Shown here: piece by piece, positions 1 through 37,558 of the stretch
Layout: each line of letters begins with the position of its first letter
Position numbering within the stretch: the stretch's first letter is position 1
Assembly (NCBI GenBank): GCA_013204395.1
Contig: JABMNZ010000011.1
Coordinates: 1 to 37,558, forward strand
From: Parcubacteria group bacterium
GTDB taxonomy: Bacteria; Patescibacteriota; Patescibacteriia; UBA9934; GWF2-40-263
Reading direction: 5' to 3'
Length of the DNA stretch: 37,558 nucleotides
The notes under the pieces: generated by a model
Database searches by the model: none
Told to the model about the DNA's origin: nothing
The model's input: only the letters and a program-made list of their open reading frames with translations
Made by a program: the position numbers and the translations under genes

Positions 1-63
1 CCTCAATAGCAGATCATTCTGCCACTGACGGGGTCAACGTTCGAGCCTTCGTACAGGCTCTTG

Positions 64-534
64 CTAGTTCTTGCACCGATCCGGCCTGAAGGCCTCAGCG
101 ATCTTGGTGCAGTCCAGCGGCTTGGGCGCGCCCTGAGAAGAGCTCGCTGTGGTGCCTGTAGGGTTCACGGGCATGGTGTACTGACCGGTGGCCAGCTTCC
201 CGATCTGTTCTGCCCAGGTGATACCCAGGAAGAAGACGATGGTCAGCGGGAGGCCGTACTGGATCCAGGGGGACTTCTTGTTCCCCTTGGCGGTGACCAG
301 CTTGGAGGCTGTGAAGACTGCTCCGGCTGTTCCGAAGATTTCAGTAAGGATCCGGAGATCCGAGGGGACACCCGTGAGGAGCATCCAGCCACTGAGCAAC
401 CCAGAGGCTGCTACAGTGAGGCCGATGGCCTTGCCAGCCAAGTGCCACTTCTTGGACAAGACGTACTTGCCCCATAGAGCGGCACCAACGACCGCGAATC
501 CACCAAGGATCAGGTGGTAAATCCATTCCAGCAT
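64..534 (-). CDS. Small GC-rich membrane protein of unknown function
   Basis: ORF 64..558(-). Internal ATG (MLEWIYHLILGG) at 534 is preceded by GAGGAG at good SD spacing, so it is the likelier start. Several hydrophobic segments. Confidence 0.6.
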   Translation of the reverse strand: MLEWIYHLILGGFAVVGAALWGKYVLSKKWHLAGKAIGLTVAASGLLSGWMLLTGVPSDLRILTEIFGTAGAVFTASKLVTAKGNKKSPWIQYGLPLTIVFFLGITWAEQIGKLATGQYTMPVNPTGTTASSSQGAPKPLDCTKIAEAFRPDRCKN

Positions 535-594
535 TCGTAACTCCTCGGCCGTAGCCATTTGGAAGATTGAGTTCTAACCGTTTCAGAACGGCAT

Positions 595-623
595 AAGATA
601 ACAAAAAAACACGGTTTTGTCAA
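595..623 (-). promoter_or_regulatory. Sigma70-like promoter TTGACA-17-TATCTT for the 534..64 gene
   Basis: Minus strand TTGACA (623-618), 17-nt spacer, TATCTT (600-595). Confidence 0.7.
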
Positions 624-630
624 CCGTGTT
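608..630 (-). terminator. Intrinsic terminator of pyrG; hairpin loop contains the -35 of the next gene
   Basis: Minus strand AACACGGTT-GACAA-AACCGTGTT followed by T-run. Confidence 0.75.
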
Positions 631-644
631 TTACTCCTTTTGCT

Positions 645-2270
645 TTATTTCTTGTCTAAAGCGGCTTTAACAAATGCTTTGAATATTGGATGTGGTCTTA
701 GTGGTCGAGACTTAAACTCGGGATGGAACTGGACACCCACAAAAAAAGGATGATCTGTAAGTTCGATAATCTCCACAAGGCCCGTCTGTGGATTCACTCC
801 AGAAATCTTCATTCCCCGTTCTTCCAACGCCTCGGTATAGTCATTATTGAACTCATATCGATGCCTGTGACGCTCTGACACAGACTTCACTCCATAAGCT
901 TTACCTGCAATGGTTCCTGGTACCAACTCACAATCATACGCACCAAGTCGCATAGTTCCCCCATAACGATTCTCTCGAATATTTTCCATCTGACGTGGAT
1001 TCACGTGAATGATTGGATCGACTGTTTGTTCGTCCACCTCTACCGTGTGAGCCCCTTCCTTACCAAGTACATTGCGTGCAAACTCAACGGCAGCCAGTTG
1101 CATGCCGTAACAAATACCAAAATAGGGAATCTTTTGCTCTCGACAAAACTTCACTGCAGCAATGACCCCTTCAATTCCTCGTGTACCAAAGCCACCAGGA
1201 ACAAGAATGCCATCGTATTGAGACAACTCCCCCATTTTTTTACCATTGGTCTCAAAATCTTCAGAGTTTATCCATTCAAGTTGAATCTTGGCCTTGTTAT
1301 CCCATGCTGCGGACTTAAGTGCCTCAATCACAGAAATGTAAGAATCTGAAAGCGTGTAATCCCCCGTTGAAAAATACTTTCCTACAACCCCTATTTTTAC
1401 TGTCTTCGTAGCCGTCTCACGAACCTGAGACATGGCGATCCATTTTGTGAGGTCAGCTTTCTTTGGCTTAATGCCGAATTTCTTCAAAATAATATCGCTT
1501 AAACCCTGCTCTTCAAACACGGCCGGAATCTTATAAATAGAATCTACGTCCGGAGCAGAAATCACATCCTCAGGCTTTACGTTACAAAAAACAGACAACT
1601 TCTCACGTCTTGGCTGATCCATATAATGCTGCCCACGACACACAATGAAATCTGGATGGATACCAGCACTGTTTAATGTACGCGTTGCATGCTGTGTTGG
1701 TTTCGTTTTCATCTCACCTAAATGAGCAGGTACCGGAAGATAACTCACTAGCATAAACTGCACGTTATCTGGGTCGGCCAAATGCATGATACGTGCCGCT
1801 TCCAAAAATAAAATGTTCTCATACTCACCGACCGTTCCACCAATCTCAACCATCGTAATGTCTGCCTTTGCGTTTTCCGCTGCTCGGCGAATCCGATCGA
1901 TGACTTCTTCTGGGATATGAGGCACAACCTGCACGCACTTGCCCTTATATTCCAAATTCCGCTCACGCTCGATGACGGTTTGATACACACGACCCGTTGT
2001 CATGTAGTTCATGGACATCAAATCAACATCTAAAAATCGTTCATAGTTCCCCATGTCCTGGTCCGTCTCATCACCATCGTCCGTCACAAAAACCTCTCCA
2101 TGTTCAACCGGATTCATGGTCCCAGCGTCGACGTTTACATATGGATCAATCTTAATAGCCGTGACAGTTAGGCCCCGAGACTGCAGGATTTTTCCAATGG
2201 AAGCTGTTGTGACCCCTTTCCCAACTCCAGACATCACCCCACCTACAACAAAAATATAACGATGAATCAT
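645..2270 (-). CDS. pyrG: CTP synthase
   Basis: MIHRYIFVVGGVMSGVGKGVTTASIGKILQSRG..., glutamine amidotransferase motif GICYGMQ, C-terminal GVQFHPEFKSRP. Confidence 0.97.
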   Translation of the reverse strand: MIHRYIFVVGGVMSGVGKGVTTASIGKILQSRGLTVTAIKIDPYVNVDAGTMNPVEHGEVFVTDDGDETDQDMGNYERFLDVDLMSMNYMTTGRVYQTVIERERNLEYKGKCVQVVPHIPEEVIDRIRRAAENAKADITMVEIGGTVGEYENILFLEAARIMHLADPDNVQFMLVSYLPVPAHLGEMKTKPTQHATRTLNSAGIHPDFIVCRGQHYMDQPRREKLSVFCNVKPEDVISAPDVDSIYKIPAVFEEQGLSDIILKKFGIKPKKADLTKWIAMSQVRETATKTVKIGVVGKYFSTGDYTLSDSYISVIEALKSAAWDNKAKIQLEWINSEDFETNGKKMGELSQYDGILVPGGFGTRGIEGVIAAVKFCREQKIPYFGICYGMQLAAVEFARNVLGKEGAHTVEVDEQTVDPIIHVNPRQMENIRENRYGGTMRLGAYDCELVPGTIAGKAYGVKSVSERHRHRYEFNNDYTEALEERGMKISGVNPQTGLVEIIELTDHPFFVGVQFHPEFKSRPLRPHPIFKAFVKAALDKK

Positions 2271-2309
2271 ATGTGCGATAGCAGAAAACGGGCTCTGGCC
2301 CGTTTGTTA

Positions 2310-2753
2310 TTATTTTTCCTCTACAGTTACAAGTATTTGGGCCTCAAAACCGAGCGGGAGTTCAACCGTGACAGTGTGTGTCCCCGGCTCTTTGATAGGC
2401 GTTTCCAATTTTATCATCTTCGAATCAACCTTGAATCCATCTTTCTTTAGCGCAGACGCAATAGCTTTTTCTGTTACTGCCGCATAAAGAACTCCTCCGT
2501 CGCTAATTTTTTCTTTGAGTATTAACTCATGCCCCTCTAGTTGAGTTGCAAGATCTCCTGTAACAGATAATTCTTTATGTGTATCTCGAGCCTGCATCTT
2601 CTCTGCGTCTACTCGCTTTTTCATCGTCTCTGGTGTGGCTGGAACACCCATGTTCTGAGGAAACAAAAAATTTTGTGCGTGCCCATCGGACACTTCCACG
2701 ACCTCCCCCTCCTTACCTAGAGACTTTACATCTTGGATGAGGATAACTTTCAT
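2310..2753 (-). CDS. rplI: 50S ribosomal protein L9
   Basis: MKVILIQDVKSLGKEGEVVEVSDGHAQNFLFPQNMGVPAT typical L9 N-terminus. Confidence 0.95.
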   Translation of the reverse strand: MKVILIQDVKSLGKEGEVVEVSDGHAQNFLFPQNMGVPATPETMKKRVDAEKMQARDTHKELSVTGDLATQLEGHELILKEKISDGGVLYAAVTEKAIASALKKDGFKVDSKMIKLETPIKEPGTHTVTVELPLGFEAQILVTVEEK

Positions 2754-2765
2754 ATACGATGTTCA

Positions 2766-3233
2766 TTATATCATGAGGTTCTTTAAATCCTCCACCACCT
2801 GCTGAACGTGTTGTGCGGGCTTCACGGTTTCATACACTTTAGCCACTTTACCCTCTGGATCAATGAGATAGGAAACTCGATTTGTCCCCATGTATTCACG
2901 TCCCATGAATTTCTTGAGACCCCAGACCCCGTAAGCCTCCACAACTTCTTTCTGCTCATCAGCTAAAAGCGTAAACGGGAGTTTATATTTATCAACAAAC
3001 TTTGCGTGACTTTTTACCGTGTCTGTACTCACTCCTAACACCGTGACCCCAAGCTCTTGCAGAACGGACCAGTTATCACGAATGGAGCATGCCTCTGTTG
3101 TACATCCTGGCGTGTCATCTTTTGGGTAAAAGTAGAGCAACACCCAATGACCACGGTAATCCGAAAGTTTATGGGTATTCCCTTGCTGATCCTCGAGCTC
3201 AAACTCTGGTGCCATTGTCTCAGTATTTATCAT
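2766..3233 (-). CDS. bcp: Thioredoxin-dependent peroxiredoxin (BCP/PrxQ family)
   Basis: YFYPKDDTPGCTTEACSIRDNW motif. Confidence 0.93.
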   Translation of the reverse strand: MINTETMAPEFELEDQQGNTHKLSDYRGHWVLLYFYPKDDTPGCTTEACSIRDNWSVLQELGVTVLGVSTDTVKSHAKFVDKYKLPFTLLADEQKEVVEAYGVWGLKKFMGREYMGTNRVSYLIDPEGKVAKVYETVKPAQHVQQVVEDLKNLMI

Positions 3234-3290
3234 ATTGACCCCATACTACCATAATCAAAAACCAGGGTTTTAACCCCGGTTTTTTTCTAA

Positions 3291-3515
3291 CTATTTCTTG
3301 CAACTACCACATTTTCCCTCAATGAGCATGAGCACGGCTGAGAGCCCAACAAGGACGTAGATCAATGTAACGAGCCATCCCCATGCACCAAAGAGACTTT
3401 CTACGAGGTTGTAGTCAAGAAGTCCTACAAGTCCCCAGTTCAAGCCACCAACGATAAGGAGCCACTTAGCTAAACAATGTGGACCACATTTTCCACAGTT
3501 CTTACATGTTTTCAT
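3291..3515 (-). CDS. DUF378-like small membrane protein with flanking Cys motifs
   Basis: GGLNWGLVGLLDYNLVESLFG core resembles DUF378; Cys-rich termini CKNCGKCGPHC and CGSCKK. Confidence 0.7.
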   Translation of the reverse strand: MKTCKNCGKCGPHCLAKWLLIVGGLNWGLVGLLDYNLVESLFGAWGWLVTLIYVLVGLSAVLMLIEGKCGSCKK

Positions 3516-3604
3516 AAAAGAGATTCATGATTTATATAATTATACCTATAGTCTATCACTACATGACCTTATTCAAAAATCCTTATCCACACACTTGACG
3601 TAAG

Positions 3605-3640
3605 TAAAAACCCGAGCAGCGTGGCCCGGGGTTGAGGGTG
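3605..3640 (-). terminator. Intrinsic terminator downstream of the 3680..3874 gene
   Basis: Minus strand CCCGGGCCACGCTGCTCGGGTTTTTA. Confidence 0.6.
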
Positions 3641-3679
3641 AGGGTGGAAGCATCTCCAGCACGGTAGCGGGTTGCGAGG

Positions 3680-3874
3680 CTAGACCGTGGTGACGAGCTC
3701 GTTGAGGTTGGAGATCTGACCTTCGATCCTCGTGTGATCGAGGTTGGTGAGGAGAGTGGCGACGATCTCGTTGGTGATCAGCCCACCTTCCTGCATTTCC
3801 GGGTTGCAGTGCATGTGCACGACTCCATTCTGCCTTTCGACTGTTACGTTAATAAACACTAACATACCTGTCAT
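3680..3874 (-). CDS. Short hypothetical protein
   Basis: ORF with ATG at 3874 (MTGMLVFINVTVERQNG...); G-rich tract just upstream; terminator-like hairpin downstream. Confidence 0.5.
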   Translation of the reverse strand: MTGMLVFINVTVERQNGVVHMHCNPEMQEGGLITNEIVATLLTNLDHTRIEGQISNLNELVTTV

Positions 3875-3923
3875 TTTCCACACCCCCCCCAACCCCACCT
3901 ACCATGAGGCCCAAACCGGCGAG

Positions 3924-4020
3924 TCAGACATCGGAACAACTTTGAGTCGGCCTATATGTGACCGATCTCACAGTTTCCGGCGGAGCCGGACCCGGCTCCG
4001 CCGGGCGTTCCGATGACTGA
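3924..4020. repeat. Nested inverted repeat: outer 14-bp arms enclosing a 13-bp GC-rich hairpin
   Basis: Outer arms TCAGACATCGGAAC (3924-3937) / GTTCCGATGACTGA (4007-4020), 13/14 complementary. Inner CCGGCGGAGCCGG-AC-CCGGCTCCGCCGG (3977-4004) is perfect. Confidence 0.85.
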
Positions 4021-4088
4021 GCTCGCCCACTCCAGCAAGCCCACACCCTCTTATCGCTCCACACCATTCGTAGTATCATTCTCACACT

Positions 4089-5390
4089 ATGAAATTCCTC
4101 TCAGACCACTCACTTTTAGACGAAGAGATCATCAAGCAAACAGCTGAATCTCTGGCAGACTACCGATCTCACCTTGAGGCTGTGTCAAAAAAAACTGACT
4201 ACACCGATCCAGAAAGTTCAATTCAGCTACCTTTTGATTACGACCTACTGTCTGAGGTACAAACGGCTGCTGAGAAAATAAAAACAGCAACTCTTCAGTA
4301 TGTAGTAGTAATAGGTATAGGTGGGTCAAACCTAGGGACTCAAGCCGTCTATAACGCAATTGCTGGGTCCATGAGTCTTCTCTATGACCGAATGCCAAAG
4401 CTTCTTTTCTTGGATACTGTTTCTGACGAGCGAATGACCGCGGTTGTGCGCATTCTCTCTCGGATGCCTAGCAAAGAAGACTTTGCCATCATCACAATTA
4501 GTAAGTCTGGTGGAACAACGGAAACGATTGCAAACACAGAAGTGCTATGGAAGTCTTTGGACAAACAGTTCGGCGACATCCGTGATCGTCTCTGCTTCAT
4601 TACTGATGAGGGATCTAAGCTTTGGAATGCGGCAAAAGAACATAAGGTACATCGCATTTCAATTCCAGAACTTGTGGGCGGGCGTTACAGCGTCCTAAGT
4701 GCTGTGGGACTTGTATCATTACTGCTTGGAAAAATTGATATCGAAGATTTGCGAGAGGGTGCACGCGTTGCCGTCGCAGATGGTGTCTCAGAGGACCTTT
4801 CAAAAAACCATTCTCTTGCTAGTGCCGTATGTACACACCTCCATGCAGGAAAAGGCCGCAACATTCACAATAGCTTTGTCTACGCCACCAAACTAGAATC
4901 TCTTGGAAAATGGTATAGACAACTCATGGGTGAAAGTATTGGTAAAGAAAAAGATTTAGACGGCAATGTTGTTAACGCTGGTGTAACACCGATCGTATCA
5001 ATTGGTTCAACAGACCTGCACTCAATGGCCCAGTTATACTATGGAGGACCAGACGACAAGTTTACGAATATCGTCTACTCATTCAAAGGCGACATTAACC
5101 TTGTCCCTCGAGAGCTGAAAATGCATGGTCTTGTAGAAAACATTGGTGGAAAAAGCCTCGAGAACATTACCACCGCTATTGTCGGTGGGGTGAAAGCGGC
5201 GTATGAATTAAAACAAAGGCCATACATCGAAATCGACATGGAGGGTATCACTCCATATGAGCTTGGCTACTATCTACAATTCAGAATGATTGAGATGATG
5301 TACCTAGCAAAACTGATGAATGTAAACGCGTTCAACCAACCTGCCGTAGAAGACTACAAAGAAGCAACACGAAAACTACTAAAAGGATAA
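4089..5390 (+). CDS. pgi: Glucose-6-phosphate isomerase
   Basis: YVVVIGIGGSNLGTQAVYNA, ISKSGGTTET and PYELGYYLQF motifs. Confidence 0.95.
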   Translation: MKFLSDHSLLDEEIIKQTAESLADYRSHLEAVSKKTDYTDPESSIQLPFDYDLLSEVQTAAEKIKTATLQYVVVIGIGGSNLGTQAVYNAIAGSMSLLYDRMPKLLFLDTVSDERMTAVVRILSRMPSKEDFAIITISKSGGTTETIANTEVLWKSLDKQFGDIRDRLCFITDEGSKLWNAAKEHKVHRISIPELVGGRYSVLSAVGLVSLLLGKIDIEDLREGARVAVADGVSEDLSKNHSLASAVCTHLHAGKGRNIHNSFVYATKLESLGKWYRQLMGESIGKEKDLDGNVVNAGVTPIVSIGSTDLHSMAQLYYGGPDDKFTNIVYSFKGDINLVPRELKMHGLVENIGGKSLENITTAIVGGVKAAYELKQRPYIEIDMEGITPYELGYYLQFRMIEMMYLAKLMNVNAFNQPAVEDYKEATRKLLKG

Positions 5391-5400
5391 CAATAGATGG

Positions 5401-5438
5401 GAGTCGGGCTTGACCCGTCTCTTTTTTTACTCTACCCT
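5401..5438 (+). promoter_or_regulatory. Overlapping terminator (of pgi) and promoter TTGACC-17-TACCCT
   Basis: GAGTCGGG-CTTGA-CCCGTCTC-TTTTTTT hairpin; TTGACC 5410-5415, 17-nt spacer, TACCCT 5433-5438. Confidence 0.75.
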
Positions 5439-5474
5439 CATCGCCTGCAATCAAACCGCAGAGAAAGGGTCTGT

Positions 5475-6320
5475 ATGACGGACCAACGCTGGCGCCAAAG
5501 GAGTCCCTTGGACCTCATTGGGACCATACTCCTGATCATGCTCATGGTGAGTTTGAGTGCCCCGCACTATCAAGCAACCTGTGACCATATGGTGAACCCA
5601 GACCTTTCACAGCTCTGGCCACTTCCCCCACCACCAGACAGAAGTCACGACGTGGTGACGCCCCCAACCGTTATCACCGTTCCAACCATGACAACGAAGA
5701 CCGGTGGAACAAAAAGTTATGAGACAGCTTTCAAGACGGAAGCTGTTGAGGTCATTAGGGTGTTCATCGCCCTACACCCCGTTCCAGAACTTCGCAACAC
5801 ACTCCTGGAAGACGTTGATGCAGGACGTGTGCAGATCATCATCGCGACAGATGATTTGGAAAGCTTCCGATTCGACGCAAACCGTGGCGAGAAAAACGCT
5901 CGATTGCTCGTCGGGGCAGAAATTCCTGGTGCCCTGGCCACCAACGACGAGCTGAACATTGAGCTTCAGTCCGAACTTTACTACCGCTTTCTGATCTACG
6001 AGCACTGGAAGCAAGGTGGCTCGCACAACGAGATCTTCCTCCAGGACAAGGTTGATGACCTCGGCTTTGGCACAAGCTATCAATCGCTGTGCCAAGAGGT
6101 CTGGGAAGTCGATCTCGTTGCCTGGGAAGGCTACTGCAACATGATGGTCTACTCAGGTAGATCAGATCTAGGGGTCTACTGCCTCTACCTAGATACCAGT
6201 GACTGGTTGCATTCCATGTTCAGTCGCCACCAAGAGCAATGGACCAACGTCGACGCCAACGAATGTCTCTTCTACATGGCCAAGCAGGCCGGACATCCAA
6301 ACCCAAACGTCTTCCGCTGA
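5475..6320 (+). CDS. GC-rich hypothetical protein with N-terminal TM segment
   Basis: ATG 5475 (MTDQRWRQRSPLDLIGTILLIMLMVSLS) after AGAAAGG SD; strong terminator downstream. Confidence 0.65.
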   Translation: MTDQRWRQRSPLDLIGTILLIMLMVSLSAPHYQATCDHMVNPDLSQLWPLPPPPDRSHDVVTPPTVITVPTMTTKTGGTKSYETAFKTEAVEVIRVFIALHPVPELRNTLLEDVDAGRVQIIIATDDLESFRFDANRGEKNARLLVGAEIPGALATNDELNIELQSELYYRFLIYEHWKQGGSHNEIFLQDKVDDLGFGTSYQSLCQEVWEVDLVAWEGYCNMMVYSGRSDLGVYCLYLDTSDWLHSMFSRHQEQWTNVDANECLFYMAKQAGHPNPNVFR

Positions 6321-6326
6321 CGCAAA

Positions 6327-6368
6327 GCAAACAACCCGCTGGTCTACGAACCAACGGGCCTTTTTATT
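6327..6368 (+). terminator. Intrinsic terminator
   Basis: CCCGCTGGTCTACGAACCAACGGGCCTTTTTATTT. Confidence 0.75.
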
Positions 6369-6379
6369 TGTACGTCTAG

Positions 6380-6913
6380 CTAATCAATAAATTCAAAAGT
6401 TTCTAAAAGCAAATCGAATCGTTCATTGTCATGATCATGGGAGATAACCACCAGCTGACTACCGTGCTGGGCAACAATCAACCGAGCGGGTGAATCAGCT
6501 GCACCAGTGCCACGCAAAAAGATGGCGTCCTCCCCATCAAGCTCCCCCACCCTCTGCGCGGCGTCACCGCTTGGGTAGAAAAAACTCACCTCCTGACTCA
6601 GCCACTCGTGCGAGCTGCGAGCATCATCGATACCCCTAACGGTAAACAAATTATCCTCCTCTTCGATAATAAAGATCGTTGTCGCTGTCTCCCCCGCCTT
6701 CGTGGCAGCTTGCTCCCCCGTGAGTTCCCAAACTTCCATTTCTTCTAATGGATCAAGTTGATACCCATAAGCTGTATTCACATAACCACCGATATGAGAT
6801 GGGGGTTCTGGTAACGACACAACATCAGTTTGCTCAACACCATCAACCTGTGTTCCACACCCAACAATAAACAAGAGTGCGACAACTACAAACATGATAG
6901 GGATGGTACGCAT
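6380..6913 (-). CDS. Putative lipoprotein
   Basis: MRTIPIMFVVVALLFIVGCGTQVDG: signal peptide plus lipobox-like GC. Confidence 0.7.
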   Translation of the reverse strand: MRTIPIMFVVVALLFIVGCGTQVDGVEQTDVVSLPEPPSHIGGYVNTAYGYQLDPLEEMEVWELTGEQAATKAGETATTIFIIEEEDNLFTVRGIDDARSSHEWLSQEVSFFYPSGDAAQRVGELDGEDAIFLRGTGAADSPARLIVAQHGSQLVVISHDHDNERFDLLLETFEFID

Positions 6914-6939
6914 ATATCTACCCTCATGATACCAAGCCA

Positions 6940-6968
6940 TTGACAAAACGGGAAAAAACACCTATGGT
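6940..6968 (+). promoter_or_regulatory. Promoter TTGACA-17-TATGGT
   Basis: TTGACA 6940-6945, TATGGT 6963-6968. Confidence 0.65.
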
Positions 6969-7045
6969 ATCGAGCCTCGAATGAGGATTTCCGCGCGCAC
7001 CCGCCGCGGGAAATAAGGTGGCACCCGCCACCGGAAAGGCCTTTG

Positions 7046-7504
7046 ATGACTGTGCTCCATGAGCATCCCGATCGACTTCGACGAGACGGCCGACCGCCAG
7101 GATTCATGGTTCAGTACACGATGACGCTCGCCACGAACGACGGTGGTGCCAGCCTCGTGCTGATGGAGACGCCGCGGCAGGATGTTCTCCACATCTGGGG
7201 TAAGGCACTCGATCCGGATCTCGACCAACGGTCGCAGATCGAGGGTCTCCTCCGCAAGGCCATCGCTGACCTGACCAAGACGCTGCTCGACAGCTTCGGA
7301 ATTCAGCTCAAGCGCATCGAGCTCCGACAAGGCCATGTCCCCCTGTGGAACATCACCGGCCATCTGACCAAGGAAGCCGTCGAAGCGCGCGGTGGCAAGT
7401 ACATCCACACGCACCCCGGCGGTTCCATCCATGAGCGCGAAGCTGAGCACGAGATGACGCGCTTCACCGAAGTGGTGATCATGTGCGAGAAGAAGCTCCG
7501 CTAG
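7046..7504 (+). CDS. GC-rich hypothetical protein
   Basis: ATG 7046 preceded by GGAAAGG SD; followed by terminator CCACAACCAACGCCGGTTGTGGATTTTTT. Confidence 0.6.
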   Translation: MTVLHEHPDRLRRDGRPPGFMVQYTMTLATNDGGASLVLMETPRQDVLHIWGKALDPDLDQRSQIEGLLRKAIADLTKTLLDSFGIQLKRIELRQGHVPLWNITGHLTKEAVEARGGKYIHTHPGGSIHEREAEHEMTRFTEVVIMCEKKLR

Positions 7505-7539
7505 ACTCCCAAGCTCTCCCCTGCCGATCACTCGGCGCC

Positions 7540-7570
7540 CACAACCAACGCCGGTTGTGGATTTTTTATT
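7540..7570 (+). terminator. Intrinsic terminator
   Basis: CCACAACC-AACGCC-GGTTGTGG-ATTTTTTATT. Confidence 0.8.
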
Positions 7571-7634
7571 ACACGCATTCAATGCATGAATCGTGTCTAA
7601 GTTTAGTAAATATTGATGCATTGAATGCGCGTAA
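7569..7634. repeat. 23-bp imperfect inverted repeat with 20-nt loop
   Basis: TTACACGCATTCAATGCATGAAT (7569-7591) vs ATTGATGCATTGAATGCGCGTAA (7612-7634); 21/23 complementary. Confidence 0.85.
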
Positions 7635-7639
7635 CTGGC

Positions 7640-7668
7640 TTGACAAAACCAACTTTTTCAACTATCCT
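7640..7668 (+). promoter_or_regulatory. Promoter TTGACA-17-TATCCT
   Basis: TTGACA 7640-7645; TATCCT 7663-7668. Confidence 0.7.
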
Positions 7669-7706
7669 CCATGCCTGCCCTTAACAATTCAACTAGGGAG
7701 GTTGGC

Positions 7707-8768
7707 ATGAGACGAAACTTCTACGGCATCGTCAGCACACTGGTATTCGCATGCATCATCGGTCTCGTGACCACGGTGTCCCACTACGAGTACATGGAAG
7801 ACCACCGATCGTGGTCGGACACAACGATTCCTGCGTGGCAAGATGATGCCCAGCATGTCCAGGACCTCAACATGTTCTGGAACTACGCTGCTGGAATCCA
7901 TATCACTGGCGATCCCTTCTTCGAAGCGGACCAGCAGTTCGTCCAGGACGTAAGCGCTCTCCACATCGATACGGAGACATCTCCCGAACTGCTCGCACAA
8001 GCGCGTGGCAGGCTCTGGCATGTGGGAGACCGGCTGTACAACACAGAACGTCTCGTCGAGCTTGGATTGCTCACAGACGACAGCTCTCGCATCAACCAGT
8101 CCGCATTCCACCCAGAGCTCCTGGAAGACATCGACGCCTTGCACACCAAGGGGTTGGATGCGGTCCTGAGCGAAGCGCCCACCAAGCCGGAAAAACCCGT
8201 CTGGTACATGAAGACCTTCGCCAGCAATCTGAGCGTGTGGCCCGTGTGGATGCCAACCTGGCTGATCTTTTCCATCCTCATCATGATGGTGTACGGGATC
8301 GTTCGACTGGACAATGAAGGGAGCGAAGTCTCCATATACCACAACGTCATGAAGCGCTCAGGCGAGCCCATCGGCCGTCTCCTGCTCTTCTTGCAAATGG
8401 CTCCAGTGCTGGTGTTCATGGGTCTGGTAGACCTGACGATCAACGCGGTCAAGACGGGCAACAAAGCCCTCGCCATCGCGCGGCACCCCAACAGCAGTGA
8501 GGTTCGTCTCGGCACTAAGGCCTTGGCAGCCCTCAAGAAGGCTGGTGCCAGCGAGCATCAGATCGAGGAAGCGGAAGCGGTTCTGCGCTCGTGGACTCTC
8601 TACGATCCAGACCAGGCAGAGAGAGCCGACACACCCAAGACACGGCGGGATCGCAAGCTGCGCGACGCACTCAGAGATGTCGAACAGCTTCGAGGCCAAC
8701 TCGACGCTCACCGCGAAGTGGACAGTGCCGCCAAGCCAGCGCGCCCCAGAGATCGAGTGAAGGCCTAG
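7707..8768 (+). CDS. GC-rich membrane protein of unknown function
   Basis: ATG 7707 (MRRNFYGIVSTLVFACIIGLV) after GGGAGGT SD; TM segments near N-terminus and mid-protein. Confidence 0.65.
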   Translation: MRRNFYGIVSTLVFACIIGLVTTVSHYEYMEDHRSWSDTTIPAWQDDAQHVQDLNMFWNYAAGIHITGDPFFEADQQFVQDVSALHIDTETSPELLAQARGRLWHVGDRLYNTERLVELGLLTDDSSRINQSAFHPELLEDIDALHTKGLDAVLSEAPTKPEKPVWYMKTFASNLSVWPVWMPTWLIFSILIMMVYGIVRLDNEGSEVSIYHNVMKRSGEPIGRLLLFLQMAPVLVFMGLVDLTINAVKTGNKALAIARHPNSSEVRLGTKALAALKKAGASEHQIEEAEAVLRSWTLYDPDQAERADTPKTRRDRKLRDALRDVEQLRGQLDAHREVDSAAKPARPRDRVKA

Positions 8769-8828
8769 TTCTTCCAACAACGAGTAGCCACAGGCTACAG
8801 ACCCGTCCACGCTGGCGGGTCTTTTCAA

Positions 8829-8856
8829 TTGACAAGGCCCACAGCTATGCCATAAT
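8829..8856 (+). promoter_or_regulatory. Promoter TTGACA-16-CATAAT for the RRM gene
   Basis: TTGACA 8829-8834; CATAAT 8851-8856; directly follows hairpin GACCCG...CGGGTCTTTT. Confidence 0.6.
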
Positions 8857-8919
8857 TGTGTCGTTCTCTGGTTCCAAGTGATCTAAGAGGGCTGTTAATT
8901 CACTGTTCTCTCATTTCAC

Positions 8920-9174
8920 ATGTTGAACAAGTTATTTGTCGGCTCACTCCCATGGAGCGTTGACGACGCACAGCTCGGCGAGCTTTTCGCCAGCCATGGC
9001 GAAGTCGTATCCGCACGCGTGGTCACAGACCGCGACACTGGACGCTCACGAGGCTTTGGCTTCGTGGAGTACAACGACGACGCTACAGCAACTGCCGCCA
9101 TGGAAGCCATGGATGGTCAGATGGTTGACGGTCGAGCTATTACAGTTTCGATCGCTCGTCCAAAAGCTGAGTAG
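8920..9174 (+). CDS. RRM-domain RNA-binding protein
   Basis: KLFVGSLPWSVDDAQLGELF (RNP2) and RSRGFGFVEY (RNP1). Confidence 0.95.
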   Translation: MLNKLFVGSLPWSVDDAQLGELFASHGEVVSARVVTDRDTGRSRGFGFVEYNDDATATAAMEAMDGQMVDGRAITVSIARPKAE

Positions 9175-9277
9175 TCACTCAAAAGAAAAGCACCTCAGGT
9201 ATTTACCTGGGGTGTTTTGTATTTAAAAACCCCGATGTCGTATCGGGGGTGTCGAGCACGCTTGGCTCGACTAGTTG

Positions 9278-11110
9278 TCAGGCGCTGAGGGTATGAGCCA
9301 TCTGTACCGGCAGCTGAACTTCACGAAGGTTGTTCTGGAGCGAACTGCCTGAGAGCTCCTCGACCTCGAGCAACTCAGCAACGAAACTACCGATCAAGGA
9401 CTTGTTGGCCTCGATGATCGCAAGGGCCTGCTTGTAGCAGTCGGCGAGAATGGCCTCGATGGCCTCGTCCACCTTCCTTGCGGTGTCCTGGCTCCACCTG
9501 GTCTCGTTGGCGTAGAGCACTCGGTTCTTCAGTGTCTCGTGGAACCCGTAGTGCGTCACGTAGTCGTACGCGAGCTTGTTGGCCCGCCTCAGATCGTCAG
9601 ACGCGCCAGTGGACACTTGTCCAATCATCACACGCTCGGCAGCGCGCCCAGCTAGCAAGACGATGATCTGGGCCAGCAGCTCCGGAGCTTCACGGAGCAA
9701 AGCTTCAGCCTCATCCTCGGGAGACACCAGGTTGTAGCCCAATGCTCCAGTGGAATTGGGAATGATGGACACACGCACAACGCGCTTACGCCCACCCATA
9801 GCTGCCAGCGCACAGGCATGACCAGCCTCGTGCACTGCCACAGCACTCCGGTCCTTGTCGGAAAGACGTCTGGCCGTGTCCGGATGTCCGATCACTACCA
9901 GCTCGATGGCACGGATGAGGTGATCTGTCACGATCGCAGTGGCCCCCTCTCGGGTTGCCAGCAGTGCGGCCTCATTGAACAGGTCACGTAGGCCAGACCC
10001 GGACATACCCGAGGTCAACTTGGCGACCTGATCGAAGTCGATGACTCCAGTCACCTTGTCGCGCGCATGGATCACGAGGATCGCCCTGCGAACGTGGACA
10101 CTCGGCAGACCGACGTACACCTTGCGGGCGAACCGTCTCAGCAGAGCCTCATCCAAGGTGTCCTTGTGGTTGGTTGCCGCGATCACGACGATCCCGGTCT
10201 TCTGCTGGAAACCGTCCATCTCAGCCAGAAGCTTGTCGATGGTCTGATCACGCTCGGAGTCTCCTCCACCACCGCCATTGGAGCGGTGCTTGCCGACAGC
10301 ATCGATCTCATCGATGAAGATGATGCAGGGAGCACTTTTGTGAGCATCCGCGAACAGATTGCCCACACGCCCCGCACCCACACCGACGAACATCTCAACG
10401 AAGTCGGATCCGCTGATGTGAAAGAACGGAACACCGGCCTCGCCAGCAGTTGCCCTGGCCAAGAGAGTCTTGCCTGTACCCGGTGGTCCATACAAGAGCA
10501 CGCCTGTAGGACAACTTGCCCCCAGCCTGGAGAACTTGTCCGGGTTCTTCAGGAACGCGACCACTTCTTGCAGATCTTCCTTGACGCCGGGATAGCCAGC
10601 CACGTCCTCGTAGGTCGTGTTGACGTCCTCCGCGCGTCTTGCCTTGTGCTTGGTAAAGCCAAAGATGCCGCCACTTGCGCCACCGCTGCCCTTCTTGTCT
10701 TTCTCGATAAGACCGCCGATGGAAAGGAATAGGATCCCCACAACCACGAGCCATCCCCAGTTCCTATCGAACCATCCACTTGACTGAGCTGTGTAGGTGG
10801 CCTCACTCTTCGCCAATGCATCCTCCAGGCGGTCTGAGCCCGTCAGGATCTTGGCTTCCCAGTTCTTGCCAGCCATGTCGTTGTTGGCATCGAACTTCTC
10901 ATTGGGGACCAGAGTGACGTCGTCACCCTTGATGGTCGCCTCAGACACTCGACCTTCCTCAACCATCTTGATGGCCTCGGAGTAGGAAATGGTCTCGGTC
11001 TTGTAGATACCCCAGAGGGCATCACCACCGAAGTACAGCACACAGCCGATGATCCAGATCATCGTGAACGATGGTCGCCCACGCTTCTTGTCGCTCGAAT
11101 CGCTTCCCAT
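9278..11110 (-). CDS. ftsH: FtsH-like AAA+ membrane metalloprotease (divergent)
   Basis: GPPGTGKT Walker A, IIFIDEIDAVG Walker B, HEAGH zinc motif, STGASDDL. ATG at 11110 (MGSDSSDKKRGR) has GGGAGGA SD. Confidence 0.9.
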   Translation of the reverse strand: MGSDSSDKKRGRPSFTMIWIIGCVLYFGGDALWGIYKTETISYSEAIKMVEEGRVSEATIKGDDVTLVPNEKFDANNDMAGKNWEAKILTGSDRLEDALAKSEATYTAQSSGWFDRNWGWLVVVGILFLSIGGLIEKDKKGSGGASGGIFGFTKHKARRAEDVNTTYEDVAGYPGVKEDLQEVVAFLKNPDKFSRLGASCPTGVLLYGPPGTGKTLLARATAGEAGVPFFHISGSDFVEMFVGVGAGRVGNLFADAHKSAPCIIFIDEIDAVGKHRSNGGGGGDSERDQTIDKLLAEMDGFQQKTGIVVIAATNHKDTLDEALLRRFARKVYVGLPSVHVRRAILVIHARDKVTGVIDFDQVAKLTSGMSGSGLRDLFNEAALLATREGATAIVTDHLIRAIELVVIGHPDTARRLSDKDRSAVAVHEAGHACALAAMGGRKRVVRVSIIPNSTGALGYNLVSPEDEAEALLREAPELLAQIIVLLAGRAAERVMIGQVSTGASDDLRRANKLAYDYVTHYGFHETLKNRVLYANETRWSQDTARKVDEAIEAILADCYKQALAIIEANKSLIGSFVAELLEVEELSGSSLQNNLREVQLPVQMAHTLSA

Positions 11111-11154
11111 GAGTCCTCCCGGAAACTCATCGTACCTACGCGGCACGAGAAACG

Positions 11155-11190
11155 AACCTATCAAAAAACACCCTGTTTGTCCAGGGTGTC
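11155..11190 (-). promoter_or_regulatory. Overlapping sodA terminator and ftsH-like promoter (TGGACA-17-TAGGTT)
   Basis: Minus strand ACACCCTG-GACAAA-CAGGGTGTTTTTT; TGGACA 11183-11178; TAGGTT 11160-11155. Confidence 0.55.
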
Positions 11191-11211
11191 TTACCTCTTT
11201 CTCTACAGTCT

Positions 11212-11790
11212 TTAAATCATTTGTTTACCAACCCACTCCCAGTTCACATGATTCCAGAAACCTTCGATGAAAGCCCCTCGATCATTTCTGTGATCGATGT
11301 AATAGGCATGCTCCCAAACGTCGAGTGTAAGCAATGGGACCGCAATAGTACCAGCTGGGCTTTCTGCGTCGTGATAATCACGGATCGCCAGCTTCCCTTC
11401 TTCTTGTACGATCCAGACCCAACCAGAGCCAAAGTGGCTCAGGGCCATAACACCGAATTGATTCTTAAAGTCTTCAAGTGACCCAAAGTCTCGATCGATC
11501 GCCTCTGCTAGCTCCCCCTCAGGTTTTGATGACTCCCCAGCCAAACAGTTCCAGAAAAAACTGTGGTTGAAATGCTGTGCCGCCAGGTTGAACACTTTTG
11601 TGTCTCGATCCCGAGAGCCTTTAATAACCTCATCAAGTGACTGACCCTCAAACTCATTTCCTAGCACCGCCAGGTTAAGCTTCTTCACATAACCAGCGTG
11701 ATGCTTGCCATAGTGAAAGTCGATTGTTTCTGAAGAGGTCCAATCCCCTAAGGCATCTTTTGAAAAAGGAAGTTCTGGTAGTTCAAACAT
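11212..11790 (-). CDS. sodA: Superoxide dismutase (Fe/Mn)
   Basis: MFELPELPFSKDALGDWTSSETIDFHYGKHHAGYVKKLN; DVWEHAYYIDHRNDR. Confidence 0.95.
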   Translation of the reverse strand: MFELPELPFSKDALGDWTSSETIDFHYGKHHAGYVKKLNLAVLGNEFEGQSLDEVIKGSRDRDTKVFNLAAQHFNHSFFWNCLAGESSKPEGELAEAIDRDFGSLEDFKNQFGVMALSHFGSGWVWIVQEEGKLAIRDYHDAESPAGTIAVPLLTLDVWEHAYYIDHRNDRGAFIEGFWNHVNWEWVGKQMI

Positions 11791-11831
11791 ATCTTTTCTA
11801 TTTATAAGTAACTCACACAGTTTAGCAGACC

Positions 11832-11867
11832 TAGACGATTGACAAAACCGTCTTTTTTTGATATCTT
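11832..11867 (+). promoter_or_regulatory. Hairpin/T-run with embedded promoter TTGACA-17-TATCTT
   Basis: AGACGATT-GACA-AAACCGTCT-TTTTTT; TTGACA 11839-11844; TATCTT 11862-11867. Confidence 0.65.
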
Positions 11868-12094
11868 CCTCTGCTGACATTGTCTGCATTTATGCTTACT
11901 AAGCAATTGCAAATACAATGATTCAGAGAGAAAACGCTGCATAGATCAGACGTTTCTCATATGTGGGTTGAGTTCATCATACTTGAATGGACTCATGGAA
12001 CGCGGCAGCACCCGCGCCGCTCCGTGGCTCGCAAGAGCCCTCTACCCAACATGGGCATCGTGCAAACGGCGCCCCCTCGCAAGAGGCTGAGAAC

Positions 12095-12547
12095 ATGACC
12101 GACAAGAACCCGCGCAAGCGAATCAAGAGGTCCAAGGCCCCCAAGCCCTGGACAAAGGAGATCACCATCGTCCGCGGTGGACACCCGATGAGCGAGCGCA
12201 CCTTGATGGTGAACCGCTTCGGCAAGCCCAAGACGCGGATCGATCCGCAGTTGGAGTACTTCCTGGGAACTGGCGTGGTGCTCCCGCGCCACTGCTGCAT
12301 GATCAGCTTCATGGCCGGACTGCACCAGGCCGGATTCACAGTGTACGTCAACGACTACCGCAACTGGAAGGGCGGATACCAGCACCCGCCCAAGCTCACC
12401 ACCTTCAAGCCCGAAGGTGTGTACGTCCCCGAGTACGTCCTGATGGGCATGCTCTGGGCCACCGGAAAATGGGACGCACACACGGCCAAGACCCGGCAGC
12501 GAGGCCTCTCCGTAGGAACCCTCGTCGACTTGGGGATCTGGCGCTAA
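12095..12547 (+). CDS. GC-rich hypothetical basic protein
   Basis: ATG 12095 (MTDKNPRKRIKRSKAPKPWTKE) with AAGAGG upstream; long leader from the promoter at 11839. Confidence 0.55.
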   Translation: MTDKNPRKRIKRSKAPKPWTKEITIVRGGHPMSERTLMVNRFGKPKTRIDPQLEYFLGTGVVLPRHCCMISFMAGLHQAGFTVYVNDYRNWKGGYQHPPKLTTFKPEGVYVPEYVLMGMLWATGKWDAHTAKTRQRGLSVGTLVDLGIWR

Positions 12548-12570
12548 GTAGAAAAGAACAAGGCCTACGC

Positions 12571-12622
12571 GGCCCCTGAGATAGAAAGACCTCTGGTCTT
12601 CCATCGCAGGGGTTCTTCTATT
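12571..12622 (+). terminator. Long bulged terminator hairpin
   Basis: CCCCTGAGATAGAAAGACC-TCT-GGTCTTCCATCGCAGGGGTTCTTCTATTT. Confidence 0.65.
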
Positions 12623-12626
12623 TGGA

Positions 12627-12655
12627 TTGACTTATAGCGCTTTCACTGGCATCCT
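12627..12655 (+). promoter_or_regulatory. Promoter TTGACT-17-CATCCT
   Basis: TTGACT 12627-12632; CATCCT 12650-12655. Confidence 0.5.
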
Positions 12656-12706
12656 AACTTTCTTCCGTACGCGAGATATACTCGCCTATCGGAGAAAGGT
12701 CTCACT

Positions 12707-13150
12707 ATGCGTAGGTGGCTCACCCCCCTGATCGTCTTGTTCTTTGCTGCCCTGGTGCAACTGGAAGCGGATCACAGCAATCCCTCAACCACGATGATGT
12801 CGAGTGCTGATCAAGCGATTCGCATTACCTCACCTGATGGCCAGCCGGTCACAGAGGTCTTTACCGTGGCTCATCCCACACACCAGGCCAAACGGTTCTT
12901 GGATGCTTGTCGCGACATGTTCGCCCTGGATCACGAAAACGCGATCAGGATCCACGCTCAATATCTGACGCAGAGTCGGGCCGGGATCGAGCAGTTGGGC
13001 GAAAGAAGGACGATCCTTGAATGGATGGGAGCTGAGGAAGCGCTCGCTGAGTTCAATGCCATTGACTACCCCACCGTCCGCGAGCGTACGGTCTTGTGCC
13101 TGGCCATGGAACCGATCATCACGGACGCAACCAGCGCCCAAGAGCCCTGA
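12707..13150 (+). CDS. GC-rich small exported/anchored hypothetical protein
   Basis: MRRWLTPLIVLFFAALVQLEA signal-like N-terminus; GGAGAAAGG SD. Confidence 0.65.
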   Translation: MRRWLTPLIVLFFAALVQLEADHSNPSTTMMSSADQAIRITSPDGQPVTEVFTVAHPTHQAKRFLDACRDMFALDHENAIRIHAQYLTQSRAGIEQLGERRTILEWMGAEEALAEFNAIDYPTVRERTVLCLAMEPIITDATSAQEP

Positions 13151-13163
13151 GAAGGGTTTCACA

Positions 13164-13220
13164 CCATCCCCTAAACGAAGGGGATTTTTTATTGACATGA
13201 TTGAAAACCAGCGCTATCCT
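13164..13220 (+). promoter_or_regulatory. Terminator joined to promoter TTGACA-17-TATCCT
   Basis: ATCCCC-TAAACGAA-GGGGAT-TTTTT; TTGACA 13192-13197; TATCCT 13215-13220. Confidence 0.75.
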
Positions 13221-13258
13221 CCTATCTTCGCCAATTTGGCGATAAGAAAGGATCCAGC

Positions 13259-13795
13259 ATGAACTGGAAGGTCTCTACCAGAGTCCTGATCATCATCTCG
13301 TGCCTCATCGCCAGCTGTGAAAGCTGGACCTTGATTGTGGGGCGTCAACAAGCTGACCCCTATACGAGTCTCGAGCCCGAAGTTGCAGATAGTTACGACT
13401 ATCAGGACGTTACGGCCTTCAAAAACATCAGTGACCTCTACCTTCTGCAAGCGATCTCCGGTTACGCTCTACCAGAGCCTGCTCTGACAGTACCTGTCAT
13501 AACGGATGGGAAAGTCGATCTCACGGACTTCCAGGAACAGTGTGAAGAGCTGTACCTCAGCGAGCTTCGTTCTGCGCTAGAGGCCGAAATCTCCTTCACC
13601 CTTTCCACCCACACGATAACCCTTCTGTCAGAAGTGCATGGACCCAAAAACACACGTCGGTGCCACACAACCAAGATGGCGTTGGATAAATTGATGGAGG
13701 TAATGCGTGTGAATGACCCTCCAGCAAACGAAGTTCATCTGCTTTGTAAGTACATGGCCGAAGTCGTCTTGGACATGCTTGATCCCCAAGACTAG
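13259..13795 (+). CDS. Small exported/lipoprotein-like hypothetical protein
   Basis: MNWKVSTRVLIIISCLIASCES lipobox-like; AAGAAAGG SD. Confidence 0.65.
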   Translation: MNWKVSTRVLIIISCLIASCESWTLIVGRQQADPYTSLEPEVADSYDYQDVTAFKNISDLYLLQAISGYALPEPALTVPVITDGKVDLTDFQEQCEELYLSELRSALEAEISFTLSTHTITLLSEVHGPKNTRRCHTTKMALDKLMEVMRVNDPPANEVHLLCKYMAEVVLDMLDPQD

Positions 13796-13810
13796 ATCAG
13801 GACGAACAAC

Positions 13811-13868
13811 CCATCCCCTAAAACGAAGGGGATTTTTTATTGACTATATTAAGCCGTTTCACTACCCT
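13811..13868 (+). promoter_or_regulatory. Terminator joined to promoter TTGACT-17-TACCCT (near-copy of 13164 joint)
   Basis: CCATCCCCTAAAACGAAGGGGATTTTTTATTGAC; TACCCT 13863-13868. Confidence 0.75.
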
Positions 13869-13892
13869 AACCGCGCACAAGGAGAAAGATAG

Positions 13893-14570
13893 ATGAAACC
13901 AGCTATCATCGCATTGGACCTAGACCTCACGCTTGTGAATGTCTTTCCCGGATGGGAAAAGATGTGCGGACTTTGGGCGGATACGCTCTACCTGCCGGTC
14001 GCAACGGTCATCGAACGTGGGAGCAAGTTCTGGAACACCCAGGGCCTGATCTACACCCCAGAACTTCACAGAGACGCACTTCTCCAAAGAGAAGTCGTCA
14101 CTGGAGAAGCAGAGATCGCAGACATCGCAGACATCGATAGTGCCATGGAGACCTTCTACAAGTGGCTCGCCGATGGTCATGCTGTGTACGACGACGTACC
14201 AGACTTCATCGCCTGGGCCGATGCCTGCGAGATGGTCGAGGGCACGGGCATCATCAGCTTTGGTCAGCCAGAGTTTCAGACCCGCAAGCTCAACTCCCTC
14301 CCGGCACCGTCCTCGGGATTCGATCCGATCACGTTCACCAATTTCAGTGGTCGCAAAGCGCGCAAGCTGATCTTTCTGCACGGTCGCAGCCGGCCCATCA
14401 TCTTCGTCGATGACAACCCAAGCGAGCACGAGCCAGCCATGGCCTACCACAATGTCCGTCGCGTACAGATCCTTCGCGATCCAGACGCAGTGCCCAGCGG
14501 ATTCGCTCAGTGGCACATCCGAAGTCTCATGGAGATCCACGACCTGATGCCACAGCTTCTTGCAGGCTGA
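13893..14570 (+). CDS. HAD-superfamily hydrolase-like protein
   Basis: IIALDLDLTLVNVF motif I (DxDxT) and FVDDNPSEH motif; AAGGAGAAAG SD. Confidence 0.7.
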   Translation: MKPAIIALDLDLTLVNVFPGWEKMCGLWADTLYLPVATVIERGSKFWNTQGLIYTPELHRDALLQREVVTGEAEIADIADIDSAMETFYKWLADGHAVYDDVPDFIAWADACEMVEGTGIISFGQPEFQTRKLNSLPAPSSGFDPITFTNFSGRKARKLIFLHGRSRPIIFVDDNPSEHEPAMAYHNVRRVQILRDPDAVPSGFAQWHIRSLMEIHDLMPQLLAG

Positions 14571-14576
14571 CCCCCT

Positions 14577-14608
14577 CCCCGCTCTCACGTGAGCGGTTTT
14601 TCTTTTTA
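14577..14608 (+). terminator. Intrinsic terminator
   Basis: CCGCTC-TCACGT-GAGCGG-TTTTTCTTTTT. Confidence 0.8.
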
Positions 14609-14639
14609 AAGCTACCAGAGTAAACAATTGGTTTCTACA

Positions 14640-14668
14640 TTGACACAAAGACCTTAAAAGCCTATACT
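14640..14668 (+). promoter_or_regulatory. Promoter TTGACA-17-TATACT for typA
   Basis: TTGACA 14640-14645; TATACT 14663-14668. Confidence 0.75.
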
Positions 14669-14698
14669 CCGCCCGCTTAGACTCAATAATAATGATTT

Positions 14699-16498
14699 GT
14701 GAATTTTAGAAACATTGCCATCATTGCCCACGTTGACCACGGAAAAACAACGCTTGTGGACGCCATGCTTAAACAGTCCGGTACGTTTACCGAACGCGAG
14801 ATTATCGAAGAGCGCGTCATGGACAACAACGATCTTGAAAAAGAACGTGGCATTACCATTTACGCAAAAACAACATCTATCCGTCTTGGGGATGTAAAAA
14901 TTAATATTGTCGACACTCCGGGTCACGCCGACTTCGGTTCTGAGGTTGAGCGCGTGTTGCGAATGGTCGACAGTGTCTTACTTCTAGTCGATGCCTACGA
15001 GGGCCCAATGCCGCAAACGAAGTTTGTACTGCGCAAGTCGCTCGAGCTCGGCATGAAGCCAATTTTGGTTATCAACAAAATAGATAAAGCATCAGCTCGC
15101 CCTGATGAGGTGCACAACATGACTTTTGATCTTTTCTCAGAACTGGGGGCCACGGACGAACAGCTTGATTTTCACCATATCTATACAAATGCCAAAGACG
15201 GCATAGCCATTAAGGAACTTACGGACGAGAGTAAGGACCTTCAACCACTCTTCGACATGATACTTGAGACGGTTCCACCTGCTGTAAGTAAACCTGAAGA
15301 GCAAATGCGAATGCAGCCAGTCAACTTGGCTTACGATGACTTCGTAGGACGTATGGCCTTAGGTCGTGTCTATGAGGGAACATTGAAAACTGGCATGGCT
15401 GTCACGGTCATAACCTCAGATGGAACTCGAGAGAAACACAAAATTACAAAAATTGTCTCCACAGAAGGATTGAAAAAGATCGAGGTCCCAGAAGCAATCG
15501 CCGGTGACATTGTTTCCATCGCAGGTATCCCAAACATCGATGTTGGAGATACTATTGCTGAGGACCCTAAAGCTGAGGCTCTTCCATCCATCCATATCGA
15601 CCCCCCAACGCTCACCATGGACTTCCTTGTAAACAACTCACCGTTTGCCGGACAGGAAGGAAAACTTGTGACCTCCCGTCAGATCCGTGAACGACTTGAA
15701 CGAGAGCTTCATACAAACGTTGGTCTACATGTAGAGTTCTCAGAAAACTCTGATGCTTTCAAAGTCCATGGACGTGGCGAAATGCATCTTTCTGTTCTCA
15801 TAGAAACCATGAGGCGTGAGGGATATGAATTGCAGGTCAGTCAGCCACAAGTTATTTTAAAAGAAGAAAACGGCAAAGTACTTGAGCCTTACGAAAGTGT
15901 TGTGATCGATGTCCCAGACGATCTAGCTGGCGTCGTAATCGAAAAACTCGGAACACGTAAGGGAGAGATGCAAAACATGACCAGCGACAGTGGGTCAACA
16001 CGACTGGAGTACATCATTCCTACCCGAGGACTTCTAGGCTTCCGTATGGAATTTGTCACAGCAACTCGCGGCGAAGGAACGCTCTCTCACATTTTTGCTG
16101 AGTACGGACCGTTCAAAGGAGAGATTGCAAGGCGATTAACCGGGTCCATGATATCTGGCTTTCTTGGAAAGACCAGCGCATATTCACTCGACAATCTTCA
16201 AACCAGAGGAACCTTGTTCATCGGAGCCCCAATAGATGTCTATGAAGGCATGGTGATCGGAACAAGTTCAAAAGGATCCCTCGTAGTGAACCCAACAAAG
16301 GGTAAGCAGCTCACGAACATGCGCTCCAGTGGAGCCGATGCTGCCATCAACCTCACCCCGCCGCTAGAGATGACTCTTGAGCGCGCGCTGGAATACATCG
16401 AGGACGATGAGTATGCTGAAGTAACCCCTAAGAGTATCCGTATCAGAAAAAAGTTTTTGAACGAAAGTGATCGCAAGAGAAATACCCCTAAGGGATAA
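14699..16498 (+). CDS. typA: GTP-binding protein TypA/BipA
   Basis: [59 protein letters not shown] start. Confidence 0.96.
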
Positions 16499-16509
16499 GT
16501 ACAAATATA

Positions 16510-16537
16510 AACACCCTCCATCAGGAGGGTGTTTTGA
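16510..16537. terminator. Shared hairpin between convergent typA and the helicase gene
   Basis: AACACCCTCC-ATCA-GGAGGGTGTT. Confidence 0.75.
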
Positions 16538-17830
16538 TTAGCGTGAATTCATGAAATCAACCACGGCCTGATCAACTATCACATCTTTTAACTTGAATGG
16601 TTTCAAAAGAACCAAGCCCTTGAAAGTCGTACAGCGACTAAGTGCGACGTAAAGCTGTCCGTGGGCAAAAGCTCCCCACCCTACATCCACAAGAACATTA
16701 TCGAAGGTCTTTCCCTGCCCCTTATGAATAGTGACCGCCCAAGCGAGGGTAATTGGGTATTGTGTGTAGGATCCGACGGTTGATTCTTCCAAGTCACCAT
16801 CGCCCCCATGCTCGTATTCAAAGAGCTCCCACTTATGCTGTTTCACCTCAACCTCCTTACCACTTTCTAATTCGACTTCAAGCACAGGAAGTTTTGAGAG
16901 TCCAATTTGTTTGATCTTAGTAATCGTTCCAAGAGAACCATTCACCCAACGTCTAGCTGGATCATTTGTTGTAAACATGATACGGGCCCCTTCTTTGACA
17001 CTGATGGTTGATTCCGATGGCATGCGCCTGTCAGGAAGATCTCCCATGGAAGACGCCTTCAGTTTCCATTCCTTCCCAGAGAGTTGCTTGAGCTCGTAAT
17101 CATTCCTCTCCTGCGCCATCTTGTTCGTCGTTGTCAGATGAATAAACCCAGGTTCATCTCGTGGATCAAAGTAGGGATCATGACGTTCGTTCCATGTTTC
17201 GACATCGACTTTTTTCAGAGTCTTCCGCCTAAGATTATCTAACAAGCTCACGAAAGCTTTTTCTTTTTGCCTGTGAACTTTTTGGAGTTCAATGATTTTG
17301 ATGGGAACTTCAATCATGGAGTAAGCAGAGAAAAAGTACGGTGATGGATATTCAGTCTCAAATCTAAAAGCCTCATCACGGGTAACAACAGGTGGCAACT
17401 GATACAGGTCTCCAATAAAAATCATCTGCACTCCACCAAACGGATCTTTTGGACGACCTCGGTTCAAGCGCAGCGCAGTATCAATGCAATCCAACAGGTC
17501 AGCACGAATCATTGAGATCTCATCAATAACAATCGTCTCAATCGCATTAAAAAGTGCGAGGGATTCCTTGGCTGCCTTACGAACTAAGCTCGGCTTAATG
17601 GCAGGATGAAAACCAAAAAATGAATGGACCGTTTGTCCCTTCACATTGAGAGCGGCAACCCCCGTAGGAGCTAGAACCACATGCTTTTTCTTCGTATTTT
17701 TTCGAAAGTACTTAAGCAGAGTCGATTTCCCTGTCCCCGCCCTACCTGTGAGAAAGATATTATCGTCTGTGTCGTTCATGGCCTTATAGGCCTCCTTGAA
17801 TTCCTTGGTGATGGTTATTTTTTTTGGCAT
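16538..17830 (-). CDS. Pif1-family DNA helicase / AAA ATPase
   Basis: IFLTGRAGTGKSTLLKYF, VVLAPTGVAALNVKGQTVHSFF, IDEISMIRADLLDCID, ITIHKGQG-like motif (VTIHKGQGKTFDNVLVD). Confidence 0.9.
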   Translation of the reverse strand: MPKKITITKEFKEAYKAMNDTDDNIFLTGRAGTGKSTLLKYFRKNTKKKHVVLAPTGVAALNVKGQTVHSFFGFHPAIKPSLVRKAAKESLALFNAIETIVIDEISMIRADLLDCIDTALRLNRGRPKDPFGGVQMIFIGDLYQLPPVVTRDEAFRFETEYPSPYFFSAYSMIEVPIKIIELQKVHRQKEKAFVSLLDNLRRKTLKKVDVETWNERHDPYFDPRDEPGFIHLTTTNKMAQERNDYELKQLSGKEWKLKASSMGDLPDRRMPSESTISVKEGARIMFTTNDPARRWVNGSLGTITKIKQIGLSKLPVLEVELESGKEVEVKQHKWELFEYEHGGDGDLEESTVGSYTQYPITLAWAVTIHKGQGKTFDNVLVDVGWGAFAHGQLYVALSRCTTFKGLVLLKPFKLKDVIVDQAVVDFMNSR

Positions 17831-17869
17831 AGCGGGCACAGTATATCAACATATGACTAACGGCGGGAA

Positions 17870-18871
17870 TCAAACAATATATCTCCAGTTATCAAATACG
17901 AGCGTATCATCAATACGTACTTGATCTACATCTAAAAAAATATCTATGTGGTATCCACCTGCCTTAGATGGAAAACCTGGTTTTTTGAAAATGGAATGTT
18001 TGGATCCTAAAGAAAGATGGACTCCCCGCATGCGCTCAAAAGCCGTTACGTCGTTGATAATCTGCCCCTTCCCCATAGCCGGGTTTAACCCCAAACCCAA
18101 TTCACGAACATACACCGGGGAACGCTGTTCAATCAGATCAAGAATCTCCTTAAACGCAGAGGGGGCTTCGGGTGCTGAAAGAATCCCGTCTTGGATGATT
18201 GCCTTGAAGGCTTCGTACTCTCTGACAACATGATCAAGGCCAGGAAAGGCAAAAATTTTAAGTTCGCCATTCACTTTTTTAAGATCAGTGGGTTCAGAAA
18301 AAACTTCGCCAATAGGAAATGTTCCTCCAACATTCTTCATCTGTGAATAATCACCGATATTCAACCGAGTTGTCTCAAATGGACTGTCATAAACAAGTGT
18401 TGTGTCCGGACACGTAATCGTTATCTTCTTACAATCATCAACCAGGGATTTGAGTGTGTGTCCCACGGGTCGATAGTAGACTGGATCGTACGCAAGCGTG
18501 TCCACGTACCGTTCAAACTGATCCCCCTCAAATCTACCTAAGTGGACATGCTCGATCGTTTTGAGACCACGCTTAAAGAGCTCTATACGTAAACGGAATT
18601 CGTTTAACCGAAAACTTGTTGTTTGCACAAGGATCACGAGATCACCAGAATCTAATACTTCAATTTTTCTCAACAGGTCTCCTTGCAATGACTCATCAAA
18701 CAAAATAAATTCCCCCTCAGGGATATTGGTTTTGTAAGCTGATGTAAGAACTTCAGCCAACGGAGAATCCTTATCATAGATCACGATCGCTTTACCCTCA
18801 TCTGAGAACTCAATCGCATGAAGCAAGATATCCCCTATGTGTGTCGTGGCCTTATCAATCAATGCTTGCAT
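17870..18871 (-). CDS. Aminopeptidase T (M29)-like protein
   Basis: GGTFPIGEVFSEP, ELGLGLNP, GVHLSLGSKH, GGYHIDIFLD pattern resembles M29 family. Confidence 0.5.
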   Translation of the reverse strand: MQALIDKATTHIGDILLHAIEFSDEGKAIVIYDKDSPLAEVLTSAYKTNIPEGEFILFDESLQGDLLRKIEVLDSGDLVILVQTTSFRLNEFRLRIELFKRGLKTIEHVHLGRFEGDQFERYVDTLAYDPVYYRPVGHTLKSLVDDCKKITITCPDTTLVYDSPFETTRLNIGDYSQMKNVGGTFPIGEVFSEPTDLKKVNGELKIFAFPGLDHVVREYEAFKAIIQDGILSAPEAPSAFKEILDLIEQRSPVYVRELGLGLNPAMGKGQIINDVTAFERMRGVHLSLGSKHSIFKKPGFPSKAGGYHIDIFLDVDQVRIDDTLVFDNWRYIV

Positions 18872-18874
18872 AGT

Positions 18875-19288
18875 CTATATTTTTGTCTCGCTTACTACTA
18901 AGCACCTTTCCCATTGCTCCTTTGTCACCGGTTGAACAGAGAGTCTCGAATGGGTCACCAAAGTCATCTCTTGCAAAAAAGGATCCTTTTTAATTTGCTG
19001 AAGAGCAATCTCCTTGCCAACAGGTTTTACCGCCTGAATATCTACCATGCTCCAATCCCCTTTCAAAGCCGTTGAGTCTGGGTAGGCTTCTTTCACCACT
19101 TTAGCGATCCCCTTGATGCTCGTTTGCTTTACAGAATGGTACACAAAAACCAGATCTCCTTTCTTCATTGCTCTCATCATGTTTCTCGCTTGGTAATTGC
19201 GAACACCATCCCAACAGGTAATCTTATCGGTAACAAGATCGTCCCAACTGTAGGTACTCGGCTCCGTTTTCATTAACCAATAGTTCAT
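18875..19288 (-). CDS. EVE domain-containing protein
   Basis: MNYWLMKTEPSTYSWDDLV...WDGVRNYQARNMMRAMKKGDLVFVYHS. Confidence 0.92.
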   Translation of the reverse strand: MNYWLMKTEPSTYSWDDLVTDKITCWDGVRNYQARNMMRAMKKGDLVFVYHSVKQTSIKGIAKVVKEAYPDSTALKGDWSMVDIQAVKPVGKEIALQQIKKDPFLQEMTLVTHSRLSVQPVTKEQWERCLVVSETKI

Positions 19289-20535
19289 ACAGATGTCGCA
19301 TGAGTTCCAGCAATCCAACCCGTGGTCCAACAGAGCTGAAGGGAAAACCCGCCTGAGGGTCTGTTTATATTAATGACGTCTCCAGCTAAATACAGGTTGG
19401 GAAACAATCTTGAGGTCATGGACTTAAAGTCGATCTCCTTGGGCACCACTCCTCCATCAGCCACAATAGACCACTCAAATCCCATGGTGCCTGTAATGGG
19501 AAAGTTAAGATCCTTAAGGGTCTTAACTAAGAGCTTACGCTGATCTTTTGTGATTTCGTGCACTGGAGTATCACCGAAACGGAGATCCTGCCGACGCAGA
19601 ATGCTCTCACTCAATTTTTTTTGCAGAACGTCCCTGAGAACATTATTAAGGTGCCTCTTTTTTTCTAGCTCGAACAGTTCGATAAAAAATGTATCCAAGC
19701 TCCCTAAATCGTAATCAGGAAACAAATCGACCGAGGCTGTGACAGAACCCTTCTTAAGAAGTGCCTTCACTTTATGAGCCGAGTTAATCACAATGGGCCC
19801 GGAGATACCAAAGTGAGTAAACAGCAACCGCCCCCTAACTTTGTGCTTGGCCTTCCCTTCTTGAATAAACCGCAGAGTCATATCATCCACTGTCGTTCCA
19901 GTAAGTTCGTGAACCCATTTGGTTGGCGTGCACAATGGCGCAAGACTCGGATCAGGGGCCTCAATAGTATGACCAATGGCGGCAAGACTATCCAAACCCT
20001 CACCAGTAGAACCGGTCTCAGGCGCAGCAAGTCCACCCGTTGCCACGATTATCTTGTCTGCCATGAACGTTCCGCCAGAAGTCTTTACCCCCATGAGTGT
20101 TTTACCTTCAACAACAAACGACTCAAATGATGTATTCAGCCTAACTGTCACATTCCCGCTCTCCTCAACATAATCACTGAGCACACGACAGACATCCTCT
20201 GCTTTTTCAGATTCTGGAAACGCGCGCTTTCGATCTTCAACGATCAACGGCAAGCCTCGCCCTTCAAAAAACTCAAACGTACTCTCCACATTAAACTGCG
20301 AGAATGGAGAAAAAAGAAACTGTTTAGACTCGGGAAAATTATCAAGAAACAATCTGTTATCGGGTTCAGCATTTGTAATATTACATCGCCGCCCACCAGT
20401 AATACTCAACTTCTTTCCTAAACGATCATTTTTCTCTAAAAGCAAAACATGCGCGCCGAGCTCTCCAGCTCGACCCGCAGCCATCATGCCAGAGGGCCCA
20501 CCCCCAATGACGATTATGTCGTAAGTTTCTTTCAT
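19285..20535 (-). CDS. HI0933-family NAD(P)/FAD-dependent oxidoreductase
   Basis: DIIVIGGGPSGMMAAGRAGELGAHVLLLEKNDRLGKKLSITGGRRCNITN; FTHFGISGP. Confidence 0.93.
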   Translation of the reverse strand: MKETYDIIVIGGGPSGMMAAGRAGELGAHVLLLEKNDRLGKKLSITGGRRCNITNAEPDNRLFLDNFPESKQFLFSPFSQFNVESTFEFFEGRGLPLIVEDRKRAFPESEKAEDVCRVLSDYVEESGNVTVRLNTSFESFVVEGKTLMGVKTSGGTFMADKIIVATGGLAAPETGSTGEGLDSLAAIGHTIEAPDPSLAPLCTPTKWVHELTGTTVDDMTLRFIQEGKAKHKVRGRLLFTHFGISGPIVINSAHKVKALLKKGSVTASVDLFPDYDLGSLDTFFIELFELEKKRHLNNVLRDVLQKKLSESILRRQDLRFGDTPVHEITKDQRKLLVKTLKDLNFPITGTMGFEWSIVADGGVVPKEIDFKSMTSRLFPNLYLAGDVININRPSGGFSLQLCWTTGWIAGTHATSV

Positions 20536-20541
20536 GTTGTT

Positions 20542-21636
20542 CTATTCTTCATTTAAATCTGGGACCTGGTCACGTGTATGCAAGCCCTCATACTCACCGC
20601 TGAAATATACAACTCCTGGCTCCAAACCAGCAGTCTTCATCTTTTCGACATACTGATCAACATGCTCATCTTGTGTGATATCAAAAATATTAACCTTGAT
20701 ACCATTGGTTCCTAATTGTTCTGCGTAGTTGAGAAAAGACTCTTTGGCACTTAGAACATCTACAATCTTTGTCCTGTGCTTTTTTACCAATCTTCCAAGA
20801 AGAGGAATCTTTTCAAACTTGTCTACAAGTTTTTCAACAACTGGCTCTAGCGCCATGATATTCACACTTCCTTTTTGCAGTACGCGCGCCATGATACTCA
20901 TGTCACCAGATTCATCTGCCACTGGCACATCTGCATACGGGACCGTGTGGCGACCAATAAGATCTTCACCCTTATCGTCCATGCGCTTCTTTGTATCACC
21001 CCAATGTTCATCTGCCTGCAAAACAGTTGCGTCAGTAATATTTTCAGAACCAACCCCACGCACAGTTCCAGCACGGAGTTTTGCAAACCACGTTCCAATC
21101 TTTCCGAAGATACGTGATCCAGATGGAATGTTCTCAATTGCTTCAATGACAAAACGTGGAATACCACGAATAACTGGAAAGTAACTCATGGAGTATTCCA
21201 AAGTCGGATCTTTCTCGTACAAGTACTGCAAGCTCTGTGGTAGCCAAGAGACAAGAGCCACCCTATGTTCCATGTCGTTGTCATGAATAAGTTGCAGAAT
21301 TTCATCTAGACCATCTTCATCGAAATCCTTAATGTCGATGTTTATTTTTGTCGTTGAATTTTCAGTCTCCTTCACGAGTTCAAAAAGACGCTCAAGAGTA
21401 CAAATATCATCACCTCCTTTATAGGTAATCTCTGAGAGTTCAGCTTCTGTTAAATCTCTAACACGATCTGGTCGCTTTGACGATTCACCCAATGTTGAGT
21501 TGTGATGAATGATGCATTTGTGATCCTTGGACATTCGAATATCAAATTCGAGCTCAGCGATATTCTTTCCCAGGGCACCTTCCAACGCTTGCTCTGATGC
21601 CTCGTCAGCCCCAAATCCTCGCTCACGATGAGACAG
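20542..21636 (-). CDS. Glycerophosphodiester phosphodiesterase-like protein
   Basis: With upstream extension LSHRERGFGADEASEQALEGALGKNIAELEFDIRMSKDHKCIIHHN; the start is uncertain because only CTG is available upstream (track start at 21585 is TTG). Confidence 0.7.
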   Translation of the reverse strand: MSHRERGFGADEASEQALEGALGKNIAELEFDIRMSKDHKCIIHHNSTLGESSKRPDRVRDLTEAELSEITYKGGDDICTLERLFELVKETENSTTKINIDIKDFDEDGLDEILQLIHDNDMEHRVALVSWLPQSLQYLYEKDPTLEYSMSYFPVIRGIPRFVIEAIENIPSGSRIFGKIGTWFAKLRAGTVRGVGSENITDATVLQADEHWGDTKKRMDDKGEDLIGRHTVPYADVPVADESGDMSIMARVLQKGSVNIMALEPVVEKLVDKFEKIPLLGRLVKKHRTKIVDVLSAKESFLNYAEQLGTNGIKVNIFDITQDEHVDQYVEKMKTAGLEPGVVYFSGEYEGLHTRDQVPDLNEE

Positions 21637-21645
21637 TACTTTTCG

Positions 21646-22149
21646 TTAACGACTCTCTTGCAAGACAGTTAATGCAAGATCTATTTCAGCGCCAACAATC
21701 CGATCGACAATTTCCGATGCACCCTCACCAGCAAACAATTCCTTCGCATCACTTCCAAGTGCACGGTAAATCTGTTCAAAATTATCAACCTCCTCTTGTA
21801 GAACAGATTCAGAAAATGATAAGCCTCCTTTTTCAAGAGACTCAAGAAGTCTTGGTAACGCAGCACGGAAGTCTTCCTTTACTCCCTCTTCAACACCAAG
21901 CTGCTCACAGTAAGCATTGAGATTCTCTGGATGTTCTAAATGTAAAAACTTATCTTTCAGCACAGCAGCCAAACGATCCTGCTCAAGCACAATCTCACGC
22001 ACACGCATGATCTCATGCTTAAGATCCCTTTCAATCTCCTGGTCCATTTCCCCAGCAAGATCAACACTCCGGTCCTGATTTTTCAGATCCGCAGGCGTTT
22101 TCCCTCGATCAGAAGCTATTCCTTCATATGATGATTTTCGTTCACTCAT
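21646..22149 (-). CDS. Hypothetical protein
   Basis: ORF MSERKSSYEGIASDRGKTPADL...; immediately upstream of and in frame with the GDPD-like ORF. Confidence 0.65.
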   Translation of the reverse strand: MSERKSSYEGIASDRGKTPADLKNQDRSVDLAGEMDQEIERDLKHEIMRVREIVLEQDRLAAVLKDKFLHLEHPENLNAYCEQLGVEEGVKEDFRAALPRLLESLEKGGLSFSESVLQEEVDNFEQIYRALGSDAKELFAGEGASEIVDRIVGAEIDLALTVLQESR

Positions 22150-22228
22150 AGTAACATTAGTGTAGCAGATTTTTTGTATAAAAAAATCCCCACCTAGTCT
22201 AGGTGGAGAACAGTCGTTGGCCAGCGAC

Positions 22229-22441
22229 TCAGCCTTCTTGTTCCCTTTTCAGGACTCGAGCCGTGCGTGCAGCAGTAAGCCTCCTGACGGTTGCAGCGAC
22301 GGCCTGCATGCTGGTGAGAGTCTCTGCCACTTGCTCAGGCGTCATGGCGTCCGCCCCCTCTTGAAGGGAACGTGTCTCCCTTTCTGGGTAACCAAGTCCA
22401 CCAAGAAAGGCCTTGAGTTGAACTCTTGCGTCTGCGGGCAT
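22229..22441 (-). CDS. Short GC-rich hypothetical protein
   Basis: ORF; MPADARVQLKAF start at 22441 suggested by promoter TTGACC (22505-22500)-17-TAATGT (22482-22477) overlapping the longer ORF's start; terminator downstream. Confidence 0.5.
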   Translation of the reverse strand: MPADARVQLKAFLGGLGYPERETRSLQEGADAMTPEQVAETLTSMQAVAATVRRLTAARTARVLKREQEG

Positions 22442-22524
22442 ATCCAATCCAATCCACACAACTTTTGTGCAACGAGACATTAACATCGGTATTGTGAGCG
22501 GTCAATCATCTAAACCAATCAAAA

Positions 22525-22555
22525 AACCACCCCGCAGCACGGGGTGGTTTTGAAA
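22525..22555. terminator. Intrinsic terminator downstream of the NRAMP-like gene
   Basis: AAAACCACCCCG-TGCTG-CGGGGTGGTTTT. Confidence 0.8.
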
Positions 22556-22567
22556 TCTATACATGGT

Positions 22568-23983
22568 TCACTTCCTCATTAAGAACCTTACTTGATACGA
22601 AGTAATAACAAGCCCAATCAGGACCACTACCACCATTGGCAAGAAACTTGCAAGGGCCCAGAGTGAAAACATTCCATAAAAAAACGTTGTCATTAGAGTC
22701 ATGATGATCCTAAAAGTACCTGGTCGCGTGATTGCCGGAAGGCTTAGGTTCAATTTTAGAAGGAGTGGTGGATAGAGCCACATGGTTATGGCCGATAAGC
22801 TCGCGGAAACAACAAGGAGAAAATAGGGTTGCTTGAGACTTGGAAAGACCAGGGAGAGAACAAGGATCAGAATTCCTAACGCAGAGGCAATTAAACTGAT
22901 GTTTGATGATGTCAGTTTCTTTAATTTTCCAGCTTCTCGCATCGGGGTAAGTAGTCTGTAAGACAACCTTCCGATCACGTCCAAAATAACCAGGTTGGCC
23001 ATGACAAAAATCATGATGGCTGCGATACCAAACAACGACCCCAGTAAACTGATGTTCGCATTGAGCACATGAATCTCTGCGGACAGAACACCAAAGCCTT
23101 GCGCGGTTCCAAGCGGCAGTAGGATACGACCCAAAAATCCAAGCAGGAAAATCGAGATTAAGTTTGCTAAAAAGAAAAGCAAAAAATGTTCTCGGTTCAC
23201 CATCTTGAACCAGTATTTGAAATTCTTTTTTGATGTTTCACTTTCAAATTCAAGACGTTTTTGATCAGCCTTAGAGAGTCCAGCGGCGCCATATCCTTTT
23301 TCCATGACCCATTCGCTCTGAACAAGATTCAACACACCAGCCACACCACCAAAGGCCAAGGCACCTAGAAAATCGAATCTAGGAAGTTCCGCTGGAATAT
23401 ACCCCCAAGCAAAAAGACCCTTAAGGCCCTCGACGAAATAATCCAATCTGAACTGAGTGATCACAACTAAAAGAATAATGGCCAAGGAGACAATAAGTCC
23501 AATTCTGGAAATTTTCTCCAAAATGGCATAGGTCTTCTTAAAGCGAAAAATGAAAAAAGTTAAGGCCATCAGTGCAATGGTCACAAAAAGCGCGTACGTC
23601 CTTACCTGATCATCTGAAAATGCCTGGTCGCCAAATACAACCACAATGAGATTTCCAGCCGTTGTCATCCATGCAGGCCAAACAAGCGTCAATAAAACCG
23701 TTAGGGCAAAAACAATCGAAAGCCATTTCACCGTTCCCACAAGGTTCCTCTCCACACTCTTGCCCGTAACAAGCGTATAGCGTTCTATCTCCATGTTTAC
23801 GAAGAACTGCAAAAACAAGATAATCGGAACAGCCCACAGAATTCGCATGTCATAGTTTGCAACAAGCGACGGCCATAGCATCATCTCACCACCATTCAAT
23901 GAGAGCGCGACAAAAATAATACTAGGCCCAAGAAGTTGAAGAAGTGATTTTTTCAGCTTCGGAAAAGGAAGATGTTTAGACAT
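22568..23983 (-). CDS. NRAMP-like divalent metal transporter homologue
   Basis: Polytopic; LLGPSIIFVALSLNGGEMMLWPSL and repeated TM architecture. Confidence 0.6.
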   Translation of the reverse strand: MSKHLPFPKLKKSLLQLLGPSIIFVALSLNGGEMMLWPSLVANYDMRILWAVPIILFLQFFVNMEIERYTLVTGKSVERNLVGTVKWLSIVFALTVLLTLVWPAWMTTAGNLIVVVFGDQAFSDDQVRTYALFVTIALMALTFFIFRFKKTYAILEKISRIGLIVSLAIILLVVITQFRLDYFVEGLKGLFAWGYIPAELPRFDFLGALAFGGVAGVLNLVQSEWVMEKGYGAAGLSKADQKRLEFESETSKKNFKYWFKMVNREHFLLFFLANLISIFLLGFLGRILLPLGTAQGFGVLSAEIHVLNANISLLGSLFGIAAIMIFVMANLVILDVIGRLSYRLLTPMREAGKLKKLTSSNISLIASALGILILVLSLVFPSLKQPYFLLVVSASLSAITMWLYPPLLLKLNLSLPAITRPGTFRIIMTLMTTFFYGMFSLWALASFLPMVVVVLIGLVITSYQVRFLMRK

Positions 23984-24125
23984 AGGAAAACAAGACGAGA
24001 TGACTAATTAACTGCATGGCACCTATATAGTGTAACAGAACTGATTCTTTTTGAGATGTTCTACATACACACAAACAAAAAACCTTCACTTGAATAAGTG
24101 AAGGTTTGTTACAGACAATTTCTTC

Positions 24126-25400
24126 TTATCGTTTCATTAATTGAATATCATCAAGATGTAGAGATGAGGTCTTTGGCAATGAGCCGAAGAAGATGGCTAA
24201 ATCTTGGGTGACAGAGGTCGCTTCTGAGTTGATAAAATCATACTCGAAACAGCTCCAGGCATCACCAACATTCACTGATTTTGTGCCGACGAATTTTCCA
24301 CCTCCATCATTTCCCACCTCTTGAGCCAGCAGAAGATTCACGGAAGGCAGATTTGATGATCCCCTTTGATACTTTGCCCTGAGCGAGAAAACATAACGTC
24401 CATTTTTTTCAAGCTTCCATGAGGTCACGTAGCGCAAAACTTCATCATATAGATGAGGACTCGTTGCACTCTCACCACTGACATAGCCATAACTGTTATT
24501 GGTAAGCAACATTCCGTACATCCCTGCATAGCTTTGGGACTTAGAGATCGTGTTGTATGGGGACACAGAACCAGCGTGGTCATGTTGGCCGTACACCCAA
24601 GCGGCGAGAGAAGAACCGAATCTCAGAGACAAATCTTTTGCTTCCGTTGCTTCAAATCCGATTTTTGTCATGCTTGTACCCTTAATGCCACTGCAACTTG
24701 TTGTATTCCATGTCGAAGATGTTGATGTAGGTGTTGGTGTAGGTGTTGGTGTAGGTGTTGGTGTTGGTGGCGTTACAGGAGGCGTGTTCACAAACTGTAA
24801 CGTCATGGATTCTCTCCTATACTTCTCAAGTAAATCACTTGCCATTGACTTAGAGTAGGCTTCGATAAGCACAGGTCGTGCAAACGTCACATCGACACCG
24901 GCATTACTAAAATTCTTTACGGAGCTTTGTTTGAGAAAAACGCGAATGGTTTTCACTCCACTCATCGTTGGGAACACTCCATAAACAACATTGTCAAAGC
25001 CAGATCTGCTCGTGCCTACAGTGCTCGACCCCGTGAGATACTTTTTGATCTTGTTATTCTTGTCTAAGTAGTAAGCATACAGATAGGGATTTCCCGTGCG
25101 CCTCTTATCTGAAACTGAATAACTAGATCGTGAATCATCTTTATCGGCGTAAGCAGCTAACAAGATGTAGGCCGCATTAATATTCTTCGCATCGATATCA
25201 ATGTAGGCCCCCTGCCGCTTTGAACCACGAAGCTTCACTGTGTCTCCAGAAACGGAAGGAGATACAGACAGCTTCCATGTGTTCATTGATGCAGGAAGAT
25301 GGGTGAGGGCAGCTGTCTGAGCCATGGCGGGAGCAACTGAGCTTACAAGCAAGACAGCCACTAATATGGACGTGCTCGCGAAGCGAAGAGAAGTATTCAT
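24126..25400 (-). CDS. Secreted protein with Pro-Thr linker and C-terminal carbohydrate-binding-like domain
   Basis: Signal peptide ...VAPAMAQ; PTPTPTPTPTPTPT linker; C-terminal beta-rich region. Confidence 0.7.
   Translation of the reverse strand: MNTSLRFASTSILVAVLLVSSVAPAMAQTAALTHLPASMNTWKLSVSPSVSGDTVKLRGSKRQGAYIDIDAKNINAAYILLAAYADKDDSRSSYSVSDKRRTGNPYLYAYYLDKNNKIKKYLTGSSTVGTSRSGFDNVVYGVFPTMSGVKTIRVFLKQSSVKNFSNAGVDVTFARPVLIEAYSKSMASDLLEKYRRESMTLQFVNTPPVTPPTPTPTPTPTPTPTSTSSTWNTTSCSGIKGTSMTKIGFEATEAKDLSLRFGSSLAAWVYGQHDHAGSVSPYNTISKSQSYAGMYGMLLTNNSYGYVSGESATSPHLYDEVLRYVTSWKLEKNGRYVFSLRAKYQRGSSNLPSVNLLLAQEVGNDGGGKFVGTKSVNVGDAWSCFEYDFINSEATSVTQDLAIFFGSLPKTSSLHLDDIQLMKR
24722..24770. repeat. 12-bp tandem repeat encoding (Pro-Thr)n
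   Basis: GTAGGTGTTGGT repeated consecutively. Confidence 0.85.
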
Positions 25401-25469
25401 ATACTCTCTATCTATGCCCTTCTAAACAAAGCGTCAAGCACAATAGTGGGTAACCTTTATGGCTACACC

Positions 25470-26072
25470 CTATTCAACTTCTATACTCGAGAGGATGGCC
25501 TTAAACAGGGCGTCCCCTGCCCCCTCTTCTCGAAAATCTCGGTACAAATACACCCCCTTATTCCCCATGAAGAGGATGGAAAGTGCGAGTGTTCCATCTA
25601 TGTTTGCGGTGTCTTGATAATAGGCACGACCCGTTGTATTTCCAAGGTTTACACCCTCAACCTCCACAAATGTCTCTCCAGAAAACTGCTTGAGCAATGC
25701 CTCATACACCTCCTCTGGGGAGGCATCGGTAAGCGTCCCTAAATTACAATCATCTGGATCTGAAAGTTTGCACGTCATCAATGCATAGCTGAAAAAACCC
25801 AATGGCTCTTCACCGCCCGTATCTATCCAGCCCCAAGAACCCGTATCGATATCTCCCCCTGCCCCATAGTTATAACCCGTAGGTAACAAGAACGAGACTC
25901 CCTCATGTGCGTTTGTTCTAACCCAATCGACCGTGTCCAGCACCGTTTCTTCATCTGTGTCCTGTGGTGAAACATTAACTTCAGACCCCTCAGAGACGGA
26001 CTCAAGTGCTGCTGGGGAGCATCCAAGACCAGTAAATAAGAGGATGCCAAGGAGAGAAAATAAGATCTTCAT
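25470..26072 (-). CDS. Putative lipoprotein
   Basis: MKILFSLLGILLFTGLGCSPAALES lipobox. Confidence 0.8.
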   Translation of the reverse strand: MKILFSLLGILLFTGLGCSPAALESVSEGSEVNVSPQDTDEETVLDTVDWVRTNAHEGVSFLLPTGYNYGAGGDIDTGSWGWIDTGGEEPLGFFSYALMTCKLSDPDDCNLGTLTDASPEEVYEALLKQFSGETFVEVEGVNLGNTTGRAYYQDTANIDGTLALSILFMGNKGVYLYRDFREEGAGDALFKAILSSIEVE

Positions 26073-26093
26073 AGAGAAAGTAAAAAACGGTAG

Positions 26094-26924
26094 TTAAAAT
26101 TGCTTCATTTGAATATTGGAAAATGTTACGTTTGCGTCCTCTGAATAAAATCCAAATCGACCATCATTATCTAAAAGATCTTTCTCCGTAAGAGGATAGC
26201 GTAATCGCTCAACACCATCGATCGTGACAATGATTTCATTTCTACTCACCTCAAGTGAAACATGATACCTTTGCCCGATAAAAAATTGATCGTCTCCCAG
26301 ACGTGAGGTCCAGAGAAAATTCTGCTTGTCGTTCCTAAGTGATTCACCTAACTCAATCCCGAAGCCGTCTGGTTTAAGCAGAAGATACTTGAAGGTTCTG
26401 TCTATGTTATACCCAAAGACAAACCAACCAACCTCCCATGGATTTGGGGGTGACCCGACTCGAGATTGTGATTCTGTCACTAGATCGAAACTGACTTGGT
26501 AGTTTCCATGAAGATATTGCTCTGAAACGACAAGAGCGGCGTGCGTTTCCCCTACCTGTGTCGAATGCATGGGATCTAAGTGAACACTCCCCTTAGATCT
26601 ATCTGTGTCCACCTGACCATATCCATTAAAAATGACCGTGTACTCAATAGGCTCTTTTTCTAAAGATACAGATTCTGTTATCTGCGGAACAAAGAGTTCA
26701 TACTTTTTTTTCAACCGGTAAAGACGACGTGTTAAGCCTGCACGTTTTGCCGTTGAAATAGACGTCCTGTTTACCAAAAAACTTTCGATGCGCTCAATGC
26801 GCTGCTCCAAAACAGAAGCGTGATGAGAGCTCATCGCTAAACTTGGTCGAGCCACAAGAAGTAAAGCAAGCAAACATAGGGAAAAAATTAACCCGACGTC
26901 AACCCTCTTTAATGTATACGTCAT
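26094..26924 (-). CDS. Exported LamG/3-keto-disaccharide-hydrolase-like protein
   Basis: N-terminal signal; NYQVSFDLVTESQ...RYHVSLEVSRNEIIVTIDGVERLRY...GRFGFYSEDANVTFSNIQM. Confidence 0.55.
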   Translation of the reverse strand: MTYTLKRVDVGLIFSLCLLALLLVARPSLAMSSHHASVLEQRIERIESFLVNRTSISTAKRAGLTRRLYRLKKKYELFVPQITESVSLEKEPIEYTVIFNGYGQVDTDRSKGSVHLDPMHSTQVGETHAALVVSEQYLHGNYQVSFDLVTESQSRVGSPPNPWEVGWFVFGYNIDRTFKYLLLKPDGFGIELGESLRNDKQNFLWTSRLGDDQFFIGQRYHVSLEVSRNEIIVTIDGVERLRYPLTEKDLLDNDGRFGFYSEDANVTFSNIQMKQF

Positions 26925-26950
26925 ATAGATAGACTCAGAAACTTTTATTC

Positions 26951-27448
26951 TTATACCTTTATCTTTCCAGCATCCACTTCTTTTTTCAAGAGCAGCACGG
27001 CTTTGATGAGCCTTGGATCGGTTAACTCTGCATTCATGGCCATTTGAATAAGCTGTTTGTACGTCACCTCCCGCTCTGCCACAACCTCACCCCAAGGCTT
27101 TCTCTCACCAGCCTTACAATTGCGACCTAAGAAGTAGGTCACACTCGTACTTGGAAAGTTTGTCTCGATGACAGCAAATTTTTTGAGTCGCTTGGGTATG
27201 AGACCAACCTCTTCTTCACATTCACGTTGCGCCGCACGCTTTGGCCCCTCGTCACCCTCAATCATGCCACCTGGAAAGCCAACCATCACACGACCATCAA
27301 CTTTCTGATCATGAATGAGGAGAAACTTGCCATTATCCAAAATGGGAAGACAGGTGGCCGCAGGACGCACAATGAGATCCCACGCGGGTGGATGGACACG
27401 ACGTCTCACCTCAATCGTTCCATCGTTATAAACACGTTTAAGTTTCAT
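26951..27448 (-). CDS. NUDIX hydrolase
   Basis: Nudix box GGMIEGDEGPKRAAQRECEEEVGL. Confidence 0.92.
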   Translation of the reverse strand: MKLKRVYNDGTIEVRRRVHPPAWDLIVRPAATCLPILDNGKFLLIHDQKVDGRVMVGFPGGMIEGDEGPKRAAQRECEEEVGLIPKRLKKFAVIETNFPSTSVTYFLGRNCKAGERKPWGEVVAEREVTYKQLIQMAMNAELTDPRLIKAVLLLKKEVDAGKIKV

Positions 27449-27481
27449 ATATTGTTGGTACCAAAGTTAGACTCTGAAACA

Positions 27482-27988
27482 TCACTTAATCATATCTGCA
27501 ACCGCTGCACTCATTGAGGCGGGGAAAGAAACAATAACCGCTCGTTTTAATCCAATCATCAACGATTCAGGTGGCACTTGCTCAATGATGGTAAGGATCA
27601 AGAGACTTACGCCAAGAGCAAGAATATAAGTGAGAAAAACGCGTTTGATAAATTCTGCCCTATGCGTTGGTAAATGGTCTGCGTAAAAATTGTGATGAAT
27701 AAACATGGCAACAAACAACACGGACAAGACGGCGATAGCTAGAATATTTAGCGTAGGTAAAGTCGCCCCGAGTTTCCAGACCTCCTCTGTGAAGGATACC
27801 GGTACAGCAAGAAGCGTGGCCCCGACCACCATCTGCAATACATCTCGAGGATACACTTCCATCATGAGCGGCTGAACCACCTCCTTTAAGACCTTTCCCG
27901 CACTATCAGAAATCGTAACAATTTCTTTTAAGTACTTCCCAACACGAATGGTTTCTCTTTTTGTATTTACCGAGATCAGTTTTGGCAT
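27482..27988 (-). CDS. DUF2391-like integral membrane protein
   Basis: YPRDVLQMVVGATLLAVPVSFTEEVWKLG and following TM pattern. Confidence 0.65.
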   Translation of the reverse strand: MPKLISVNTKRETIRVGKYLKEIVTISDSAGKVLKEVVQPLMMEVYPRDVLQMVVGATLLAVPVSFTEEVWKLGATLPTLNILAIAVLSVLFVAMFIHHNFYADHLPTHRAEFIKRVFLTYILALGVSLLILTIIEQVPPESLMIGLKRAVIVSFPASMSAAVADMIK

Positions 27989-28058
27989 AGGTGTTCATTA
28001 TCATGTTTACGCAAATCCGTTGGCGTTCTATGTACCGGTGATTTAGGAAGATTCTTTC

Positions 28059-29768
28059 TCATAATTCCATCAGCTCGTTTTGTACAAAGGTGACGAGCTC
28101 CCCGATGTATTCCTTACTGAAGTTAAACTCGATTCCGGCAGCTTGGTAGAGTTCAGGAATGGTTTTTGTGTACCCAAGTGAGAGGGCAGCCATGTAATTT
28201 TCAAGAGCCTTGTCGCCCGTTTGCTTAAACTGACGCCACATGGCAATCGCACCAAGTTGTGCGATGGCGTACTCAATATAGTAGAACGGTATTTCAAAGA
28301 TATGAAGCTGCTTCTGCCACATATTCGCGCGCATATCCTCAAAACCAGCCCAGTTGATCGCCGTGCTGCCAAAGGTGTCCATGAGCTCATTCCAATACAC
28401 ACATCGCTCCTGTGCGGTGTGCTCCGTGGTGTACATCCAGTGCTGAAACCGGTCCACGGCTGCTATCCATTGGAGGGCATCGAGCGAACCCTTCATCTGC
28501 TCTTCACGTGCACGCTTAAGATCCTCAGGGTCCCCATAGAACTTACCCCATGTGCCCATACTCAGCAGTTCCATGGACATGGAGGCGAGCTCTGCCACCT
28601 CCGCGGGGGTACTTTTAAACTCGTTCAACTCAAGGTCTCGCACGAGAAACGAATGAATGGCATGTCCCCCTTCGTGCATGAGTGTTTCCACATCCCGTTG
28701 TGTACCAACGGCGTTCATGTAGATAAATGGAACGCCTATTTCGTAGAGCGGATAGTTAAATCCACCCGGTGCCTTTCCCTGTTTAGACTCAAGGTCCAAA
28801 TAGTTCATCGCCTTCATGGTAGACAGGCACTCCGCAAAGAAAGGTCGCACGTCTTGAAAACAAGCGATGGACGTGTCTAATAGTTCCTGACCCCCCTCAA
28901 ACGGTTTCAATGGGGCTCGATGCATGGCATCCACGGCGGTATCCCACGGCCGATAATCCTCTAGGCTAAGGAGCTCCTTGCGTTCCTCCTCAAAGGCGCT
29001 GATCGCGGGCATGACCGCACTGGCAATGGCGTCATGCATGTTCATGCAATCCTCTGGTGTGTAATCAAAACGTCCTCGTGCGACAAAACTGTAGTCGCGG
29101 TAGTTATCAAATCCTGCATTGCGAGCCACCTGTTGCCTGAGCACAATGAGTTCGTCCAGGAGCCTATCGAGTGCTTCTGTGTCCTGCAGGCGCCGATCCG
29201 CCATAAGGCGATAGGCGCGCTCACGCTTGTCTCGATCAACCACTTTTAAACGTAGGCTTGCCTGTTGCATGGTCAACGTCTCACCATCAATCTCAATAGT
29301 CATGGCAGCAGCAAGACTTCCGTACTCCTGCTCTTTTTTAGCCATCTCGGTAAAGAGCAGGATGTTCTCTTCTCGATAGATCTCGATTGTTTTCTTTACT
29401 GCGCGGATGTACGTCTTGTAGCGTGTCTGATCGAGCTCCGCAAAAAATGGCGACGCAACAATTTTTTGATTCAGCGCGTGGTCAAACGGGGCAAGGTGAG
29501 GCAAGATCTCCTCAATGAAAAATGTATACGTAGCCTTGAGCTCCTCGTCGCGTGTATCGATATTCATCTTGATGTAACGCCAAGCCTGATCTTCCTCCAC
29601 AATCGCCTCCAGCTCGGTGCGGTCAGACATCCACTGCTTGAGCTCGCCAAGTGATGTCAGCTCGCGCTGTGAGAGGTCTTGGTAATACGGCAACAAATCG
29701 CTCCAAGCCGTAATGGAAAGCTTTTCAGAAACAAAGTGGCGTAAAGGTCGTGTAGGAATGTTTATCAT
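28059..29768 (-). CDS. pepF: M3-family oligoendopeptidase (PepF type)
   Basis: TLMHEGGHAIHSF zinc motif; overall M3 architecture. Confidence 0.93.
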   Translation of the reverse strand: MINIPTRPLRHFVSEKLSITAWSDLLPYYQDLSQRELTSLGELKQWMSDRTELEAIVEEDQAWRYIKMNIDTRDEELKATYTFFIEEILPHLAPFDHALNQKIVASPFFAELDQTRYKTYIRAVKKTIEIYREENILLFTEMAKKEQEYGSLAAAMTIEIDGETLTMQQASLRLKVVDRDKRERAYRLMADRRLQDTEALDRLLDELIVLRQQVARNAGFDNYRDYSFVARGRFDYTPEDCMNMHDAIASAVMPAISAFEEERKELLSLEDYRPWDTAVDAMHRAPLKPFEGGQELLDTSIACFQDVRPFFAECLSTMKAMNYLDLESKQGKAPGGFNYPLYEIGVPFIYMNAVGTQRDVETLMHEGGHAIHSFLVRDLELNEFKSTPAEVAELASMSMELLSMGTWGKFYGDPEDLKRAREEQMKGSLDALQWIAAVDRFQHWMYTTEHTAQERCVYWNELMDTFGSTAINWAGFEDMRANMWQKQLHIFEIPFYYIEYAIAQLGAIAMWRQFKQTGDKALENYMAALSLGYTKTIPELYQAAGIEFNFSKEYIGELVTFVQNELMEL

Positions 29769-29860
29769 AGTGGGCAGATTGTATCATGCATCAGATGAAG
29801 GTTTTTGGTAGACCATTACGAGTCAGGTGCGACTCAATAAAAACGACATTTGTCATGTTA

Positions 29861-30328
29861 CTAAAACCTCAATGGATCAGGTTTTTTAGCAGGCCATATA
29901 TCACTTTCCACCAGAGATTCGTTCGCCTTTAAATCTGTAAAATCACTTTCATAAATTCTTCCATAGATTTCAAAGGGGAAGTTAAACTGATCAACATCAA
30001 TGCCAAGCATTTTTAATTGAGGAGGATCAAGATCCCACAGATCATAGTAACTCACGTATTTTTCTCCACGTTCTTCATCAAAGCCTGTATAAGCTTTATA
30101 TTCTCCCATCTGCATTGTTACCATGCTATAGGGAATCTGAGATGTGCGTTCAACATGAGCAAATAAGTCACCAAAACCTTCACCTGTATACGGCAATACA
30201 CTAAAATAATTGTTGGGTTCTTCTTGTTGGAACTCTATTGATCTCAACACATCTCGTGGAGCAAAGGTAAAATAGACTGCATCAGATTCCGTTTCCATAC
30301 CAGGTCTGTATGAAGATTCGTGGACCAA
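29861..30328 (-). CDS. Hypothetical protein
   Basis: ORF closely following 30341..31066 on the same strand. Confidence 0.55.
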   Translation of the reverse strand: MVHESSYRPGMETESDAVYFTFAPRDVLRSIEFQQEEPNNYFSVLPYTGEGFGDLFAHVERTSQIPYSMVTMQMGEYKAYTGFDEERGEKYVSYYDLWDLDPPQLKMLGIDVDQFNFPFEIYGRIYESDFTDLKANESLVESDIWPAKKPDPLRF

Positions 30329-30340
30329 ATCATTCCGTTG

Positions 30341-31066
30341 CTACAGTCCCAAATATTTACGAAGAAGGTCGTAACGTAATCGATAAAATGGATCGATATT
30401 ATCAACGATTTTTTTTGTCATTACTCCCTTGATGTTTTCATTTAGGATATCTAACCGTGTAATATTCGTATCGATAGTGCTTCGAATACCTTCCAAACTA
30501 CGAAGATTAAAATCGTACGAAACAGGTTTAACCTTTGCTACCAACTCTTCTTTAAAATCGATCTCTTCCTGCGTCATTTTCCCATCCACACGAGCATTTC
30601 TAAAATCCACACACTTTTGATATGTCTCCGCAAGATTAGACCCAACAAATACATCAATAAATGCAGCGACAAGAGGAGTCCCTCTCCGTTCAATAAACTT
30701 CCTGAAGCGTGATGATGACTCGGGTGCTGCTTCAGGATCCTTCTCCAGACCACCCTCTTCTAAGAGAAGCGCCAGTGGAGCATCTCCCAATGTTTCTTTT
30801 ATGGCGAGATAGAATCTTTGAAGTGCCTCACTCGCCTCTTGCACGAGCCCATCTTCTTCTTTCTGCTCCTTGGCACTAAGCACCTCATCATCACCAAATT
30901 CTTCTGCACTACGAAACATTTCTGCCATGCGAGCAAATGCATCAACAAGAAACTCTTTTGCCTTTTCAATAAGAGTACCTTCTGTTTCCTTCTCTTCAAT
31001 TCCATCTTCCCTTTTCTCCTGCTCCTCAATGTCAGATTCAGGAGCTTGTTCATTTTTATTCAACAT
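30341..31066 (-). CDS. Hypothetical acidic protein
   Basis: ORF with consistent coding character; adjacent to 31068..31259. Confidence 0.6.
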   Translation of the reverse strand: MLNKNEQAPESDIEEQEKREDGIEEKETEGTLIEKAKEFLVDAFARMAEMFRSAEEFGDDEVLSAKEQKEEDGLVQEASEALQRFYLAIKETLGDAPLALLLEEGGLEKDPEAAPESSSRFRKFIERRGTPLVAAFIDVFVGSNLAETYQKCVDFRNARVDGKMTQEEIDFKEELVAKVKPVSYDFNLRSLEGIRSTIDTNITRLDILNENIKGVMTKKIVDNIDPFYRLRYDLLRKYLGL

Positions 31067-31067
31067 A

Positions 31068-31259
31068 CTATTTCTTCCTATGACTCATGCGCTCCAAAAT
31101 AGTACTCCGCACTTTGGCTGTGTCCTCAGTAGACTGACGCCGATCCTGACGAGAGCGTAATTTAAGAAACCTCCTTTGAATATCAGAAATCTCTTCAACA
31201 AATCGCTGATAAGCATCGTTTAACGTTTGTAAGTCACGTACTTCTCTTTTCATAGTCAT
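31068..31259 (-). CDS. Short hypothetical charged protein
   Basis: ORF 1 nt upstream of the 30341..31066 gene on the same strand. Confidence 0.5.
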   Translation of the reverse strand: MTMKREVRDLQTLNDAYQRFVEEISDIQRRFLKLRSRQDRRQSTEDTAKVRSTILERMSHRKK

Positions 31260-31296
31260 GACGCCAATATCTATTTGTAAAGTATAACCAAAAACT

Positions 31297-31336
31297 TCCG
31301 ATGAGATACGAGGGGCACTAGCTCGTATCTCATCGA
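31297..31336 (-). terminator. Long perfect hairpin terminator
   Basis: CGATGAGATACGAG-CTAGTGCCC-CTCGTATCTCATCG then GAAGTTTTTGG (minus strand). Confidence 0.75.
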
Positions 31337-31344
31337 TATCTTCA

Positions 31345-31671
31345 CTACATTACCGAACTTACGGATAGCAACCCATTAGACAGCTGAAGTTTTGCATTAC
31401 GTCCGATGGTTCCTCCAATGTCCTCACTTTCGATATAAATTCCCAATTCTCCCAAATATTTTTTTGCAGAAAGATTTACGTAATTGATCCGCAAAAAGTT
31501 TGCAAGAAGCTGACCAAGGTTTGTATCAGATAGGATCCCCTTATTCACCATGTACTCACCAAGCTCAACATTTTCCTTTTTTGCACCCTCTAACGATTTA
31601 GTAAACACTTCATCTGAAAGAAGGTTTGAGCCAACAAGCAATATTTTCAATTGTGAAGGGGTAATAATCAT
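31345..31671 (-). CDS. Stand-alone MshEN (GspE/PilB N-terminal)-like domain protein
   Basis: LVGSNLLSDEVFTKSLEGAKKENVELGEYMVNKGILSDTNLGQLLANFLRINYVNLS; stop before any ATPase domain. Confidence 0.6.
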   Translation of the reverse strand: MIITPSQLKILLVGSNLLSDEVFTKSLEGAKKENVELGEYMVNKGILSDTNLGQLLANFLRINYVNLSAKKYLGELGIYIESEDIGGTIGRNAKLQLSNGLLSVSSVM

Positions 31672-31807
31672 AATTCTAAGATCTAGTGTTTCTTACTCAT
31701 AACCCCTGTATATTACCATATACAGATATCAGAAAATACCCATAATCTAGTAATGGATTTCCAATTAAAATAAAAAAGCTACCGCTTTATCAGCCGTAGC
31801 TTTCTCA

Positions 31808-31837
31808 TGGCAGGGCATAGCGAGTCAGGTTCGAACT
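31808..31837 (-). repeat. tRNA-3'-end-like segment, copy a
   Basis: Minus AGTTCGAACCTGACTCGCTATGCCCTGCCA directly after the stop codon. Confidence 0.7.
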
Positions 31838-32348
31838 ATTTTAATTGTTTCATGATCTCGGCAACCACCATTGATGGCTTCATCTCATCTGTAGAAATCT
31901 TCACTTCATAATCTGGGCTCTCAAATGCAGACAAGCTATCCTTGATCTGCTTTTCTGCCCAACCACCTGGCCCCTGACCTCTTCCATGCAGTCTTTTCTG
32001 AATCGTAGATGGAGAAGCTATCAGACAAAAGTGATAAGTCTTTTGATCGATCGCTCTCAAGCCAGTAATCACTTCGTCAAAATATTCTTTCCGCCAAATC
32101 GTCATGGGCATGATGAGAACTTTGTCGTACTCATCTAATAGTCGCTTTGCCATCTCAACCGTCAGACTACGCCACAGTTTATAATGTTGGAAATCATCAG
32201 GTTGAGGATCTATCTCACCAAGAACATTCCTTAAAAAGAAACCAACCTCTTCTGGATCAAAGATCATCGAATTTGGAATCTGTTTTTCCAACAATTCTGC
32301 TGTCGTAGTTTTGCCAGATCCAAACGATCCATTAATAAAGATAATCAT
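31836..32348 (-). CDS. TmrB-like P-loop NTPase/kinase
   Basis: MIIFINGSFGSGKTTTAELLEK...FDPEEVGFFLRN...LIMPMTIWRKEYFDEVI resembles Bacillus TmrB. Confidence 0.75.
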   Translation of the reverse strand: MIIFINGSFGSGKTTTAELLEKQIPNSMIFDPEEVGFFLRNVLGEIDPQPDDFQHYKLWRSLTVEMAKRLLDEYDKVLIMPMTIWRKEYFDEVITGLRAIDQKTYHFCLIASPSTIQKRLHGRGQGPGGWAEKQIKDSLSAFESPDYEVKISTDEMKPSMVVAEIMKQLK

Positions 32349-32424
32349 ACATTCAGAGTATATCAGAGTTAGATCCATATTTTGCCCCCACGAAAAAAAC
32401 GCTGCAAACACAGCGTCTTTTTCG

Positions 32425-32455
32425 TGGCAGGGGCTCGTAAGCGAGGTTAGAACTC
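32425..32455 (-). repeat. tRNA-3'-end-like segment, copy b
   Basis: Minus GAGTTCTAACCTCGCTTACGAGCCCCTGCCA directly after the stop codon. Confidence 0.7.
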
Positions 32456-32872
32456 TTATCGTTTTTTAAATTGAGACAAGAGCCGACTCAGACCTCCAAA
32501 AAACATTGCGTATACAAGTGCGTTAAATAGTGGAGTTAATTGACCAAGAAGAATCAGTAGTTTCATTGGAATCTCCCCACCAGTAGCAGCTGCGTTAAAT
32601 CCATACATAAACCCAATGTTTGCGTTTAAGTAAGTTCCTGGTGATAAATAGGCAATTCTTCCCCATGGAGAATACATTATTTCCTGAAGAGTAAAGAGAG
32701 AAAGAATACGCGGGACTAAGTACGTAATAATAACTCCAATAATCAATCCAAGAACCAACCAACGATTTTTTTGTATAAATCCCCTAAAACCTTGCTTGGA
32801 TAGTTTGAATAAAATAATCAATAAGCTGATGATCAGTACGGCAAAGTAGATTGTAAGAAGCAGTGTTTCCAT
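32456..32872 (-). CDS. Membrane protein of unknown function
   Basis: Polytopic ORF (METLLLTIYFAVLIISLLIILF...). Confidence 0.6.
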   Translation of the reverse strand: METLLLTIYFAVLIISLLIILFKLSKQGFRGFIQKNRWLVLGLIIGVIITYLVPRILSLFTLQEIMYSPWGRIAYLSPGTYLNANIGFMYGFNAAATGGEIPMKLLILLGQLTPLFNALVYAMFFGGLSRLLSQFKKR

Positions 32873-32907
32873 AAAGTGTTTTAAATAGATGTCATTTTTA
32901 CTAAAAT

Positions 32908-33372
32908 TCAGGATTTTTTCTTCTCTTCCCAAAGGGAAGCGAGCTCGTTATCAATCTCCATTCCATACTTCCCTCTCATATACGGAAGTATTCTTACAAA
33001 GCGTTTTACATTTGTTGCATAGATGAATGTCACTTTTTGTTGAGTGAGTATCTTCGTAATACTTGAGATAGGTATTCGTTGAGATTCAAGTTCTATGTAA
33101 TCTGAGGTGAGAGTGATCACAGGATCACCTTTTTCAAGGCTACGCCTCATATCCAAAATCATCTTCACAGACCCATAACTTGCAAACACCGTAACGAATG
33201 GCATCGCGATGAGCACAAGATCTTGTACTCCAAAAACACCAAACGACCATCTCAACAAAAACCATCCAACCGCAAGGACACCAAGAAGAATGAAGAAAAG
33301 AATCCACAAGACATATTTGAATGTGAATTTATTTACTTCTGCTCTATTAAGATAAACCGTTATGTTTTCCAT
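32908..33372 (-). CDS. Membrane protein with C-terminal PH-like/STM3941-like region
   Basis: Two TM segments followed by ITLTSDYIELESQRIPISSITKI. Confidence 0.5.
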   Translation of the reverse strand: MENITVYLNRAEVNKFTFKYVLWILFFILLGVLAVGWFLLRWSFGVFGVQDLVLIAMPFVTVFASYGSVKMILDMRRSLEKGDPVITLTSDYIELESQRIPISSITKILTQQKVTFIYATNVKRFVRILPYMRGKYGMEIDNELASLWEEKKKS

Positions 33373-33536
33373 GTACTTTTCCGCAGTTAATTACCAAGAG
33401 AAGCATACCAAGAAATACGTCTGTTGTCCTATTCAAAAACCCCACTTGCTCAATAGAGTGTTTGGTAGGTGTTCGTACTGTCATCATTACCCAAAGACGA
33501 TATAACAAAAAACTCCGAGACAATGCTCGGAGGTTT

Positions 33537-33568
33537 TTGGCAGGGGCTCGTGAGCCAGGTTCTAACTT
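33537..33568 (-). repeat. tRNA-3'-end-like segment, copy c
   Basis: Minus AAAGTTAGAACCTGGCTCACGAGCCCCTGCCA, a few nt after the stop codon. Confidence 0.7.
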
Positions 33569-33571
33569 TGC

Positions 33572-34189
33572 CTACACCAATTCATCTAGATACTCATTAA
33601 GCTTAAGCAACGAACCGATCCCATTGCCATCTTTTCCAGAACGATCAATCAGCAAACCATCCATACCCATCGCCTTAGCACCATCTACATCTTTTTCTTG
33701 AGAATCCCCAATCATCAAGCACTCTTCAGGTTGTAGTCCTAATTTCCTTAATTCTGTCTCAAAAATATTTTTGTCTGGTTTTGAAACTCCAACCTCATAT
33801 GACCATGTCACTGCAGCAAAAAATTGTGCTATCCCAAAGTTCTCCCAATCAATTGTCGGAGGAGTATTTGAAATGAGACCAATAATATAACCTTGATCCC
33901 GTAACCAATTCAGTGTTAGCAACACATCATCAAAAAGCACAAACTCTCTATCAACCATCCATGCACGAGCAGCTTCTATCTCATATACTGAAAAAGAAGC
34001 TTCTTCTGCGAGTTCCTTCATCTTATCTCCAACAGACATATCCTCATTATGCCATCGCAAAAATGACCGTACAGCAATCATAAACTTCTCATCACCTAAT
34101 AAGTTCTTTGTAACATCTTTCTTCGCTGCAAGCCCTGGAATATCAAACAGCGTATAACCTAGATCAAAAATAATCGCCTTGTACTTCAT
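33572..34189 (-). CDS. HAD-family hydrolase
   Basis: IIFDLGYTLFD, VGVSKPDKNIFE, CLMIGDSQEKDVDGAKAMGMDGLLI. Confidence 0.92.
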   Translation of the reverse strand: MKYKAIIFDLGYTLFDIPGLAAKKDVTKNLLGDEKFMIAVRSFLRWHNEDMSVGDKMKELAEEASFSVYEIEAARAWMVDREFVLFDDVLLTLNWLRDQGYIIGLISNTPPTIDWENFGIAQFFAAVTWSYEVGVSKPDKNIFETELRKLGLQPEECLMIGDSQEKDVDGAKAMGMDGLLIDRSGKDGNGIGSLLKLNEYLDELV

Positions 34190-34295
34190 ACTCTTCGATT
34201 TATAATAAATGCAACCAACATACTCTGGGAGAATCTTAATATCTATACTACCCGAAGAAACAAAAAATCTCCACGATTTCTCGTGAAGAATTTTT

Positions 34296-34370
34296 TGGCA
34301 GGGGTGCAGGGATTCGAACCCTGAATGAGGGTTTTGGAGACCCTAGTGATAGCCATTTCACTACACCCCT
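34296..34370 (-). tRNA. trnW: tRNA-Trp (anticodon CCA), 3' CCA encoded
   Basis: AGGGGTGTAGTGAAATGGCTATCACTAGGGTCTCCAAAACCCTCATTCAGGGTTCGAATCCCTGCACCCCTGCCA folds as a cloverleaf. Confidence 0.95.
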
Positions 34371-34620
34371 ATTTATTCAGCCCAATCCGTTTCAATAAAA
34401 GCTTGTAAGCAGATCCATACTGCTTCAACATTCGTTCACGTCTCTTTGCTTGGACCTCATCAAGATAAGCTTCGTAGTACACCAGTCGCCATGGACGATA
34501 TCGACGTGTGTAATAAACCTTGCCTTGATGATGTTCAAACAATCGTCTTTTCAAGTCGGAAGAATAACCGATGTAGAAATGAGTATCTGATTCGCTTTTT
34601 AAAAGATAGACATAGTACAT
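34369..34620 (-). CDS. GIY-YIG nuclease-domain protein
   Basis: MYYVYLLKSESDTHFYIGYSSDLKRRLFEHHQGK...YRPWRLVYYE; stop codon TAG overlaps the tRNA-Trp 5' end. Confidence 0.9.
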   Translation of the reverse strand: MYYVYLLKSESDTHFYIGYSSDLKRRLFEHHQGKVYYTRRYRPWRLVYYEAYLDEVQAKRRERMLKQYGSAYKLLLKRIGLNK

Positions 34621-34742
34621 AAAGGGTTTTGGATCCCGCCTATGGTCTACCACGGTCTTTTGTTAACCACTGGACGGAGCCGGAGGCGCCTAGCGGCTTT
34701 CTTCGTGGGGTTCAAGAAATATGTCTTTGACCATGGGCTGGA

Positions 34743-34780
34743 TGGAGACCCTAGTGATAGCCATTTCACTACACCCCTAT
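34743..34780 (-). repeat. Duplicate of the tRNA-Trp 5' half (38 bp, identical to 34335-34372)
   Basis: TGGAGACCCTAGTGATAGCCATTTCACTACACCCCTAT present at both positions. Confidence 0.95.
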
Positions 34781-34835
34781 GGATAACTGTCCGCGGGCAT
34801 TATACAGGATTTGGCCTTTCTGGAAAGACCTATCA

Positions 34836-34863
34836 TTGACTTATGGGCCATTTCCGCTATCCT
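34836..34863 (+). promoter_or_regulatory. Promoter TTGACT-16-TATCCT
   Basis: TTGACT 34836-34841; TATCCT 34858-34863. Confidence 0.6.
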
Positions 34864-34898
34864 ACAGACGGCAATCAACCACAAGGATCCACTCCATC

Positions 34899-35084
34899 AT
34901 GCCTCAGCCCAGCACACAGGGTCCCGCATCCGCCAAGACCTCTCCTCCTCCCGCCAGCAACCCCAAGGGCAGCCACGACGGCAAGGTCCACAGGCTCATC
35001 GACACGAACCGCTGTTCTTGCGGCGCCACCATCCCCTCCACCGACGACATGTGCCCGGTCGGCGGCGTCCAGGTCACCCCCTAG
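34899..35084 (+). CDS. Short GC-rich protein with CxC...C motif
   Basis: ATG 34899 (MPQPSTQGPASAKTS...NRCSCGATIPSTDDMCPVGG), AAGGA upstream, terminator CCCGCCCACGCTAGGCGGGATTTTT downstream. Confidence 0.55.
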   Translation: MPQPSTQGPASAKTSPPPASNPKGSHDGKVHRLIDTNRCSCGATIPSTDDMCPVGGVQVTP

Positions 35085-35109
35085 AGATCAACGCTGATCT
35101 CACCCCCCC

Positions 35110-35138
35110 CCGCCCACGCTAGGCGGGATTTTTCTTTC
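35110..35138 (+). terminator. Intrinsic terminator
   Basis: CCCGCC-CACGCTA-GGCGGG-ATTTTTC. Confidence 0.75.
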
Positions 35139-35182
35139 CTAAACAAAAACGAGGTCAAAGGTGACCTCGTTTTATATTTACT

Positions 35183-36025
35183 TTATTGAACCCCCTCTTC
35201 TGAGTCTGTCTCACTATCAGCTACATCTCCCACCACCATATCCGAGTCCCCACCAGTTAGTTCTCCTGGGACTATCATGGCATCACTTACTACTTCTCCA
35301 TCCTCAGCCATGGCATCTTCAACATCTTCGATAATCTCAGAAATCTCCTCGGCTGCTTCCTCTGAGATTCTGTCAGTGCCCTCTGCCCAGAACTCCAAAT
35401 CAAAGCCTAGATAGAAAATATCATTAATCACAGCATCTCCTAAATTATCAAAGAAACTTTCTGATCCGTATCGAACATCCCAAACAGAGCGATCAAGCTC
35501 TAAAGTTCCCTCAAGACTAACCCCCATCTCTTCTTCTTCAATTTCAGCCTCGAACGTCACTTCACCATCAATACCTTTAATCGTCATGACTCCAGTTACC
35601 ATGTCCCCATCTACACCACTAATGGTAAAGGTTGCCGCTGGATAATTCACTACGTCAAAGAAATCTTCTGACATCAAATGCCCCTCAAGCTTTGCTTTCA
35701 TTTCTCCAACCTGATCCAAGTCAATAATCGTTGCCATATCAACTGTTACAGTCCCTCCTGTAATCTGACCGCCTTCAACCACCACACGTCCAGTGCTCAC
35801 GTTAACTGTTCCATTATGAGTTACATCAACAAGCTTCTTTGAAGCCTCCCAAGTAATCACACTCTCTTCTGCGACTAACTCGTAAGTTCCGTCAGTCATG
35901 AGTGTTCCAGACTCCTCTACAACCTCTTGAACCTCTGTATTCATTTCAATTACCTGCTCTGGGGCACAACCGGCACCAACCAAGATAAGTGGGAATACCA
36001 ACACTGGAAGTAAACGTTTGAACAT
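35183..36025 (-). CDS. YceI-like domain lipoprotein
   Basis: Lipobox VGAGCAPEQ; GTYELVAEESVITWEASKKLVDVTHNGTVNVSTG...HLMSEDFFDVVNYPAATFTISGV. Confidence 0.85.
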   Translation of the reverse strand: MFKRLLPVLVFPLILVGAGCAPEQVIEMNTEVQEVVEESGTLMTDGTYELVAEESVITWEASKKLVDVTHNGTVNVSTGRVVVEGGQITGGTVTVDMATIIDLDQVGEMKAKLEGHLMSEDFFDVVNYPAATFTISGVDGDMVTGVMTIKGIDGEVTFEAEIEEEEMGVSLEGTLELDRSVWDVRYGSESFFDNLGDAVINDIFYLGFDLEFWAEGTDRISEEAAEEISEIIEDVEDAMAEDGEVVSDAMIVPGELTGGDSDMVVGDVADSETDSEEGVQ

Positions 36026-36032
36026 ATGTTTT

Positions 36033-37211
36033 TTATAATTCTGTTAAATTCCTGCCTTGGAACAATCCGAGTGTCCAGCTAAAGGCCACACGCAGCTTAT
36101 TGCCCAATCCAGGAGTTTTAAATAGATAAACTGTCCGCCAAAGATACCATGCAAGAACTCCCTTTACCACTCTCCCCTGAATCTGACCTACACCATCTCC
36201 AAAACCCAAAGAAAAAAGGGTTCCAAGAACTTTTGGTGTGTAAGTCCGTGTTAATTCCCTTGATCCATAGTGAATCCTGGCAATATTAGCTGCCACAACG
36301 GGTGCTTCACGCACAGCGATCTGAGCAAGTTTAGGAACTGGTTCTCCATCAATAGAGATAGCATCACCAATGGCAAAAACAGATGGATCATCAAGAACTT
36401 GGAGATGCGAGTTAACAATAATGTGCCCACGATCATCAAGCTTTAGAATCTTCTTAAACACATCTGTGTTTGGACGAACACCTGCACATAAAACAGTGAC
36501 ATCTGAGGCGAACTCTCCTTCTGTTGTGATGATTTTATCTGACGTAATTTCCTGTGCATAAGCCCCACACACAACCTCAATTCCAGCTTTCTTAAGAGCT
36601 CTGGCAATATACCCATCGACACTTTTTGACCCCATTGAACAAACAGCCTTTCTAGAATCTATAAGACGCACGGTAAAATGAAGGTTCTCATTTCTTTTCT
36701 TCAGCGATTCAAGCATCAGCTGAATATCAAAGACCAACTCAAGCCCCGTTGGACCAGCACCAACAACGGTCACAGAAGCATGTTGATCTATATTTTGTGC
36801 TGTTTCTAAAATGGCTTTTTTGAGTTTAACTGCATCTTCCACATTCTTAAGAGTAAATGCCTTGTCTGTCCCCTTGATGTTCCAATGATTGGTTGTGGCA
36901 CCTAAAGCCAAAACTAATTGGCTATAAGCAATCTTTTCTGCCTCAACAGACACTGTTCGTTTCTTCAGATCAATATTCTCTACCAAACCACGGGCAAATT
37001 GAAAATGCTTTTCCTTGAAAAAACTTTCGTATTCAAAAATCACATCATGACTAATAAGGGACCCTGTGGCCACCTCATGCAAGAGAGGTGTGAAGGTAAA
37101 ATGATTCGTTTTAGAAATGAGAAGAACGGGTAAATTTCGCTTAAGAAGTTCTTTTGCTGTATAGACTCCCGCAAACCCTCCCCCAATGATTACAACTGGA
37201 TCTTTTTTCAT
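36033..37211 (-). CDS. ndh: NDH-2-like NAD(P)/FAD-dependent oxidoreductase
   Basis: VVIIGGGFAGVYTAKELLKR; VTVVGAGPTGLELVFDI; VFAIGDAISIDGEPVPKLAQIAVREA. Confidence 0.9.
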   Translation of the reverse strand: MKKDPVVIIGGGFAGVYTAKELLKRNLPVLLISKTNHFTFTPLLHEVATGSLISHDVIFEYESFFKEKHFQFARGLVENIDLKKRTVSVEAEKIAYSQLVLALGATTNHWNIKGTDKAFTLKNVEDAVKLKKAILETAQNIDQHASVTVVGAGPTGLELVFDIQLMLESLKKRNENLHFTVRLIDSRKAVCSMGSKSVDGYIARALKKAGIEVVCGAYAQEITSDKIITTEGEFASDVTVLCAGVRPNTDVFKKILKLDDRGHIIVNSHLQVLDDPSVFAIGDAISIDGEPVPKLAQIAVREAPVVAANIARIHYGSRELTRTYTPKVLGTLFSLGFGDGVGQIQGRVVKGVLAWYLWRTVYLFKTPGLGNKLRVAFSWTLGLFQGRNLTEL

Positions 37212-37264
37212 AACGAGAATCATTTTAACGGATTTTCAAAGAAACACCAATCCACAGACAACCA

Positions 37265-37293
37265 TTGACGCTTGTGCAATTTACACGTAGACT
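37265..37293 (+). promoter_or_regulatory. Promoter TTGACG-17-TAGACT
   Basis: TTGACG 37265-37270; TAGACT 37288-37293. Confidence 0.6.
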
Positions 37294-37367
37294 CCCGCTC
37301 GTGCTTGCCGAAGAAGCTGTATGCACGCTGAAACACCCTGTTAGACAGACTGAGGAGTACCTGATCA

Positions 37368-37558
37368 ATGCAAGGTTCCATGGCCCAAATTGGGCGCGAC
37401 ACCACCCCCACAACACCCCCTCGCCTGGACATGTCTGAGCTCAGCCCGCTGCTGACCAGCATGCCCCCGGATGCAACCCTCGGGATCTGGCTCAAGCCAC
37501 ACGGCAGCGTCATTCCCAAGCGCGTCAGTGCCGAGCACGTCAGCGATGTGCTCGCCCA
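37368..37558 (+). CDS. GC-rich hypothetical protein, truncated by window end
   Basis: ATG 37368 (MQGSMAQIGRDTTPTTPPRLDMSELSPLLTSMPPDATLGIWLKPHGSVIPKRVSAEHVSDVLA...) open to the window edge; GAGGAG upstream. Confidence 0.55.
   Translation, partial: MQGSMAQIGRDTTPTTPPRLDMSELSPLLTSMPPDATLGIWLKPHGSVIPKRVSAEHVSDVLA

Follow-up and report, generated by a model that had tools for sequence, protein, structure and literature searches.

Repeated attachment-like sites behind a tRNA-Trp gene in Patescibacteria: probable traces of elements inserted by large serine recombinases

How did three neighbouring protein genes acquire a short segment resembling the 3' end of a tRNA? The question is raised by the minus strand of a stretch of 37,558 nucleotides from a Parcubacteria group bacterium, which is referred to as the window. 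A preliminary description had reported three such segments, each near a stop codon and followed by a terminator, and this proved accurate.

Three sites and their tRNA-Trp anchor

The segments can be delimited as exact 29-mers on the minus strand and are attR-like, namely site 1 at 33566-33538 (GTTAGAACCTGGCTCACGAG followed by CCCCTGCCA), site 2 at 32453-32425 (GTTCTAACCTCGCTTACGAG followed by CCCCTGCCA), and site 3 at 31836-31808 (GTTCGAACCTGACTCGCTATG followed by CCCTGCCA). The preceding stop codon ends 5 nt ahead of site 1 and 2 nt ahead of site 2 and reaches 1 nt into site 3, and on the 3' side of each site there is a hairpin with a T-run. A probable fourth site, which has decayed (AGTCGCACCTGACTCGTAATGGTCTACCA, 29806..29834, minus strand), belongs to repeat family D2 and is identical to site 3 at 21 of 29 positions as judged by eye.

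Upstream of all three sites, and on the same strand, lies a tRNA-Trp(CCA) gene (34296..34370, minus strand; ARAGORN; Rfam RF00005 with 62.4 bits), which we regard as the target (attB-derived) gene and as the anchor of the array. Directly 3' of it, a hairpin and T-run (34261..34295, minus strand) form the left end of cassette 1 and would serve as terminator of the tRNA. With bounds taken from the sites, three minus-strand cassettes can be defined. Cassette 1 (33538..34295, 758 bp) consists of a gene for a HAD-like hydrolase (34189-33572, Pfam PF00702) and site 1, cassette 2 (32425..33537, 1113 bp) of two ORFs without family matches (33372-32908 and 32932-32456) and site 2, and cassette 3 (31808..32424, 617 bp) of a P-loop kinase-like ORF (32411-31836, AAA_18/AAA_33, with the first ATG near 32349) and site 3. 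Site 2 ends in a sequence that, together with what lies behind it, matches the tRNA-Trp end and the following sequence of another genome (G015) with 91% over 45 nt. Site 3 is followed by a terminator (31768..31807, minus strand) which, by analogy with the genome pair G012/G033 described below, is possibly the displaced native terminator of tRNA-Trp. There is no gene for a large serine recombinase (LSR) at tRNA-Trp in the window genome, where LSR genes are found on other contigs. The only relative from the same genus (G001) has no genes in common with the window genome beside tRNA-Trp.

The resemblance to tRNA 3' ends, as it had been described, holds for only part of the site. From the start of GTTC to the end of CCA, the window sites span 29 nt, while this distance is 24 nt in tRNA-Trp. 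A covariance-model scan for a degenerate T-arm and acceptor, which had been proposed, gave no tRNA match when the window sites were searched against Rfam, even at E=10. The sites can therefore not be explained as tRNA 3' ends that have simply degenerated. Only the last 8-9 nt of a site come from the tRNA, and the T-loop-like part comes from the inserted element. Given their position, with a stop codon on one side and a terminator on the other, and their final CCA, the window sites might instead be tRNA-like signals for RNA processing or CCA addition at mRNA 3' ends, and a mobile tRNA-derived 3' UTR or processing signal had indeed been suggested. However, the sites do not fold better than shuffled versions of themselves and match no tRNA model, and several copies of the site in the wider set have no gene on the same strand ending close by. 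At the DNA level they hold a fixed place relative to tRNA-Trp and are strictly tied to tRNA genes. We give this explanation hardly any credence, and the suggested mobile signal was discarded.

The preliminary description had also called for a genome-wide search for further copies. When the genome of origin was searched with a pattern allowing 3 mismatches, the three window sites and one more copy (C19:56670) were retrieved, and the reversed control gave none. Chance is excluded as the origin of the sites, since the reversed controls were empty in this genome and order-wide, and since in an alignment of 36 copies the edges are sharp and the T-tract is at a fixed distance. In the window genome, two copies of the site are found that have no tRNA-Trp nearby (C19:56670 and C17:20521), and we suggest that these are secondary insertions or rearrangements.

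Distribution of the site and insertion at the tRNA end

The site is present in 23 of 73 genomes of the order (reversed control: 0 of 73), and the public contigs that match the repeat are mainly from Ca. Uhrbacteria and other Patescibacteria. No exact match to the site was found in viral contigs, and a PWM scan of 1.1 Mb of shuffled sequence returned no match with at least 15 bits. The 36 aligned copies have the consensus GTTCTAACSTCSYYCACKAGCCCCTGCCA, weakly preceded by AAAR, and the terminator T-tract lies about 29 nt past the CCA. Wherever tRNA-Trp and a convincing site occur on one contig, the site is downstream of the tRNA and on the same strand; no convincing copy was found upstream of tRNA-Trp or antisense to it. 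The array of genome G055 has at least five sites, and in G059 and G064 the outer junction has decayed. A match in G007, which is on a different contig from the tRNA-Trp of that genome, was rejected as a chance match.

The process that generated the sites could be traced in two pairs of relatives. G033 is empty, and a terminator and a gene come after its tRNA-Trp. In G012, which is from the same genus, 8.1 kb of other DNA separate tRNA-Trp from a site, behind which the same terminator and gene are found, and the homology between the two genomes begins at the 9-nt CCCCTGCCA. The second pair, G066 and G062, is also from one genus and has an identical tRNA-Trp. Here, the genomes differ by a 0.98-kb cassette in G062, with the junction at the CCA, and this cassette carries a GIY-YIG gene and no LSR. 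In this pair the tRNA reads TCCCTGCCA and the site reads CCCCTACCA, and the first C is therefore part of the element arm. At the level of genome comparison, these two pairs show insertion at the CCA of tRNA-Trp. The empty-site evidence comes from these two pairs of relatives, with an empty site in G033 and one cassette fewer in G066. Three features that mark genomic islands were found, namely an intact tRNA-Trp at one end, CCCCTGCCA at each site, and an empty site in a relative. That the segments are remnants of cassette insertion at tRNA genes, as the preliminary description had proposed, is supported by both pairs.

In three genomes, assembly contigs end at or just past the 3' end of tRNA-Trp (G003:C1, G060:C7, and G067:C15), as is expected for an insertion hotspot which varies within the population.

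Large serine recombinases and the shifted T-loop motif

In G014, G012, and G048, an intact LSR gene adjoins tRNA-Trp in convergent orientation and its last codons (..WQGR) are inside the tRNA gene. The order of these elements is LSR, a Toprim primase-like gene, cargo, and a site at the far end, with a type II restriction-modification set as cargo in G048. LSR remnants are found beside tRNA-Trp in G032, G045, and G055. According to Pfam, the LSRs of the relatives have Resolvase, Recombinase, and zinc ribbon (Zn_ribbon_recom) domains, and they match solved LSRs in sequence, including the A118 integrase structure 4kis. The association is not restricted to tRNA-Trp. In 25 of the 30 best LSR loci of the class, the LSR gene runs antisense into a tRNA gene, and Trp, His, Asn, Leu, Ala, Val, Met, Gln, Arg, Ser, and Gly tRNAs are entered in this way. 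Among 24 left ends (P' arms) of LSR elements, nearly all have a T-tract at +30 to +33 past the CCA of the tRNA, which corresponds to a terminator at fixed distance; a clear inverted copy of the motif is not found in these arms, and GAAY occurs at +9 in 7 of the 24. The elements examined showed no phage structural genes.

Two further LSR loci may be mentioned. In G019:C27 (L138, about 7150-7420), the LSR gene runs into an apparent tRNA which is split by a group I-intron-like stretch and was missed by ARAGORN. The LSR gene of G048:C22 ends antisense inside a tRNA-Glu(CTC) gene (L139, 9318-9392).

Rutherford et al. 2013 (PMC3783163) showed for a serine integrase that, compared to attP, the zinc-domain motif of attB is closer to the crossover by 5 bp. 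The spacings of 29 nt and 24 nt are what this rule predicts, provided that GTTCNAAC, which is the T-loop in tRNA genes, acts as the zinc-domain motif, and we infer that this is the case. The same pair of distances, 24 nt in the tRNA and 29 nt in the site, is found at Trp, Leu, His, Ala, and Asn tRNAs. When exact 7-nt copies of tRNA ends were collected downstream of LSR-entered tRNAs, RTTC was found at offset 29 in seven cases, compared to 0.26 cases per other offset, and the opposite strand gave none. Sites with this offset occur at tRNA-Leu of G132 (two), tRNA-His of G297, tRNA-His of G199 (an LSR with an array of five sites), tRNA-Ala of G127, and tRNA-Asn of G118. For over half of the LSR elements at tRNAs other than Trp, no 29-offset site was found within 20 kb. 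A blind pattern, made of the arm and CCA without tRNA-specific letters, retrieved 18 sites in 12 of 381 genomes of the class (reversed control: 0). Nine of these regions were examined, and in six the sites are behind a tRNA whose end they carry; two cases are partial, and in one no tRNA was found.

Taken as a whole, we consider it very probable that the window segments are attR-type attachment sites of elements that were inserted by an LSR at the 3' end of tRNA-Trp. Speaking against it are the absence of an LSR from the tRNA-Trp of the window genome, the lack of a clear inverted motif in the P' arms, the non-Trp elements for which no 29-offset site was retrieved, the decayed outer junctions of G059 and G064, and the two copies without tRNA-Trp nearby. 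The site would be a hybrid, with the element arm GTTCTAACCTCGCTCACGAG joined to the displaced tRNA end CCCCTGCCA by a crossover within the last few bases of the tRNA. As the two pairs of relatives show, the last 8-9 nt (CCCCTGCCA), together with the terminator after the last site of an array, represent the displaced 3' end of tRNA-Trp. The first 20 or more nt, including the T-loop-like part, are the attachment arm of the inserted element itself. At acceptor positions which are still paired in the tRNA, the sites carry other bases, and hence at least the first 20-22 nt are from the element; tRNA-His cases were not relied on for this comparison. The inserting element would bring a new tRNA 3' end with a replacement terminator right behind it, so that the tRNA stays functional, and the old end and terminator would be pushed downstream, behind the site. 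The insertion reaction is presumably carried out by the LSR. Its zinc domain would be the reader of the motif and probably recognizes the T-loop GTTCRANYC of the tRNA as part of attB and, shifted outward by 5 bp, the same motif of the element as part of attP.

Islands inserted by tyrosine integrases are classically recognized by a displaced tRNA 3' end (PMC4383910), and a tycheposon-like island of this type might be responsible, with the LSRs as mere passengers. We consider this very unlikely. No tyrosine recombinase (PF00589) was found on site-bearing contigs in the 15 genomes checked, where such recombinases are encoded elsewhere. In addition, the LSR genes enter tRNA genes in fixed orientation in 25 of 30 cases, and the 5-bp shift is an attP/attB feature of LSRs (PMC3783163).

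Cassettes without recombinase and relation to known systems

The window contains three small cassettes in tandem. Each of them consists of one or two genes and a single site and lacks a recombinase. We infer that such cassettes are mobilised in trans, in analogy to integron cassettes, which are moved by IntI. The array might alternatively have arisen from successive complete LSR elements which lost their recombinases by internal deletion, so that no cassette moves by itself. Consistent with this, LSR remnants lie beside tRNA-Trp in the three genomes named above, many sites are degenerate, and the tRNA of the window has no LSR. However, the window cassettes are compact (0.6-1.1 kb), with stop codons within 5 nt of the sites, and a stop codon within 5 nt is found at 17 of 49 sites, compared to 6% of random positions. 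The insertion of an LSR-free 0.98-kb cassette in G062 relative to G066 also argues against serial deletion, as does the recurrence of the same GIY-YIG cassette, which is found behind tRNA-Trp in several genomes and behind an internal site in G055. Because of this compactness, the G062/G066 pair, and the recurrence after tRNA-Trp and an internal site, cassette movement is favoured over deletion remnants, an origin that we hold to be rather unlikely but far from negligible.

Tandem co-oriented small cassettes with a site that is often at the 3' end of the gene, an anchor site, and mixed cargo are hallmarks of integrons, which use attI and attC sites and the integrase IntI. The arrays described here share the tandem arrangement of small cassettes in one orientation, the anchor site, and mixed cargo such as kinases, hydrolases, and nucleases. 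A classical integron with attC sites and the tyrosine integrase IntI would account for the sites at each gene 3' end in the window, and GTTNNAAC is superficially similar to the core site of attC. However, each site is a single conserved block without a second core site and without a hairpin beyond chance, the sites are anchored at tRNA genes and carry the end of the target tRNA, and the gene at the anchor encodes an LSR, with no PF00589 match on the site contigs of the 15 genomes. We consider a classical integron extremely improbable; the arrays differ from integrons by an unrelated recombinase, a different att site, a tRNA gene as anchor, and a terminator at the start of each cassette.

Other systems are similar in part. 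Islander-type tRNA islands (PMC4383910) also restore their target and carry cargo, with an integrase gene at the tRNA end and the displaced 3' fragment of the tRNA at the opposite one. They use a tyrosine integrase, whereas the elements described here have an LSR at the tRNA end, and the displaced identity is only 6-9 nt in our case, the rest of the site being the element arm. A118-type serine integrases (PMC3783163) share the resolvase, recombinase, and zinc-ribbon domains and a recognition motif that is shifted outward by 5 bp in the element half-site relative to the target half-site. In our case, the motif would be the T-loop common to tRNA genes, and phage structural genes were not seen in the elements examined. 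If the motif equals this common T-loop, one LSR family can target many different tRNAs.

SCCmec and the Enterococcus cassette chromosome likewise consist of tandem serine-recombinase cassettes inserted at a conserved gene's 3' end, but the target is rlmH and not a tRNA, and the cassettes are large. Tycheposons are small integrative elements which accumulate with their cargo at tRNA genes, where remnants of the tRNA separate them, and which use a tyrosine recombinase; they are not known to have a 5-bp shifted arm. A literature search, with a coverage that mostly excludes subscription journals, retrieved no earlier description of the system. Islands with displaced tRNA ends are well known for tyrosine integrases.

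In its general form, the proposal is that Patescibacteria have an integron-like, LSR-based gene-capture system. The T-loop would be read by the LSR, LSR-free cassettes with one site each would be moved in trans and stacked downstream of tRNA genes such as those for Trp, His, and Leu, and built-in terminators would keep the tRNA working. We see about even chances that this holds. Serine integrases had been said not to use tRNA genes, but a class-wide LSR family appears to do so here. The natural sites display the 5-bp shift between attP and attB which was originally derived from a structure, and the T-loop motif would explain how many tRNA genes can be used by one recombinase family. The family would provide a set of serine integrases whose targets can be predicted. 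In their organization, the arrays are similar to integrons that employ an unrelated enzyme, and they point to a gene-capture device in Patescibacteria, which have small genomes and for which little is known about how genes are gained.

Three minor observations concern the surroundings of tRNA-Trp. An 18-bp palindrome (CGTCGNTCGCGANCGACG, with TGGCCTGCCA) followed by a GIY-YIG gene occurs in several genomes (L058, L070, L067, and L056), where it immediately adjoins the CCA of either tRNA-Trp or a site. A two-gene unit that resembles a toxin-antitoxin pair (L061, 7115-7589, and L183 of G011) is the first unit behind tRNA-Trp in G011, and the same unit is found at a later position in G032, where it ends at a site. 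In the window, the first 36-38 nt of tRNA-Trp are exactly duplicated upstream (34743-34780 and 34335-34372) and flank a GIY-YIG nuclease gene (34653-34369). This duplication represents a second kind of insertion at tRNA-Trp, and a 5'-part duplication with the same arrangement occurs in G069 (L205), both breaking after the anticodon CCA.

Follow-up and report, generated by a model that had tools for sequence, protein, structure and literature searches.

Small GIY-YIG nuclease genes lodged at tRNA genes of Patescibacteria look like an undescribed form of host-sparing selfish DNA

The tRNA-Trp locus of the window (the whole 37,558-nucleotide stretch of DNA that was analysed, from the 1.1-Mb draft genome G000) probably belongs to a recurrent class of selfish GIY-YIG genes that lie at tRNA genes, with one intact tRNA being kept. 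Such tRNA-lodged genes, present in tiny uncultured bacteria and in one or more further phyla, look like an undescribed form of host-sparing selfish DNA. They are best read as selfish GIY-YIG elements that specialise in tRNA genes, which would be related in logic to SegB, described in PMC13096335 as a GIY-YIG endonuclease of T-even phages that cuts inside tRNA genes and drives the amplification of tandem tRNA-nuclease segments.

All features of the locus are on the minus strand. One intact tRNA-Trp(CCA) was called by ARAGORN (34296-34370), and the 38-bp repeat TGGAGACCCTAGTGATAGCCATTTCACTACACCCCTAT was located in exact copies at 34335-34372 and 34743-34780, with a spacing of 408 bp and a GIY-YIG ORF in between, confirming the original prediction that an exact copy of the tRNA-Trp 5' half accompanies such an ORF. 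The copy at 34335-34372 belongs to the intact tRNA and is its regenerated 5' half, while that at 34743-34780 contains a leader of 2 nt plus tRNA nt 1-36 and forms the first block of an orphan 5' part. Local alignment of the upstream flank against the tRNA scored 28.6 SD above shuffled sequences. The earlier statement that identity ends at A36 holds for the ungapped repeat only, as the tRNA sequence resumes in a second block, TCCAAAACCCT (nt 33-43, 34633-34623), after a 109-nt insert (34742-34634). The orphan therefore spans tRNA nt 1-43, with the insert breaking it in the anticodon loop. TCCA is repeated on either side of the insert as a 4-bp duplication, corresponding to the first four nt of the second block, and between the end of TCCAAAACCCT and the nuclease gene there is TT, followed by the ATG at 34620. 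The predicted TATAAT box upstream of the orphan half lies at 34804-34799 (TGTATAAT); the same motif immediately precedes the uninterrupted tRNA-Trp in the same-genus genome G001, and it is the -10 box of the original tRNA-Trp promoter, now 5' of the orphan.

The ORF between the repeat copies matches PF01541 (E-value 1.6e-13, 51 bits). Comparison with 35 relatives pointed to the ATG at 34620 as the conserved start, giving a single-domain protein of 83 aa (34369-34620); an alternative GTG start at 34653 (94 aa) falls within the 109-bp insert. The TAG stop codon overlaps the 5' end of the intact tRNA by 2 nt, as had been proposed. No site-specific recombinase was found in the 408-bp unit, whose sole coding content is the GIY-YIG ORF, and the unit was not classed as an integrase-type tRNA-targeting element. 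A search for Rfam introns in the window stretch and in 20 element loci gave only tRNA above the gathering score, and group I and group II introns were ruled out there, no catalytic intron RNA being present.

Two further copies of the 109-bp palindrome inserted in the orphan were found in G000, both directly 3' of a tRNA CCA. One follows tRNA-Thr(CGT) (about C9:54-167, 87% identical; the contig start cuts the tRNA), and the other is located directly after tRNA-Gly(TCC) and before tRNA-Pro (C12:9724-9832). TCCA flanks all three G000 copies, and GTGA flanks the copy in the orphan of G029. A covariance model detected the palindrome in six of the 43 genomes of the family, with the G033 copy again after a tRNA-Thr CCA. 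Judging from where its copies lie, the palindrome is a mobile element that prefers tRNA ends, which the anticodon loop of tRNA-Trp (CTCCA) resembles. Weaker relatives are intergenic, with no tRNAs, in G012, G026 and G062 (L183-L185, L188, L189 and L193), and because the relatives in genus g12 lie away from tRNAs, the preference is not absolute. The earlier idea that the nuclease-bearing unit entered at the anticodon loop was not supported in that form, since the loop contains this separate mobile palindrome and the GIY-YIG gene begins after nt 43; insertion points also differ among relatives, at about tRNA nt 7-36.

An empty site was found in G001, a genome of the same genus, where the promoter flank TCCTGTATAATGCCCGCGGA directly joins an uninterrupted, identical tRNA-Trp. 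Since this flank meets a whole tRNA, the orphan of the window stands at the ancestral promoter, in agreement with the claim that the orphan half next to the promoter is the original one. By this comparison the window locus has gained 408 bp; loss in G001 is less likely than gain because the tRNA-Trp genes of G005 and G031 are uninterrupted as well. The expected relatives with an uninterrupted tRNA thus exist in G001, G005 and G031, and the G001 site, sharing the promoter flank, supports the proposal that a nuclease-bearing unit was inserted and that a second 5' part preserves the complete tRNA. Patchy presence with uninterrupted alleles in relatives is also a characteristic of SegB-type free-standing endonucleases.

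PF01541 was present in all 43 family genomes. Every listed small GIY-YIG locus of the family was retrieved, and 117 distinct domains were collected over the loci. Among the 106 family loci reached through the PF01541 search, excluding those first found with the tRNA-Trp query, 55 had a tRNA on the same strand within 250 bp and one had a tRNA on the opposite strand. In the rest of the phylum the corresponding figures were 27 and one of 75 loci, in a sample partly picked towards genomes rich in GIY-YIG genes. Adjacency by chance was estimated at a few per cent, from roughly 34 tRNAs per 1.1 Mb, and both samples show the association with tRNA genes that characterises SegB-type endonucleases. No orphan was detectable at some of the tRNA-adjacent loci (e.g. 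L109, L110 and L130). Recurrence of the layout, as anticipated, was found at many tRNAs in the family, in the wider Patescibacteria and in Bacteroidota.

The most direct counterparts of the window locus, here called layout A, have the order promoter, orphan 5' part, GIY-YIG ORF and intact tRNA, and the orphan is broken by a GC-rich hairpin past which the tRNA sequence resumes. Within the family, layout A was found at tRNA-Trp (the window, L032 and L024), tRNA-Glu (L066, L002, L081 and L134) and tRNA-Asn (L122, L119, L098 and L127), and at single loci of tRNA-Thr (L077), tRNA-Ile (L085), tRNA-Ser (L107) and tRNA-Ala (L118). A short tRNA-Trp piece is present in L015, which belongs to the same order, and in L202, a locus of Candidatus Uhrbacteria bacterium GW2011_GWF2_39_13; the family genome G061 seems to be the one that holds L202, as the coordinates of the PF01541 matches agree. 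Elsewhere in Patescibacteria the layout occurs at tRNA-Lys (L240), Ser (L269), Arg (L241), Asp (L223), Ala (L271), Cys (L214), Pro (L273) and Gly (L268), with orphans that score above all 40 shuffles. In Bacteroidota it was found at a tRNA-Leu (L284), whose hairpin CTGTCTGCCGACAGG is shared with the tRNA-Gly locus L268. Folding was better than for shuffled sequences in most of the 23 hairpins. In 36 of 42 cases the end of the GIY-YIG ORF lies no more than 30 nt from the start of the tRNA, and in nine loci, including L004 of the layout B described below, the overlap is exactly 10 nt, so that tRNA nt 8-10 serve as the stop codon. In L099 and L095 (both tRNA-Ser), L107 and L227 the GIY-YIG frame extends 36-53 nt past the start of the downstream tRNA gene.

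A mirror arrangement, layout A', has the order intact tRNA, GIY-YIG ORF, hairpin and orphan 3' part ending at the CCA. It is represented in the family by tRNA-Ala (L060 and L079) and tRNA-Arg (L094 and L128), the latter pair having a short stretch from the stop codon to the orphan, in which any hairpin is putative, and beyond the family by tRNA-Ser (L255) and the Bacteroidota tRNA-Val loci L286 and L300, in which the terminator is duplicated too. Tandem units composed of a tRNA-His 3' end, a terminator and a GIY-YIG start were observed in L288 (G143, Bacteroidota).

In layout B a palindrome starts directly after the tRNA CCA and the GIY-YIG gene is located about 80-360 bp further on; CCA-adjacent palindromes occur with or without a GIY-YIG gene. 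The palindrome families track GIY-YIG clades, not tRNA identity: family CCGAGCTGAGCTCGG was found at Met, Gly, Trp and Asp tRNAs, and family CGTAAAAACAC...GTGTTTTTACG at Asp and Met. Among copies of the CGTAAAAACAC family whose match begins with the first query bases and that adjoin an intact tRNA, seven of seven begin at precisely position +1 from the tRNA end (Asp, Met, Ser and Ala tRNAs), while other weak or short matches do not start there. One palindrome family of G000 is confined to three places, all immediately 3' of a tRNA CCA, namely a tRNA-Leu with three tandem copies, a tRNA-Ala and a tRNA end with a GIY-YIG gene. The tandem copies (L166, C27:39151-39481) directly follow tRNA-Leu(TAA), with no GIY-YIG gene.

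The window protein is predicted by AlphaFold to form one confident domain (pLDDT 93.9), and no recognisable extra DNA-binding domain was found in it. The invariant catalytic columns (Y, Y-G, R, H, E and K) are kept in the 35 relatives, as expected of a SegB-type GIY-YIG domain. By sequence and fold the nearest solved structures are the UPF0213 protein BH0048 (1ZG2), then Slx1, and the window protein, like UPF0213 and Slx1, consists of a single GIY-YIG fold. Slx1 acts with Slx4 on branched DNA. The Slx1-like fold, together with the hairpins, suggests that the window enzyme may cut cloverleaf or palindrome DNA in a structure-specific manner.

A tree of 109 GIY-YIG proteins (single gene, 104 columns, many forks weak) required 38 changes when labelled by side plus isoacceptor, compared with a mean of 58.6 for shuffled labels, and none of 200 shuffles was as low. 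Its D_Glu and D_Trp groups span genera. In the same weakly forked tree the window protein groups with tRNA-linked proteins and outside the UPF0213 clade, so that its membership of UPF0213 was rejected; in these genomes the UPF0213-like relatives make up a clade of their own and, unlike the window protein, are not tRNA-adjacent. The 'YVYILTN' group is not beside tRNAs either. This separate and numerous clade of small GIY-YIG genes ('YVYILTN..VLYIGVTNN'; G025, G013, G007, G035 and others) was never tRNA-adjacent in our sample. A phage origin of the window protein was discarded, the best phage matches being just 36-40% identical and the match in Rhizobium phage RHph_Y65 not lying beside an annotated tRNA.

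Under the preferred reading of a selfish element, the nuclease would cut tRNA genes, and recombinational repair would leave, in a SegB-like manner, a partial duplication of the same tRNA around the nuclease gene. The original promoter precedes the orphan, the ORF and the tRNA in that order, suggesting that the nuclease ORF is read from the tRNA promoter; the intact tRNA would follow the ORF in the same transcript and could be freed by RNase P. The element may then spread among alleles of the same isoacceptor by homing, through recombination between shared tRNA halves. The palindromes that follow nuclease clades, marking the broken side of the orphan or adjoining the CCA, probably move with the help of the nuclease. 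We tentatively extend this to a two-component mobile system dedicated to tRNA genes, a proposal to which we give somewhat less than an even chance: each palindrome family in Patescibacteria and Bacteroidota would depend for its movement on a small structure-specific GIY-YIG nuclease of its own, with insertion exactly after the CCA or within the gene followed by tRNA-duplicating repair, and enzyme-less palindromes would be non-autonomous passengers.

Several observations count against the selfish-element reading, among them the tRNA-adjacent loci at which no orphan was detected, the intergenic relatives of the window's palindrome in genus g12, and the match between orphan and intact copies taken up below. 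An intact tRNA with the presumed target remains beside the nuclease gene, and would be exposed unless the nuclease recognises the part disrupted by the insertion or its expression is restrained. In addition, isoacceptor specificity has no visible basis in the window protein, which has no recognisable DNA-binding domain beyond its nuclease fold.

The second tRNA part has another origin under a strict form of donor-carried homing, in which the element, like endonuclease elements of fungal mitochondria, brings the replacement end (here the 5' half) from a donor, and cuts at the anticodon loop. The overall geometry is the same as in the fungal elements (PMC3630166), isoacceptor-specific GIY-YIG clades extend across genera, and so do homologous junctions, with the hairpin after tRNA-Glu nt 35 in both L002 and L081 and the same hairpin after tRNA-Asn nt 20 in both L122 and L119. 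However, a donor-supplied half, as in the original prediction, should give an orphan and an intact copy of different origin, and orphans show 0-1 mismatches to their own neighbouring tRNA in 11 of 12 cases (four in L119). The match to the own tRNA was never worse than that to the tRNA of another genome, being closest or tied. The variable insertion points (about nt 7-36) also count against this model, and the inserted ends of fungal elements are clearly divergent from the native ones. Local duplication in the course of break repair, or conversion at a later time, is therefore the best explanation of the second tRNA part, and as the orphan and intact copies match each other, there is no direct sign of transfer between distant lineages. 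We consider donor-carried homing unlikely, and membership among the fungal-type elements with a divergent donor-derived end was rejected on the same matches.

Also quite unlikely is that the nuclease is a non-causal passenger, having landed between tandem tRNA duplications of which the upstream copy decayed and gathered hairpins. Some orphans are indeed nearly whole decayed tRNAs (up to nt 65 in L024 and nt 61 in L077), and the GIY-YIG gene itself is decaying in L202, L015 and L108, but passive hitch-hiking does not account for an intervening gene that is repeatedly of the GIY-YIG type, on the tRNA strand and close to the tRNA 5' end (36 of 42 within 30 nt), for GIY-YIG clades that follow isoacceptors and palindromes, or for palindromes that begin exactly at the CCA. 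The overlap of ORF and tRNA, with its stop codon at tRNA nt 8-10 in several loci, could instead point to a domesticated cassette, in which a GIY-YIG protein, translated from the tRNA transcript, targets tRNA or hairpins in RNA and adjusts the supply of tRNA; as RNase P would remove the stop codon, translation and tRNA maturation would compete. Patchy presence, empty sites and pseudogenised copies are at odds with a conserved host function, making such a role very improbable. Finally, contig ends do fall in tRNAs in the draft G000 (e.g. L164 and L172), but an assembly artefact of repeated tRNA sequence is hardly credible: the layout recurs inside long contigs of other genomes (368 kb in G022 C1) and in a single-contig genome (G090, 700 kb), with sequences that differ per genome, and the artefact reading of the 38-bp copy was rejected on this recurrence.

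Short mobile palindromes are known from REP/RAYT systems, double-hairpin elements and Rickettsia palindromic elements. In REP/RAYT systems a family-specific enzyme gene adjoins its palindrome and enzyme-less copies exist in addition, and here too palindrome families follow enzyme clades and occur without the enzyme. The REP/RAYT enzyme, however, is an HUH protein, whereas the linked enzyme here is a GIY-YIG nuclease; with no HUH (Y1) transposase as the recurrent linked gene, REP/RAYT membership was rejected. Unlike all three kinds of element, several of the present families are located inside tRNA pieces or precisely at the 3' end of a tRNA. If the nucleases move the palindromes, this would be a new kind of system. 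Since tRNA genes serve as docking sites for integrases and group I introns, the elements would add a third, much smaller way of exploiting them, with a nuclease of ~83 aa.

SegB and its T-even kin are free-standing GIY-YIG genes beside tRNA genes of many isotypes (PMC13096335, PMC2988022), as are the genes described here. SegB is reported in phage tRNA clusters, whereas the present genes are in cellular chromosomes and encode a single domain of ~83 aa; they also differ from it in that the nuclease lies between a hairpin-marked orphan part and an intact tRNA, and in that GIY-linked palindromes abut the CCA. Endonuclease elements of fungal mitochondria carry replacement gene ends (Allomyces atp6; Glomus atp6, atp9, cox2 and nad3), one of them with a GIY-YIG enzyme (PMC3630166). 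As here, a gene is broken by an endonuclease ORF, its function is preserved by a second copy of the gene end and the native end is orphaned, but those elements affect mitochondrial protein genes and bring a divergent donor-derived end (PMC3630166), whereas the present ones affect either end of bacterial tRNA genes and have nearly identical copies. GIY-YIG insertion sequences outside recognised introns have been described in CPR rRNA genes (PMC11270868), which likewise places GIY-YIG ORFs in stable-RNA genes of CPR bacteria; these are sparse, are placed by their authors outside homing spread, and involve no tRNA genes or regenerated halves (PMC11270868).

In the literature searched, which included few subscription papers, no account was found of GIY-YIG genes associated with the tRNA genes of either Patescibacteria or Bacteroidota. 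As no paper was found, the layout appears to be new in bacteria, with phage SegB and the fungal mitochondrial replacement-end elements as the nearest known systems. These genes are common throughout the reduced patescibacterial genomes. Small GIY-YIG genes there usually have no assigned role, and the present reading gives them a testable function. It also suggests an origin for tRNA-like fragments and palindromes beside tRNAs, connects cellular genomes with the biology of phage SegB, and offers a minimal system for how a nuclease distinguishes one isoacceptor gene from another.

Some loci had unusual features. An odd tRNA-Trp 5' sequence (AGGGGCGTGATGT...) is present in L029, L031, L032 and L202, which belong to different genera, and is unlike that of their congeners. 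This 5' half (G023 and G033; also G029 and L202) was considered as a co-conversion footprint and rejected, since the difference extends past the anticodon. In L032 (G029 C8) one tRNA-Trp lies between two GIY-YIG genes, with layout A upstream and layout B downstream. In L127 (G020 C1, about 1440-1825 in the oriented locus) a hairpin-interrupted tRNA-Asn orphan is found on either side of the GIY-YIG gene, before the intact tRNA, and this locus looks like a nested or duplicated element.
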